Below are positions 1-40,663 of a stretch of 40,663 bases of DNA, in pieces. Every line of letters begins with the position of its first letter. Position 1 is the first letter of the stretch. The notes beneath the pieces were generated by a model. It saw nothing but the letters and a program-made list of their open reading frames with translations. It did no database searches and had not been told where the DNA came from. Source of the stretch: Caulobacter sp. D5 (lineage in GTDB: Bacteria > Pseudomonadota > Alphaproteobacteria > Caulobacterales > Caulobacteraceae); the NCBI RefSeq assembly GCF_003185805.1, contig NZ_QHJY01000112.1, forward strand, positions 1 to 40,663. Direction: 5' to 3'. A program made the translations under genes and the position numbers.

Positions 1-424
1 CCAGGGCGCGGACCTCGTCCAGGGTGATGGTCCCGGCGTGGCGCAGGCGCTTGGCCGCCGCCGGCTCGGCCAGCAGGGTCAGCAGGACGCGATAGTCGGC
101 TGCTGGCCAGGCGATCTCGCCCAGGTGCTCCAGCGCCCGGCGCAGGCCTTCGGGGGCGGGGTCGACGACCCGCCGCACGATCTTGCGCAGCGGCTCGTCC
201 AGCAGGCGGGCGACGTCCAGCGGCGCGGCGTCGCGCGGCTCGATCGCCAGCATCAGGCAGACGAGGTGGCGACGCGCGGCCGGCGCGGTCAGGAACGGCG
301 TATGGGGCGACGGCCACAGGGTGGCCAGCGTGTCGGCGTAGTCGGGCGCGATCAGGCGCAGCAGAGGCGAGGTAGTATGGGGCGAGGCGGTCAGGGACGG
401 CCCGGCCAGAGGCAGGACGGACAT
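1..424 (-). CDS. Hypothetical protein, C-terminus cut by window edge
   Basis: An open frame on the minus strand starts at the ATG ending at 424 and runs without a stop off the left edge, giving 141 visible residues. It begins MSVLPLAGPSL and is rich in Ala, Leu, Arg and Pro. Third positions are almost all G or C, as in the neighbouring genes, and the frame reads as a plausible folded helical protein (for example LLDEPLRKIVRRVVDP and ALEHLGEIAW). I see no signal peptide, transmembrane segment or family motif that I recognise. It lies downstream of the DUF4139 genes on the same strand, 270 bases away, so co-transcription is possible. No function is proposed. Confidence 0.7.
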   Translation of the reverse strand, partial: MSVLPLAGPSLTASPHTTSPLLRLIAPDYADTLATLWPSPHTPFLTAPAARRHLVCLMLAIEPRDAAPLDVARLLDEPLRKIVRRVVDPAPEGLRRALEHLGEIAWPAADYRVLLTLLAEPAAAKRLRHAGTITLDEVRAL

Positions 425-458
425 CGAAAAGCTCCGGACGCGGCCGGAGCGGCCGCGA

Positions 459-560
459 TCAGCGGTTGGAAATTGTGGGGCGAAGGGCCGGGCGCGCCTT
501 GGTCGACGCGCGCCATTCCGCCGGCATCGGCGGCTTCAGCTGTGCGACGAGGAAGGTCAT
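459..560 (-). CDS. Possible 33-residue small protein
   Basis: A short minus-strand frame starting MTFLVAQLKPPMPAEW and ending TISNR has about 85% G/C at third positions, like real genes here. It sits between the DUF4139 gene and the truncated gene, on the same strand. The start is poorly supported: GGAG lies about 12 bases upstream, further than usual. The frame also continues upstream to a GTG at 680 with weaker codon bias. The rest of 425-693 holds no other convincing gene. A GC-rich imperfect palindrome lies just before the truncated gene. Treat this as a candidate only. Confidence 0.25.
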   Translation of the reverse strand: MTFLVAQLKPPMPAEWRASTKARPALRPTISNR

Positions 561-693
561 GCGGCGGTTCGGCTCCGGAGACTGATCGGGAGCCGGCTGA
601 TCCCACGAGGCGCGGGTGAAGCGCAAGACCGGTGTTCGCCGATTTTGCGCATCGTCCGGTTGCTGTGGCGCTTGGGACACGCCAGGGGCGGCT

Positions 694-2265
694 TCAGCCC
701 GCGTGTCTCACGACGTAGCGGAAGAGCCGCGTCTCGCCCGGGGCCAGGGTCACGCGCCAGGCGACCTGGCCCTGGCGGATGTCGTGTTTCGCGGGTTCGG
801 ACACCACCTTGAAGAACTCGACGCCCGGATCGTGGCGGATCTCGAAGGTGACCGGGATCGACTTGTCGTTGGCCAGGTCGACCTCGTAGGTGCGGCGGAC
901 CATGGTCTTGCCGGCCCGCTTGTCCTCGACGAGGCGCGGGCGGGCGCGGACGTCCATGCCCTCGCCGATCACCAGGTCGGCGGGCTCGCCCACGGCGACG
1001 TCGCGCACGGCCTGCTCGCCGGCGAAGGTCGGCAGGCCGCCGACCGTCTCCATCACCGACAGGGCGCCGGAGGGCAGGGGCTTGCCCAGGCCTTCGGCGG
1101 CCTTGTTGTCGAGGCGCAGCACCACCTGCGGGGCGTTGGTCTCGTCGTCGTCCGCGTAGTCTCCCCAGGGGCTGACCGGCACGACATAGAGCCGCTGGTA
1201 GCGGACGTCCTTCAGGTCGAGGAAGGCCATCTGCTTGGTCTGGCGAGCCGCCACCGTCACCGGTTCGGGCAGGGTGTAGAGCTTGTAGTCGCCAAGGTCG
1301 GACTGCTCGGCGAGAGCCCGCTTGCGGGCGCCGGTGACCGCCACGGACTGCTGGACGGCGCGGTTGGCCATCATGACCGGCGCGGCCCTCGGCGGGGGAG
1401 GCGGCGGTGGGGGAGGGGGCGGCGGTGGCGGCGGCGCGCCGTGGGTCGTGGTGTCCATCGGCCAGCAGGCGCGGCTGGCCCGCACCACGCGCGGTCTGGG
1501 CGTATTGACCGGCACGCGCGACAGCTTGCCGGCCACCAGCTGGGTCGGAGCGTCGGCGAAGGTCGAGCCGGAGCTGTTCATCACGGTCAGCCAGCCCAGC
1601 AGGTCCAGCGTCTTGCCGTCGGGATTGAGGGTGGCGACGTAGTCGGCCTGCCAGTTCACGCCGATGGCCAGGTAGGTCAGGGTCAGGCGGTAGTCGCCGC
1701 CGGTGGGCACGTCGACCAGGGCCGACAGGGTCGGCTTGCTGGAAAGGCCGTCGGGCGCGCGCTCGAACACCAGGCGCTCGGGCCCGCCCGAGCAGCCCAG
1801 GGCCTCGACCCCGTCGGCGGTCCGGACCATCAGGCCGTCCGGGCCCTGGATCAGGGTGGCGTCGACCGTCACCTGGCGGCCGGTCTCGCGGTTGGTGCGC
1901 ACCACCTTGACCGGCTGGTCGAGAGAGCGCTCGACCAGGGTTCCGGGGCTGAGCAGGGCGTAGTCGTAGTTGCGCTCGACCGCGCCCTGCGGCAGGCCCT
2001 CGATGGCCGCGCTCTGCGGGATCAGGCCCTCGGCGACGCCGTCGAAGCGCAGCACGTGGCGGCCGGCCGGCAACGCGACCGTGCGGGTCTCGCTGACCAT
2101 CACCAGCCCCTGCTCGGCGGCCCGCTGTTTCTCCCAGGGCGACAGCGTCTGCACCGGCCCCTGGCCGTCGCGATAGAGGGTGACGGCCACGGCTTCCGGG
2201 GCGGCGGAGGGGATGGTTTCGGCGCGGGCGGCGATGGGCGCGCAGATGAGGGCGAGGGCGAGCAT
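694..2265 (-). CDS. DUF4139-family exported protein with a 15-proline tract
   Basis: A 523-residue protein paralogous to the next gene upstream; the two share domain order and many phrases (NYDYALLSPGTLVERS against NFDYDLLTPDKLMEKA; TQLVAGKLSRV against TQLVAGNVNQF). The start MLALALICAPIAARAETIPS gives a signal peptide. The frame is open further upstream, but that part is translated repeat sequence, so I start at 2265. Its Shine-Dalgarno GGGGGAGGG belongs to the adjacent palindromic repeat. Residues from about 200 on form the DUF4139 beta-rich region. In the middle lies a run of 15 consecutive prolines after HGA, encoded by mixed CCG, CCC, CCA and CCT codons. The C-terminus ends in FRYVVRHAG. 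The family's biochemical role is not settled; export to the periplasm or envelope is inferred. Confidence 0.85.
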   Translation of the reverse strand: MLALALICAPIAARAETIPSAAPEAVAVTLYRDGQGPVQTLSPWEKQRAAEQGLVMVSETRTVALPAGRHVLRFDGVAEGLIPQSAAIEGLPQGAVERNYDYALLSPGTLVERSLDQPVKVVRTNRETGRQVTVDATLIQGPDGLMVRTADGVEALGCSGGPERLVFERAPDGLSSKPTLSALVDVPTGGDYRLTLTYLAIGVNWQADYVATLNPDGKTLDLLGWLTVMNSSGSTFADAPTQLVAGKLSRVPVNTPRPRVVRASRACWPMDTTTHGAPPPPPPPPPPPPPPPRAAPVMMANRAVQQSVAVTGARKRALAEQSDLGDYKLYTLPEPVTVAARQTKQMAFLDLKDVRYQRLYVVPVSPWGDYADDDETNAPQVVLRLDNKAAEGLGKPLPSGALSVMETVGGLPTFAGEQAVRDVAVGEPADLVIGEGMDVRARPRLVEDKRAGKTMVRRTYEVDLANDKSIPVTFEIRHDPGVEFFKVVSEPAKHDIRQGQVAWRVTLAPGETRLFRYVVRHAG

Positions 2266-2269
2266 CAGA

Positions 2270-2404
2270 CCCTCCCCCTTCGGGGGGAGGTGTCGGCGAA
2301 GCCGACGGAGGGGGAAGTGGTCGCCGCTTTCAGCGATCGCACTCACCTCCGCAGGGACGTCCCCCTCCGGCCCTCCGGGCCACCTCCCCCTTCGGGGGGA
2401 GGGT
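2270..2404. repeat. Palindromic repeat, family A, copy 1
   Basis: Two outer hairpins of the form CCTCCCCCTTCGGGGGGAGG bracket inner stems (GTCGGCGAAGCCGAC and the GGCCCTCCGGGCC-type stem) in an inverted arrangement around a 40-base spacer. Related copies occur at 3896-4024, 18834-18944 and 21251-21379. It fills nearly the whole gap between the two DUF4139 genes, and its right arm provides the G-rich ribosome binding site of the downstream gene. Confidence 0.85.
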
Positions 2405-2426
2405 CTATCCGCGCGGCCCATCAGCC

Positions 2427-3809
2427 TCACCAGCCGTTGTCCACCGTGAAGGTCAGGACGGTCTCGCCGTTGGCGGGGACGGGCACGCTCCAGCCCAGGG
2501 TGCGGGCGTCGATGCGGCGGCTGGGCAGGCTCTCGTCGCTGACCTTGCCGTCGCGCAGCAGGCCGGCCTGGCGCAGCTCCACCGTCACGGCCTCGGGCCG
2601 GGCGTTGCGCACCACGTACTTCATGACGTAGCGCGAGCGGGTCTTGGACAGCTTCTCCTGCGAGACCAGGGTGGCCTGGCTGGAGACGTCGAAGGCCTCG
2701 CCGGTCCTGATCGACAGCTCCGAGCCGGCCGAGGTGTGGCCGATCTGGTTCTCGCCGATGAACTTCGGGTCGCCCGCCTGGTCGCGCATGTAGACGCGCA
2801 TCGTCCCGGCCGGCAGCTGGTCGCCCAGACCCTTCAGCTTGGAATTGCTGAACTGGATTGCGGTGATGGCCTTCTGCGGGTTCTCGTCGCTGGAGAAGCC
2901 GTATTCGCGCACCTCGTAGACCTTCTGGGCCGGCACGGCCTGGGCGCTGAGGAAGCCGACCTGCTTGTTCTGGTTGGCGGCGATCGTGGTGCGCTCGGGC
3001 AGGGGATAGATGTAGTAGTCGGCGATGCGCTCGCGGCCGCTGCTCTCGGTCCCGGCCGAGACCGAGCCGCGCACCGACGATCCGCCGCCGTTGAACTGGT
3101 TGACGTTGCCGGCCACCAGCTGGGTCTGGGCGTTGTCGAAGGCCGTGCCGGAATTGTTGCGCAGGGTGATCCAGCCCTGCAGGTCCAGCGCGTTCTTCTT
3201 CTCGTCGAACAGGGCGACATAGTCGGCCGCCCACGACAGGCCCGAGGTCAGGTAGCTGAGCGTCACGGGCGTGGGGCCGGCCTTGTCGGCGTTGACCGTC
3301 ACCGACAGGGTCGGGCGGGCGCGCAGGGTCTCGGGCACCTTGTCGAAGATCACCCGGGTGGGCACGCCGTCGTCGCGCAGCACCTCGATGCGGTCGCCGA
3401 TCTTCAGCACCACGCCCTCGTTGGCGGCCAGCACCGTGGCGGTCTCGGTGGTCTCCTTGCCGTCGCCGGGATTGGTGCGGACGATCTTGATCTGCCGCCC
3501 GACCGCCTTCTCCATCAGCTTGTCGGGGGTCAGCAGGTCGTAGTCGAAGTTCTGCTCGACCACGCCCAGGTTGGGCGAGGACAGGCTGACGGTCTCGGGG
3601 CGGATGGCGGCCGAGACGTCCTTGAACTCCAGCCGCTGGCGGCCGGCGGAGACGTCGATCGTCCGCTGGTCCTGAACCAAGGCGAGGTTGTTGTTGTAGA
3701 TGGTGACCGAGACCTTCGGCGGCGATGCGGTCTGGACGGGAGCGGTCTGAGCGACAGCGGTGGAAGCGGCGGCCACGCAGACGGTGGCGAACAAGGCGGC
3801 CCGAAGCAT
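2427..3809 (-). CDS. DUF4139-family exported protein
   Basis: A 460-residue protein with signal peptide MLRAALFATVCVAAASTAVAQ and an ATG preceded by GGGAGA. The body is the beta-rich DUF4139 type seen in the neighbouring paralogue: an N-terminal strand VSVTIYNNNLALVQDQR, a middle section LSYLTSGLSWAADYVALFD and a C-terminal section with YVMKYVVRNARPEAVTVELRQ. It lacks the proline tract of its neighbour. The two genes run in the same direction with only repeat sequence between them, so tandem duplication and possible co-transcription are inferred. Function is unknown; periplasmic or surface location follows from the signal peptide. The 86 bases upstream contain no clear promoter that I can name. 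Confidence 0.88.
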   Translation of the reverse strand: MLRAALFATVCVAAASTAVAQTAPVQTASPPKVSVTIYNNNLALVQDQRTIDVSAGRQRLEFKDVSAAIRPETVSLSSPNLGVVEQNFDYDLLTPDKLMEKAVGRQIKIVRTNPGDGKETTETATVLAANEGVVLKIGDRIEVLRDDGVPTRVIFDKVPETLRARPTLSVTVNADKAGPTPVTLSYLTSGLSWAADYVALFDEKKNALDLQGWITLRNNSGTAFDNAQTQLVAGNVNQFNGGGSSVRGSVSAGTESSGRERIADYYIYPLPERTTIAANQNKQVGFLSAQAVPAQKVYEVREYGFSSDENPQKAITAIQFSNSKLKGLGDQLPAGTMRVYMRDQAGDPKFIGENQIGHTSAGSELSIRTGEAFDVSSQATLVSQEKLSKTRSRYVMKYVVRNARPEAVTVELRQAGLLRDGKVSDESLPSRRIDARTLGWSVPVPANGETVLTFTVDNGW

Positions 3810-3895
3810 CGGCGCGACGTCTCCCTACTCTCTTTGCGGCCACGGTTTCACGGCTGCGCGGGAAAGTCGAGAGATTATGGGTGTAATATTAGACG

Positions 3896-4024
3896 CTCCC
3901 CCTGAAGGGGGAGCTGTCGCGGAGCGACTGAGGGGGATCTGATCTGTGAGCCGGCGGCCGCTCTGACCTCAGCAGGGACTTCCCCCTCCGGCCCTCCGGG
4001 GCCACCTCCCCCTTCAGGGGGAGG
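3896..4024. repeat. Palindromic repeat, family A, copy 2
   Basis: Outer hairpins CTCCCCCTGAAGGGGGAG and CCTCCCCCTTCAGGGGGAGG bracket inner stems (GTCGCGGAGCGAC and GGCCCTCCGGGGCC). It separates the DUF4139 promoter side from msrA and ends two bases from the msrA stop codon, where it could also act as a transcription or decay barrier. Confidence 0.85.
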
Positions 4025-4025
4025 A

Positions 4026-4607
4026 TCATTTCCCCCAAACCTGCGCCAGCCGGCGATCCCGCCCGCACCCCGTGCGGTAGAGGTGGTACTCGACCGAATT
4101 GTTCTTCGCGTAGTCGCGGTGATAGGCCTCGGCCGGCCAGAAGGTTTGCAGCGGCAGGATCTGGGCCTTCATCGTGCCGGTCTTCAGGCGCTTGGCGGCC
4201 TCGGCGCGGGAGCGCTCGGCGGCGGGGCGCTGCTCGGCGTCGACGAAGACGGCGGGGCGGTAGGAGGGGCCGCGGTCGCAGAACTGGCCTTCGTCGTCGG
4301 TCGGATCGACCAGCTTCCAGTAGCGCTGCAGCAGGAAGGCGTAGGGCAGTTTGGCCGGGTCATAGGTGACGCGGACGGCCTCGTAGTGGCCGCTGCGCTC
4401 GCTGGTCACGTCGCGATAGGTCGGGTTCTTCACGTGGCCGCCGGTGTAGCCGCTCTCGACCTTTACGACGCCGGGAATGCCCCGCATGTCGTTCTCCATG
4501 CACCAGAAGCAGCCGCCGGCGAAGACGGCGGTCCTGGTCGGCGCCGCCAGGGCCGCGACGGGGAGGGCGGTCGCGAGGGCGATCAGCAGCAGGAGGCGGC
4601 GAAGCAT
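4026..4607 (-). CDS. msrA: Peptide methionine-S-sulfoxide reductase, exported form
   Basis: A 193-residue MsrA that reduces the S epimer of methionine sulfoxide in oxidised proteins. The catalytic motif GGCFWCMEN lies near residue 33, followed by GYTGGHVKNPTYRDVTS and the His/Glu phrase GHYEAVRVTYDP. The C-terminal TGCGRDR carries a candidate resolving cysteine. I chose the ATG at 4607, preceded by AAGGA at normal spacing; it begins MLRRLLLLIALATALPVAAL, a good signal peptide, so the enzyme probably acts outside the cytoplasm. A longer frame from 4646 lacks a better ribosome site. It follows the two ACT-like genes by 64 bases on the same strand and may share their transcript. No MsrB domain is fused and no membrane partner gene is adjacent. 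Confidence 0.95.
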   Translation of the reverse strand: MLRRLLLLIALATALPVAALAAPTRTAVFAGGCFWCMENDMRGIPGVVKVESGYTGGHVKNPTYRDVTSERSGHYEAVRVTYDPAKLPYAFLLQRYWKLVDPTDDEGQFCDRGPSYRPAVFVDAEQRPAAERSRAEAAKRLKTGTMKAQILPLQTFWPAEAYHRDYAKNNSVEYHLYRTGCGRDRRLAQVWGK

Positions 4608-4671
4608 GGGCGGTCCTTTCGAGGCGTCGTCCATAGATACGGCCAAGCGGGCCGAAAGGTTTTGAACGAGC

Positions 4672-4947
4672 CTATCGCCAACCGTGGCCGACGCCGCGCA
4701 CCGCCGGAACCGCCGCCAGGCGCGCCGCGAGCGTGTGGGCCCGGTCGTCGCCCTGGTCGTCGATCTCCAGGCGGATGGCGATGTCGGCGCCCTCAGGCTG
4801 GGCGGTCAGGGCGCGCAGGCGCACCTGCTGCACGCTGGCCACGCCCAGCACCCGCATCAGGGTGTCGGGCGTGTCTTCAGCGGTGACGAGGAAGAGGCGG
4901 CGCCGATCCTCGCGAAATTTGTCGTCTTCCGGTTTGAGAAGGCTCAA
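4672..4947 (-). CDS. Small ACT-like protein, second of a coupled pair
   Basis: A 91-residue protein read from a TTG whose bases overlap the TGA of the preceding gene (TTGA, 4-base overlap), the usual sign of translational coupling. A GTG four codons upstream is the alternative start. The core RRLFLVTAEDTPDTLMRVLG, then VQQVRLRALTAQ and IAIRLEIDDQ, has the strand-helix-strand-strand-helix-strand pattern of ACT regulatory domains, ending with AVRGVGHGW. It resembles the first gene of the pair in layout. ACT domains bind amino acids or act as regulatory subunits, but no enzyme partner is adjacent, so the ligand is unknown. The ACT assignment rests on pattern and could be wrong. Confidence 0.7.
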   Translation of the reverse strand: MSLLKPEDDKFREDRRRLFLVTAEDTPDTLMRVLGVASVQQVRLRALTAQPEGADIAIRLEIDDQGDDRAHTLAARLAAVPAVRGVGHGWR

Positions 4948-5240
4948 GGCCGCACCCACTGATGTTCCACGCTGGCCGAGTTGACGCCGGGCCAGGCGGC
5001 CAGGTCGCGGGCGAGGAGGCGGGCGGCCTGGTCGCCCAGGTGGCGCACGCGCAGGGAGGCCTCGACCAGCTGGCCGACGGGCTTCAGGGACAGGTTGCAC
5101 AGCTCGGCGCCGCTGTCGGCCAGGCTCTGGCGCACGGCGTCCAGCGCGCTGGGGGCGTCCTGGGCGCAGAGGAACAGCTGGTGGACCGTGACGCCGTCAT
5201 GGTCGCTGTGGAAGGCTGGTGGGGAAGGCAGGTAGCTCAT
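4944..5240 (-). CDS. Small ACT-like protein, first of a coupled pair
   Basis: A 98-residue protein beginning MSYLPSPPAFHSDHDG. The ATG at 5240 has AAGGATC about nine bases upstream; a longer frame would run back into the terminator hairpin, so I reject it. The body (VTVHQLFLCAQDAPSALDAV, then ELCNLSLKPVG, then QLVEASLRVRHL, then LAAWPGVNSASVEHQW) fits an ACT/ferredoxin-like fold, similar in plan to the downstream partner. Such paired short ACT proteins resemble detached small regulatory subunits. It is preceded on its own strand by a strong hairpin with a T run, so transcription from upstream would stop before it unless read through. Ligand and partner are unknown. Confidence 0.72.
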   Translation of the reverse strand: MSYLPSPPAFHSDHDGVTVHQLFLCAQDAPSALDAVRQSLADSGAELCNLSLKPVGQLVEASLRVRHLGDQAARLLARDLAAWPGVNSASVEHQWVRP

Positions 5241-5287
5241 GTTCGAAGATCCTTTGAGTTTTTGAAGGACCGTCGGATCGCGCAACG

Positions 5288-5322
5288 AAAAAGCCCCGCT
5301 CCTTTCGGAGGCGGGGCTTTTT
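5288..5322. terminator. Bidirectional intrinsic terminator
   Basis: AAAAAGCCCCGC pairs with GCGGGGCTTTTT around a short CTCC...GGAG inner stem, giving T runs on both strands. On the minus strand it ends any transcript from the thiolase side and lies 47 bases before the ACT-like pair, so it could also act as an attenuator for them. Confidence 0.85.
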
Positions 5323-5368
5323 CAGATCTTGCGATCCTTCGGCTTGGTTTCTGGGGAACCCTTGTTCC

Positions 5369-5509
5369 CTAGTCTGCGCGCCGTCTTTGCCCCGTCCGTA
5401 CAGGCACGGTTTTAATCTGGGTAATCTTCGACATCATGGCGCACCACATCGCGACGCCGGCGGTGAGGCCAGTCGTAAACAGCGCGATGGTGGTGAAGTT
5501 CGACAGCAT
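5369..5509 (-). CDS. Possible 46-residue single-pass membrane protein
   Basis: The frame reads MLSNFTTIALFTTGLTAGVA, then MWCAMMSKITQIKTV and a basic tail RTGQRRRAD, with one clear membrane-spanning stretch and a positive C-terminus. No strong ribosome site precedes the ATG, and the frame is open upstream (LQAYWNPSDP before the Met), so the start is uncertain. It lies between the thiolase stop and the terminator at 5288-5322, on the same strand as both. I do not recognise a family. It could be a real small membrane protein or a chance frame. Confidence 0.4.
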   Translation of the reverse strand: MLSNFTTIALFTTGLTAGVAMWCAMMSKITQIKTVPVRTGQRRRAD

Positions 5510-5618
5510 GGGGTCGGAAGGGTTCCAGTAGGCTTGCAGGTCAACAGGTAACGCTTGCGGGCCCGCCGCGCAAGGTCTTGCCGCGCGACGGGCCTTAATG
5601 CCGCGGTTTGGGCAGATT

Positions 5619-6809
5619 TTAGGCGAGTTCGATGGCCATGGCCGTGGCCTCGCCGCCGCCGATGCACAGCGAGGCCAGGCCGCGCTTGGCCTTGCGAGCC
5701 TGGAGGGCAGAAATCAGGGTGCACAGGATGCGGGCGCCCGATGCGCCGATGGGGTGCCCCAGGGCGCAGGCGCCGCCGTTGACGTTCAGCCTGTCGTCCG
5801 GGATGCCCAGTTCCTTCTGGGCGATCATGGCCACGACGGCGAAGGCCTCGTTGACCTCGAACAGGTCGACGTCGTCGACGCTCCAGCCGGCGCGGGCCAG
5901 GGCCTTTCTCATGGCCGGCACGGGGGCGGTGGTGAACAGGCCCGGCTCATGGGCGTGGGCGGCGTGGCTGACGACGGTGGCGACCACCGTCAGGCCCAGG
6001 GCCTCGGCGATGCTCTTGCGGGTCATGACCAGGGCCGCGGCGCCGTCGCTGATCGAGCTGGAATTGGCCGCCGTGATCGACCCGTCGCGGGAGAAGGCCG
6101 GACGCAGGGTGGGGATCTTGGCCGGATCGGCCTTCAGCGGCTGCTCGTCGGTGTCGATGGTTTCGACGCCCTTGCGGGTGGTCACCGTCACCGGCGCGAT
6201 CTCGGCGGCGAAGGCTCCGCCCTCGACGGCGGCCTTGGCCTTGAGCAGGCCGCGCGTGGCGTAGTCGTCCATCGCCTCGCGGGTGAACTGGTAGTCGGCG
6301 GCCGTGTCCTCGGCGAAGGCGCCCATCAGCTTGCCGGGGGCGTAGGCGTCCTCCAGGCCGTCCAGGTACATGGAGTCCCAGATCTGGTCGTGGCCGATGC
6401 GGGCCCCGCTGCGGTGCTTGGCCATCAGGTAGGGCGCCCCGGTCATGCTCTCCATGCCGCCGGCAACGACCACGTCGGCGCTGCCGGCCAGCAGGGCGTC
6501 GTGGGCCATGATCGCCGCCTGCATGCCGCTGCCGCACATCTTGTTGACCGTCGTGGCCTCGACCGACTTGGGCAGGCCCGCGCCCAGGGCGGCCTGGCGG
6601 GCGGGGGCCTGGCCCAGGCCGGCCGGCAGCACGCAGCCCATGATGATCTGGTCGACCTTGTCACCCGAGAGCCCCGCGCGCTCCAGGGCCGCCTTGACGG
6701 CCGTCGCGCCCAGCTCGGTGGCCTTCACCCCGCCCAGCGCGCCCTGGAAGCCGCCCATCGGCGTGCGGGCGAAGCCGGCGATCACCACCGGATCGGCGTG
6801 CTTGGACAT
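5619..6809 (-). CDS. Acetyl-CoA C-acetyltransferase (thiolase)
   Basis: A 396-residue thiolase that condenses two acetyl-CoA to acetoacetyl-CoA or runs the reverse cleavage. The nucleophilic cysteine is in NKMCGSGMQA (Cys92), the catalytic His in GHPIGASGA (His352) and the second Cys in SLCIGGGEA (Cys382). Also typical are VNVNGGACALGHP and the ESMTGAPYL region. Length matches biosynthetic thiolases. The ATG at 6809 has GGAGCT eight bases upstream; a longer frame to 6872 has no such site. It is divergent from an HxlR regulator across 245 bases. It stands alone without reductase or synthase genes beside it, so a role in polyhydroxybutyrate synthesis or in fatty or amino acid breakdown cannot be decided here. 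Confidence 0.93.
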   Translation of the reverse strand: MSKHADPVVIAGFARTPMGGFQGALGGVKATELGATAVKAALERAGLSGDKVDQIIMGCVLPAGLGQAPARQAALGAGLPKSVEATTVNKMCGSGMQAAIMAHDALLAGSADVVVAGGMESMTGAPYLMAKHRSGARIGHDQIWDSMYLDGLEDAYAPGKLMGAFAEDTAADYQFTREAMDDYATRGLLKAKAAVEGGAFAAEIAPVTVTTRKGVETIDTDEQPLKADPAKIPTLRPAFSRDGSITAANSSSISDGAAALVMTRKSIAEALGLTVVATVVSHAAHAHEPGLFTTAPVPAMRKALARAGWSVDDVDLFEVNEAFAVVAMIAQKELGIPDDRLNVNGGACALGHPIGASGARILCTLISALQARKAKRGLASLCIGGGEATAMAIELA

Positions 6810-6983
6810 GGTTGAGCTCCAGATTGGTTTGTTTTGCGGCGGAATAGGCCCCGGATCGGCGCGCTTGCGCAAGCGTCTTGCCGAAATCTTTCCGAGAGCA
6901 AGAAGCGGCCGGCGGCGGAAGGGCGGCTCCCGTCGTCGGCCGGTCAGTCGAGCAATGAACCGAGAGAGTCAATTGCGATTAGA

Positions 6984-7004
6984 AACCTACTCTGGTTCGT
7001 ACTC
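6984..7004. promoter_or_regulatory. Candidate regulator site between thiolase and HxlR genes
   Basis: AACC-N6-GGTT forms an inverted repeat at 6984-6997, overlapped by two direct TACTC repeats (6988-6992 and 7000-7004) spaced 12 bases apart, about one helical turn. It lies in the divergent gap, 50-70 bases before the HxlR ATG. HxlR proteins often bind short repeats near their own gene. The assignment is inference from position and symmetry. Confidence 0.35.
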
Positions 7005-7054
7005 AAAAGCAACGGCCCTTGCATTCCCTCGCGGAACGCCGCACTTTCCTCCGT

Positions 7055-7561
7055 ATGGGTCGCACCGCCGATTACAGCCGCCAACGCTGCGCCATCGCCG
7101 CCACCCTCGAGGTCGTCGGCGATCCCTGGACCCTGCTGATCCTGCGCGACGCCTTCCAGGGCGTGCGGCGGTTCGAGCAGTGGCAGGACCGCCTGGGCGT
7201 GGCCCGCAACGTGCTGGCCGCCCGGCTCAAGAGCCTGGTCGGTCACGGGGTGATGGAGACCCGCCGCTATTCAGAGCGGCCGCCGCGCCATGAATATGTG
7301 CTGACCGCCAAGGGGCGCGATCTGTCGGCCGTGCTGCTGACCATGGCCGAGTGGGGCGATCGCCACGTCTATGGCGTGGGCAATGGGCCGGTGCGCTTCG
7401 TGCACAAGGCCTGCGGCTGCGACTTCCATCCCAAGCTGGCCTGCGAGGCCTGCGGTCAGGTGGTCGACAGCCGCGACCTGTCGCGGGTGATCCACGAGGG
7501 CCAGTCCCCGACCGTGGGGGAAGCGCTGGACGCGGTCGCGGTGAAGACGGCGGCCGAGTAG
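7055..7561 (+). CDS. HxlR-type winged-helix regulator with a four-cysteine tail
   Basis: A 168-residue DNA-binding regulator. The HxlR pattern is clear: Cys12 near the N-terminus, LEVVGDPWTLLILRDAFQGVRRF, LGVARNVLAARLKSLVGHGVM and RHEYVLTAKGRDL. I take the ATG at 7055; a TTG at 7019 would add 12 residues but has no better ribosome site, and no strong site precedes either. After the winged helix comes an extra segment with Cys120, Cys122, Cys130 and Cys133 (CGC...CEAC), which looks able to bind a metal or sense thiols. Cys12 is the redox-sensing position in some family members. Its divergent position suggests control of the thiolase gene or of itself; that is inference. Confidence 0.88.
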   Translation: MGRTADYSRQRCAIAATLEVVGDPWTLLILRDAFQGVRRFEQWQDRLGVARNVLAARLKSLVGHGVMETRRYSERPPRHEYVLTAKGRDLSAVLLTMAEWGDRHVYGVGNGPVRFVHKACGCDFHPKLACEACGQVVDSRDLSRVIHEGQSPTVGEALDAVAVKTAAE

Positions 7562-7581
7562 GGCGCGCCGCTTTTTCGATC

Positions 7582-7794
7582 TCAGCCCTGGCCGTCCATG
7601 GCGCGCCGCAGGCTCAGCGGGCGCATGTCGGTCCAGACTTCCTGGATATACTGCAGGCAGGCGGCCTTGGTTCCGCGGAAGCCCGCCTCGTTCCAGCCCA
7701 GGGGCAGTTCGCGACCGACCGGCCAGATCGAGTACTGCTCCTCGTGGTTCACCACCACGAGGTACTCGGTGGTGTCTTCCCGTTCTTCGCGCAT
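7582..7794 (-). CDS. MbtH-like protein, orphan
   Basis: A 70-residue protein with the MbtH signature: [13 protein letters not shown], then [10 protein letters not shown], then [20 protein letters not shown]. MbtH proteins bind and activate adenylation domains of non-ribosomal peptide synthetases, and the conserved tryptophans are present. The ATG at 7794 has GGGGGAAACG upstream. No synthetase, siderophore or peptide gene is visible in the window, so its partner must lie elsewhere or it has another role. It is convergent with the HxlR gene, whose stop is 20 bases away. Family assignment is from motif recognition and is strong; partner and product are unknown. Confidence 0.9.
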
Positions 7795-8265
7795 CGTTTC
7801 CCCCGCCGTTCTTGTACTTGGCGTGGCGTGAGCCTTGGCTGGGGCGGGGCGACTGTCAATCGCATAGGAAGAGTCGTATCGGCGCGCGCCGAAAGGTTGC
7901 GCCGATGGGGTGGTTTGCGATGGATGCCTGGGGGTAAGCGCCGTGCATCCACAGCCAAGTTAACGGCAAGGCTTGAAGGGCGGGAACGCGCGCGAAACGA
8001 ATCAGGACCGAATCGCTGACTCGGTCCGATTCGGGATTTGTTCCCTACAAGCTATTGTAGCTTAACGGCGATTAACCACAACGGTGTTCGGCGAGGGGCC
8101 TGTTACACCGCGCGCCCCACATCCGTCCTTCCCCGCGAAGGCGGGGAGCCGAGCGGGCTGTCGGGGCGTGGCGCGGCCGTGGCTATCCACGGACTCGGCT
8201 TGGATCCCCGCCTTCGCGGGGATGCTCGATATATAGTGTCGTGGATGTCGGTCAGGACCGCGGGG
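7795..8265. promoter_or_regulatory. Long gene-free stretch with two inverted repeats and a repeat element
   Basis: No convincing gene lies in these 471 bases. CCGAATCG at 8008-8015 and CGATTCGG at 8027-8034 form a perfect inverted repeat with an 11-base loop. CTACAA at 8045-8050 and TTGTAG at 8055-8060 form a second one with loop GCTA. A palindromic repeat of family C occupies 8131-8223. The left part presumably holds the MbtH promoter (minus strand). The two close palindromes could be operators or a small structured RNA; I cannot choose between these. Confidence 0.4.
8131..8223. repeat. Palindromic repeat, family C, copy 1
   Basis: CCCCGCGAAGGCGGGGAGCC on the left and its near inverse ATCCCCGCCTTCGCGGGGAT on the right, each also a hairpin by itself, flank a 45-base spacer that includes CCGAG...CTCGG. 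A second copy is at 15164-15255. Confidence 0.8.
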
Positions 8266-8718
8266 CTACTTCGCCTCGGCCGGGCAGGTGGCCGACAGGC
8301 GCTTGGCGTTCATGACGCCGGCCAGCGGCAGGCCGTCGACCGTCTTCAGCTTGATATCGAGCTTGAAGCTCTCGGGGGTGTAGGTCCCCTTGGCGTTGAC
8401 CGGGGCCGCGCGGCCCTTCTTGTCGGTCCAGGTTCCCTTCAGCGCGATCTTGCCGTCATCGACCTGGTTGGTCGTGTATTCGCACTTGTAGCGACGGGTG
8501 CAGATGCCCTTGGAGAACTGGGCGGCGTCGGTCGGCTTTATGCACTTGTCCTCGCTGCCCACCGGGATGATGCCGATGCGGTAGCTGTATTCCCAGTGGC
8601 CGGGCAGAATCGTCGTCTTCGGCGCGGCGGCGCTCGCCGGGGCGGTCGCGGCGAATCCCACCGCCAGGGCGGCCAGGGAAGCGGCGAGAGCGGAGGCGGC
8701 GAGGGCGGTCGGACGCAT
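8266..8718 (-). CDS. DUF3617-family periplasmic protein
   Basis: A 150-residue protein with signal sequence MRPTALAASALAASLAALAV ending in an AxA site. The ATG at 8718 has AAGGAG ten bases before it, so I prefer it over upstream starts. The mature part has the DUF3617 pattern: PGHWEYSYRIGIIP, then EDKCIKPTDAAQF, then CTRRYKCEYTTNQVDDGKI, then GTYTPESFKLDIKLKTVDG and a closing Cys in ATCPAEAK. Four conserved cysteines suggest disulfides in the periplasm. The family is common in proteobacteria and has no established function. It is divergent from rpmB. Confidence 0.85.
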   Translation of the reverse strand: MRPTALAASALAASLAALAVGFAATAPASAAAPKTTILPGHWEYSYRIGIIPVGSEDKCIKPTDAAQFSKGICTRRYKCEYTTNQVDDGKIALKGTWTDKKGRAAPVNAKGTYTPESFKLDIKLKTVDGLPLAGVMNAKRLSATCPAEAK

Positions 8719-8811
8719 GCTGTGGAACTCCTTCATGGCCGTGCATATAGGAAGTATCAGATGAACCGCGCTTGAAGGCGGGCTGATGGCGAGGCCCGAG
8801 GCTTTGCCGCC

Positions 8812-8841
8812 TTGACTCCGCAAGGCTCCATCGCCTATATC
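8812..8841 (+). promoter_or_regulatory. Sigma-70-type promoter for rpmB
   Basis: TTGACT at 8812-8817 and TATATC at 8836-8841 are separated by 18 bases, predicting a start near 8848 and a leader of about 85 bases before rpmB. Confidence 0.55.
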
Positions 8842-8932
8842 GCCCCCTCTCGCGCGGCGGACCTCGGTTCGGAAGCGCGCCTGACATTATGTTCGCGGGG
8901 CCTTCGGCTTCGCCTAGCCCAAGGTACTCGTC

Positions 8933-9235
8933 ATGTCGCGCCGTTGCGAACTCACGGGCGTCGGTCCGATGATCGGCCACAACGTGAGCCACTCGAACAT
9001 CAAGACCAAGCGCCGCTTCCTGCCGGCTCTGTCGCCTGCTTCGCTGCAGTCGGACTCGCTGGGTCAGACCTTCAAGCTGCGTATCAGCAACGCCGCCCTG
9101 CGCACCCTCGACTTCAAGGGCGGCCTGGACGTGTTCCTGCTGGGCGCCAAGGACGAGCAGCTGTCGCCGCGCGCCCTGAAGATCAAGGCTCAGGTCAAGG
9201 CCAAGGCCAAGGCCGCCGCGCAAGCCGCCGCCTAA
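8933..9235 (+). CDS. rpmB: 50S ribosomal protein L28
   Basis: A 100-residue L28 that binds 23S rRNA in the large subunit. It begins [20 protein letters not shown], then [14 protein letters not shown], the family core, and ends in a Lys/Ala-rich helix. The paired cysteine zinc site of some L28 forms is missing; only one Cys is present, so this is the zinc-independent form. AAGG lies about eight bases before the ATG. A sigma-70-like promoter and a strong terminator make it a single-gene unit. Confidence 0.97.
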
Positions 9236-9262
9236 GTCTTTCGGTCCTCCGGGGCCGATACG

Positions 9263-9295
9263 AAAAGCCCGCCGAGTTCGCTCGGCGGGCTTTTT
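9263..9295 (+). terminator. Intrinsic terminator of rpmB
   Basis: A 14-base stem AAAAGCCCGCCGAG pairs with CTCGGCGGGCTTTT around TTCG, followed by a fifth T. The A run on the left lets it work for the opposite strand as well, serving the converging AraC gene. Confidence 0.92.
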
Positions 9296-9351
9296 CGCGT
9301 TTGGCGATCTGTAGGGGACGGCGACCCTGACAGGGCCGCCGTCCGCAGACG

Positions 9352-10236
9352 CTATTCCAAGGGCAGGAACAGCTCGACCACCACCTCGTGCACCGGCGCG
9401 TTGGGCGGGAACGAGAAGTGCCGCTGGCAGTAGATCGGGAAGTCCCGCGCCTCCTCGCCGCTGGCCGGCAGCCACTCGCGATAGAGATAGAGCGCGGCTG
9501 GCTCCAGATTGTGGGTGTCGTGCATCACCCGCAGCACCGCGCAGCGCCCGCCGGGAATCACGCCGGCCTTCATCAGCTCGTCGTCGGGATCGATCGGCCG
9601 GTCGGTCCCGATGCACAGGTCCATGCTGTAGTCGTCAGGGTTCTCGGGAATCCGTTCTGACCGGAAGATGTTGAAGGTCGGGTTGGTCTGCGGCGACAGG
9701 CCGGCGGCCTTGCGCCAGGCGATGAACCGCTCGATCGAGGCGCTAAGCAGCGCCCGGTCGCCGCGATGCTCCATGATCGCCACCGGGGTGGGCGGCAGGT
9801 CGCGGATCGTCACCTGGTCCTGGTCGTAGAGGGTTGGCATCAGCTTGCTCCTGGCGTTGTCCATCGGCCCGAAGGCCGCGAGCCACGGCGCCCAGTCGGG
9901 CGCCTTGCGGAACGAGGAGGGCGACTGCTTGAACCTGCGCCGAAAGGCGCGGGCGAAGGCGTCCGGCGCATCATAGCCGGCGTCCAGCGCGATCTCCGTG
10001 ACGCTCTGGGCGTCCTCGGCGACGAGCTGGCGCGAAGCGCGCTTCAGGCGGGCGAGCTGGACGTAGCTGTGCACCGACAACCCGAAGGTCGCCATGAACT
10101 GCCGGTGGAAATGGAACTTCGAGAAGGCGGCCACGCGGCTCACCGTCTCCAGGTCCAGCTCGCCGTCCAGATGCTGGTCGATATGGTCCAGCACCCGCTG
10201 CATCCGGGCTGTGTAGTTTTCGAGCGCCGCCTTCAT
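9352..10236 (-). CDS. AraC-family regulator with GyrI-like effector domain
   Basis: A 294-residue transcription regulator. Residues 1-110 hold two helix-turn-helix motifs of the AraC type (LDLETVSRVAAFSKFHFHRQF and VTEIALDAGYDAPDAFARAF followed by RFKQSPSSFRK). From about residue 135 comes a GyrI-like small-molecule-binding domain (VTIRDLPPTPVAIMEHRGD to HEVVVELFLPLE). This DNA-binding-first order is that of the Rob/SoxS-like group with effector domains, which respond to drugs or other hydrophobic ligands. The ATG at 10236 follows a GGGGGA run. It converges on rpmB and shares the terminator. Its targets are not visible in the window. Confidence 0.92.
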   Translation of the reverse strand: MKAALENYTARMQRVLDHIDQHLDGELDLETVSRVAAFSKFHFHRQFMATFGLSVHSYVQLARLKRASRQLVAEDAQSVTEIALDAGYDAPDAFARAFRRRFKQSPSSFRKAPDWAPWLAAFGPMDNARSKLMPTLYDQDQVTIRDLPPTPVAIMEHRGDRALLSASIERFIAWRKAAGLSPQTNPTFNIFRSERIPENPDDYSMDLCIGTDRPIDPDDELMKAGVIPGGRCAVLRVMHDTHNLEPAALYLYREWLPASGEEARDFPIYCQRHFSFPPNAPVHEVVVELFLPLE

Positions 10237-10334
10237 CGTCCCCCGTCTCCGTGGCGCGGCCAGTTAGCCGTCGGCCGCCGGATCGTGCTCGACCGATCTT
10301 GCGGTTTGTAGGGCGCGTGAGGGAGGGGGCGGTC

Positions 10335-10532
10335 TCAGGCCGAGATGTTGACCAGCGTGCCGGTCAGTTCGCCGGTGGCCTGGCCGAGGGCCGCGCCGGC
10401 GGCGGCCGTGGCCTTAGCGTTGGTCTGCGCCACCGCCAGCTGGGTCAGGTCGACGATCGGCGTCGCGGCCTCGCCAGACGCGGCGGGGCGCGGCGGGGTG
10501 TAGCGGGCGGTGTTGGCGGTGGAAACCTGCAC
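10335..10532 (-). CDS. Small hypothetical protein, Ala/Thr-rich
   Basis: A 65-residue protein starting from GTG, with a very good AAGGGAG ribosome site seven bases upstream. It begins MQVSTANTARYTPPRPA and ends ALGQATGELTGTLVNISA. It has no Cys, Trp or charged clusters and no signal peptide. The second half (VDLTQLAVAQTNAKATAAAG) looks like one amphipathic helix, somewhat like the termini of exported flagellar or motility proteins, but I cannot name a family. It is followed at a short distance by the AraC gene on the same strand. Confidence 0.65.
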   Translation of the reverse strand: MQVSTANTARYTPPRPAASGEAATPIVDLTQLAVAQTNAKATAAAGAALGQATGELTGTLVNISA

Positions 10533-10624
10533 GGCGACTCCCTTCCAGGCTGCAGCGCAATCTGGTCCGCAAGCCTTAAGCGGGCCTGACCGAGCATGGT
10601 TAAGACGGCTGGCGAGCGTGCAGC

Positions 10625-10656
10625 AAAAAGCCGCCGTCGCGGGGCGACGGCGGCTT
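10625..10656 (-). terminator. Intrinsic terminator of the first UrcA-like gene
   Basis: AAAAAGCCGCCGTCGC pairs with GCGACGGCGGCTT around GGG; read on the minus strand the stem ends in a T run, 26 bases after the stop of the gene at 10682. Confidence 0.85.
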
Positions 10657-10681
10657 CTGAAGCCTTGGGAGGCTGGTCGCC

Positions 10682-10984
10682 TTAGCGGGCGGCCAGTTCC
10701 AGGGCCTTGGCCGGGTTGGCGGCGTTGTAGGCGGTCAGCTCGGGGTTGGCGAGCTTGGACACGGCGTCGTTCACCGACGAGCGGACGCAGGCCGGGTACA
10801 GGTACATGGCCAGCGACTCGCCGCGGACGTCCTGCCAGCAGACGGTCGAGGCGGCCTTGACGATGTCGGCGCGGACGTCGGCGGCGGCGCGGCCGGCGAC
10901 CTTGACGCGGACTTCGGCGGCGCCGGCCGGAGCGGCGGCCAGCAGGGCCAGGGCGGAGAGAGCGAGAGCGGCGGAGCGGATCAT
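10682..10984 (-). CDS. Small secreted two-cysteine protein, UrcA-like
   Basis: A 100-residue protein with signal peptide MIRSAALALSALALLAAAPA ending in GAA. The mature part VRVKVAGRAAADVRADIVKA is followed by ASTVCWQDVRG and PACVRSSVNDAV: two cysteines about 18 residues apart after a helix, the plan of UrcA-family small secreted proteins. A paralogue of the same plan is the next gene upstream (11273-11584), sharing VKVAGR and ADIVKA, so the pair arose by duplication. Each gene has its own terminator and leader, so they are separate units. Function is unknown. Confidence 0.8.
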   Translation of the reverse strand: MIRSAALALSALALLAAAPAGAAEVRVKVAGRAAADVRADIVKAASTVCWQDVRGESLAMYLYPACVRSSVNDAVSKLANPELTAYNAANPAKALELAAR

Positions 10985-11209
10985 CGGACGGATTCCAGGT
11001 CGGGCGGCGCTTGCAGCGCGCGGTTCAGATCGACCGCTTCCCGTCGTGTCCTCCGACGGCTGGTCCAGGATCTCGCCCGCTCTGCCGTCGAGCGGAATCT
11101 GTATCTCATCGCCGTTCAGTTATCAACAGTCATATTCGCGCAACCGACAGGCGAAGTGTTTGATTTCACGCGCTTGTTACCGGTGTCAGTGTTCGCTCTG
11201 CGGACAAGC

Positions 11210-11240
11210 AAAAGCCCGCGGAGCGGGGGCTCCGCGGGCT
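11210..11240 (-). terminator. Intrinsic terminator of the second UrcA-like gene
   Basis: AGCCCGCGGAGC at 11213-11224 pairs with GCTCCGCGGGCT at 11229-11240 around GGGG, with a T run on the minus strand, 33 bases after the stop at 11273. Confidence 0.88.
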
Positions 11241-11272
11241 CTGGTCCCGATGGGGCTTAAGCGGTGTTCCGC

Positions 11273-11584
11273 TTAGCGGGCCGAGGCGGTCTTGATCAGA
11301 CCGTTCGGGCGCCATTGGGTCTTGTCGTAGGCGGTCAGGGTCGTGCTGCCGACCTTTTCCACGGCGGCGCGGGTCACGTCGCGGATGCAGTAGGGCAGAA
11401 CGTCGGCGCCGTAGGTGGTCGAGTCCGTGTCTTCCTTGCACACCGAGGTGGCGGCCTTGACGATGTCGGCGTGCACGGCGGCGGTGGTGCGGCCGGCGAC
11501 CTTCACGGTGACTTCGCCGGCGAAAGCGGCGGGGGCGCTCAGGAGAGCGATGGCCGAAGCGGCCAGAACAAACACACGTTGCAT
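11273..11584 (-). CDS. Small secreted two-cysteine protein, UrcA-like paralogue
   Basis: A 103-residue protein with signal peptide MQRVFVLAASAIALLSAPAA ending FAG. The mature part EVTVKVAGRTTAAVHADIVK, then AATSVCKEDTDS and YCIRDVTRAAVEKVG, matches the neighbouring paralogue in layout and in the spacing of its two cysteines. The C-terminal segment ending TASAR is longer and different. The upstream region contains two inverted repeats that could control it. Family membership is by pattern; function unknown. Confidence 0.8.
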   Translation of the reverse strand: MQRVFVLAASAIALLSAPAAFAGEVTVKVAGRTTAAVHADIVKAATSVCKEDTDSTTYGADVLPYCIRDVTRAAVEKVGSTTLTAYDKTQWRPNGLIKTASAR

Positions 11585-12066
11585 GATCTTGATTCCGGAA
11601 AGGGGGTTGGGGTCAACCTCCTCCCGATGCGTTCCTCTGACGGCCGACCGGATCTCGCCAGTTCGTCGCCGTCACGTTCTAAATACAGTGACAACGCTGT
11701 CATTCCAAGCGGATTTTTGACTTCCGGCGTCAAATTTTTGCGACGCCGGCGAACGCTGCATGCCGGAAAGGCATGATGTACGGCAAATGGGCACCAAAAA
11801 CCCGTTAGTTTCAGGTGAAATTATCCCTTTATGCTGCGCTGCGGTGAGAGGTTGGCCTCACCCTACGCCGCAGCTCGGGGCGGCCGTCCTTCGCGACGCC
11901 GCGCATCGAGGTCGAAGCCTCCAAGGCGCCCCGATGGGTGTCAGCGCGGCAATGCGAACATTGTAATATTTATATCGTATAAGATATTTGACATAAATCG
12001 TAACAATGTGCCTCTCTGCGCCAAGGCGCGACGGACACAGATCGCGCGCAGCGAGGAGGGACTGCG
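11585..12066. promoter_or_regulatory. Divergent control region with three inverted repeats
   Basis: No gene is supported in these 482 bases between the UrcA-like gene (minus) and the TonB receptor (plus). TGACA-ACGC-TGTCA lies at 11689-11702. CCGGCGTC and GACGCCGG pair across AAATTTTTGC at 11724-11749. Nearer the receptor the sequence becomes AT-rich (about 11950-12010), with ACATTGT at 11958-11964 and its inverse ACAATGT at 12003-12009. A TTGACA at 11988-11993 is a possible -35 box, though no clear -10 follows. The AT-rich stretch is likely the receptor's promoter and operator. Confidence 0.5.
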
Positions 12067-15012
12067 ATGCGGAACAACAAAGAGCGCCTCAGGGCGTATG
12101 GGGGAGCGGCGGCGATCGCCCTGCTCTCCGGGCTGGCGGCGGCTCCGCTCGCCTCGGCCCAGACCACAGCTCAAGCGCCCGCAGGAGCCGAGGAGGCCTC
12201 GACGGTCGACGCCGTGGTGGTGACGGGCTCGCGGATCAAGCGGCCCAACCTGGTCTCGGCCAGCCCGATGACCGTGGTCGGCGGCGACGAGGTCAAGCTG
12301 CAGGGCGCCACCTCGATCGACAGCGTGCTGAACCGCCTGCCGCAGTTCACCGCCGATTCCAACGAGAACGGCTCCAACGGCTCGGACGGCACGGCGCGGG
12401 TGAACCTGCGCAACATGGGCTCCAGCCGCGTGCTGGTGCTGGTCGACGGCCAGCGGATGCTGCCGACCGAGGCCGCGGACGTGAACTTCATCCCCAGCGC
12501 CCTGGTCGACCGGGTCGACGTGGTCACCGGCGGCGCCTCGGCGGTCTACGGCTCGGACGCGGTGTCGGGCGTCGTCAACTTCATCCTGCGCAAGAACCTC
12601 GACGGCCTGCGCCTGGACGCCCAGTACAGCCTGGCCCAGCACACCAACGACGCCGACTATCCGCGCTCGCTGATCAGCCAGGCCAACTACAAGCTGCCCA
12701 AGAAGCACGTCACCGACGGCGAGAAGATCGACGTCAACCTGGCGATCGGCATGAACGCGCCCAGCGGCAAGGGCAACGTCACCTTCTATGTCGGCTATCG
12801 CGAGATGAAGCCGGTCACCCAGGACAGCCGCGACTATTCGGCCTGCGGCCTGAACCTGACGGGAACCAACAGCAACGCCCTGGTCTGCGGCGGCTCCAGC
12901 AACAACGAGTACGGCCTGTTCACGCTGCTCAGCGGCCCCAACGCCGGCCAGACGCTGAACAACACCAAGGACGGGAACAAGACCTGGGTCCCGTACGACA
13001 GCTCGTTCCTCTACAACTACGCGCCCACCAACTACATCCAGCGCTCGGACTCCCGCTACACGGCGGGCGCCTTCGCGCACTATGAGATCAGCCCGGCGGT
13101 CGAGGCCTACGGCAGCCTGATGTTCATGGACGATCACACCTTCTCGCAGGCCGCCCCGTCGGCGCTGTTCCAGGGCACGACGTTCAAGATCAACTGCGAC
13201 AACCCGCTGATGTCGGCCTCGCAGGCCGCCACCCTGTGCGGCTCGGCGGCCGGGACCAGCGTCAGCCAGGACACGTTCATCGGCTATCGCCTGACCGGCC
13301 CGGGCAGCTCGCCCCGCCGCGACGACCTGCGCCACACCGACTATCGCATCAACGCCGGGCTGCGCGGCAAGCTCGCCCAAGGCTGGACCTACGACGCCAG
13401 CTTCCTGTTCTCGACCGTCATCCTCGACGAGAGCTACAAGAACAACGTCGACAACGCCAAGGCGATGAAGGCCCTGCAGGTGGTCAATGTCGGCGGGACC
13501 CCGACCTGCAAGTCGGTCGTCGACGGCACCGATCCCAACTGCGTGCCCATCGATGTCTTCAAGTACCAGGGCCTCAGCGCGGCGGCCTACAAGTACCTCT
13601 ACGCCCCGACCTTCACCCACGGCGTCCAGCGCGAAAAGGTGCTCAGCGCCTCGCTGAACGGCGACCTTGGCCAGTACGGCGTGAAGACCCCATGGGCCGA
13701 AGACGGCGCGGCCCTGGCGCTCGGCGTCGAGCACCGCCGCGAGGAACTGAAGTTCGAGGCCGACGCCCTTGCCCAGGCCGCCGGCACCAAGGAAAGCAGC
13801 GGCGCCTTCAGCGTCAGCGAGCTCTATGGCGAGGTCGACCTGCCGCTGGTGCAGGACGCGCCGTTCATCAAGGCGCTGTCGCTGAACGCCGGCTACCGCA
13901 CCTCCAAGTACGACTATCTCGACGACCGGGTCTCGACCTACAAGGTCGAGCTGCAATACGCGCCGACCTCCGACGTGCGGTTCCGCGCCAGCTACAACCG
14001 CGCTGTCCGGGCGGCCAACATCAGCGAGCTATACGCGCCGCAGGGCCTGGGCAATGTCGCGGCGGTGGATCCCTGCTCGGGTCCGACGCCCAAGGCCAGC
14101 GCCGCGGCCTGCGCCCTGACCGGCGTCACCGCCGCACAGTACGGCAAGATCCCCGACTGTCCGGCCGAGACCTGCGTCACCCAGGGCGGCGGCAACCCGA
14201 ACCTGAAGCCGGAAGTGGCCGACACCCGCACCGCCGGCGTCGTGCTGACCCCCAGCTTCCTGCCGGGCTTCTCGATGTCGCTCGACTACTTCGACATCTA
14301 TGTCGACCAGTACATCGGCGCGGTCGACGCCCCGACCGTCATCAACCAGTGCGTCCAGACCAGCAATCCGTACTTCTGCAGCCTGTTCCACCGCGACCCG
14401 ACCTCGGGCGTGCTGTTCGGCGAGCGCGGCTACATCATCGCCACCAACCAGAACACCGGCTTCCTGCAGACCTCGGGCCTGGACGTGACGGGCGAGTACC
14501 GCCTCGACCTGTCGTCGCTGGGCGACTACGGCGACGTCGATTTCAGCTTCGTGGGGACCTACCTCAACAGCCGCAAGATCGAGCAGTTGCCGGGCCTGGG
14601 CGCCTATAACTGCAAGGGGTTGTTCGGACCGACCTGCGGCCAGCCCAACCCGGCCTGGCGTCACCAGATGCGGGCCACCTGGAACCTGCCCTGGATCGCC
14701 GCTTCGCTGTCGGCCAACTGGCGCTATTTCGGCTCGGCCGACCTCTCCAGCAACGACAGCAATCCGTTCCTGCAGGGCGACTACGTCGAGATCAACCGCA
14801 AGATCAAGGCGTACAACTACCTGGACTTCGCGGCCACCTGGAAGGTCCGCGAGCAGCTGACCCTGCGCGGCGGGATCAACAACGCCTTCGACAAGGATCC
14901 GCCGGTGATCGCCGCGGGCCTGCTCTCCTCGTTCGGCAACGGCAACACCTATCCCGGCGTCTACGACCCCATGGGCCGCACGATGTTCGTGGGCCTGACC
15001 ATGGACTTCTGA
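12067..15012 (+). CDS. TonB-dependent outer-membrane receptor
   Basis: A 981-residue receptor for TonB-energised uptake of an unknown substrate across the outer membrane. The start has AGGAGGGA eight bases upstream. Residues 1-31 form a signal peptide ending ASA. The TonB box and plug start (DAVVVTGSRIKRPN) lie near residue 48. The plug continues through VLVLVDGQRMLPTEA and VDVVTGGASAVYGSDAVSGV. The rest is a 22-strand barrel pattern ending in MFVGLTMDF with the usual terminal Phe. Extracellular loops carry many paired cysteines (CGLNLTGTNSNALVC, CKSVVDGTDPNC, CVQTSNPYFC), suggesting disulfide-braced loops. No transporter or regulator is adjacent, so the ligand cannot be inferred. A strong terminator follows. 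Confidence 0.95.
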   Translation: MRNNKERLRAYGGAAAIALLSGLAAAPLASAQTTAQAPAGAEEASTVDAVVVTGSRIKRPNLVSASPMTVVGGDEVKLQGATSIDSVLNRLPQFTADSNENGSNGSDGTARVNLRNMGSSRVLVLVDGQRMLPTEAADVNFIPSALVDRVDVVTGGASAVYGSDAVSGVVNFILRKNLDGLRLDAQYSLAQHTNDADYPRSLISQANYKLPKKHVTDGEKIDVNLAIGMNAPSGKGNVTFYVGYREMKPVTQDSRDYSACGLNLTGTNSNALVCGGSSNNEYGLFTLLSGPNAGQTLNNTKDGNKTWVPYDSSFLYNYAPTNYIQRSDSRYTAGAFAHYEISPAVEAYGSLMFMDDHTFSQAAPSALFQGTTFKINCDNPLMSASQAATLCGSAAGTSVSQDTFIGYRLTGPGSSPRRDDLRHTDYRINAGLRGKLAQGWTYDASFLFSTVILDESYKNNVDNAKAMKALQVVNVGGTPTCKSVVDGTDPNCVPIDVFKYQGLSAAAYKYLYAPTFTHGVQREKVLSASLNGDLGQYGVKTPWAEDGAALALGVEHRREELKFEADALAQAAGTKESSGAFSVSELYGEVDLPLVQDAPFIKALSLNAGYRTSKYDYLDDRVSTYKVELQYAPTSDVRFRASYNRAVRAANISELYAPQGLGNVAAVDPCSGPTPKASAAACALTGVTAAQYGKIPDCPAETCVTQGGGNPNLKPEVADTRTAGVVLTPSFLPGFSMSLDYFDIYVDQYIGAVDAPTVINQCVQTSNPYFCSLFHRDPTSGVLFGERGYIIATNQNTGFLQTSGLDVTGEYRLDLSSLGDYGDVDFSFVGTYLNSRKIEQLPGLGAYNCKGLFGPTCGQPNPAWRHQMRATWNLPWIAASLSANWRYFGSADLSSNDSNPFLQGDYVEINRKIKAYNYLDFAATWKVREQLTLRGGINNAFDKDPPVIAAGLLSSFGNGNTYPGVYDPMGRTMFVGLTMDF

Positions 15013-15070
15013 CGACGTCCGGCGGGGGAGGGGGCGCTGGCGCCGTCTCCCCCGAGCTTCTCCCCAACTC

Positions 15071-15110
15071 AAAAGCCGCCGACGCTTCCAGCGTGGCGGC
15101 TTTCTTTTTT
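15071..15110 (+). terminator. Intrinsic terminator of the TonB receptor
   Basis: AAAGCCGCC pairs with GGCGGCTTT, extended by inner GACGC/GCGT pairing around TTCCA, followed by TCTTTTTT. Confidence 0.9.
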
Positions 15111-15163
15111 GGACTGGCCTGCTGTCTGTCTGGTCCTGGTCCCAATCCCCCAGACCCGACTTT

Positions 15164-15255
15164 CCCCGCGAAGGCGGGGAGCCAAGCTGACTTTCAGGAT
15201 GGCGCGCAGCCGTAGGTCATCAGCGGACTCGGCTTGGATCCCCGCCTTCGCGTGG
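15164..15255. repeat. Palindromic repeat, family C, copy 2
   Basis: It has the same plan as 8131-8223: CCCCGCGAAGGCGGGGAGCC on the left and GGATCCCCGCCTTCGCG on the right, with the right hairpin partly decayed (CGTGG instead of CGGGG). Confidence 0.78.
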
Positions 15256-15295
15256 AAACACGGACTAGGGGCGAGCCTTTGAGCCTCTATCCGCC

Positions 15296-15493
15296 TCAGC
15301 GGAAACGGCGCTTGCGGCGACGAATGGCCCAGCCGACCAGGCAGACGACGCCGATGATCAGGCCCAGCCAAAACGCGCGCATGGGGAGATGGCGCAGCGC
15401 CGCGCCGAAGCCCTTATCGGTTAGGTCGAAGAGAAACTGGCCGCCCAGGATTGGCAGCGCCGCCAACGGGTATTTCGTCAGGTCCCACCGCAT
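15296..15493 (-). CDS. Small single-pass membrane protein
   Basis: A 65-residue protein starting MRWDLTKYPLAALPILGGQF. The ATG at 15493 has AAGGTGA six bases upstream. One membrane-spanning segment (AFWLGLIIGVVCLVGWAI) is followed by a very basic tail RRRKRRFR, placing the C-terminus in the cytoplasm. It follows the phytase-like lipoprotein gene by 45 bases on the same strand and could be co-transcribed with cobT and that gene. No family recognised. Confidence 0.7.
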   Translation of the reverse strand: MRWDLTKYPLAALPILGGQFLFDLTDKGFGAALRHLPMRAFWLGLIIGVVCLVGWAIRRRKRRFR

Positions 15494-15538
15494 GGGTTCA
15501 CCTTAGCGCCCGATGCAACCTGCGCAATGCCCCGTCCC

Positions 15539-16609
15539 TCAGCGCCGCTTCTTCCTCGGCGGCGGCGTGGGGGCCGGCGGCGCGGTCGGGGGCGGCGTCC
15601 AGTCGAAGGCCAGCAGCAGGGTGCGCTGGTTCATCTCGCCGCCGTTGTCGTCCGACAGCAGATAGACCCGCGTCGCGCCGTTCGGGCCGGCGGCCAGGGC
15701 GATGCCTTCGAAGTTGTCGCGGATCAGGGCGCCTTCCAGGGTCAGGCTGGCTAGCGGGTACTGCTTATTGGCCGGGGTCATCGGGTCGGCGATGAAGCGC
15801 ACCTGGGCGCGCCAACCGCGCACCGGGTCGTAGGCCCGGTGCAGCGTGGCCAGGGCCTTGCCGCCGAAGGCCGTGAAGCCCGACAGGCCCCAGGTGAAGT
15901 CGATCGGCGACTGCGGCGGGATCGGCTGGCAACTGCTCGACAGCCGGCACAGCCACACCTCGCCCTCCTCGCCGCCGACGAGATAGGCGTCGGGACCGGC
16001 GGCGGGATAGGCGGTCAGCGCCTCCATGCCCTCGTTGTCGGGGAAGACGGTGGCGGGCTTGGGGGCGACGGCTGGGCGGCTCCACAGGCCGGTGGGGCCC
16101 ACGGCGTAGCGCCAGATGCGATGGTCGCGCTCGAAGCTGACCAGGCGCTCGCCGTTGGCCAGGCGGGTCAGGCCCTCGGCGTCGCCCTCGGTCTTGCCGC
16201 GCAGCCCCTGGCCGTCGACGCCGAGCAGGGGCGTCAGCTTGCCGTCGGTCAGGCCGATCAGCCTGCCGGTCGCATCGAGTTGCAGCCGCGCCGAGAAGCG
16301 GTCGCCGTCGTCGCTGACGGCCTCGACGCCGTTGGCGTCGGTCAGGACCAGGTCCGACAGGCCGTGCAGCCGGCTGGTGTCGGCGCTGGTGATGGCGATC
16401 CCGCCAGCGTAGACGAAGTTTCCGACGGCCGTCTGGTTCGGGTTCGAGGCGTTCAGCGGCACGGGCGTGACGGTCAGGCCGATCTCGGGACCGACCTTGA
16501 CCGGCGCCGCGGGCACGACGACGGGCGGCGGCGGTGCGGGCTTAGGACCGCACTGGGCCAGCATGCCGCCGGCCAGGCCAAGGGCGATCAGTCCGCGCAG
16601 TCCGATCAC
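15539..16609 (-). CDS. Phytase/esterase-like beta-propeller lipoprotein
   Basis: A 356-residue protein read from GTG at 16609, whose bases overlap the cobT TGA (GTGA), so the two are translationally coupled. The N-terminus has a short hydrophobic stretch and a lipobox [11 protein letters not shown], predicting a lipid-anchored envelope protein, then a proline-rich spacer. The body has the repeated strand pattern of the esterase-like phytase family (PF13449 type): [72 protein letters not shown] and [20 protein letters not shown], with acidic turn residues. The C-terminal tail is Pro-rich then basic (PPPRKKRR). Substrate is unknown; enzymatic activity in this family is inferred rather than proven. 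Confidence 0.82.
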
Positions 16610-18534
16610 GCCGAAGCCTTGCGCGCGGCCTTGGGAGCCTGGGGCACGACGGTGGGCGGCGGCGGCAGCAGGCCGCGGGCGCGCGCGGCGGTGCGCGGCT
16701 CCTCGTCGAACAGGGCGGCCAGCTGCTCGACCAGCACCCCGCCCAGCTGCTCGACGTCGACGATGGTGACGGCGCGGCGGTAGTAGCGGGTGACGTCGTG
16801 GCCGATGCCGATGGCGATCAGCTCGACCGGGCTCTTGCCCTCGATCTCGGCGATGACCTGCCGCAAGTGCCGCTCCAGATAGTGGCCCGAGTTCACGCTC
16901 AGGGTGGAGTCGTCCACCGGCGCGCCGTCGGAAATCACCATCAGAATGCGGCGGGCTTCGGGCCGGCCGATGATCCGCTGGTGCGCCCACATCAGGGCCT
17001 CGCCGTCGATGTTCTCCTTCAGGAGACCCTCGCGCATCATCAGGCCCAGATTCTTGCGGGCCCGTCTCCAAGGCGCATCGGCGGCCTTGTAGACGATGTG
17101 GCGCAGGTCGTTCAGGCGGCCGGGCGAGGGCGGCTTGCCGGCCTTGATCCACTCGTCGCGGCTGGTCCCGCCCTTCCAGGCGCGGGTGGTGAAGCCCAGC
17201 ACCTCGGTCTTGACGCCGCAGCGCTCGAGCGTGCGCGCCAGGATGTCGGCGCAGACGGCGGCGACCATGATCGGCCGGCCGCGCATCGAGCCGGAATTGT
17301 CGATCAGCAGGGTCACGACCGTGTCGCGGAACTCCTGGTCCTCCTCCTGCTTGAACGACAGGGGGGCGGTCGGGTCGATGATCACCCGCGTCAGGCGGGC
17401 GACGTCGAGCATCCCTTCCTCGAGATCGAAGGTCCAGGCGCGGTTCTGCTGGGCCAGCAGGCGGCGTTGCAGCTTGTTGGCCAGGCGCGAGACGACGCTG
17501 GACAGGGCCGAAAGCTGCTGGTCGAGATAGGCCCGCAGGCGGGTCAGCTCGTCCGGGTCGCACAGCTCCTCGGCCGAGACCACCTCGTCATAGGCCGTGG
17601 TGAACACCTTGTAGGCCGGCTCGCCGCCTTTGTCGGCCGACGGATCGGGACGGGCCGGCTTGGCGCCGTCGCCCATGTCGGGCGCTTCGTCGCTGTCTTC
17701 CGGCTCGCCTTCCTGCTCGGACTGGACGATCTCCTCGTCGCCGGCCTGGCTTTCGCGGTCGGAGGCCTCGCTCTCCTGCTGCGAGGAGCCGTCGGGCTGC
17801 TCGCCTTCGCCCTCGCCCTGGTCCTCGTCGGAATTGTCGGTCGGCTTGTCGTCCTCGCCTTCGTCCTCGTCCGACGCCTCGGTGGCGTCGTTGACGTCGT
17901 CGCCCAGGTCGAGGTCGCGCAGGATCTGGCGGGTGACCTTGGCGAAGGCGGCCTGGTCGTCCATGGCCGCGACCAGGCGGTCGAGGTCCTTGCCGGCCTT
18001 GGCCTCGATGTCGGCGCGCAGGATGTTGACCAGGGCCTTGGCGCCATCGGGCGGGGCGTCGCCGGTCAGGCGCTCGCGGGCCATCAGGCCCAGGATCTCG
18101 GCCATCGGAGCCGACTGCTGGTCGAAGGCGACGGCGCGGGTCAGGCCCTGCTTCTCCAGCCGGGTCTCGAGCACGGTGGCCAGGTTGGCGCGCACCCCGC
18201 CGAGCGCATTGCTGCCGATGGCCTCGATGCGGGCCTGCTCCAGCGACTCGTAGATCGCCTGGGCGTCGGGCGCGGCCGGGCGCGAGCGGGCGTGGGTCGA
18301 TGGGTCGTGATGGGCCAGACGCAGGGCGATCTGGTCGGCCATGCCGCGCAGGCGGGCGGCCTCGGGGCCGGACAGATCGCGCGGCGGATGCGGCAGCACG
18401 GCGCGCTTGCCCACCAGCCCCGGCGACTCGCCGGAAAACACGATCTCGAGGTCCGGCGTCTCGGCGAGCGAGCGGGCCGCGTGCGCCAGGGCGCGCTTGA
18501 AGGGTTCGGTCGGGTTTTCGGGCTTGGAGGCCAT
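16606..18534 (-). CDS. cobT: Aerobic cobaltochelatase subunit CobT
   Basis: A 642-residue CobT, the VWA-domain subunit that works with the AAA+ protein CobS and the large subunit CobN to insert cobalt in aerobic cobalamin synthesis. The N-terminal CobT domain starts [21 protein letters not shown] strongly acidic linker spans about residues 210-302 (runs of Asp, Glu, Ser and Gln). The C-terminal VWA domain has the metal-site motif [10 protein letters not shown] at 412-421 and a second phrase [20 protein letters not shown]. Length fits the family. No obvious ribosome site precedes the chosen ATG; a longer frame reads through unlikely sequence. cobS and cobN are not beside it. Its stop overlaps the start of the lipoprotein gene. 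Confidence 0.93.
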
Positions 18535-18608
18535 GGCTTTGGAGTTAGCGGCGCAGGCCCGCGAAGACAAGGAACGACGCGTGCCAAGGCGACGTTGTTG
18601 CGCTGAAG

Positions 18609-18623
18609 CCTGCGCAGCGCAGG
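18609..18623. promoter_or_regulatory. Perfect 15-base palindrome between cobT and a divergent membrane gene
   Basis: CCTGCGC-A-GCGCAGG lies in the 110-base gap between the divergent cobT and DUF1328 genes, 22 bases before the latter's ATG. It has the look of an operator for a dimeric regulator, but a chance GC palindrome is possible. Confidence 0.3.
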
Positions 18624-18644
18624 TCCAGTGCAAGGAGCTTTCCC

Positions 18645-18824
18645 ATGCTGAAATGGGCCCTGATCTTCGCCGTGGTCGCCATCATCGCCGGCGCCCTCGG
18701 CTTCACCGGCATCGCCGGCGCCGCGGCCGGCGTCGCCAAGATCCTGTTCTTCCTGTTCCTGGTGGTCTTCCTGGTCGTGCTGGTGCTCGGCCTGGGCGTC
18801 TTCAAGGGCGTGACGGGGAAGTAG
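18645..18824 (+). CDS. DUF1328 (UPF0391) small membrane protein
   Basis: A 59-residue hydrophobic protein beginning [20 protein letters not shown], then [20 protein letters not shown] and ending [11 protein letters not shown], with AAGGAGC seven bases before the ATG. Two membrane segments are separated by a Gly/Ala turn, the standard form of the DUF1328 family. The family is widespread in proteobacteria; its role is not established. It is divergent from cobT and followed at once by a family A repeat. Confidence 0.9.
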
Positions 18825-18833
18825 AAACGCTAC

Positions 18834-18944
18834 CCTCCCCCTGAAGGGGGAGGTGGCCCGGAGGGCCGGAGGGGGAAGTGATTTCCCGCCGGCCGACTTC
18901 CCCCTCCGTCGGCTTCGCCGACACCTCCCCCTTCAGGGGGAGGG
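18834..18944. repeat. Palindromic repeat, family A, copy 3
   Basis: Outer hairpins CCTCCCCCTGAAGGGGGAGG and CCTCCCCCTTCAGGGGGAGG bracket GGCCCGGAGGGCC and GTCGGCTTCGCCGAC stems. It lies between the converging DUF1328 and DUF3089 genes, where it may serve as a terminator. Confidence 0.85.
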
Positions 18945-18955
18945 TCTTGAGGGCC

Positions 18956-20095
18956 TCACTTCCAGCCCTTCCCCTGCGCCTCGACCAGCGCCACCAGGTC
19001 CCCCATCGCCAGGTTCACGTCGGCCAGGTGCAGGCCCCAGGCCTTCAGCGGCATGCCCATGACCAAGAGGTCGCCGGGGATGTCGTCGACGCGCGGGTCG
19101 GCCGGGTCGCCGTGGACCTTGATGGCCAGGTAGTCGTAGGGGCCGCTGGTCGCGCATTGCGCGGTGACGAGGCCCGGGACCGAGACGAAGGTCGTGGTCA
19201 GGTCCTTGCCCTTCACCCACGGCGTCTTGCGCGGCGCGCCGGCGATGGTCTTGTCGCTGAAATAGCTGTGCAGCGGGGCCTCGCCGCCGGCCAGGGCCGC
19301 GGGGTTGACGCAGGCGGCGCGCTTGTCGCCCTCGGCCTTGCCGAAGAAGGCCGCGCCCTCCGGCGGGCTGGAGGCGCGGAACGACACGTAGGAGACGATG
19401 CAGCCGGTCTGGCCCGGCTTGCGGCACATCTTGATCGAGCCGTAGCTGTCGGTCGCCGGGTCGACCATCGTGTTCATGCCGATGATCAGGGCCGAGACCA
19501 GCTGCTTCTGCACCGGCTTGCCGTCGATTTCCTGCGCCAGCAGGCGCAGCAGCACGCGCGAGCCCTGCGAGTGGCCGATCAGCACCACGCCGCGGCCCTT
19601 GTTGTCGCGCGCCAGATAGTCCTTCCAGGCGTCGAGCACGTCGCCATAGGCAAGGTTCTCGTCCCCCGGCGAGGCCTGACCGCGCATCACCTGGCGCAGC
19701 GCCGCCAGGGTCACCTGCCGGTACATCGGCGCGAACACCCGGCAGGCCTGGCCAAAGCGCGCGGCCTGCTGCTCGGCGACCGTGGTCTCGGCCGGGTCGA
19801 TGGTCATGTCGCTGTTGCCGCCGGGATCGGTCGACACGGTCGGATAGACGTAGAAGCAGTCGATCGGGGCCTTGGGATCGGCCTTGAACGGCTCGACCTT
19901 GGTGGACCCGTCGGCGGCGACGACGGTGGTCGTCTGGTCCTGGGCGCAGGCGTCCTGGCGGCCTGGCCGGCACAGCCAGGCGGCGTCCTGGGTGTAGTCG
20001 TTCTTCGGCTGGGGACCTGCGGGCGCCGGCTGGGCGCAGGCCGCGCTCGCCAGGCTCATGGACACCGCCAGCGCGGCCCAGATCGTCTTGCTCAT
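18956..20095 (-). CDS. DUF3089 alpha/beta-hydrolase, exported
   Basis: A 379-residue protein. The ATG at 20095, after GGTGGAA, begins MSKTIWAALAVSMSLASAAC, a signal peptide. The nucleophile elbow GHSQGS (Ser176) lies in GVVLIGHSQGSRVLLRLLAQ, and FYVYPTVSTDPGGNSDM and FGQACRVFAPMYRQVTL are typical of DUF3089 lipase-like proteins. A late His (VKVHGDPADPRVDDIPGD) could complete the triad with an Asp. It probably acts on an ester or lipid in the periplasm; the substrate is unknown. It is followed on the chromosome by a family A repeat and lies downstream of the dioxygenase gene on the same strand, with 95 bases between. Confidence 0.88.
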   Translation of the reverse strand: MSKTIWAALAVSMSLASAACAQPAPAGPQPKNDYTQDAAWLCRPGRQDACAQDQTTTVVAADGSTKVEPFKADPKAPIDCFYVYPTVSTDPGGNSDMTIDPAETTVAEQQAARFGQACRVFAPMYRQVTLAALRQVMRGQASPGDENLAYGDVLDAWKDYLARDNKGRGVVLIGHSQGSRVLLRLLAQEIDGKPVQKQLVSALIIGMNTMVDPATDSYGSIKMCRKPGQTGCIVSYVSFRASSPPEGAAFFGKAEGDKRAACVNPAALAGGEAPLHSYFSDKTIAGAPRKTPWVKGKDLTTTFVSVPGLVTAQCATSGPYDYLAIKVHGDPADPRVDDIPGDLLVMGMPLKAWGLHLADVNLAMGDLVALVEAQGKGWK

Positions 20096-20166
20096 TTCCA
20101 CCCCTTGCGGCCGAACGGCCGTTTGGAGCGGAGGATGGCGCGTGGCGGGCGAGACGAAAAGCCTTT

Positions 20167-20189
20167 CCTTCTCCCGCAAGGGGAGAAGG
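20167..20189 (-). terminator. Hairpin after the dioxygenase gene
   Basis: CCTTCTCCC and GGGGAGAAGG pair around GCAA directly after the dioxygenase stop at 20191. Read on the minus strand it is followed by AAAGGC rather than a T run, so it may be a weak terminator or a degenerate family E repeat arm. Confidence 0.5.
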
Positions 20190-20190
20190 A

Positions 20191-21138
20191 TCAGAGACCC
20201 GGAACGATCGCCTTGAGCCGCGCTTCGCCGGTCAGCGCCTCGTGGTGCGGCGGACCCATGCCGTCGTGCGGCGAACCGCCTTGCTGGCCATTGGGGAAGC
20301 CGCCGGGCGGCGGGCCGGGCGGGCGGCCGTTCGCGCCGCCATTGGGCATGCCGCCAGGGGGCGGACCCATGCCCGCGGGAGGAGGGCCCATGCCGCCGGG
20401 AGGCGGACCGCCCGGTCCACCGCCCGGTCCACCCATCCCCGCGTCGTCCTTCCAGTCGGCGGCGGGATCGACGCCGAGCACCAGGGCCAGGACGTAGCCG
20501 TCCTTGCCTTCCTTGACGCTGGCGACCATGGCCTCGCCGCCTTGCAGGGCGATGCCGTCGTGGCGGTTGAAGGTGTCGCGCTGGCGGGGGCGCTTATAGG
20601 CCGGGACGTTCTTGTAGAGATATTCCGACAGGGCGTCCGGAATGAACAGCTGCGCCGTCAGTACGGTGCGGGCGTCCAGGTGCGCCTTGATGTGGATGTG
20701 CGGGGTGCGGCCCTCGTACCAGCCCGGCCAGATGGTCTTGAAGACAACCTTGCCGGCGCTGTCGCTGATCTGCGCCCCGCGCAGGAAGGTTGCGCCCTTG
20801 GCGGCGGTCTTGTGGTCGTCGCCCTGGCCTTCGTAGCCGGAATAGATCCCCTGCGCGTCGCAGTGCCAGATATCGACCCGCGCACCCTTCAGCGGCCGGC
20901 AGGCGCCGTCGACTACGGTCAGGGCCACGGTGACGGGCGCGCCCTTCCGGCCTTCGGTGATGTCGGCGCGGTCCAGCTTCGGATCGAACCAGTAGGGACC
21001 CTGGGTGACCTGCGGAGTGATGGCGCAGACGCCCTCGGCGGCTGCCGCCGGGCGCGAGCCCACGGCGACGGCGGCGAAGGGAACGGCGCCGGCGAGGGCC
21101 AGCAGGCCGCGACGGCTGGGGGAAACGGTGGTGGGCAT
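20191..21138 (-). CDS. Exported intradiol ring-cleavage dioxygenase with Gly/Pro tail
   Basis: A 315-residue protein. The N-terminus has a Tat-type signal (SPSRRGLLALAGAVPFAAVA), so it is probably exported folded. The dioxygenase core carries the non-haem Fe(III) ligands: Tyr99 in VDIWHCDAQGIYSGY, Tyr141 in WPGWYEGRTPHIHIK, and His147 and His149. Intradiol enzymes open catechol-type rings between the hydroxyls. Residues 233-298 form an unusual Gly/Pro/Met-rich low-complexity tail (repeats of PPPGGMGPPPAGM type) before a short end. ATG at 21138, GGAGCG upstream. No other aromatic-degradation gene is present. Substrate unknown. Confidence 0.88.
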   Translation of the reverse strand: MPTTVSPSRRGLLALAGAVPFAAVAVGSRPAAAAEGVCAITPQVTQGPYWFDPKLDRADITEGRKGAPVTVALTVVDGACRPLKGARVDIWHCDAQGIYSGYEGQGDDHKTAAKGATFLRGAQISDSAGKVVFKTIWPGWYEGRTPHIHIKAHLDARTVLTAQLFIPDALSEYLYKNVPAYKRPRQRDTFNRHDGIALQGGEAMVASVKEGKDGYVLALVLGVDPAADWKDDAGMGGPGGGPGGPPPGGMGPPPAGMGPPPGGMPNGGANGRPPGPPPGGFPNGQQGGSPHDGMGPPHHEALTGEARLKAIVPGL

Positions 21139-21250
21139 CGGCGCTCCGAAACGAGAGGCCGCTCTTCTGACCGGACGATTGTGCCGCCGTATGTCCGGTT
21201 CTTGCGGGATTGCAAATTTGGTCGCCGCAAGTGGGGCGACGCATCGCGAC

Positions 21251-21379
21251 CCTCCCCCTGAAGGGGGAGGTGGCCCGGAGGGCCGGAGGGGGAAGATCCT
21301 GATGACCCGAAGCCGTCGCCGCCGCAGGCAGTCACTTCCCCCTCAGTCGCTTCGCGACAGCTCCCCCTCCAGGGGGAGC
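21251..21379. repeat. Palindromic repeat, family A, copy 4
   Basis: CCTCCCCCTGAAGGGGGAGG with GGCCCGGAGGGCC on the left, and GTCGCTTCGCGAC with CTCCCCCTCCAGGGGGAG on the right. It separates the flgL stop from the dioxygenase promoter. The rest of 21139-21392 holds no gene. Confidence 0.83.
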
Positions 21380-21392
21380 ATCCTTCTGAATT

Positions 21393-22298
21393 CTACAGAT
21401 ACTTGCTCAGGCTCAGCGACGAGAGGGTGCTGATCATCGAGTACATGGCTTCCAGCTGGGTCTCGTACTGGGTGGCCAGGACGGCGGTCTCGGCGAGGTC
21501 GGCGTCCTTGAGGTTGGACGACAGGGTGTCGATGCTGTCGATCTTGGCCTCGTTGCGCGAGGTCAGGTCCGAGAGGGTGGAGGCCTGCAGCGAGACCTGC
21601 TCCTGCAGCGAACCGACGCCGGTCACCGCGTCGCTGACCATGTCGTAGGCGCTGGAGATCACCGTGGTGTCGCTGGGCGAGGCGATGACCATCTTCAGCG
21701 CGCGGGCCAGCTCCTCGAAGGCCGAGGAGTCGGCGGTGACCGACAGGTTGATGCTCTGGCCGTCGGTGGTGGTGAAGGTGCGGCCGGCGCTGGAGCCCTG
21801 GTAGTAGTTGGTGTCGGCGACGCTGGTGTCGGCCGGCGGGTCGTAGTCGGTGTCGCTGTAGTCGACGGCGGCGGCGTCGCCGGCCGTGCCCGAGAACAGG
21901 TAGACCCCGGCCGAGTTGCTGTTGAGCAGGGCCTGCAGGTCGTTCAGCCAGCTGGTGGCGTACTGGACGGTGGTGTCGGCGTCGGTGGTCGTGCTCGACA
22001 TCATCGAGGCCAGCTGGCTCTTGATGGTGGTGGCCAGGTCGGCGATGTCGCCCAGGGCCGAGTAGGACGCGTTGACATAGGCCGTCGCGGTGCTGGCCGC
22101 GCTGTTCTCGGCCGTCAGGGCCGCGCTCTGGCTGGACAGGCGCAGCAGGCTGCCGGTGTCCTTGCCCAGGCCCCCATAGGTGGTCGACTTCAGGCCCGAG
22201 GCGGTCTGGGCCTGCTGGTCGGCCAGCTTGGCCTGCACCTTCAGGCTGGCCGTCAGCATGGTGTTGGAGTGGTTGAAGGTGGCGATGCGGCTGATCAT
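21393..22298 (-). CDS. flgL: Flagellar hook-filament junction protein FlgL
   Basis: A 301-residue flagellin-like junction protein, last gene of the minus-strand operon; its ATG is two bases after the flgK stop. It starts MISRIATFNHSNTMLTASLK, the helical N-terminus that packs in the export channel, and ends AVLATQYETQLEAMYSMIST then LSSLSLSKYL, the matching C-terminal helix. The middle is Asp/Ser/Thr-rich (SDTDYDPPADTSVADTNYYQ). No cysteine is present, as in other exported axial proteins of this locus. It sits between the hook-filament adaptor FlgK and the flagellin. Lys and Arg are scarce. Confidence 0.88.
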   Translation of the reverse strand: MISRIATFNHSNTMLTASLKVQAKLADQQAQTASGLKSTTYGGLGKDTGSLLRLSSQSAALTAENSAASTATAYVNASYSALGDIADLATTIKSQLASMMSSTTTDADTTVQYATSWLNDLQALLNSNSAGVYLFSGTAGDAAAVDYSDTDYDPPADTSVADTNYYQGSSAGRTFTTTDGQSINLSVTADSSAFEELARALKMVIASPSDTTVISSAYDMVSDAVTGVGSLQEQVSLQASTLSDLTSRNEAKIDSIDTLSSNLKDADLAETAVLATQYETQLEAMYSMISTLSSLSLSKYL

Positions 22299-22300
22299 GG

Positions 22301-24028
22301 TCAGCTCACCATGCTGATCAGGGCTTCGAACAGCTCCTTGGCCATCGAGACGAGCTGGGCGGTGGCCTCGTACTGCGACTGGTAGGTCGTCAGCAGGGCC
22401 AGCTCCTCGTCGACATTGACGGCGGTGGTGTTCTGCAGCCGGCTGGTGGCCGCCTCGTAGGTGGCCTGGGCGGTCTCGGAGTTGGAGGAGGCGTCGGAGA
22501 CCAGGGTCGCCGCGCCGGCGACGAAGCTGGCGGTGTAGGACGACAGGGTGACGGTCTTGGCCGGCTGGTCGCCGGCCGCCGCGAAGGTCAGGGTCCCCGA
22601 CAGCATCGAGGTCAGGGCGTCGACGGTGGTGCTGTCGGAGGTCGACAGGGCGCGGTCGCCGGCCGACAGCGTGGTCGAGGTGTCGAGCGCGCCGGTGGCC
22701 AGCAGGCTGTAGTCGTTCGCCAGCTTCGACGAGATCGAGATGTCGGCGGCGGTCGAGCCCGAGAACAGGTCGTTGAAGCCGAAATAGTCGGAGACGCCTT
22801 GCGCGTCGTCGCCGACCGAGGCGCCGATGTCGCCCATGGCCACGCCGTTGGCGCTGTCGTCGGCGGTGATGGTCAGCTTGCCGTCCGTGCCGATGCTGGC
22901 CGACAGGCCGTCGATGGCGTCGAGGGCGTTCACCAGATCATCGACGCTGGAATAGGACGACAGGTCCAGGTCCTCGGTCGAGATCGTGGTCCCGCTGGAA
23001 TCGACCACGGCCACCCGCAGCGTGCCGCTGGCCGAGAAGCCGTCGCTGCCCGACACCGTGCCCGCGCTGGTCAGGGTGGTGGGCGCGGGCACGGCCGAGC
23101 CGGCGTTGGTGATGGCGTTGACCTGCGAGATCAGGGTCGACGCCATGGCGTCCAGCTCGGCCTGCTCGTCGACCAGGGTCTCGTCGCGCAGGGTGATCAG
23201 CGCGCCCAGCTGGCCGGAATCGACGCTCTCGGTGATGTCCTTGCCGTTCAGCGTGATCCCCGAGATCGTGTCGGGATAGACGCTGGTCGCGCCGAGGGCG
23301 CTGGAGGCGGTGTAGCTGAGCTTGGCGGCGGTGGTGCCCAGGAGCTGGTCGCCGCCGATGGTGTAGACCACCAGCTTGTTGTCCGACGTCGTGTAGCTGC
23401 TGATGCCGATCAGGCCCGACAGGGTGGTCAGGGCCGAGTCGCGCTGATCCTGCAGGCTGGTGACGTCGCCGCCCTGGGCGGTAACCGACGAGATCTGGTC
23501 GTTCAGCGAGGCCAGGGTCGACAGGGTCGAGTTGATGGTGTCGACCGTCGTGGAGATGTCGGTGTTGGCCTGGGTGCGCAGGTCCTGGATCGAGGCCGAC
23601 AGGCCGCCGATGCTGGCCGCCAGCGACGAGGCGGCCGAGACCACCGAGGCCTTGGCCGTGTCGCTGTCGGCGCTGGCCGACAACGAGGTCAGGGCGCTGG
23701 TGAAGGTGTCGAGCAGGCTGGAGAGGTCGCTGCCGGCGTCCACCGAGCCGAGGGCGGCGTCGTAGGACTGCATGTAGCTGTCGATCGTCGAGGCGTAGCC
23801 CGCGCCGGCCGCCGTCTTGACCACGGTCTTGGCCAGATAGGTGTCGGCGGCCCGCTGGATCGTGGTCGTCGAGGCCGAGTTCAGCGCCGTCGTCGCGGTC
23901 GAGCTGACGCTCTTGCGCGTGTAGGTCAGGTCGTCCGCGTTGGCCACGTTGGCGTTGGCCACCGCGATCTGCATCTGCGTGCTGGACAGCGCGGACGAGG
24001 CGGAGCTGATGATCGACGACAGCGACAT
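22301..24028 (-). CDS. flgK: Flagellar hook-associated protein 1, FlgK
   Basis: A 575-residue FlgK, the first junction protein after the hook. The N-terminus MSLSSIISSASSALSSTQMQ and VANANVANADDLTYTRKSV carry the conserved rod-hook-type start (with NVANADD in place of the usual NIAN). The conserved block ASLNDQISSVTAQGGDVTS, then LQDQRDSALTTLSGLIGI follows, and the C-terminus is NVDEELALLTTYQSQYEATA, then QLVSMAKELFEALISMVS. The central region is Ser/Thr/Asp/Ala-rich without cysteine. AAGGA precedes the ATG. It is flanked by a small helical gene upstream and flgL downstream, the classical flgN-flgK-flgL order. Confidence 0.9.
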   Translation of the reverse strand: MSLSSIISSASSALSSTQMQIAVANANVANADDLTYTRKSVSSTATTALNSASTTTIQRAADTYLAKTVVKTAAGAGYASTIDSYMQSYDAALGSVDAGSDLSSLLDTFTSALTSLSASADSDTAKASVVSAASSLAASIGGLSASIQDLRTQANTDISTTVDTINSTLSTLASLNDQISSVTAQGGDVTSLQDQRDSALTTLSGLIGISSYTTSDNKLVVYTIGGDQLLGTTAAKLSYTASSALGATSVYPDTISGITLNGKDITESVDSGQLGALITLRDETLVDEQAELDAMASTLISQVNAITNAGSAVPAPTTLTSAGTVSGSDGFSASGTLRVAVVDSSGTTISTEDLDLSSYSSVDDLVNALDAIDGLSASIGTDGKLTITADDSANGVAMGDIGASVGDDAQGVSDYFGFNDLFSGSTAADISISSKLANDYSLLATGALDTSTTLSAGDRALSTSDSTTVDALTSMLSGTLTFAAAGDQPAKTVTLSSYTASFVAGAATLVSDASSNSETAQATYEAATSRLQNTTAVNVDEELALLTTYQSQYEATAQLVSMAKELFEALISMVS

Positions 24029-24032
24029 GGCG

Positions 24033-24359
24033 CTAGTCCTTGCGGCGGCGGTGGTCGCGCAGGGCCCGGACGCTGCCGCGATAGCCGGCGGTGGCGCTCA
24101 GGCCGCGGGTGACGGCCTGGATGCGTTCGCGGCTCTCGGCCATGTCGGTCTCGAGCGCGGCGACGCGGGTTTCCAGCACAGTCTGCACGTCGTGCAGGTT
24201 CGACAGCATCAGCAGGCGCTGGTCGTCCGACAGGGCCGACAGGCCCTCGGCGATGCTCCGCGCCAGGGCCCGCGCCTCCTCGACCGAGGAGACCACCGGC
24301 GTGTCGCGGTCCCGGCGCGCCTTCTGGGCGCGGGTATGCAGGCGTTCGATGGTGCCCAT
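24033..24359 (-). CDS. Candidate FlgN-type export chaperone
   Basis: A 108-residue, charged, mostly helical protein (MGTIERLHTRAQKARRDRDT, later SDDQRLLMLSNLHDVQTVLETRVAALETDMAESRERIQAV is one long helix) ending in basic RDHRRRKD. It lies between flgE and flgK with five bases to flgK, where chaperones for FlgK and FlgL commonly sit. A GTG at 24368 overlapping the flgE stop (GTGA) is an alternative start that would give coupling. I recognise no sequence signature, so the FlgN role is inferred from position, size and helicity. Confidence 0.6.
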   Translation of the reverse strand: MGTIERLHTRAQKARRDRDTPVVSSVEEARALARSIAEGLSALSDDQRLLMLSNLHDVQTVLETRVAALETDMAESRERIQAVTRGLSATAGYRGSVRALRDHRRRKD

Positions 24360-24364
24360 GGCGC

Positions 24365-25642
24365 TCACCGCACCGCCTGGATCAGGGTGTCGAACATGTC
24401 GCTGGTGGCGCTGACGACCTGCGAAGCGGCCGAATAGGCCTGCTGGGCGATGATCATCTTGTTGAACTCGGTGGCGGTGTCGGTGGTCGAGCCTTCGAGG
24501 GCGCTGGCCACCAGGCTGCCGGCGCTGCCTTCGCCCGGAAGGTTCAGGTGCACCTGGCCGGCGGCCGAGTTCTCATCATACACCGTGCCCGAGACGTGGG
24601 TCAGGCCGTTGGGGTTGCTGAAGGTGGCGACCGGGATCTGGTAGATCGCCAGGCTGACCCCGTTGTCGAAGTTGGCCGTGACTAGGCCGCTCTCGTCGAT
24701 GGTGATGCCCGACAGCTCGCCGTAGTTGGCGCCGTCCTGCTCGAAGGTCGGGCTCAGCGACAGCGTCGAGGAGGTCGAGGCGAACTGGGTCAGGCCGTCG
24801 GTGCCGCCGGTGTCGCCCAGGTCCAGCGTAATGGCGCTGTCGGCGGCGCCGGTGGAAAAGCCGGTGATCGACAGGTCGACGGGCGACGGGTCGGTCGAGG
24901 CCAGGCTGCCGTCGGAATTGAAGGTGACGGTCACCGAGCTGGGGCTGATCGTGCCCGAGGTGGTCGAGCTGTCCGACGTCAGGGTCGGATCCGACAGGCT
25001 CAGCGTCCAGGTGTTGTCGCCGGTCTTGGTCCAGGTCTGGCCGACGGTGTGGCTGACGCCCAGGGAGTCGATGACCTCCATGCTGGTGTCGTAGCTGTCG
25101 CCGGTGACCGTATCGGCCGGCAGGTTGGCGGCCATGGTCACCGTCGAGGTGGCCTTGGCCGTGCCGCTGATCGAGTCGAGGTTGATCGCCGACAGGCTGG
25201 TCAGGTCGCTGGTGTTGGACGTCAGGATGTTGCCATCCGAGTCCGTCGCGTAGCCCATCAGGTAATAGCCTTCGCTATTGACCAGATAGCCGTCGGAATC
25301 CGTCGAGAAGCTGCCGTTGCGGCTGTAGACGAGCGCGCTGCCGGTGTCGCCCGGATCGGCCGCGACCACGAAATAGCCCGAGCCGTCGATGGCGACGTTG
25401 GTCGAGACGCTGGTCGACGAGATCGTGCCGGTGACGTTCAGCGCCTGGCTGGTCTTGGCCGCCACCGAGCTGGTCGAGGTGTTGGAGTTCATCGCGCCGC
25501 TGACCAGCGACTGGAACGAGACCTCGGAGGTCTTGTAGGCCGTGGTCGAGGCGTTGGCGATGTTCTCCGAGATCGCGGACAGGGCCACGCTCTGGGCGGT
25601 CAGGCCGGAGACGGCCGTGGAGAGGGCGGAGGAAAGGCTCAT
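24365..25642 (-). CDS. flgE: Flagellar hook protein FlgE, short form
   Basis: A 425-residue hook protein. It begins MSLSSALSTAVSGLTAQSVA, with SENIANASTTAYKTSEVSFQ as the conserved rod/hook N-terminal motif, then NVAIDGSGYFVVA and YSRNGSFSTDSDGYLVNSEG. The C-terminus TATEFNKMIIAQQAYSAASQ, then VVSATSDMFDTLIQAVR is the standard closing helix. It has no cysteine, only about five Lys and two Arg, and is strongly acidic and Ser/Thr-rich. Its length is near the enteric hook protein. A site AAGGGCGAG lies before the ATG, 12 bases after the flgD stop. No hook-length gene fliK is nearby. Confidence 0.9.
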   Translation of the reverse strand: MSLSSALSTAVSGLTAQSVALSAISENIANASTTAYKTSEVSFQSLVSGAMNSNTSTSSVAAKTSQALNVTGTISSTSVSTNVAIDGSGYFVVAADPGDTGSALVYSRNGSFSTDSDGYLVNSEGYYLMGYATDSDGNILTSNTSDLTSLSAINLDSISGTAKATSTVTMAANLPADTVTGDSYDTSMEVIDSLGVSHTVGQTWTKTGDNTWTLSLSDPTLTSDSSTTSGTISPSSVTVTFNSDGSLASTDPSPVDLSITGFSTGAADSAITLDLGDTGGTDGLTQFASTSSTLSLSPTFEQDGANYGELSGITIDESGLVTANFDNGVSLAIYQIPVATFSNPNGLTHVSGTVYDENSAAGQVHLNLPGEGSAGSLVASALEGSTTDTATEFNKMIIAQQAYSAASQVVSATSDMFDTLIQAVR

Positions 25643-25654
25643 CTCGGCTCGCCC

Positions 25655-25981
25655 TTATTCGCTTTGCGAGGCCAGCAGCTGGACCTGGGTCAGCAGCGAC
25701 GAGAGGTTGTCCGACATGCTGGTGGTCGTGTCGGACAGGGTCGACATGGTGTCCGACAGCGAGGTCAGGGTGTCGTTGGTGCTGATCTGCTGCTCCAGCG
25801 AGGCGTAGCTCGCCAGCTGGCTGGTGAACTCGGTCGGATCGGTCGGATCCAGCGGGTTCTGGTTGGTCAGCTGGGTCATCAGCAGCGACAGGAAGTCGGT
25901 CGTGCCGAGCTGCAGCGTGCTCGACGCGCTGGACGTGCTCGCGGTGCTGGTCGTGCTCGTCGTCGAAGAGACGGTGGTCAT
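25655..25981 (-). CDS. flgD: Hook-cap scaffold FlgD, N-terminal domain only
   Basis: A 108-residue protein, first gene of the minus operon. The ATG at 25981 has GGAGA eight bases upstream; the frame is open further up but without support. Ser/Thr-rich [20 protein letters not shown] leads into the FlgD core [20 protein letters not shown], then [20 protein letters not shown] and a helical end [13 protein letters not shown]. The C-terminal beta-sandwich of the roughly 220-residue family members is missing; some alphaproteobacterial FlgD are similarly short. It forms the cap under which hook subunits assemble. Confidence 0.85.
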
Positions 25982-26056
25982 GGAGAGATCTCCGGTGAAA
26001 TCGGTCCGACGCCCTGGGCGCCGATCGATGGGTTCAACGGAGGCTCCGCCGCGGAT

Positions 26057-26191
26057 GGGGCGGTTTATTTTTCGCGGACCGTTTTCGGCCTCGCGGAAGA
26101 GGGGGCTACGCGCGCGTTCCTCATACGGGGCGACGCGGTCCGGACGGCCCGGCGGGAAGGACCCGCAAAAAGCGAAAAGAAAAACCGCCCC
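26057..26191. promoter_or_regulatory. Inverted shared box in the divergent flagellar promoter region
   Basis: GGGGCGGTTTATTTTTCGC at 26057-26075 recurs in inverse as GCGAAAAGAAAAACCGCCCC at 26172-26191. Read toward each operon, both give GCGAAAA, an A-rich link, then AAACCGCCCCATCC. Each box therefore faces its own genes, in the 323-base gap (25982-26304) between flgD and the flagellin gene. On the flagellin side AACC is followed after 17 bases by CGTC, an ECF-like spacing, but the flgD side has no matching -10. No sigma-54 or sigma-28 consensus was seen in the gap. A shared activator or sigma-factor site is inferred. Confidence 0.55.
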
Positions 26192-26304
26192 ATCCTTCGG
26201 GGACGTCCCGTTCAACCCGTCGAAGCCAGGCCGTCAGAACGGCGGACAGCTTCCCGGCCGGACTCTCCCCCGGACGGACTCCAGACAGAGAACCGGACTA
26301 GAAC

Positions 26305-27144
26305 ATGCCAGTTATCTCCACCAACACGGCCGCCAACACCGCCCTGCGCTATCTGAACAACAACTCGACGGCGCAGAGCGAGTCCCTGGCGAAGCTGTCG
26401 AGCGGCTCGCGGATCGTCAGCGCGAAGGACGACGCCTCCGGCCTCGCCATCGCGACCTCCATGAACGCCGACGTGACCGTGCTGAACCAAGCCGCCACCA
26501 ACGTGACCAGCGGCACCTCGGTGCTGAACACCGCGGACGGCGCGCTGTCGAACATCGCCGACATCCTGCAGCGTATGAAGTCCCTGACGGCCCAGGCCCA
26601 GTCGGGGAGCTCGAGCTCTGACGACATCAGCTACATCGACGCTGAATATCAACAGCTGCTCGAGGAAGTGGACGACATCACCACGTCGACCACCTTCAAC
26701 GGCATCACGCTGCTGGATGGCACGAGCGACTACTACTCCGCCGACGGCGTTACGGGCGGCGTCGACTTCCTGGTCGGCACCTCGTCGAGCGACGTGATCA
26801 CCGTGAAGCTGGGCGATGCGGACACCACCGCTCTGTCGCTCAACAGCACCTCGATCACCTCGACCTCGGCGTCGGGCCTGATGGACAAGATCGACGACGC
26901 GATCACCGACATCTCGAAAATGCGAGCCGACGTGGGCGCCACCCTGTCGCGTTTCGAATTCCGGGGCGACGTGATCTCGACCTCGCTCGAAAACCTGGAG
27001 TCGGCCGCGTCGGCCATCACCGACGTGGACATCGCCAGCGAGCAGACCAACTTCACCAACGCTCAGACCCTGACCAGCGCAGCGATTTCGGCCCTCAGCC
27101 AGGCCAACTCGATGAGCCAGTCGCTTCTGAAGTTGCTGCAGTAG
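26305..27144 (+). CDS. Flagellin
   Basis: A 279-residue flagellin, the filament subunit. N-terminal D0/D1: MPVISTNTAANTALRYLNNN, then LAKLSSGSRIVSAKDDASGL, then LNTADGALSNIADILQRMKS. C-terminal D1/D0: DISKMRADVGATLSRFEFRG, then ASAITDVDIASEQTNFTNAQ, then ALSQANSMSQSLLKLLQ. The central exposed domain is short and rich in Ser, Thr and Asp, so the filament is small-domain, like other alphaproteobacterial flagellins. No cysteine. The ribosome site before the ATG is weak. It is followed by fliD and fliS rather than by flaF and flbT, which are the usual companions in Caulobacter-type flagellin loci as far as I recall. Confidence 0.93.
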   Translation: MPVISTNTAANTALRYLNNNSTAQSESLAKLSSGSRIVSAKDDASGLAIATSMNADVTVLNQAATNVTSGTSVLNTADGALSNIADILQRMKSLTAQAQSGSSSSDDISYIDAEYQQLLEEVDDITTSTTFNGITLLDGTSDYYSADGVTGGVDFLVGTSSSDVITVKLGDADTTALSLNSTSITSTSASGLMDKIDDAITDISKMRADVGATLSRFEFRGDVISTSLENLESAASAITDVDIASEQTNFTNAQTLTSAAISALSQANSMSQSLLKLLQ

Positions 27145-27194
27145 TCGGCTCATGCCGTGACGGCGCGGGCCAGCCCGCGTCGTCCTGCAGACTG

Positions 27195-27223
27195 GGCGGG
27201 AGGATTCTCTGGATCCTCCCGCC
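27195..27223 (+). terminator. Hairpin between flagellin and fliD
   Basis: An 11-base perfect stem, GGCGGGAGGAT at 27195-27205 and ATCCTCCCGCC at 27213-27223, is followed by GACTTTCC without a full T run. It lies 51 bases after the flagellin stop and 19 before fliD. It would favour a short, abundant flagellin mRNA with partial read-through into fliD and fliS, by termination or 3' end protection. Confidence 0.65.
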
Positions 27224-27241
27224 GACTTTCCGGACATCGCC

Positions 27242-28930
27242 ATGACGACGACCAGCACCGTCTCGACCTCGGGGTCGACGACCTACCTGACCGGCACGAT
27301 CTCGGGGCTCGACACCGACTCGCTGATCGAGGCCGCCGTCGCGCAGAAGACCGCGCGAGCCGACACCATCGACGCCAAGGTCACGACCAACGAGACCAAG
27401 ATCGCCTCCTATCAGGAGCTGCAGACGCTGCTGCAGGCGGTCTCGGACTCCATGGAGTCGCTGGCCTCGACGACCTACAGCTCGGTCTCGACCACCACCA
27501 ACGCCTTCGACGAGAAGAGCGCCTACCTCACCGCCTCGGACGGCACCGACGCGACGGACGTGCTCGCGGTCAGCGCCGACGCCGACGCGGTCGCGGCCTC
27601 CTACTCGATCACCGTCACCCAGCTGGCCAAGGCCATGAAAGTCGCCTCGACCGCCCAGACGGCCGACACGGTCCTGGGCCTGGACGGGGTGTTCTCGTTG
27701 AACACCACCGACGGCACGGCCGCCGAGATCACCGTCACCTCGGACATGACGGTCGAGGACCTGGCCGACGCCATCAACAACGCCAGCGGCGACACCGGCG
27801 TCGTCGCCACCCTGATCGCCAGCTCGACCGGCACGCGCCTGGTGCTGTCGACCAGCGACACCAACCAGGAAATCACTCTCTCGACCGTCTCGGGCGACGA
27901 CATCGGCCAGAGCGTCGGCCTGACCGACAGCGCGGGCGACTTCTCCAACGTGCTGCAGGAAGCCCAGCCGGCCATCGTCACCATCGACGGCGTCGAGATC
28001 GAGAGCGACAGCAACGAGCTGACCGACACCATTCCGGGCCTGTCGATCTCGCTGCTGCAGGCCACCTCGGGCCAGACCATCACCCTCGACATCGAGGCCA
28101 ATTACGACGACATCAAGACGGCGATCACCGACTTCATCACCGCCTACAACGCGTTGCGGTCGTTCGTCGTCACCAACCAGACGGTCGGTTCGGACGGCAC
28201 GGTCTCGGACGACGCGGTGCTGTTCGCCGACAGCATCCTGCGCGACGTCAACCGCCGCCTGAGCGACATGCTGGGCGGGACCGCCGGCTCGGACGACGAG
28301 CTGACCGACCTGTCGGCCCTGGGCGTCACCATCAACGCCGACAACCAGCTGGAGCTGACCGACGAGACGACGCTCGACAACCTGCTGCTGACCGACCTGT
28401 CGAGCGTGGCCAAGTTCTTCGAGACCGGCTTCTCCAGCAGCAACAGCAATCTGAAGCTGCTGAAGAACGACACCACCGTCTCGTTCGACTTCGACATGCA
28501 GGTCAACGTCACCGACGGGGCGATCTCCAGCGTGTCGGTGAACGGCGACTCCAGTCTGTTCACGATCTCCGGCAACCGGATCATCGGCGCGACCGGCTCG
28601 ATCTACGAGGGCCTGTCCTTCGCCCTGGCCTCGCCGACCTCCGGCACGATCTCGGTCGAGATCAACCAGGGCTTCGCGAACATGATCACGAGCCTGATCG
28701 ACGACTACGCCAACACCTCCAGCGGCGTGATCCAGCAACGGATCGAAAGCCTGGAGACGGTCAACGAAGACCTCACCGACCAGTCCGACCAGATCCGCGA
28801 CGACGCGGAGACGTACCGGACCAAGCTGATCTCGAAATACTCGGCGATGGAGACCGAACTCTACGCCGCCCAGATCCTCCAGCAGCAGATCGCAGCCATC
28901 TTGGGAGCCGACAGCAGTGACGACGACTAA
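27242..28930 (+). CDS. fliD: Filament cap protein FliD
   Basis: A 562-residue FliD, the cap under which flagellin subunits are inserted. The N-terminal motif is TGTISGLDTDSLIEAAVAQK, with a following helix TNETKIASYQELQTLLQAVS. The middle contains VTQLAKAMKVASTAQTADTV, and INNASGDTGVVATLIASSTG then RLVLSTSDTNQEI, typical of FliD. The C-terminus (LETVNEDLTDQSDQIRDDAE, then LISKYSAMETELYAAQILQQ and IAAILG) is the conserved coiled cap helix, ending in acidic DSSDDD. No cysteine, strongly acidic. fliS overlaps its last 14 bases. Confidence 0.9.
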   Translation: MTTTSTVSTSGSTTYLTGTISGLDTDSLIEAAVAQKTARADTIDAKVTTNETKIASYQELQTLLQAVSDSMESLASTTYSSVSTTTNAFDEKSAYLTASDGTDATDVLAVSADADAVAASYSITVTQLAKAMKVASTAQTADTVLGLDGVFSLNTTDGTAAEITVTSDMTVEDLADAINNASGDTGVVATLIASSTGTRLVLSTSDTNQEITLSTVSGDDIGQSVGLTDSAGDFSNVLQEAQPAIVTIDGVEIESDSNELTDTIPGLSISLLQATSGQTITLDIEANYDDIKTAITDFITAYNALRSFVVTNQTVGSDGTVSDDAVLFADSILRDVNRRLSDMLGGTAGSDDELTDLSALGVTINADNQLELTDETTLDNLLLTDLSSVAKFFETGFSSSNSNLKLLKNDTTVSFDFDMQVNVTDGAISSVSVNGDSSLFTISGNRIIGATGSIYEGLSFALASPTSGTISVEINQGFANMITSLIDDYANTSSGVIQQRIESLETVNEDLTDQSDQIRDDAETYRTKLISKYSAMETELYAAQILQQQIAAILGADSSDDD

Positions 28931-29288
28931 CCAGGCGCTCAGCGCCTACGCGGCTTCCAGCCGCCTCACCGCCAACCCGCGCGACGTGCTGGCTTCCGTG
29001 CACGAGGAGCTCTACCGCGCGATCGCCTCGGCAAAATTCGCCCACGAGCAGGGGCGGCTGGATCAAATGTGCCGACACGCCATGCGCGCCACCCAGATCC
29101 TGACCGCCCTGTCGACGACGCTGGATTTTTCGGCGGCCGGCAAGGACGGCGCGACGTTGCGAAAGTTCTACCAATACGTGCTCGACGGCCTGCTTCGCGC
29201 CAGTCGCAGCAAAGATGTGTCCAGTGTGTATCAAATCGTACTGGACTTGTTGCGCCCGTTTTGCAAAGAACTTCGTTCTGAAAAATAG
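28917..29288 (+). CDS. fliS: Flagellin export chaperone FliS
   Basis: A 123-residue helical protein read from GTG, with GGGAG about ten bases upstream and a 14-base overlap with fliD. FliS binds the flagellin C-terminus to prevent early polymerisation. The family pattern is visible: ALSAYAASSRLTANPRDVLA near the N-terminus (in place of the usual Y...V..A sequence), VHEELYRAIASAKFAHEQGR, HAMRATQILTALSTTLDFSA and VLDGLLRASRSKDVSSVYQI. Two cysteines are present, as allowed for a cytoplasmic protein, unlike the exported neighbours. The last 80 bases are noticeably richer in A and T than the rest of the locus. Confidence 0.82.
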   Translation: MTTTNQALSAYAASSRLTANPRDVLASVHEELYRAIASAKFAHEQGRLDQMCRHAMRATQILTALSTTLDFSAAGKDGATLRKFYQYVLDGLLRASRSKDVSSVYQIVLDLLRPFCKELRSEK

Positions 29289-29289
29289 C

Positions 29290-29336
29290 AATGTACCGAT
29301 AGTATCGGAAATGTATCGATCAAATACAGTAATGTA
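29290..29336. promoter_or_regulatory. Three phased AATGTA repeats and a palindrome upstream of the sigma-54 promoter
   Basis: AATGTA occurs at 29290-29295, 29310-29315 and 29331-29336, spaced 20 and 21 bases, so on one face of the helix. CCGATA-G-TATCGG at 29296-29308 is a perfect palindrome between the first two. The stretch is AT-rich for this genome and ends 14 bases before the sigma-54 promoter. Candidate binding sites for an activator or repressor of the ECF gene; inference. Confidence 0.45.
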
Positions 29337-29349
29337 GTTATTCGATATA

Positions 29350-29364
29350 TGGCACGCTGTTTGC
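29350..29364 (+). promoter_or_regulatory. Sigma-54 promoter upstream of the ECF sigma gene
   Basis: TGGCACGCTGTTTGC matches the sigma-54 (RpoN) consensus TGGCACG-N4-TTGC at every fixed position, with GG at 29351-29352 and GC at 29363-29364. It predicts a start near 29376, 29 bases before the ECF ATG. In Caulobacter, sigma-54 drives many late flagellar genes, which agrees with the flagellar setting. Confidence 0.85.
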
Positions 29365-29404
29365 CTGTTCCATTGCGATACAGCGATGGAGGCGAGTAAT
29401 CGCC

Positions 29405-30073
29405 ATGGCGAATTCAGCGACGATTGCGACGACGGGCGAGTTTGGTCTGTCTGACGTGCGCTCTGACGAGGAGCTGTTCCTGGCTTGCCGCGACGGCGAC
29501 CAGACGGCTTTTCGGGTTCTGGTCGACCGGCACCTGCGGATGGTGCGGCGACTGGCGCTCAACGTTCTGGGCGACGTTCAGGAGGCCGAGGACGCGGCCC
29601 AGGAGGCATTTATTGCCGCCTGGCGCGCTCGCGAGCGCTGGACGCCGGACGCCCGGTTCTCGACCTGGCTGCACCGCATCGCCGTCAACAAGGCCATCGA
29701 TCGTCGCCGGGTCCGCAAGGCGGTTCCGGAATCCCAGGAGGTCATCACCCGCCTGGCCGACGCCGAAGTTCAGGCGCCGGCCCAGGCCGACGCCCTCGCC
29801 AATCTCGAACGCACGGAGACCGCCAAGACGCTTCAGAAAGCCCTCGACAAGCTTCCCGACACCCAGCGCCAGGCGCTGACCATGTTCTATTTCGAAGAGC
29901 TCGACGTCGGTAGAATCGCCGACGCCATGGACTGTTCGGAACAGGCGGTGCGCTCGCTCCTGAAACGGGGCCGGCAAACCCTCAAGACTCGACTCCAGAA
30001 ACAGAAGAAGATCTGTGGCTATGGACCTGAAACTATTCGAAGCCCGGCTGAAGGCGCTGGGTCCCGCGCTTGA
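29405..30073 (+). CDS. ECF-type RNA polymerase sigma factor
   Basis: A 222-residue sigma-70-family factor. Region 2 covers about residues 20-100: DEELFLACRDGDQTAFRVLV, then LALNVLGDVQEAEDAAQEAF, then RFSTWLHRIAVNKAIDRRRV. Region 4 covers about 138-200: LQKALDKLPDTQRQALTMFY, then VGRIADAMDCSEQAVRSLLK. The start has GGAGGCGAG about eight bases upstream. The last 18 residues overlap the next gene by 53 bases in another frame. It sits directly after fliS behind a sigma-54 promoter, so it is probably made late in flagellar development or under the same cue. The targets may include the two adjacent flagellar operons, which share an upstream box. That link is inference. Confidence 0.9.
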   Translation: MANSATIATTGEFGLSDVRSDEELFLACRDGDQTAFRVLVDRHLRMVRRLALNVLGDVQEAEDAAQEAFIAAWRARERWTPDARFSTWLHRIAVNKAIDRRRVRKAVPESQEVITRLADAEVQAPAQADALANLERTETAKTLQKALDKLPDTQRQALTMFYFEELDVGRIADAMDCSEQAVRSLLKRGRQTLKTRLQKQKKICGYGPETIRSPAEGAGSRA

Positions 30074-30236
30074 CCGCTGGCCGCCCGACGAGGCTGAGGC
30101 GGCGATCGCGCTGATGTCGGCCTCGGAAGAGGCCCAGGACCTGTTTGCGACCATGACCGCCGAGGATCTCGGGGTGTTCGACGACCCCGGCGGCGACCTG
30201 TCGGCCCTGGCCGATCGCATCGGCAAGGCGCTGTAG
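30021..30236 (+). CDS. Small partner of the ECF sigma factor, possible anti-sigma
   Basis: A 71-residue acidic helical protein, MDLKLFEARLKALGPALDRW, then PPDEAEAAIALMSASEEAQD, ending ADRIGKAL. The gene starts 53 bases inside the sigma gene in another frame, so the two are translated together. The motif of a phrase like LGPxLDRWP then an Ala-rich helix is often seen in small proteins encoded right after ECF sigma genes in alphaproteobacteria. It lacks a membrane segment or zinc motif. An anti-sigma or sigma-modulating role is inferred from overlap and size. Confidence 0.7.
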   Translation: MDLKLFEARLKALGPALDRWPPDEAEAAIALMSASEEAQDLFATMTAEDLGVFDDPGGDLSALADRIGKAL

Positions 30237-30320
30237 GGGAGGGCGGCCGCGTCCGCGCGCCTTGAAGCCGTCGTGATCGGCGGCGCATGCTGGGCGTCCT
30301 GCAACGCAAGGACGCGCCAC

Positions 30321-30758
30321 ATGCTCTTTCGACGCTCGATCCCCGCCGTGCTGCTGCTGGCCCTGGCGGCCGCGACGCCGGCCCTGGCGCAGCCGTCTGC
30401 CCGGGCGATGGGGATCGATCCCGAGAAGGAATACTCCCCGGCCTACGACCGCTGCCTGAACAGCGGCGACGCCCTGAAGGGCGTGACGGTCGCCATGGCC
30501 GGCTGCACCAACGTCGAGCTCCAGAAGCAGGACGCCCGCCTCAACCGCGCCTACAAGGCGGCCATGGCCAAGCGCTCCAAGCCCCAGCAGGCCAGCCTGC
30601 GCACCGCCCAGCGCGCCTGGATCAAGCGCCGCGACGCCGAGTGCCAGGAAGACCTGACCGGCGGCACCATCGACATGCTCAACATCGGCGGCTGCCACCT
30701 GAGCATGACCACCGTGCGGGCCGTGGAGCTGGAGCGGATGGTCAAGGCGCGGCGCTAG
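30321..30758 (+). CDS. LprI-family periplasmic protein
   Basis: A 145-residue protein with signal peptide MLFRRSIPAVLLLALAAATP ending ALA; AAGGA precedes the ATG. The mature part has the lysozyme-inhibitor LprI-like (PF07007 type) pattern: YDRCLNSGDALKGVTVAMAG, CTNVELQKQDARLNRAYKAA, QQASLRTAQRAWIKRRDAEC and CHLSMTTVRAVELERMVKAR, with four cysteines. Proteins of this family are secreted or periplasmic; lysozyme inhibition is shown only for some. It follows the sigma pair on the same strand after 84 bases but need not share their promoter. Confidence 0.87.
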   Translation: MLFRRSIPAVLLLALAAATPALAQPSARAMGIDPEKEYSPAYDRCLNSGDALKGVTVAMAGCTNVELQKQDARLNRAYKAAMAKRSKPQQASLRTAQRAWIKRRDAECQEDLTGGTIDMLNIGGCHLSMTTVRAVELERMVKARR

Positions 30759-30785
30759 GGGCCGGGCTCCCGATATATTGAAGAT

Positions 30786-30924
30786 GCCTTCCTGGGCCTT
30801 GCGCCCAGGATCATGCTGGCGGCAGGCCATGACTTTGTCGTCTTGCGGAGCCGAAGGTCCGAGGGCGCACGCCTCACTCCGCGGACGCTGAACGATGGAT
30901 CCTGGGCGCAAGGCCCGGGAAGGC
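30786..30924. repeat. Long inverted repeat, family D
   Basis: GCCTTCCTGGGCCTTGCGCC on the left and its inverse GGCGCAAGGCCCGGGAAGGC on the right flank about 95 bases. The rest of 30759-31089 holds no gene apart from the palindrome at 30969. A single copy was found in this window. Confidence 0.7.
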
Positions 30925-30968
30925 GGGCTTTTTTGCCTCCCCCACGCCCCGCCGCCGCCCCTCCGAAT

Positions 30969-30982
30969 TTGCGTCTACGCAA
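30969..30982. promoter_or_regulatory. FNR/FixK-shaped palindrome upstream of the Crp/Fnr gene
   Basis: TTGCG-TCTA-CGCAA is a perfect palindrome with the TTG...N4...CAA geometry of Crp/Fnr-family boxes, 108 bases before the regulator's ATG. A related but decayed copy (GAATTTACCCCTACGC) lies at about 31003. It is a likely autoregulatory site or a site for a sister regulator. Confidence 0.5.
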
Positions 30983-31089
30983 AAACCCTTATGCGCGGCC
31001 CCCGAATTTACCCCTACGCGGAGAAGGGGGAATGTGCCGGCGTCACGGGGCGGTCTCCCCACCGCCTCCTTCCTCCCCGGGAGCCTCCG

Positions 31090-31728
31090 ATGCTGTCGCC
31101 CCTCCGTTTCGAGCCCGCCTCCGCCCAACCGGCCCTGCCGGGCGTCTCCGCCGGCGTCATCCGCTACGCGGCCGGCGAGGAGATCTTCGCCGAGGGCGAC
31201 GCGGCCGATCAGGTCTATGAACTGGTCGAGGGCACGGTGCGCACCGGCCGGCTGCTGCGCGACGGCCGCCGCCAGATCGACGCCTTCCACTTCGCCGGCG
31301 AGGCCTTCGGCTTCGAGGCCGGCGACATCCACCGCACCACGGCCGAGGCCGTCGGCGACGTCGCCGTCCGCATCGTCCGCCGCCGGGCGCTCAGCGACCT
31401 GGCCGCCCGCGACGGCGACGTGGCCCGCAAGCTCTACCAGGTGACCATCGCCGGCCTGCAGCGCAGCCAGGACCACGTGCTGATGCTGGGCCGCCGCAGC
31501 GCCTGCGAGCGGGTGGCGGGCCTGCTGCTGCTGCTGGCCGACCGCAAGGGCGAGGCCGCCTTCGATCTGCCGATGAGCCGCCAGGACATGGCCGACTATC
31601 TGGGCCTGACCATCGAGACGGTGTCGCGCACCCTGACGGCGTTCCTGCAGGAAGGCCTGATCGCCCTGCCCACCGTGCGCCACGTCGAGCTGCTCGACCG
31701 CGACGCCCTGGAAGCGCTCTGTGAATAG
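31090..31728 (+). CDS. Crp/Fnr-family regulator, FixK-like
   Basis: A 212-residue transcription regulator; GGGAG lies eight bases before the ATG. The cyclic-nucleotide-like sensor fold is at about 20-120 (YAAGEEIFAEGDAADQVYEL, VEGTVRTGRLLRDGRRQIDAF, HFAGEAFGFEAG), then a dimer helix and a C-terminal helix-turn-helix: MSRQDMADYLGLTIETVSRT, LTAFLQEGLIALP. The recognition helix E-T-V-S-R fits the Fnr/FixK group. It has no N-terminal cysteine cluster, so it cannot carry the FNR iron-sulfur centre and is FixK-like. It is probably concerned with low oxygen; adjacent iron genes are convergent. An Fnr-type palindrome upstream suggests autoregulation. Confidence 0.9.
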   Translation: MLSPLRFEPASAQPALPGVSAGVIRYAAGEEIFAEGDAADQVYELVEGTVRTGRLLRDGRRQIDAFHFAGEAFGFEAGDIHRTTAEAVGDVAVRIVRRRALSDLAARDGDVARKLYQVTIAGLQRSQDHVLMLGRRSACERVAGLLLLLADRKGEAAFDLPMSRQDMADYLGLTIETVSRTLTAFLQEGLIALPTVRHVELLDRDALEALCE

Positions 31729-31744
31729 GCTTGGGCGAATAGCA

Positions 31745-31778
31745 GAACGGCCTCCCCGCGGATGCTGGGAGGCCGTTC
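31745..31778. terminator. Hairpin between converging fixK-like and bfr genes
   Basis: GAACGGCCTCCC at 31745-31756 pairs perfectly with GGGAGGCCGTTC at 31767-31778. There is no T run, but its place between two convergent stops suits a shared terminator. Confidence 0.6.
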
Positions 31779-31806
31779 GACAGTCTTCGAAGTCTCGTGA
31801 GGCGGA

Positions 31807-32289
31807 TCAGGCCGCCGGCAGTTCGCCCATGGCGCTCTGCAGGTAGTTCTGCTCGCCGAGCGACTTGATCAGCGACAGCTGGGTTTCGAGGTAGTCGATG
31901 TGCTCCTCGGTGTCGTTGAGGATCTCGCGCAGCAGTTCGCGGCTGATGTAGTCGCGGGCCTGCTCGCACTGCACAATGCCGGGCACCAGCAGTTCGCGGT
32001 TGAACAGCTCGATCGACAGGTCGGCGGCCAGGCATTCCGGCACGGTCTCGCCGATCTTCAGCTTGTGCAGGTCCTGCAGGTTGGGCAGGCCCTCGAGGAA
32101 GAGGATGCGGTTGATCAGCTTGTCGGCGTGCTTCATTTCGCCGATCGACTCTTGATAGACGATCTGGCCGAGGCGCTTGAAGCCCCAGTTGTCGTGCATG
32201 CGGGCATGCAGGAAGTACTGGTTGACGGCCGTCAGCTCGTTGGTGAGCACAGCGTTGAGGACGCGGATAACGCCGGGATCGCCTTGCAT
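31807..32289 (-). CDS. bfr: Bacterioferritin
   Basis: A 160-residue ferritin-like iron store that forms 24-subunit cages with haem at subunit interfaces. The ferroxidase ligands fit (Glu18 in NELTAVNQYF, Glu51 and His54 in ESIGEMKHADK, Glu94 and the later EEH pattern NDTEEHIDYLETQL). Met52 in GEMKH is the haem ligand. Length is standard. It lies downstream of bfd on the same strand, 152 bases away, with a small hairpin (GCGAC/GTCGC at 32419-32433) between, so it may be partly or separately expressed. Confidence 0.96.
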   Translation of the reverse strand: MQGDPGVIRVLNAVLTNELTAVNQYFLHARMHDNWGFKRLGQIVYQESIGEMKHADKLINRILFLEGLPNLQDLHKLKIGETVPECLAADLSIELFNRELLVPGIVQCEQARDYISRELLREILNDTEEHIDYLETQLSLIKSLGEQNYLQSAMGELPAA

Positions 32290-32441
32290 GGCGGCCTCCT
32301 AAGGTTCGAGTTCGCCCGCACCCTTAAGCTGCTTTTCAAGCGCTTCAACAGTAATGTCTGCAAGTGTTTCGCAGCCTCACAGAAAAGCGTGAGAGTGCTT
32401 CGCGGTTACTGGAAATCGGCGACTTTGCGTCGCAAGACGCC

Positions 32442-32627
32442 TTATTCGGCGGCGAAAGCCAGAGCTTCGCGGGATTCCTGGATCATCTGGCGCATCTCGC
32501 ACACGCACTTGGCGCATTGGGCCTGGCAGCCCTTGTGGCGGAAGATGTCGGCCGGACGAGTCGCGCCCGCGTCGATCGCGGCGCGGACTTCACGCTGGCG
32601 GATGCCGTTACAATTGCAGACGTACAA
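32442..32627 (-). CDS. bfd: Bacterioferritin-associated ferredoxin
   Basis: A 61-residue [2Fe-2S] protein that gives electrons to bacterioferritin haem so that stored iron can be released. MYVCNCNGIRQREVRAAIDA is followed by IFRHKGCQAQCAKCVCEMRQ; the cluster ligands are Cys4, Cys6, Cys38 and Cys41, with extra cysteines at 34 and 43. A Fur-like box lies 19-36 bases before the ATG, so it is probably induced when iron is low. Upstream of bfr in the same direction. Confidence 0.95.
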   Translation of the reverse strand: MYVCNCNGIRQREVRAAIDAGATRPADIFRHKGCQAQCAKCVCEMRQMIQESREALAFAAE

Positions 32628-32645
32628 GGAAAGAACGCCCTACCG

Positions 32646-32663
32646 AATGATTGTCATTCTCAT
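32646..32663 (-). promoter_or_regulatory. Fur-like box at the bfd promoter
   Basis: AATGATTGTCATTCTCAT matches 13 of 19 positions of the classical Fur box when aligned with two more bases on the left. Its position just before bfd, an iron-release gene, supports iron-dependent repression. Fur binding is not shown. Confidence 0.55.
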
Positions 32664-32733
32664 CTAACAGTTTTCCACCGGTTTGCAACTGACTCTCAGT
32701 CGAGTTCGCAGCGGCGCGTCGTCACGGGCGAGC

Positions 32734-32802
32734 CCTTCGACAGGCTCAGGATGAGGATCAGGGGCGGGCGATTTGAAAACCTCATCCTGAGCTTGTCGAA
32801 GG
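32734..32802. repeat. Inverted repeat, family B
   Basis: CCTTCGACAGGCTCAGGATG (32734 on) and its near inverse ending GTCGAAGG (to 32802) flank 23 bases. This type of intergenic element is common in Caulobacter-like and sphingomonad genomes in my recollection. It lies between bfd and thiE; no thiamine riboswitch was seen there. Confidence 0.75.
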
Positions 32803-32875
32803 ACGAGGTTTTCACGCACCGGCGCCAATCGCCCCCAAAGTCGCGTTTCGGGCCAAATCGGCGTAAAGGCGGCGC

Positions 32876-33523
32876 ATGACGCTCGACTGCCGCCTTTATC
32901 TCATCACCCCGCCGTCCCTGCCGGACCTGGCCGCCTTCGGCCGCCAGCTGGCCCGCGCCCTGGAGGGCGGCGACGTGGCGGCCCTGCAGATCCGCCTCAA
33001 GGACGTGTCCGACGACGTCGTGGCCGCCGCCGTCGCGGCCCTGGCGCCGATCGCCCGCGCCCGCGACGTGGCGGTGATCCTCAACGACCGTCCCGACCTC
33101 GCCGCCCGCCTCGACTGCGACGGCGTGCATGTGGGGCAGGGCGATACGCCCTACGCGAGCGCCCGCAAGCTGATGGGCAAGGACCGCATGGTCGGCGTCA
33201 CCTGCCACGACAGCCGGCACCTGGCCATGGAGGCCGCCGAGGCCGGAGCCGACTACGTGGCCTTCGGGGCCTTCTTCCCGACCACCACCAAGGACGCCCC
33301 GATCGTCGCCGAGCCCGACATCCTGTCGATCTGGCAGGAGACGATGGAGGTCCCGTGCGTGGCCATCGGCGGCATCACCGCCGCCAACGCCGCGCCGCTG
33401 GCGAGCGCCGGCGCCGACTTCCTGGCCGTCTCGGGCGGGGTCTGGGCCCATCCGGAAGGCCCGGACGCGGCCGTGGCGGCGCTCAACGCGGCCATCGCCG
33501 AAGGGCTCGCCGCCCGGGCCTAA
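32876..33523 (+). CDS. thiE: Thiamine-phosphate synthase
   Basis: A 215-residue TIM-barrel enzyme that joins the pyrimidine diphosphate and the thiazole phosphate of thiamine. Motifs: [13 protein letters not shown] (QxRxK site), [60 protein letters not shown] and [11 protein letters not shown] for phosphate binding. AAAGG precedes the ATG. No thiC, thiD or thiG gene is near and no TPP riboswitch is seen in front, so it is a lone gene here. Some annotated family members are TenI-like; the conserved sites favour a synthase. Confidence 0.9.
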
Positions 33524-33606
33524 GACTGCATAACGGCGTTCTCTTGCCGTGGTTGTACGACAGGCATAGCCTCCTCCCCAGCGAACGATAACGGGGAGGG
33601 ACCGCC

Positions 33607-34020
33607 ATGAAGAAGCGGCTCGTAGCGTGTTTGCTTAGCGTACCCATGCTCGGCTTGGCGATGCCGGCCCTGGGAGAAAGCTGGAAGCCGGCCCCGGGCG
33701 AGGCCAAGACCTATTACGACGCCGATTTCCTGAGGGTGGACGAGAGCTCCGGCCTCGTCGTCCTGCGCATCGCCGAGGGCAAGGGCGCCGGCGGGCCCTA
33801 CAAGTCGTGGCCGGCCGGCAAGGGCCCGATCATGATCTTCGCCCTCGACTGCGCCGCCGACAAATGGATGGACCTCGGCATGGACTTCGCCGGCGACAAG
33901 GGCCTGCCCAAGAACTGGCGCAAGGAAGCCAAGCTCGACGACATCTCCGGCGCCGCGGGCAAGGCCGGCAAGATGGCCTGCGAGACCAGGGACAGCCTGC
34001 CCAAGGCGACGCTGCCTTGA
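33607..34020 (+). CDS. Small secreted hypothetical protein
   Basis: A 137-residue protein with signal peptide MKKRLVACLLSVPMLGLAMP ending ALG and a strong GGGGAGGGA ribosome site. The mature part starts ESWKPAPGEAKTYYDADFLR, then VDESSGLVVLRIAEGKGAGG, then IMIFALDCAADKWMDLGMDF and ends with KACETRDS-like sequence (KMACETRDSLPKATLP). Two cysteines could form a disulfide. It is similar in pattern to short secreted proteins that follow an SxxW start, but I recognise no family. It lies downstream of thiE by 83 bases with its own good ribosome site. Confidence 0.78.
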   Translation: MKKRLVACLLSVPMLGLAMPALGESWKPAPGEAKTYYDADFLRVDESSGLVVLRIAEGKGAGGPYKSWPAGKGPIMIFALDCAADKWMDLGMDFAGDKGLPKNWRKEAKLDDISGAAGKAGKMACETRDSLPKATLP

Positions 34021-34023
34021 AGA

Positions 34024-34193
34024 CCCCTCTCCCCCTGCGGGAGAGGGTGGCCTCGCGGAGCGAGGTCGGGTGAGGGGTCTCTCAGAACTTCAAAGCTGCA
34101 TGCGGCTGTGAGGCCGGGCGGAGCGTCTCGATTTTGAGAGACCCCTCATCCGTCATCCTTCGGATGACACCTTCTCCCGCGAGGGGAGAAGGA
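34024..34193. repeat. Long inverted repeat, family E, copy 1
   Basis: Left arm CCCCTCTCCCCCTGCGGGAG with GGCCTCGCGGAGCGAGGTC and TGAGGGGTCTC, right arm AGACCCCTCATCCGTCATCC with CTTCTCCCGCGAGGGGAGAAGG, about 50 bases apart. A second copy enters the window's right edge at 40607. It separates the converging secreted-protein and ECF41 genes. Confidence 0.8.
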
Positions 34194-34195
34194 TT

Positions 34196-35053
34196 CTACG
34201 CCCGCACCCGCGCCAGCTTGTCGGGGTTGCGCATGGTGTAGACGGCGGCGATGCGGCCATCGACGATGTCCAGGCCCATGGTCTGGAACACCACGCCGTC
34301 ATGGGCCATCACCACCCCCGGCTGGCCGTTGATGCGGGCCAGGCGCGCGGTCGTCCCGTCGGGATGGGGCCACTTGCGGGCGATGCCTTCCAGCAGCCGT
34401 ACGGCGTTGTCGAGGCCGAACACCGGGTTCATGGTCGCCGAGACCTTGCCGCCGCCGTCGGCGTGCATGACCACGTCCTTGGCCAGCAGGCCGCGCAGGG
34501 TCGCCGCGTCGCCGCTGAGGGCGGCCGCGACGAAGGCCTCGGTCAGGCGGCGCTCCTCGTCGGCGCTGGGCTTGTAGCGGGGCTTGCCGGCCTTGACGTG
34601 CTCACGGGCCCGGGCGGCCAGCTGGCGCACGGCCGCCTCGGAGCGGTCCAGGGTGGCGGCGATCTCGGAAAAGGGCGTGTCGAACACGTCGTGCAGCAGG
34701 AAGGCCGCCCGCTCCAGCGGGGTCAGGCGCTCCAGCGCCAGCAGGAAGGCGACCGTCAGATTCTCGCCCAGGCCGAAGGTCTCGTCGACATCGACCACCG
34801 GCTCGGGCAGCCATTCGCCGACATAGAGTTCGCGCCGGGCGCGGGCCGACTTCAGGCGGTCCAGGCAGAGGCGCGAGACCACGCGGTTGAGAAAGCCGGC
34901 CGGGTTGCCGATCTCGGCCGTCTCGACCTCGCGCCAGCGCAGCCAGGCGTCCTGCACCACGTCCTCGGCCTCGGCCCGCGAGCCCAGCATGCGATAGGCC
35001 AGGCCCGTCATGGCGGGGCGGCGGTCTTCGAAGATCGTGTCGGCGGCGCTCAT
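34196..35053 (-). CDS. ECF41-type sigma factor with C-terminal NTF2-like domain
   Basis: A 285-residue sigma factor; ATG at 35053 with GAGGGA upstream. Sigma region 2 covers about 8-75 (EDVVQDAWLRWREVE and FLNRVVSRLCLDRLKSARAR) and region 4 about 105-155 (LTPLERAAFLLHDVFDTPFS, EIAATLDRSEAAVRQLAARA). The ECF41 marks are all present: WLPEP at 81-85 in the linker, DGGGK at 199-203 in the NTF2/SnoaL-like extension and NPDKL at 276-280 near the end. In this group the extension regulates the factor in place of a separate anti-sigma. Known group members usually sit beside a carboxymuconolactone decarboxylase, oxidoreductase or epimerase gene; none is visible here. Confidence 0.93.
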   Translation of the reverse strand: MSAADTIFEDRRPAMTGLAYRMLGSRAEAEDVVQDAWLRWREVETAEIGNPAGFLNRVVSRLCLDRLKSARARRELYVGEWLPEPVVDVDETFGLGENLTVAFLLALERLTPLERAAFLLHDVFDTPFSEIAATLDRSEAAVRQLAARAREHVKAGKPRYKPSADEERRLTEAFVAAALSGDAATLRGLLAKDVVMHADGGGKVSATMNPVFGLDNAVRLLEGIARKWPHPDGTTARLARINGQPGVVMAHDGVVFQTMGLDIVDGRIAAVYTMRNPDKLARVRA

Positions 35054-35209
35054 GGTCGATCCCTCGGTTTGCCCGACAGGGCGAGGCGAAGGCGCCAGAC
35101 GTGACATGGCCGCGAGCTTTTTTCCCGCGAATTCCGCGCCGGCCTTTTTCTGCCTTTGGCGGCTTACGCCGCCGGGGAGGGATCCCGGCGGCGCGGCGGG
35201 GGAGGCCGT

Positions 35210-35536
35210 CTACTCGGCGGCGCTGGCGGCGGCCGAACGCAGGGCGGCGTAGTCGGCGCGGGCCTGGCCGAGGGTCTCGGTCACGCACGAGGCGTAGTTG
35301 GGGTGGCGGCTGCCCTTCAGGGCCGCGCTGCACACCTGGCGGGCGGCGCGGGTCAGCTCTTCGCTGACCACGGTCGAGGACTTGCCGGTCACCGAAATGC
35401 GCTGCGAGGCGCCGGCGGCGGCGTGGGTCGCCGCGGTCAGGGGAACCTCGGCGGCGGCGGGTTGGGCCAGGGCCAGCAGGGCGGCCGCGGCGGCGGCGAT
35501 CAGGGGAAACTTGGTCATGTTGGTCGTGTCGGTCAT
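35210..35536 (-). CDS. Small secreted two-cysteine protein, UrcA-like
   Basis: A 108-residue protein, MTDTTNMTKFPLIAAAAAAL then LALAQPAAA, with a signal peptide. AAGGAG lies about eleven bases before the first ATG (35536); an ATG six codons on has no site. The mature part runs ISVTGKSSTVVSEELTRAAR, QVCSAALKGSRHPNYASCVT, ETLGQARADYAALRSAAASA: two cysteines 15 residues apart and a helix, like the pair at 10.7-11.6 kb. It lies upstream of the ECF41 gene on the same strand, 156 bases apart. Function unknown. Confidence 0.7.
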   Translation of the reverse strand: MTDTTNMTKFPLIAAAAAALLALAQPAAAEVPLTAATHAAAGASQRISVTGKSSTVVSEELTRAARQVCSAALKGSRHPNYASCVTETLGQARADYAALRSAAASAAE

Positions 35537-35796
35537 TGGGGGAGGACTCCTTCTATGCGCGTAGTTTGCGCGTGGCCTGACCCCTCGCTTTGCGCTGGAT
35601 CAATTGCCGCCTCTAAAATTGACCGATCGGTCCCCTTTTTCAAGCGACGCAGGGTTGACCGCGACAATTCGCCCCGTCTTGCCTTCGCGTGGCCCCGCGT
35701 CTAGGTTCCGCGCCCGCTCTTTCCCACTGCCATCGTCCGTCTCCCGCCGCCGCGCGTCCGCGCGTCGGTACAGGGAATTCCATAGGATATCCGCCC

Positions 35797-36594
35797 GTGC
35801 CCACGCCTTCCGCCCTTCTCAACGTGATGATCGACGCCGCGCGCAAGGCCGCCCGGGGTCTGGCCCGCGACTTCGGCGAAGTCTCCGAGCTGCAGGTCTC
35901 CAAGAAGGGCGCGGGCGACTTCGTGACCAACGCCGACCTCAAGGCCGAGCAGACCCTGTTCGAGATCCTCAGCAAGGCGCGTCCGGGCTACAGCTTCCTC
36001 GGCGAGGAGCGCGGCCTGATCGAGGGCACCGACAAGACCCACACCTGGATCGTCGACCCGCTGGACGGCACCACCAACTTCCTGCACGCCATCCCGCACT
36101 TCGCGGTCAACATCGCCCTGCAGCGCGAGGGCGAGGTCGTCGCCGGCGTCACCTATAACCCGATCACCCACGACCTGTTCTGGGTCGAGAAGGGCAAGGG
36201 CGCGTTCCTCGGCGCCGAGAAGCGCCTGCGCGTCGCCGCCCGCAAGCACATGGACGAGGCCGTGCTGGCCACCGGCGTGCCGTTCATCGGCAAGCCCGGC
36301 CACGGCCAGTTCCTGAAGGAGCTGCACCAGGTCAGCCAGAAGGTCGCCGGCGTGCGCCGCTTCGGCGCGGCCGCGCTCGACCTGGCCTGGGTGGCCGCCG
36401 GCCGCTTCGACGCCTTCTGGGAACGCAATCTGAAGCCCTGGGACGTCGCGGCCGGCGTGCTGATGGTCCAGGAATCGGGCGGCAAGGTCAGCACCATCGA
36501 AGAGCACGGCGATCCGGTGGAAGGCTCGTCGATCCTGGCCGCCAACCAGGATCTGCACCCCCTGGTGCTGAAGGCCCTGCACGCGGCGGGCTGA
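35797..36594 (+). CDS. suhB: Inositol monophosphatase family protein
   Basis: A 265-residue Mg-dependent sugar-phosphate phosphatase of the SuhB/IMPase type. I start at GTG 35797, preceded by AGGAT; the frame is open upstream but that sequence is not protein-like. Metal ligands: FLGEERG (Glu70, Glu71), WIVDPLDGTTNFLHAIPHF (Asp87, Asp90) and the late WD in LKPWDVAAGVLMVQESGG. Length matches SuhB. It stands alone with its own terminator. The true substrate (inositol phosphate, fructose bisphosphate or a sugar phosphate) cannot be told from sequence. Confidence 0.9.
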   Translation: MPTPSALLNVMIDAARKAARGLARDFGEVSELQVSKKGAGDFVTNADLKAEQTLFEILSKARPGYSFLGEERGLIEGTDKTHTWIVDPLDGTTNFLHAIPHFAVNIALQREGEVVAGVTYNPITHDLFWVEKGKGAFLGAEKRLRVAARKHMDEAVLATGVPFIGKPGHGQFLKELHQVSQKVAGVRRFGAAALDLAWVAAGRFDAFWERNLKPWDVAAGVLMVQESGGKVSTIEEHGDPVEGSSILAANQDLHPLVLKALHAAG

Positions 36595-36618
36595 GGCTTC
36601 GAAGGTTCGATTTGAAGA

Positions 36619-36650
36619 GGGCTCCGGGACGAGGTTCCGGAGCCCTTTTT
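36619..36650 (+). terminator. Intrinsic terminator of the IMPase gene
   Basis: GGGCTCCGG at 36619-36627 pairs with CCGGAGCCC at 36637-36645 and is followed by TTTTT. Confidence 0.9.
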
Positions 36651-36722
36651 CATGGGCAAGGCGCCGCGGAAGCGACGCACGCCCCTCGCCAAACCGTCAC
36701 ATCCGCGCGCTAATCAGCGGCC

Positions 36723-37805
36723 ATGACCCTACTGACCCGCCGCGCCATGACGACCGCCGCCCTCGCCGGCACGATGGGCGCCAGCATGATCCCCGCCATG
36801 GTCCGCGCCGGCGTGCGCAAGCCGATCGTCATCGCCCACCGCGGCGCTTCCGGCTATCGGCCCGAGCACACCCTGCTGGCCTACGGCCTGGCCATCGAGC
36901 AGGGCTGCGACTTCATCGAGCCCGACCTCGTGGTCACCAAGGACGGCCACCTGGTGGTGCGCCACGAGAACGAGATCGGCGGCACGACCGACGTCGCCTC
37001 CCGTTCCGAGTTCGCCGCCCGCAAGGCGACCAAGACCATCGACGGCGAAAGCCTGACGGGCTGGTTCACCGAGGACTTCACCCTGGCCGAGATCAAGACC
37101 CTGCGGGCCCGCGAGCGGCTGCCGCAGCTGCGTCCGGCCAGCGCCGCCTATGACGGCAAAGCCCAGGTCCTCACCTTCGACGAGGTCGTCGCCTTCGCCC
37201 GCGCCGAGAGCAAGCGCGTCGGCCGCACGATCGGCGTCTATCCGGAGATGAAGCACCCGGCCTATTTCGCCTCGGTCGGCCTGCCGATCGAAGGCCGCAT
37301 GGTCGAGGCGCTCAAGCGCAACGATCTCAACTCCAAGACCGCCCCGGTGTTCGTGCAGTGCTTCGAGGTCGGGCCGCTGAAGACCCTGCGCCTGAAGACC
37401 GCCGCGCGCCTCGTCCTGCTGGTCGCCGGCCAGGGCGGCCCGGCCGACCTGCCGACCGTCAAGTACGCGGACCTCGTCACGCCCGAGGGCCTGAAGGGCG
37501 TTGCCGCCTATGCCGACGGCCTGGGTCCGGAAAAGACCATGGTCGTGCCGCAGGACGCGCAAGTCCTGCTGCCGGCCACCTCCCTCGTGAAGGACGCCCA
37601 CGCGGCGGGCCTGCTGGTGCATCCCTGGACGGTGCGGGCCGAGAACTACTTCCTGCCGGCCACCCTGCGCAAAGGCGACCCGGCCGCCGCCGACTACCTG
37701 GCCAAGGCCGGCGATGCGACCGCGGTGCTGAAGGCGCTCTACGCCGCCGGCGTCGACGGGGTGTTCAGCGACTTCCCGGACCTGGCGGCCGCCGCCCGCG
37801 GCTGA
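36723..37805 (+). CDS. Exported glycerophosphodiester phosphodiesterase
   Basis: A 360-residue GDPD-family enzyme that hydrolyses glycerophosphodiesters to glycerol 3-phosphate and an alcohol. The N-terminus MTLLTRRAMTTAALAGTMGA has a twin-arginine pair and a hydrophobic stretch, so export is likely. Catalytic His39 in VIAHRGASGYRPEHT pairs with His81 in HLVVRHENEIGG; metal ligands are Glu48, Glu66 and Asp68 in IEPDLVVTKDG. A later PWTVRAENYF matches periplasmic GlpQ. It is a single gene in this view and probably feeds glycerol 3-phosphate or phosphate scavenging. Confidence 0.92.
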   Translation: MTLLTRRAMTTAALAGTMGASMIPAMVRAGVRKPIVIAHRGASGYRPEHTLLAYGLAIEQGCDFIEPDLVVTKDGHLVVRHENEIGGTTDVASRSEFAARKATKTIDGESLTGWFTEDFTLAEIKTLRARERLPQLRPASAAYDGKAQVLTFDEVVAFARAESKRVGRTIGVYPEMKHPAYFASVGLPIEGRMVEALKRNDLNSKTAPVFVQCFEVGPLKTLRLKTAARLVLLVAGQGGPADLPTVKYADLVTPEGLKGVAAYADGLGPEKTMVVPQDAQVLLPATSLVKDAHAAGLLVHPWTVRAENYFLPATLRKGDPAAADYLAKAGDATAVLKALYAAGVDGVFSDFPDLAAAARG

Positions 37806-37910
37806 CCCGAGATTGGGCGAGACCGGCGTTTCTGTCGGTCCGCCGCGTCATTCGTCACACGCAGGCGTTGCAAAGGCGGCATGCTGGCCCTTCCAGATCG
37901 GGAGGCCCCC

Positions 37911-38246
37911 ATGTCCGAACCGTTCCAGCTTTCCCTCGCCCCGCGCCAGCTGACCCAGACCATCAATCCGTGGTCGTGGAGTTTCGGCGACTTTTCCCTG
38001 TTCACGATCAATCTGGGCCAGTCGGGCAAGCCCGAGGTCGAGGCCCGGGTGCTCGACGAGGTCGGCAGCTACGGCCGCCAGATCGGCCGCATCGGCGAGG
38101 CGCTGGAGAAGCTGATCGACTGGGCCGAGAAGCAGGACCCCGCCCTGGTCGGCACGCCCGCCTTCGAGGAACTGCGCAAGCAGCTGCTCCACGTGTCTCT
38201 GATCAAGGAGCAGGAGACGGCGAAGGCGGAGAAGGCGAGCGCCTAA
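37911..38246 (+). CDS. Short hypothetical protein
   Basis: A 111-residue soluble protein starting MSEPFQLSLAPRQLTQTINP, then WSWSFGDFSLFTINLGQSGK, then a helical, charged part with GRQIGRIGEALEKLIDWAEK and a Lys/Glu/Ala tail. The ATG has GGGAGG seven bases upstream. No signal, membrane segment or known motif is visible. Its stop overlaps the stop of the converging ABC transporter gene by four bases. No function proposed. Confidence 0.72.
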   Translation: MSEPFQLSLAPRQLTQTINPWSWSFGDFSLFTINLGQSGKPEVEARVLDEVGSYGRQIGRIGEALEKLIDWAEKQDPALVGTPAFEELRKQLLHVSLIKEQETAKAEKASA

Positions 38247-40093
38247 GCCGCCTCCACCCCGAACTGCAGCCGCGCCAGGCGGGCGTAGAGGCCGCCGCGG
38301 GTGACCAGGTCGGCGTGGGCGCCTTCCTCGACCACGCGGCCCTCGTCCATGACCACGATGCGGTCGGCCTGCAGCACGGTGGCCAGGCGGTGGGCGATCA
38401 CCAGTGTGGTGCGCCCGCTCATGGCCGCGTCGAGGGCCTGCTGCACCAGCCGCTCGTTCTCGGCGTCCAGGGCGCTGGTGGCCTCGTCGAGCAGCAGGAT
38501 CGGGGCCTGGCGCACCAGAGCGCGGGCGATGGCCAGGCGCTGGCGCTGGCCGCCCGACAGGGTCTTGGCGCGCTCGCCCACCGGCGTGTCGAAGCCCTGG
38601 GGCAGGGCGGTGATGAAGCCCGTGGCCTGGGCGGCCTCGGCGGCGGCGCGGGCCTCCTGCTCGGTGGCGTCCTCGCGGCCGAAGCGGATGTTGTCCATGG
38701 CCGAACCCGAGAACAGCGGCGAGTCCTGGGCCACCAGGGCCATGGCCGCGCGCACCTCGGCGGGCTCGGCGTCGCGCAGGTCGACGCCGTCCAGGCGCAC
38801 CGCGCCGCCCTGAGGGTCGTAGAAGCGCAGCAGGAGGCGCAGGACGGTGCTCTTGCCCGCCCCCGAGGGACCGACCAGGGCGACGGTCTCTCCGGGCCTC
38901 ACGGTCAAGCTGAAGCCGTTGAGCGCCGGCAGGTCGGGGCGGCCGGGATAGGCGAAGGCCACGTTCTCGAAGGCGATCTCGCCGCGCACCGGCGACGGCA
39001 GGGTCCTGGGCGCTTCCGGCGGGGCGATGCCGGGGCGGGCGTTCAGCAGGTCGGAGATGCGGTCCATGGCCCCGGAGGCCTTCTGCACGTCGCCCCAGAC
39101 CTCGCCCAGGGCGCCGACCGAGCCGGCGGCCATCACCGCCAGCATGGCGAACTGGGCGAGCGTGCCCGGCGTCATCTCGCCCGACAGCACCATGCGCGCC
39201 CCGAACCACAGCAGCAGGGTCACGCCGCCGAAGGCCAGGGTCATGACCAGCACCGTCATGCCGGCCCGGGCGCGGATGCGGCGCACCGAGGCGTCGTAGG
39301 CCGTCTCCACCGCCGAACCGAACCGGCGGCCGGCCTCGCGCTCGCGCACGAAGGCCTGCACGGTGTCCAGCGCGTCCAGGCTCTCGCCGGCGTAGCCCAC
39401 CGCGTCGGCGAAGCGGTCCTGGGCGGTGACCGACAGCTTGCGCACCTTGCGGCCGACGAAGAACATCGGGGTCAGCACCACCGGCACCATCAGCACGATG
39501 AAGCCCGCCAGCTTGGGGCTGACCACGGCCATGTAGCCCAGGCCCCCGATCAGGCTGAGGGTGTTGCGCAGGGCGATCGAGGCCGAGGCCCCGACCAGCT
39601 GGTCGATCAGCGAGACGTCGGCGGTCATCCGCGACAGCACCTCGCCGGTGCGGGTCTTGAGGAAATAGGCCGGGTCCAGGGTCAGGACGTGGTCGTAGAG
39701 CGAGCGGCGCAGGTCGGCGACGACGCGCTCGCCCAGGCGCGTGACGAAGAAGAAGCGCGAGGCCGTGGCCACGGCCAGCACCAGGGCGACGGCGGCCAGG
39801 GTCAGGAAGGTGTGGTTCACCGCCCCTTCGCCGCCCTTGGCGAATCCCTTGTCGATGACGTTCTTGAACGCCCCCGTCAGGCCCAGGGTCGCGCCGGTCG
39901 AGAACAGCAGGAAGAACCCGGCGGCCAGGGCGTCGCCGATATGGCGGCGCACGAAGGGCAGCAGATGGGCGAGCGGCCGGATGTCCTTGCGGCGCGGGCG
40001 GCGGGCGGCCGATTCCGACAGGCTCTGGGCCAGTTCGGCGCCGGCGCCGGGGCGGCCTTCGACCGAAATCTCGCCGCCGTTAACGTCGCTCAT
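38243..40093 (-). CDS. ABC exporter, fused membrane and ATPase domains
   Basis: A 616-residue half-transporter that works as a homodimer. ATG at 40093 after AAGGA (a TTG upstream has no site). Six membrane helices occupy about residues 50-330, with the coupling phrase [20 protein letters not shown]. The ATPase has Walker [10 protein letters not shown] (408-416), a Q-loop VAQDSPLF, signature LSGGQRQR (513-520), Walker [13 protein letters not shown] (533 on) and switch His in AHRLATV. The order is MsbA/BmrA/LmrA-like; substrate may be lipid or drug. It faces rpmE and overlaps the short hypothetical gene at its 3' end. Confidence 0.94.
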
Positions 40094-40104
40094 CAACAGG
40101 GTCC

Positions 40105-40132
40105 TTGCCAAAAACGCGCGGGTTCTTTATAG
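40105..40132 (+). promoter_or_regulatory. Probable promoter of rpmE
   Basis: TTGCCA at 40105-40110 and TTATAG at 40127-40132 are 16 bases apart, 80 bases before the rpmE ATG, in the gap with the divergent ABC exporter gene. Confidence 0.4.
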
Positions 40133-40211
40133 CCGCGCGTCTTCGAGGGCCACCCCGCACGGCGGCGCTCACTCACATTTCACGCCGCCCTCTAGTCGGT
40201 TGGACCGCCCG

Positions 40212-40439
40212 ATGAAACAAGACATTCACCCCGACTACCACTTCATCAACGTCACCCTGACCGACGGGACGAGCTACCAAACCCGCTCGACCTACGGCAA
40301 GGAAGGCGCGAACCTGGCGCTCGACATCGATCCGCGCACCCACCCGGCGTGGACCGGCGGCAACGCCCAGCTGATGGACCGCGGCGGCCGCGTCTCGCGT
40401 TTCAACGCCAAGTTCGCCGGTTTCACCGCGAAGAAGTAA
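40212..40439 (+). CDS. rpmE: 50S ribosomal protein L31
   Basis: A 75-residue L31 starting [20 protein letters not shown], then [20 protein letters not shown], then [20 protein letters not shown] and ending FAGFTAKK. The CxxC zinc site of the metal-binding form is absent, so this is the cysteine-free form that can serve when zinc is scarce or constantly, as in many alphaproteobacteria. A promoter-like pair and a terminator frame it as a single gene. Confidence 0.95.
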
Positions 40440-40468
40440 GACCGCAAGGTCTCGCCGTAAGGGCGACG

Positions 40469-40502
40469 AAAAGCCGGCTCCGCGTTCGCGGGCCGGCTTT
40501 TT
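40469..40502 (+). terminator. Intrinsic terminator of rpmE
   Basis: AAAAGCCGGC at 40469-40478 pairs with GCCGGCTTTTT at 40492-40502, with extra pairing CGCG/CGCG inside. Confidence 0.9.
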
Positions 40503-40606
40503 CTGTATCTGGACCCCAGATCCTCCTCTGGGGGGGCGTTTTCAGCCGCCGCAGCGCCGGCCTTTTTTCCCGTAAAATCCCCGCGAAAGCGGGTTTCGCA
40601 CCGGAT

Positions 40607-40663
40607 CCCTCTCCCCTTGCGGGAGAGGTTGGCCCTGCGGAGCAGGGTCGGGTGAGGGGTCTC
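40607..40663. repeat. Family E repeat, left arm, cut by window edge
   Basis: CCCTCTCCCCTTGCGGGAGAGG, then a GGCCCTGCGGAGCAGGGTC stem and TGAGGGGTCTC, nearly the same as the left arm at 34024. Nothing gene-like lies between 40503 and the edge. Confidence 0.8.

What the first reader, a model, noticed from the sequence alone, without database searches (positions are those of the whole stretch)
21393..30236. Self-contained hook-and-filament module without a motor
Sequence shows a complete external flagellar set: hook cap (flgD), hook (flgE), junctions (flgK, flgL), filament (flagellin), cap (fliD) and two chaperone-like genes (fliS, FlgN-like), plus an ECF sigma pair. No basal body, export, stator, fliK or chemotaxis gene is in the window. 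Main flagellar loci usually mix these with basal-body genes. My inference is a second, swappable filament exported through a flagellar machine encoded elsewhere, possibly for another surface or growth phase.
Basis: partly seen in the sequence, partly recalled or inferred. Interest (0 to 1): 0.75.

Follow-up and report, generated by a model that had tools for sequence, protein, structure and literature searches.

The report
Second flagellar hook-and-filament kit in Caulobacter
Some Caulobacter bacteria carry a complete spare set of the outer parts of a flagellum, with its own switch gene but no motor of its own, so one motor could probably be fitted with either of two propellers.

Summary
At 21393-30236 lie flgL, flgK, a small helical gene, flgE and flgD (minus strand), divergent from fliC, fliD, fliS, an ECF sigma gene and a 71-aa anti-sigma-like gene. 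The genome (Caulobacter) has another hook/filament set on other contigs, but one FliF and one flagellar FlhA were found. Of 18 FliD-bearing genomes of the genus, 18 have both hook types and 16 have one flagellar-strength FliF, four of them single-contig. So this is a second hook-and-filament set without a second basal body.

The kind is known: Azospirillum brasilense has the homologous RpoE6-Asf6 cluster, where the sigma/anti-sigma pair alters filament composition (PMC12826043). New here: the set coexists with a distinct main hook and filament; two outward promoter-like motifs (CGCCCCAT-N15-CGTT) face both arms; and a sigma-54-type promoter precedes the ECF gene in the 25 non-Azospirillum loci examined (one only with a relaxed pattern), without the palindrome seen at 7 of 8 main sigma-54 promoters. 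Best reading: a sigma-54-to-ECF switch that makes an alternative hook and filament for the shared basal body. Use of that basal body, trigger and benefit are inferred.

The parts
21393..22298 (-). flgL (hook-filament junction)
   Evidence: NCBIfam NF006489 263.9 bits, over cut-off; 20% identical to the genome's other FlgL
22301..24028 (-). flgK
   Evidence: TIGR02492 261.3 bits, FlgK_D1
24033..24368 (-). small helical protein, candidate export chaperone
24365..25642 (-). flgE (hook)
   Evidence: NF004242 528.7 bits; tree
25655..25987 (-). flgD (hook cap), start set at ATG 25987
   Evidence: PF03963; start inferred from an in-frame ATG below the promoter-like motif
26036..26062 (-). ECF-type promoter-like motif toward flgD, CGCCCCAT-N15-CGTT
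26186..26212 (+). ECF-type promoter-like motif toward fliC, CGCCCCAT-N15-CGTT
26305..27144 (+). fliC (flagellin, 279 aa)
   Evidence: Flagellin_N 122 bits
27242..28930 (+). fliD (filament cap), the only FliD found in the genome
   Evidence: PF02465, PF07195
28917..29288 (+). fliS (flagellin chaperone)
   Evidence: PF02561
29350..29364 (+). sigma-54-type (-24/-12) promoter of the ECF gene, TGGCACGCTGTTTGC
29405..30073 (+). ECF sigma factor, RpoE6-like
   Evidence: about 41% identical to the A. brasilense one
30021..30236 (+). anti-sigma factor candidate, Asf6 family (71 aa), overlaps the sigma gene

Best explanation
A self-contained alternative hook-and-filament module under an RpoE6-Asf6 type sigma/anti-sigma switch. 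A sigma-54 promoter makes the ECF sigma factor. When free of Asf, the sigma factor fires two outward promoters. One arm makes hook cap, hook and junction proteins; the other makes flagellin, cap, flagellin chaperone and, by read-through, more sigma factor. The products are exported through, and built on, the one Caulobacter basal body, giving a flagellum with a different hook and filament. Shown from sequence: gene content, a separate main set, no second basal body in most module genomes, conserved promoter-like motifs, homology to the Azospirillum switch. Inferred: that the motifs are working promoters, assembly on the shared basal body, Asf as inhibitor, what triggers it, what it is good for.
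For: Two different hook/filament sets, one FliF, one flagellar FlhA. In 18 of 18 FliD-bearing genomes of the genus a module-type FlgE lies within 3.5 kb of FliD and a different FlgE lies by FliF; 16 of 18 have one flagellar-strength FliF. Module and main FlgE are separate lineages. Two outward motifs in 18 of 19 loci at the same spacing; genome-wide the strict motif marks the module twice in 6 of 6 module genomes searched (of 18), other sites being near background. Sigma-54-type promoter before the ECF gene: 23 of 26 loci by the strict pattern, 0.008 expected. An Asf profile finds A. brasilense Asf6 at 1.6e-12. In A. brasilense the pair controls FliC2, and the asf6 deletion gives filaments that likely contain almost only FliC2 (PMC12826043).
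Against: No experiment in Caulobacter. The own assembly is incomplete (no FlgF/FlgG hit). In A. [quoted passage not shown] The palindrome of the main sigma-54 promoters is absent at the ECF promoter (0 of 25), so a link to the main assembly checkpoint is not shown. Two of 18 module genomes have a second FliF. The module is patchy: 18 of 75 genomes in the genus, 15 of 179 in a family sample.
Confidence: 0.72

Rival explanations
1. The module's subunits are mixed into the normal flagellum as minor components (segments of filament, cap) rather than replacing hook and filament together.
For: A. brasilense FliC2 is described as a minor flagellin of the polar flagellum (PMC12826043).
Against: The module brings its own hook, hook cap and junctions behind the same motif. 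Main and module flagellins share only 26-27% identity in the two compared, FlgL 20%, so co-assembly looks hard.
Confidence: 0.14
2. It is half of a second complete flagellum whose basal body lies elsewhere or was lost from the assembly.
For: The own assembly has 587 contigs and lacks FlgF/FlgG. Two of 18 module genomes (G009, G071) have a second FliF and a further FlgE with FlgF/FlgG-like matches.
Against: Single-contig genomes G003, G011, G013 and G048 have the module, one flagellar-strength FliF, and one FlgF/FlgG set among the matches listed (the list was cut at its weak end). In G009 and G071 the second FliF lies on another contig than the module.
Confidence: 0.06
3. The module is exported by the non-flagellar type III system found on contig C230.
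For: The genome encodes SctU, an SctV-like protein and a secretin.
Against: Only 8 of 18 module genomes have the weaker YscJ-like match expected of such a system. G000 is among those without it although it has the SctV-like gene, so this absence test is imperfect.
Confidence: 0.03
4. Decaying relic or a non-motile adhesive fibre.
For: Patchy distribution; flgK and flgL diverge fast.
Against: No broken gene in the window; rough dN/dS below 1 for all ten module genes in three comparisons; motifs kept across genera.
Confidence: 0.04
5. It is simply the split main locus.
For: The main flagellar genes of this genome are scattered over several contigs.
Against: The genome has another flgE beside FliF, another flgK and flgL, and other flagellins with FlaF and FlbT.
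Confidence: 0.01

Closest known systems
RpoE6-Asf6 hook/filament cluster of Azospirillum brasilense (PMC12826043)
   [quoted passage not shown] small flagellin; sigma and anti-sigma genes adjacent or overlapping; a promoter-like motif before fliC. The paper also reports related clusters in Magnetospirillum, Rhodopseudomonas and Bradyrhizobium
   Different: Caulobacter arms are divergent; motif CGCCCC-N17-CGTT against the mapped CGCCAG-N16-CGTGAG; a sigma-54-type promoter precedes the ECF gene, where A. brasilense showed no promoter; a distinct main hook and filament coexist; strict motif sites outside the module are near background, whereas RpoE6 also controls metabolism
Caulobacter main flagellum (sigma-54/FlbD/FlbT)
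   Same: Shares the genome and, by inference, the basal body; its hook block and flagellins also have sigma-54-type sites
   Different: Different hook and flagellins, FlaF/FlbT; no FliD in the C. vibrioides control; palindrome at 7 of 8 main promoters, 0 of 25 ECF promoters
Complete second flagella (lateral flagella, Flag-2)
   Same: Second hook and filament in one cell
   Different: Those carry their own basal body and export genes (recalled); none was found with this module
FliA-FlgM of enterics
   Same: Sigma/anti-sigma pair for late flagellar genes
   Different: ECF-type sigma factor; by its motifs it would drive hook genes too; Asf matches no Pfam family and was not compared with FlgM

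Membership tests
RpoE6-Asf6 hook/filament cluster | flgD, flgE, hp, flgK, flgL, fliC, fliD, fliS beside an ECF sigma gene | tested here: met
   homology of the hp genes was not tested
RpoE6-Asf6 hook/filament cluster | Small Asf6-type gene directly after the ECF gene | tested here: met
   Profile built without Azospirillum finds the two Azospirillum genes at 1.6e-12 and 4.8e-12 among 1637 ORFs
RpoE6-Asf6 hook/filament cluster | RpoE6-type promoter upstream of fliC | tested here: inconclusive
   A conserved, related motif lies there but with other letters and one base more between; activity not tested
RpoE6-Asf6 hook/filament cluster | FlgE shares one lineage with the Azospirillum cluster | tested here: inconclusive
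   Separate from Caulobacter main FlgE at 100/100, but the branch holding all 29 cluster-type rows has 91/70 support
RpoE6-Asf6 hook/filament cluster | Sigma and anti-sigma proteins bind and oppose each other | not testable with these tools
   -
Complete second flagellar system | Own MS ring, rod and export apparatus | tested here: not met
   One flagellar-strength FliF in G000 and in 16 of 18 module genomes, G000 included; one flagellar FlhA in G000
FlgN/FliT export chaperones (24033-24368) | Family match or clear fold match | tested here: inconclusive
Flagellar phase variation (FliC/FljB) | Invertible promoter DNA | not tested

The most novel reading that the evidence does not exclude
Caulobacter cells can finish one and the same basal body with either of two complete hook-and-filament sets, chosen by a sigma-54 to ECF relay in which Asf acts as a FlgM-like gate, holding the ECF sigma until the export machine is ready or a signal comes.
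Probability: 0.3. Interest if true: 0.75.

Novelty: new variant of a known kind. Interest (0 to 1): 0.55.

Why it matters
Caulobacter is a main model for flagellar assembly, and its flagellum is described as sigma-54 controlled with six flagellins and no FliA (review passages). Strains with this module would let one ask directly whether a single basal body accepts two different hooks, how the export gate chooses, and what an ECF-controlled filament is for. The Azospirillum study left the trigger and the effect on swimming open; Caulobacter species with a separate main hook and filament give a cleaner test.

Tried and rejected
Split main locus: rejected, a second set exists. Missing basal body through assembly gaps: taken seriously because FlgF/FlgG gave no hit in G000; rejected from single-contig relatives. 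Export by the T3SS: made unlikely, not excluded.

Link to the FlbD checkpoint: I expected the palindrome of the main sigma-54 promoters at the ECF promoter too. (That FlbD binds ftr sites is from PMC3930126, passages seen; equating this palindrome with ftr is my recollection.) It is absent: 0 of 25 ECF promoters, 0.8 expected; 7 of 8 main promoters, 0.6 expected. The pattern was chosen after seeing main promoters. One search used a wrongly narrowed pattern (0 of 25 and 1 of 8) and was replaced. The activator of the ECF promoter is therefore unknown.

ECF regulon beyond the module: 7 other strict sites in 6 module genomes against 3 in 4 genomes without it, so no wider regulon is claimed. One of these, on G000 contig C115, was only listed for ORFs.

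Literature: the searches (20 of 56 papers listed; 20 of 24; 20 of 28; 3 of 3; 6 of 6; 3 of 3; 12 of 49) listed no paper on a second hook/filament set in Caulobacter, judged from titles and abstract starts alone; most subscription papers are not held. Of PMC12826043 I read the abstract and outline, sections 3, 5, 8, 9, 17 and passages, not the supplements. Of PMC3930126 I saw only passages.
Full report

Is it the only set? No. Elsewhere in the genome (5.29 Mb, 587 contigs) are a Caulobacter-type cluster on C365 (FliK, a 559-aa FlgE, FliF, FliG, FliH, FliN, a sigma-54 activator of FlbD type, FlhA), FlgK and FlgL on C366, flagellins on C158, C247 and C578, FlaF and FlbT on C247, and FlgC, a FlgB-like rod protein, FliE and FliP on C255. 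One FliF was found, and FliD was found only in the window. A second FHIPEP on C230 sits with SctU and a secretin and belongs to a type III secretion system. Module and main proteins are far apart: FlgE 44%, FlgK 29%, FlgL 20%, flagellin 26-27% identical. The genus is inferred from FlgE, 96% identical to Caulobacter hibisci.

Are basal-body genes missing only because the assembly is broken? FlgF and FlgG gave no hit in G000, so the assembly has gaps. In the genus, 18 of 75 genomes have FliD_N, one each. I searched those 18 plus four single-contig genomes without it. All 18 have a module-type FlgE within 3.5 kb of FliD and a different FlgE beside FliF. Sixteen of 18 have exactly one flagellar-strength FliF (over 185 bits); G009 and G071 have two. 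Eight of 18 have an additional weaker YscJ-like match of about 116 bits. The single-contig genomes G003, G011, G013 and G048 each have the module, one such FliF and one FlgF/FlgG set among the matches listed (the list was cut at its weak end), with the main hook genes 0.7 Mb or more away. In a family-level sample 15 of 179 genomes have FliD.

Relatives. One scan with the module FlgE gave 53 loci. One search printed 25 of them besides the window. In 18 (L038-L051, L053-L055, L057) the genes lie in the same divergent order. Not all genes were found by my queries in every one: the small gene was missed in L049, L050 and L053-L055, and L055 gave a partial flgK and no flgL. L052 has flgD, flgE, flgK, flgL, fliC and fliD but no ecf or fliS hit; L056 and L058-L062 are other arrangements. 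Outside the module genes, the only hit among my 18 main-flagellum queries in those 18 loci was a 32%-identical sigma-54 activator in L055; only the best hit per query was placed, so a second copy of hook or flagellin genes in a flank could be missed. The window's neighbours (dioxygenase, LprI, Crp) are shared by close relatives (L038-L043, L045, L141) but not seen in others such as L044, L047 and L051, so the module sits at different chromosomal places. In a tree of 44 FlgE rows the 29 cluster-type rows and the 9 main rows separate at 100/100, but the branch uniting all cluster-type rows has only 91/70. All ten module genes have rough NG86 dN/dS below 1 against three relatives.

The known relative. 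[quoted passage not shown] annotated record; A. lipoferum). There RpoE6 drives fliC2, Asf6 binds RpoE6, and the asf6 deletion over-produces FliC2, lacks the polar flagellin band and swims less well; loss of fliC2 itself gave no detectable swimming defect. A profile of the window-type small proteins, built without Azospirillum, finds the A. brasilense gene at 1.6e-12 and the A. lipoferum one at 4.8e-12 among 1637 ORFs. So the switch is homologous. Whether the Azospirillum cluster's hook is that organism's only polar hook is not settled here; a separate FlgE with rod and stator genes lies on an A. lipoferum plasmid, and its relatives on other Azospirillum plasmids.

Promoter-like motifs. The flgD-fliC intergenic region carries two outward sites CGCCCCAT-N15-CGTT, at 26186 (+) and 26062 (-). 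Both directions show CGCCCCA(T/A)-N15-CGT in 18 of 19 loci; in L049 only one does. L052 was left out because its region is 5.9 kb, and three plasmid loci (L109-L111) because their gene order differs. Six further genomes (L141-L145, L151) show both (the other seven module stretches of that call repeat contigs already counted). In 20,000 single-base shuffles of the window region none gave both and 13 gave at least one. Genome-wide, the strict motif hits the module twice in each of 6 module genomes searched (of 18), plus 7 other sites; four genomes without the module have 3 sites; the reversed pattern gave 1 site in these 10 genomes. The mapped A. brasilense fliC2 promoter is CGCCAG-N16-CGTGAG (section 9), related but not identical.

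Sigma-54. Upstream of the ECF gene is TGGCACGCTGTTTGC (29350). The strict pattern occurs in 23 of 26 loci (0.008 expected from shuffles) and a looser one in 24 of 26 (0.11 expected). L145 matches after allowing one more letter, a relaxation made after seeing it; with it 25 of 25 non-Azospirillum loci match. Many of these loci are close relatives, so they are not independent. A. brasilense (L109) has none, in line with the published lack of a promoter there (section 8). A. lipoferum (L110) was dropped because fliS was not found by the search; L052, L061 and L111 were not examined. The main hook block and two flagellin genes also have sigma-54-type sites, with a nearby palindrome in 7 of 8; the ECF promoters have it in 0 of 25. 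So the ECF gene is probably sigma-54 dependent, but its activator and any link to the FlbD checkpoint are unknown.

Mechanism. Sigma-54 with an unknown activator makes the ECF sigma factor; Asf restrains it; free sigma fires both arms and, through fliC-fliD-fliS read-through, its own gene. The hook, junction, filament and cap proteins then use the only flagellar export machine. The first part rests on conserved sequence and on a tested homologue; use of the shared basal body rests on gene counts; the trigger and advantage are open.

Verdict. The kind of system is known from Azospirillum; the stand-alone second set in Caulobacter with sigma-54 wiring is a new variant as far as the searches show.

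Noticed in passing
L025 (G000:C230:1-7406): Part of a non-flagellar type III secretion system: SctU, FliO-like, SctV-like, secretin and a transglycosylase.
   Followed up: partly
L158:8350-10023 and L159:7758-9437: Two module-bearing genomes (G015, G017) have a further, main-type flgE standing alone, with none of my flagellar query genes found in 17-18 kb around it and no sigma-54 match.
   Followed up: partly
G009:C42 and G071:C1: Two module-bearing genomes carry a second FliF, a further FlgE and FlgF/FlgG-like matches on one contig, so probably a full second flagellum besides the module.
   Followed up: no
L027:1-687 and L028:1-687: Contigs C247 and C578 both start inside a flagellin gene, suggesting the assembly broke at similar flagellin copies.
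   Followed up: no
window 34196-35107 (-): A second sigma-70 family gene (303 aa) about 4 kb from the module.
   Followed up: no
L043: Record named Caulobacter vibrioides T5M6 carries the module and groups with C. endophyticus 774 in the FlgE tree, while the C. vibrioides control genome has no FliD; the name may be wrong.
   Followed up: no
L110:1-503: In A. lipoferum a fructose PTS gene lies near the cluster; A. brasilense RpoE6 is reported to couple filament genes with fructose use.
   Followed up: no
L055:2439-3722: A sigma-54 activator gene (32% to the main FlbD-type protein) lies near the module; possible activator of the ECF gene.
   Followed up: no
L052: A metagenome bin labelled Rickettsiales has module genes but no ECF or FliS hit by my queries, and several flagellins; by eye the CGCCCCAT motif lies upstream of some genes there.
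   Followed up: partly
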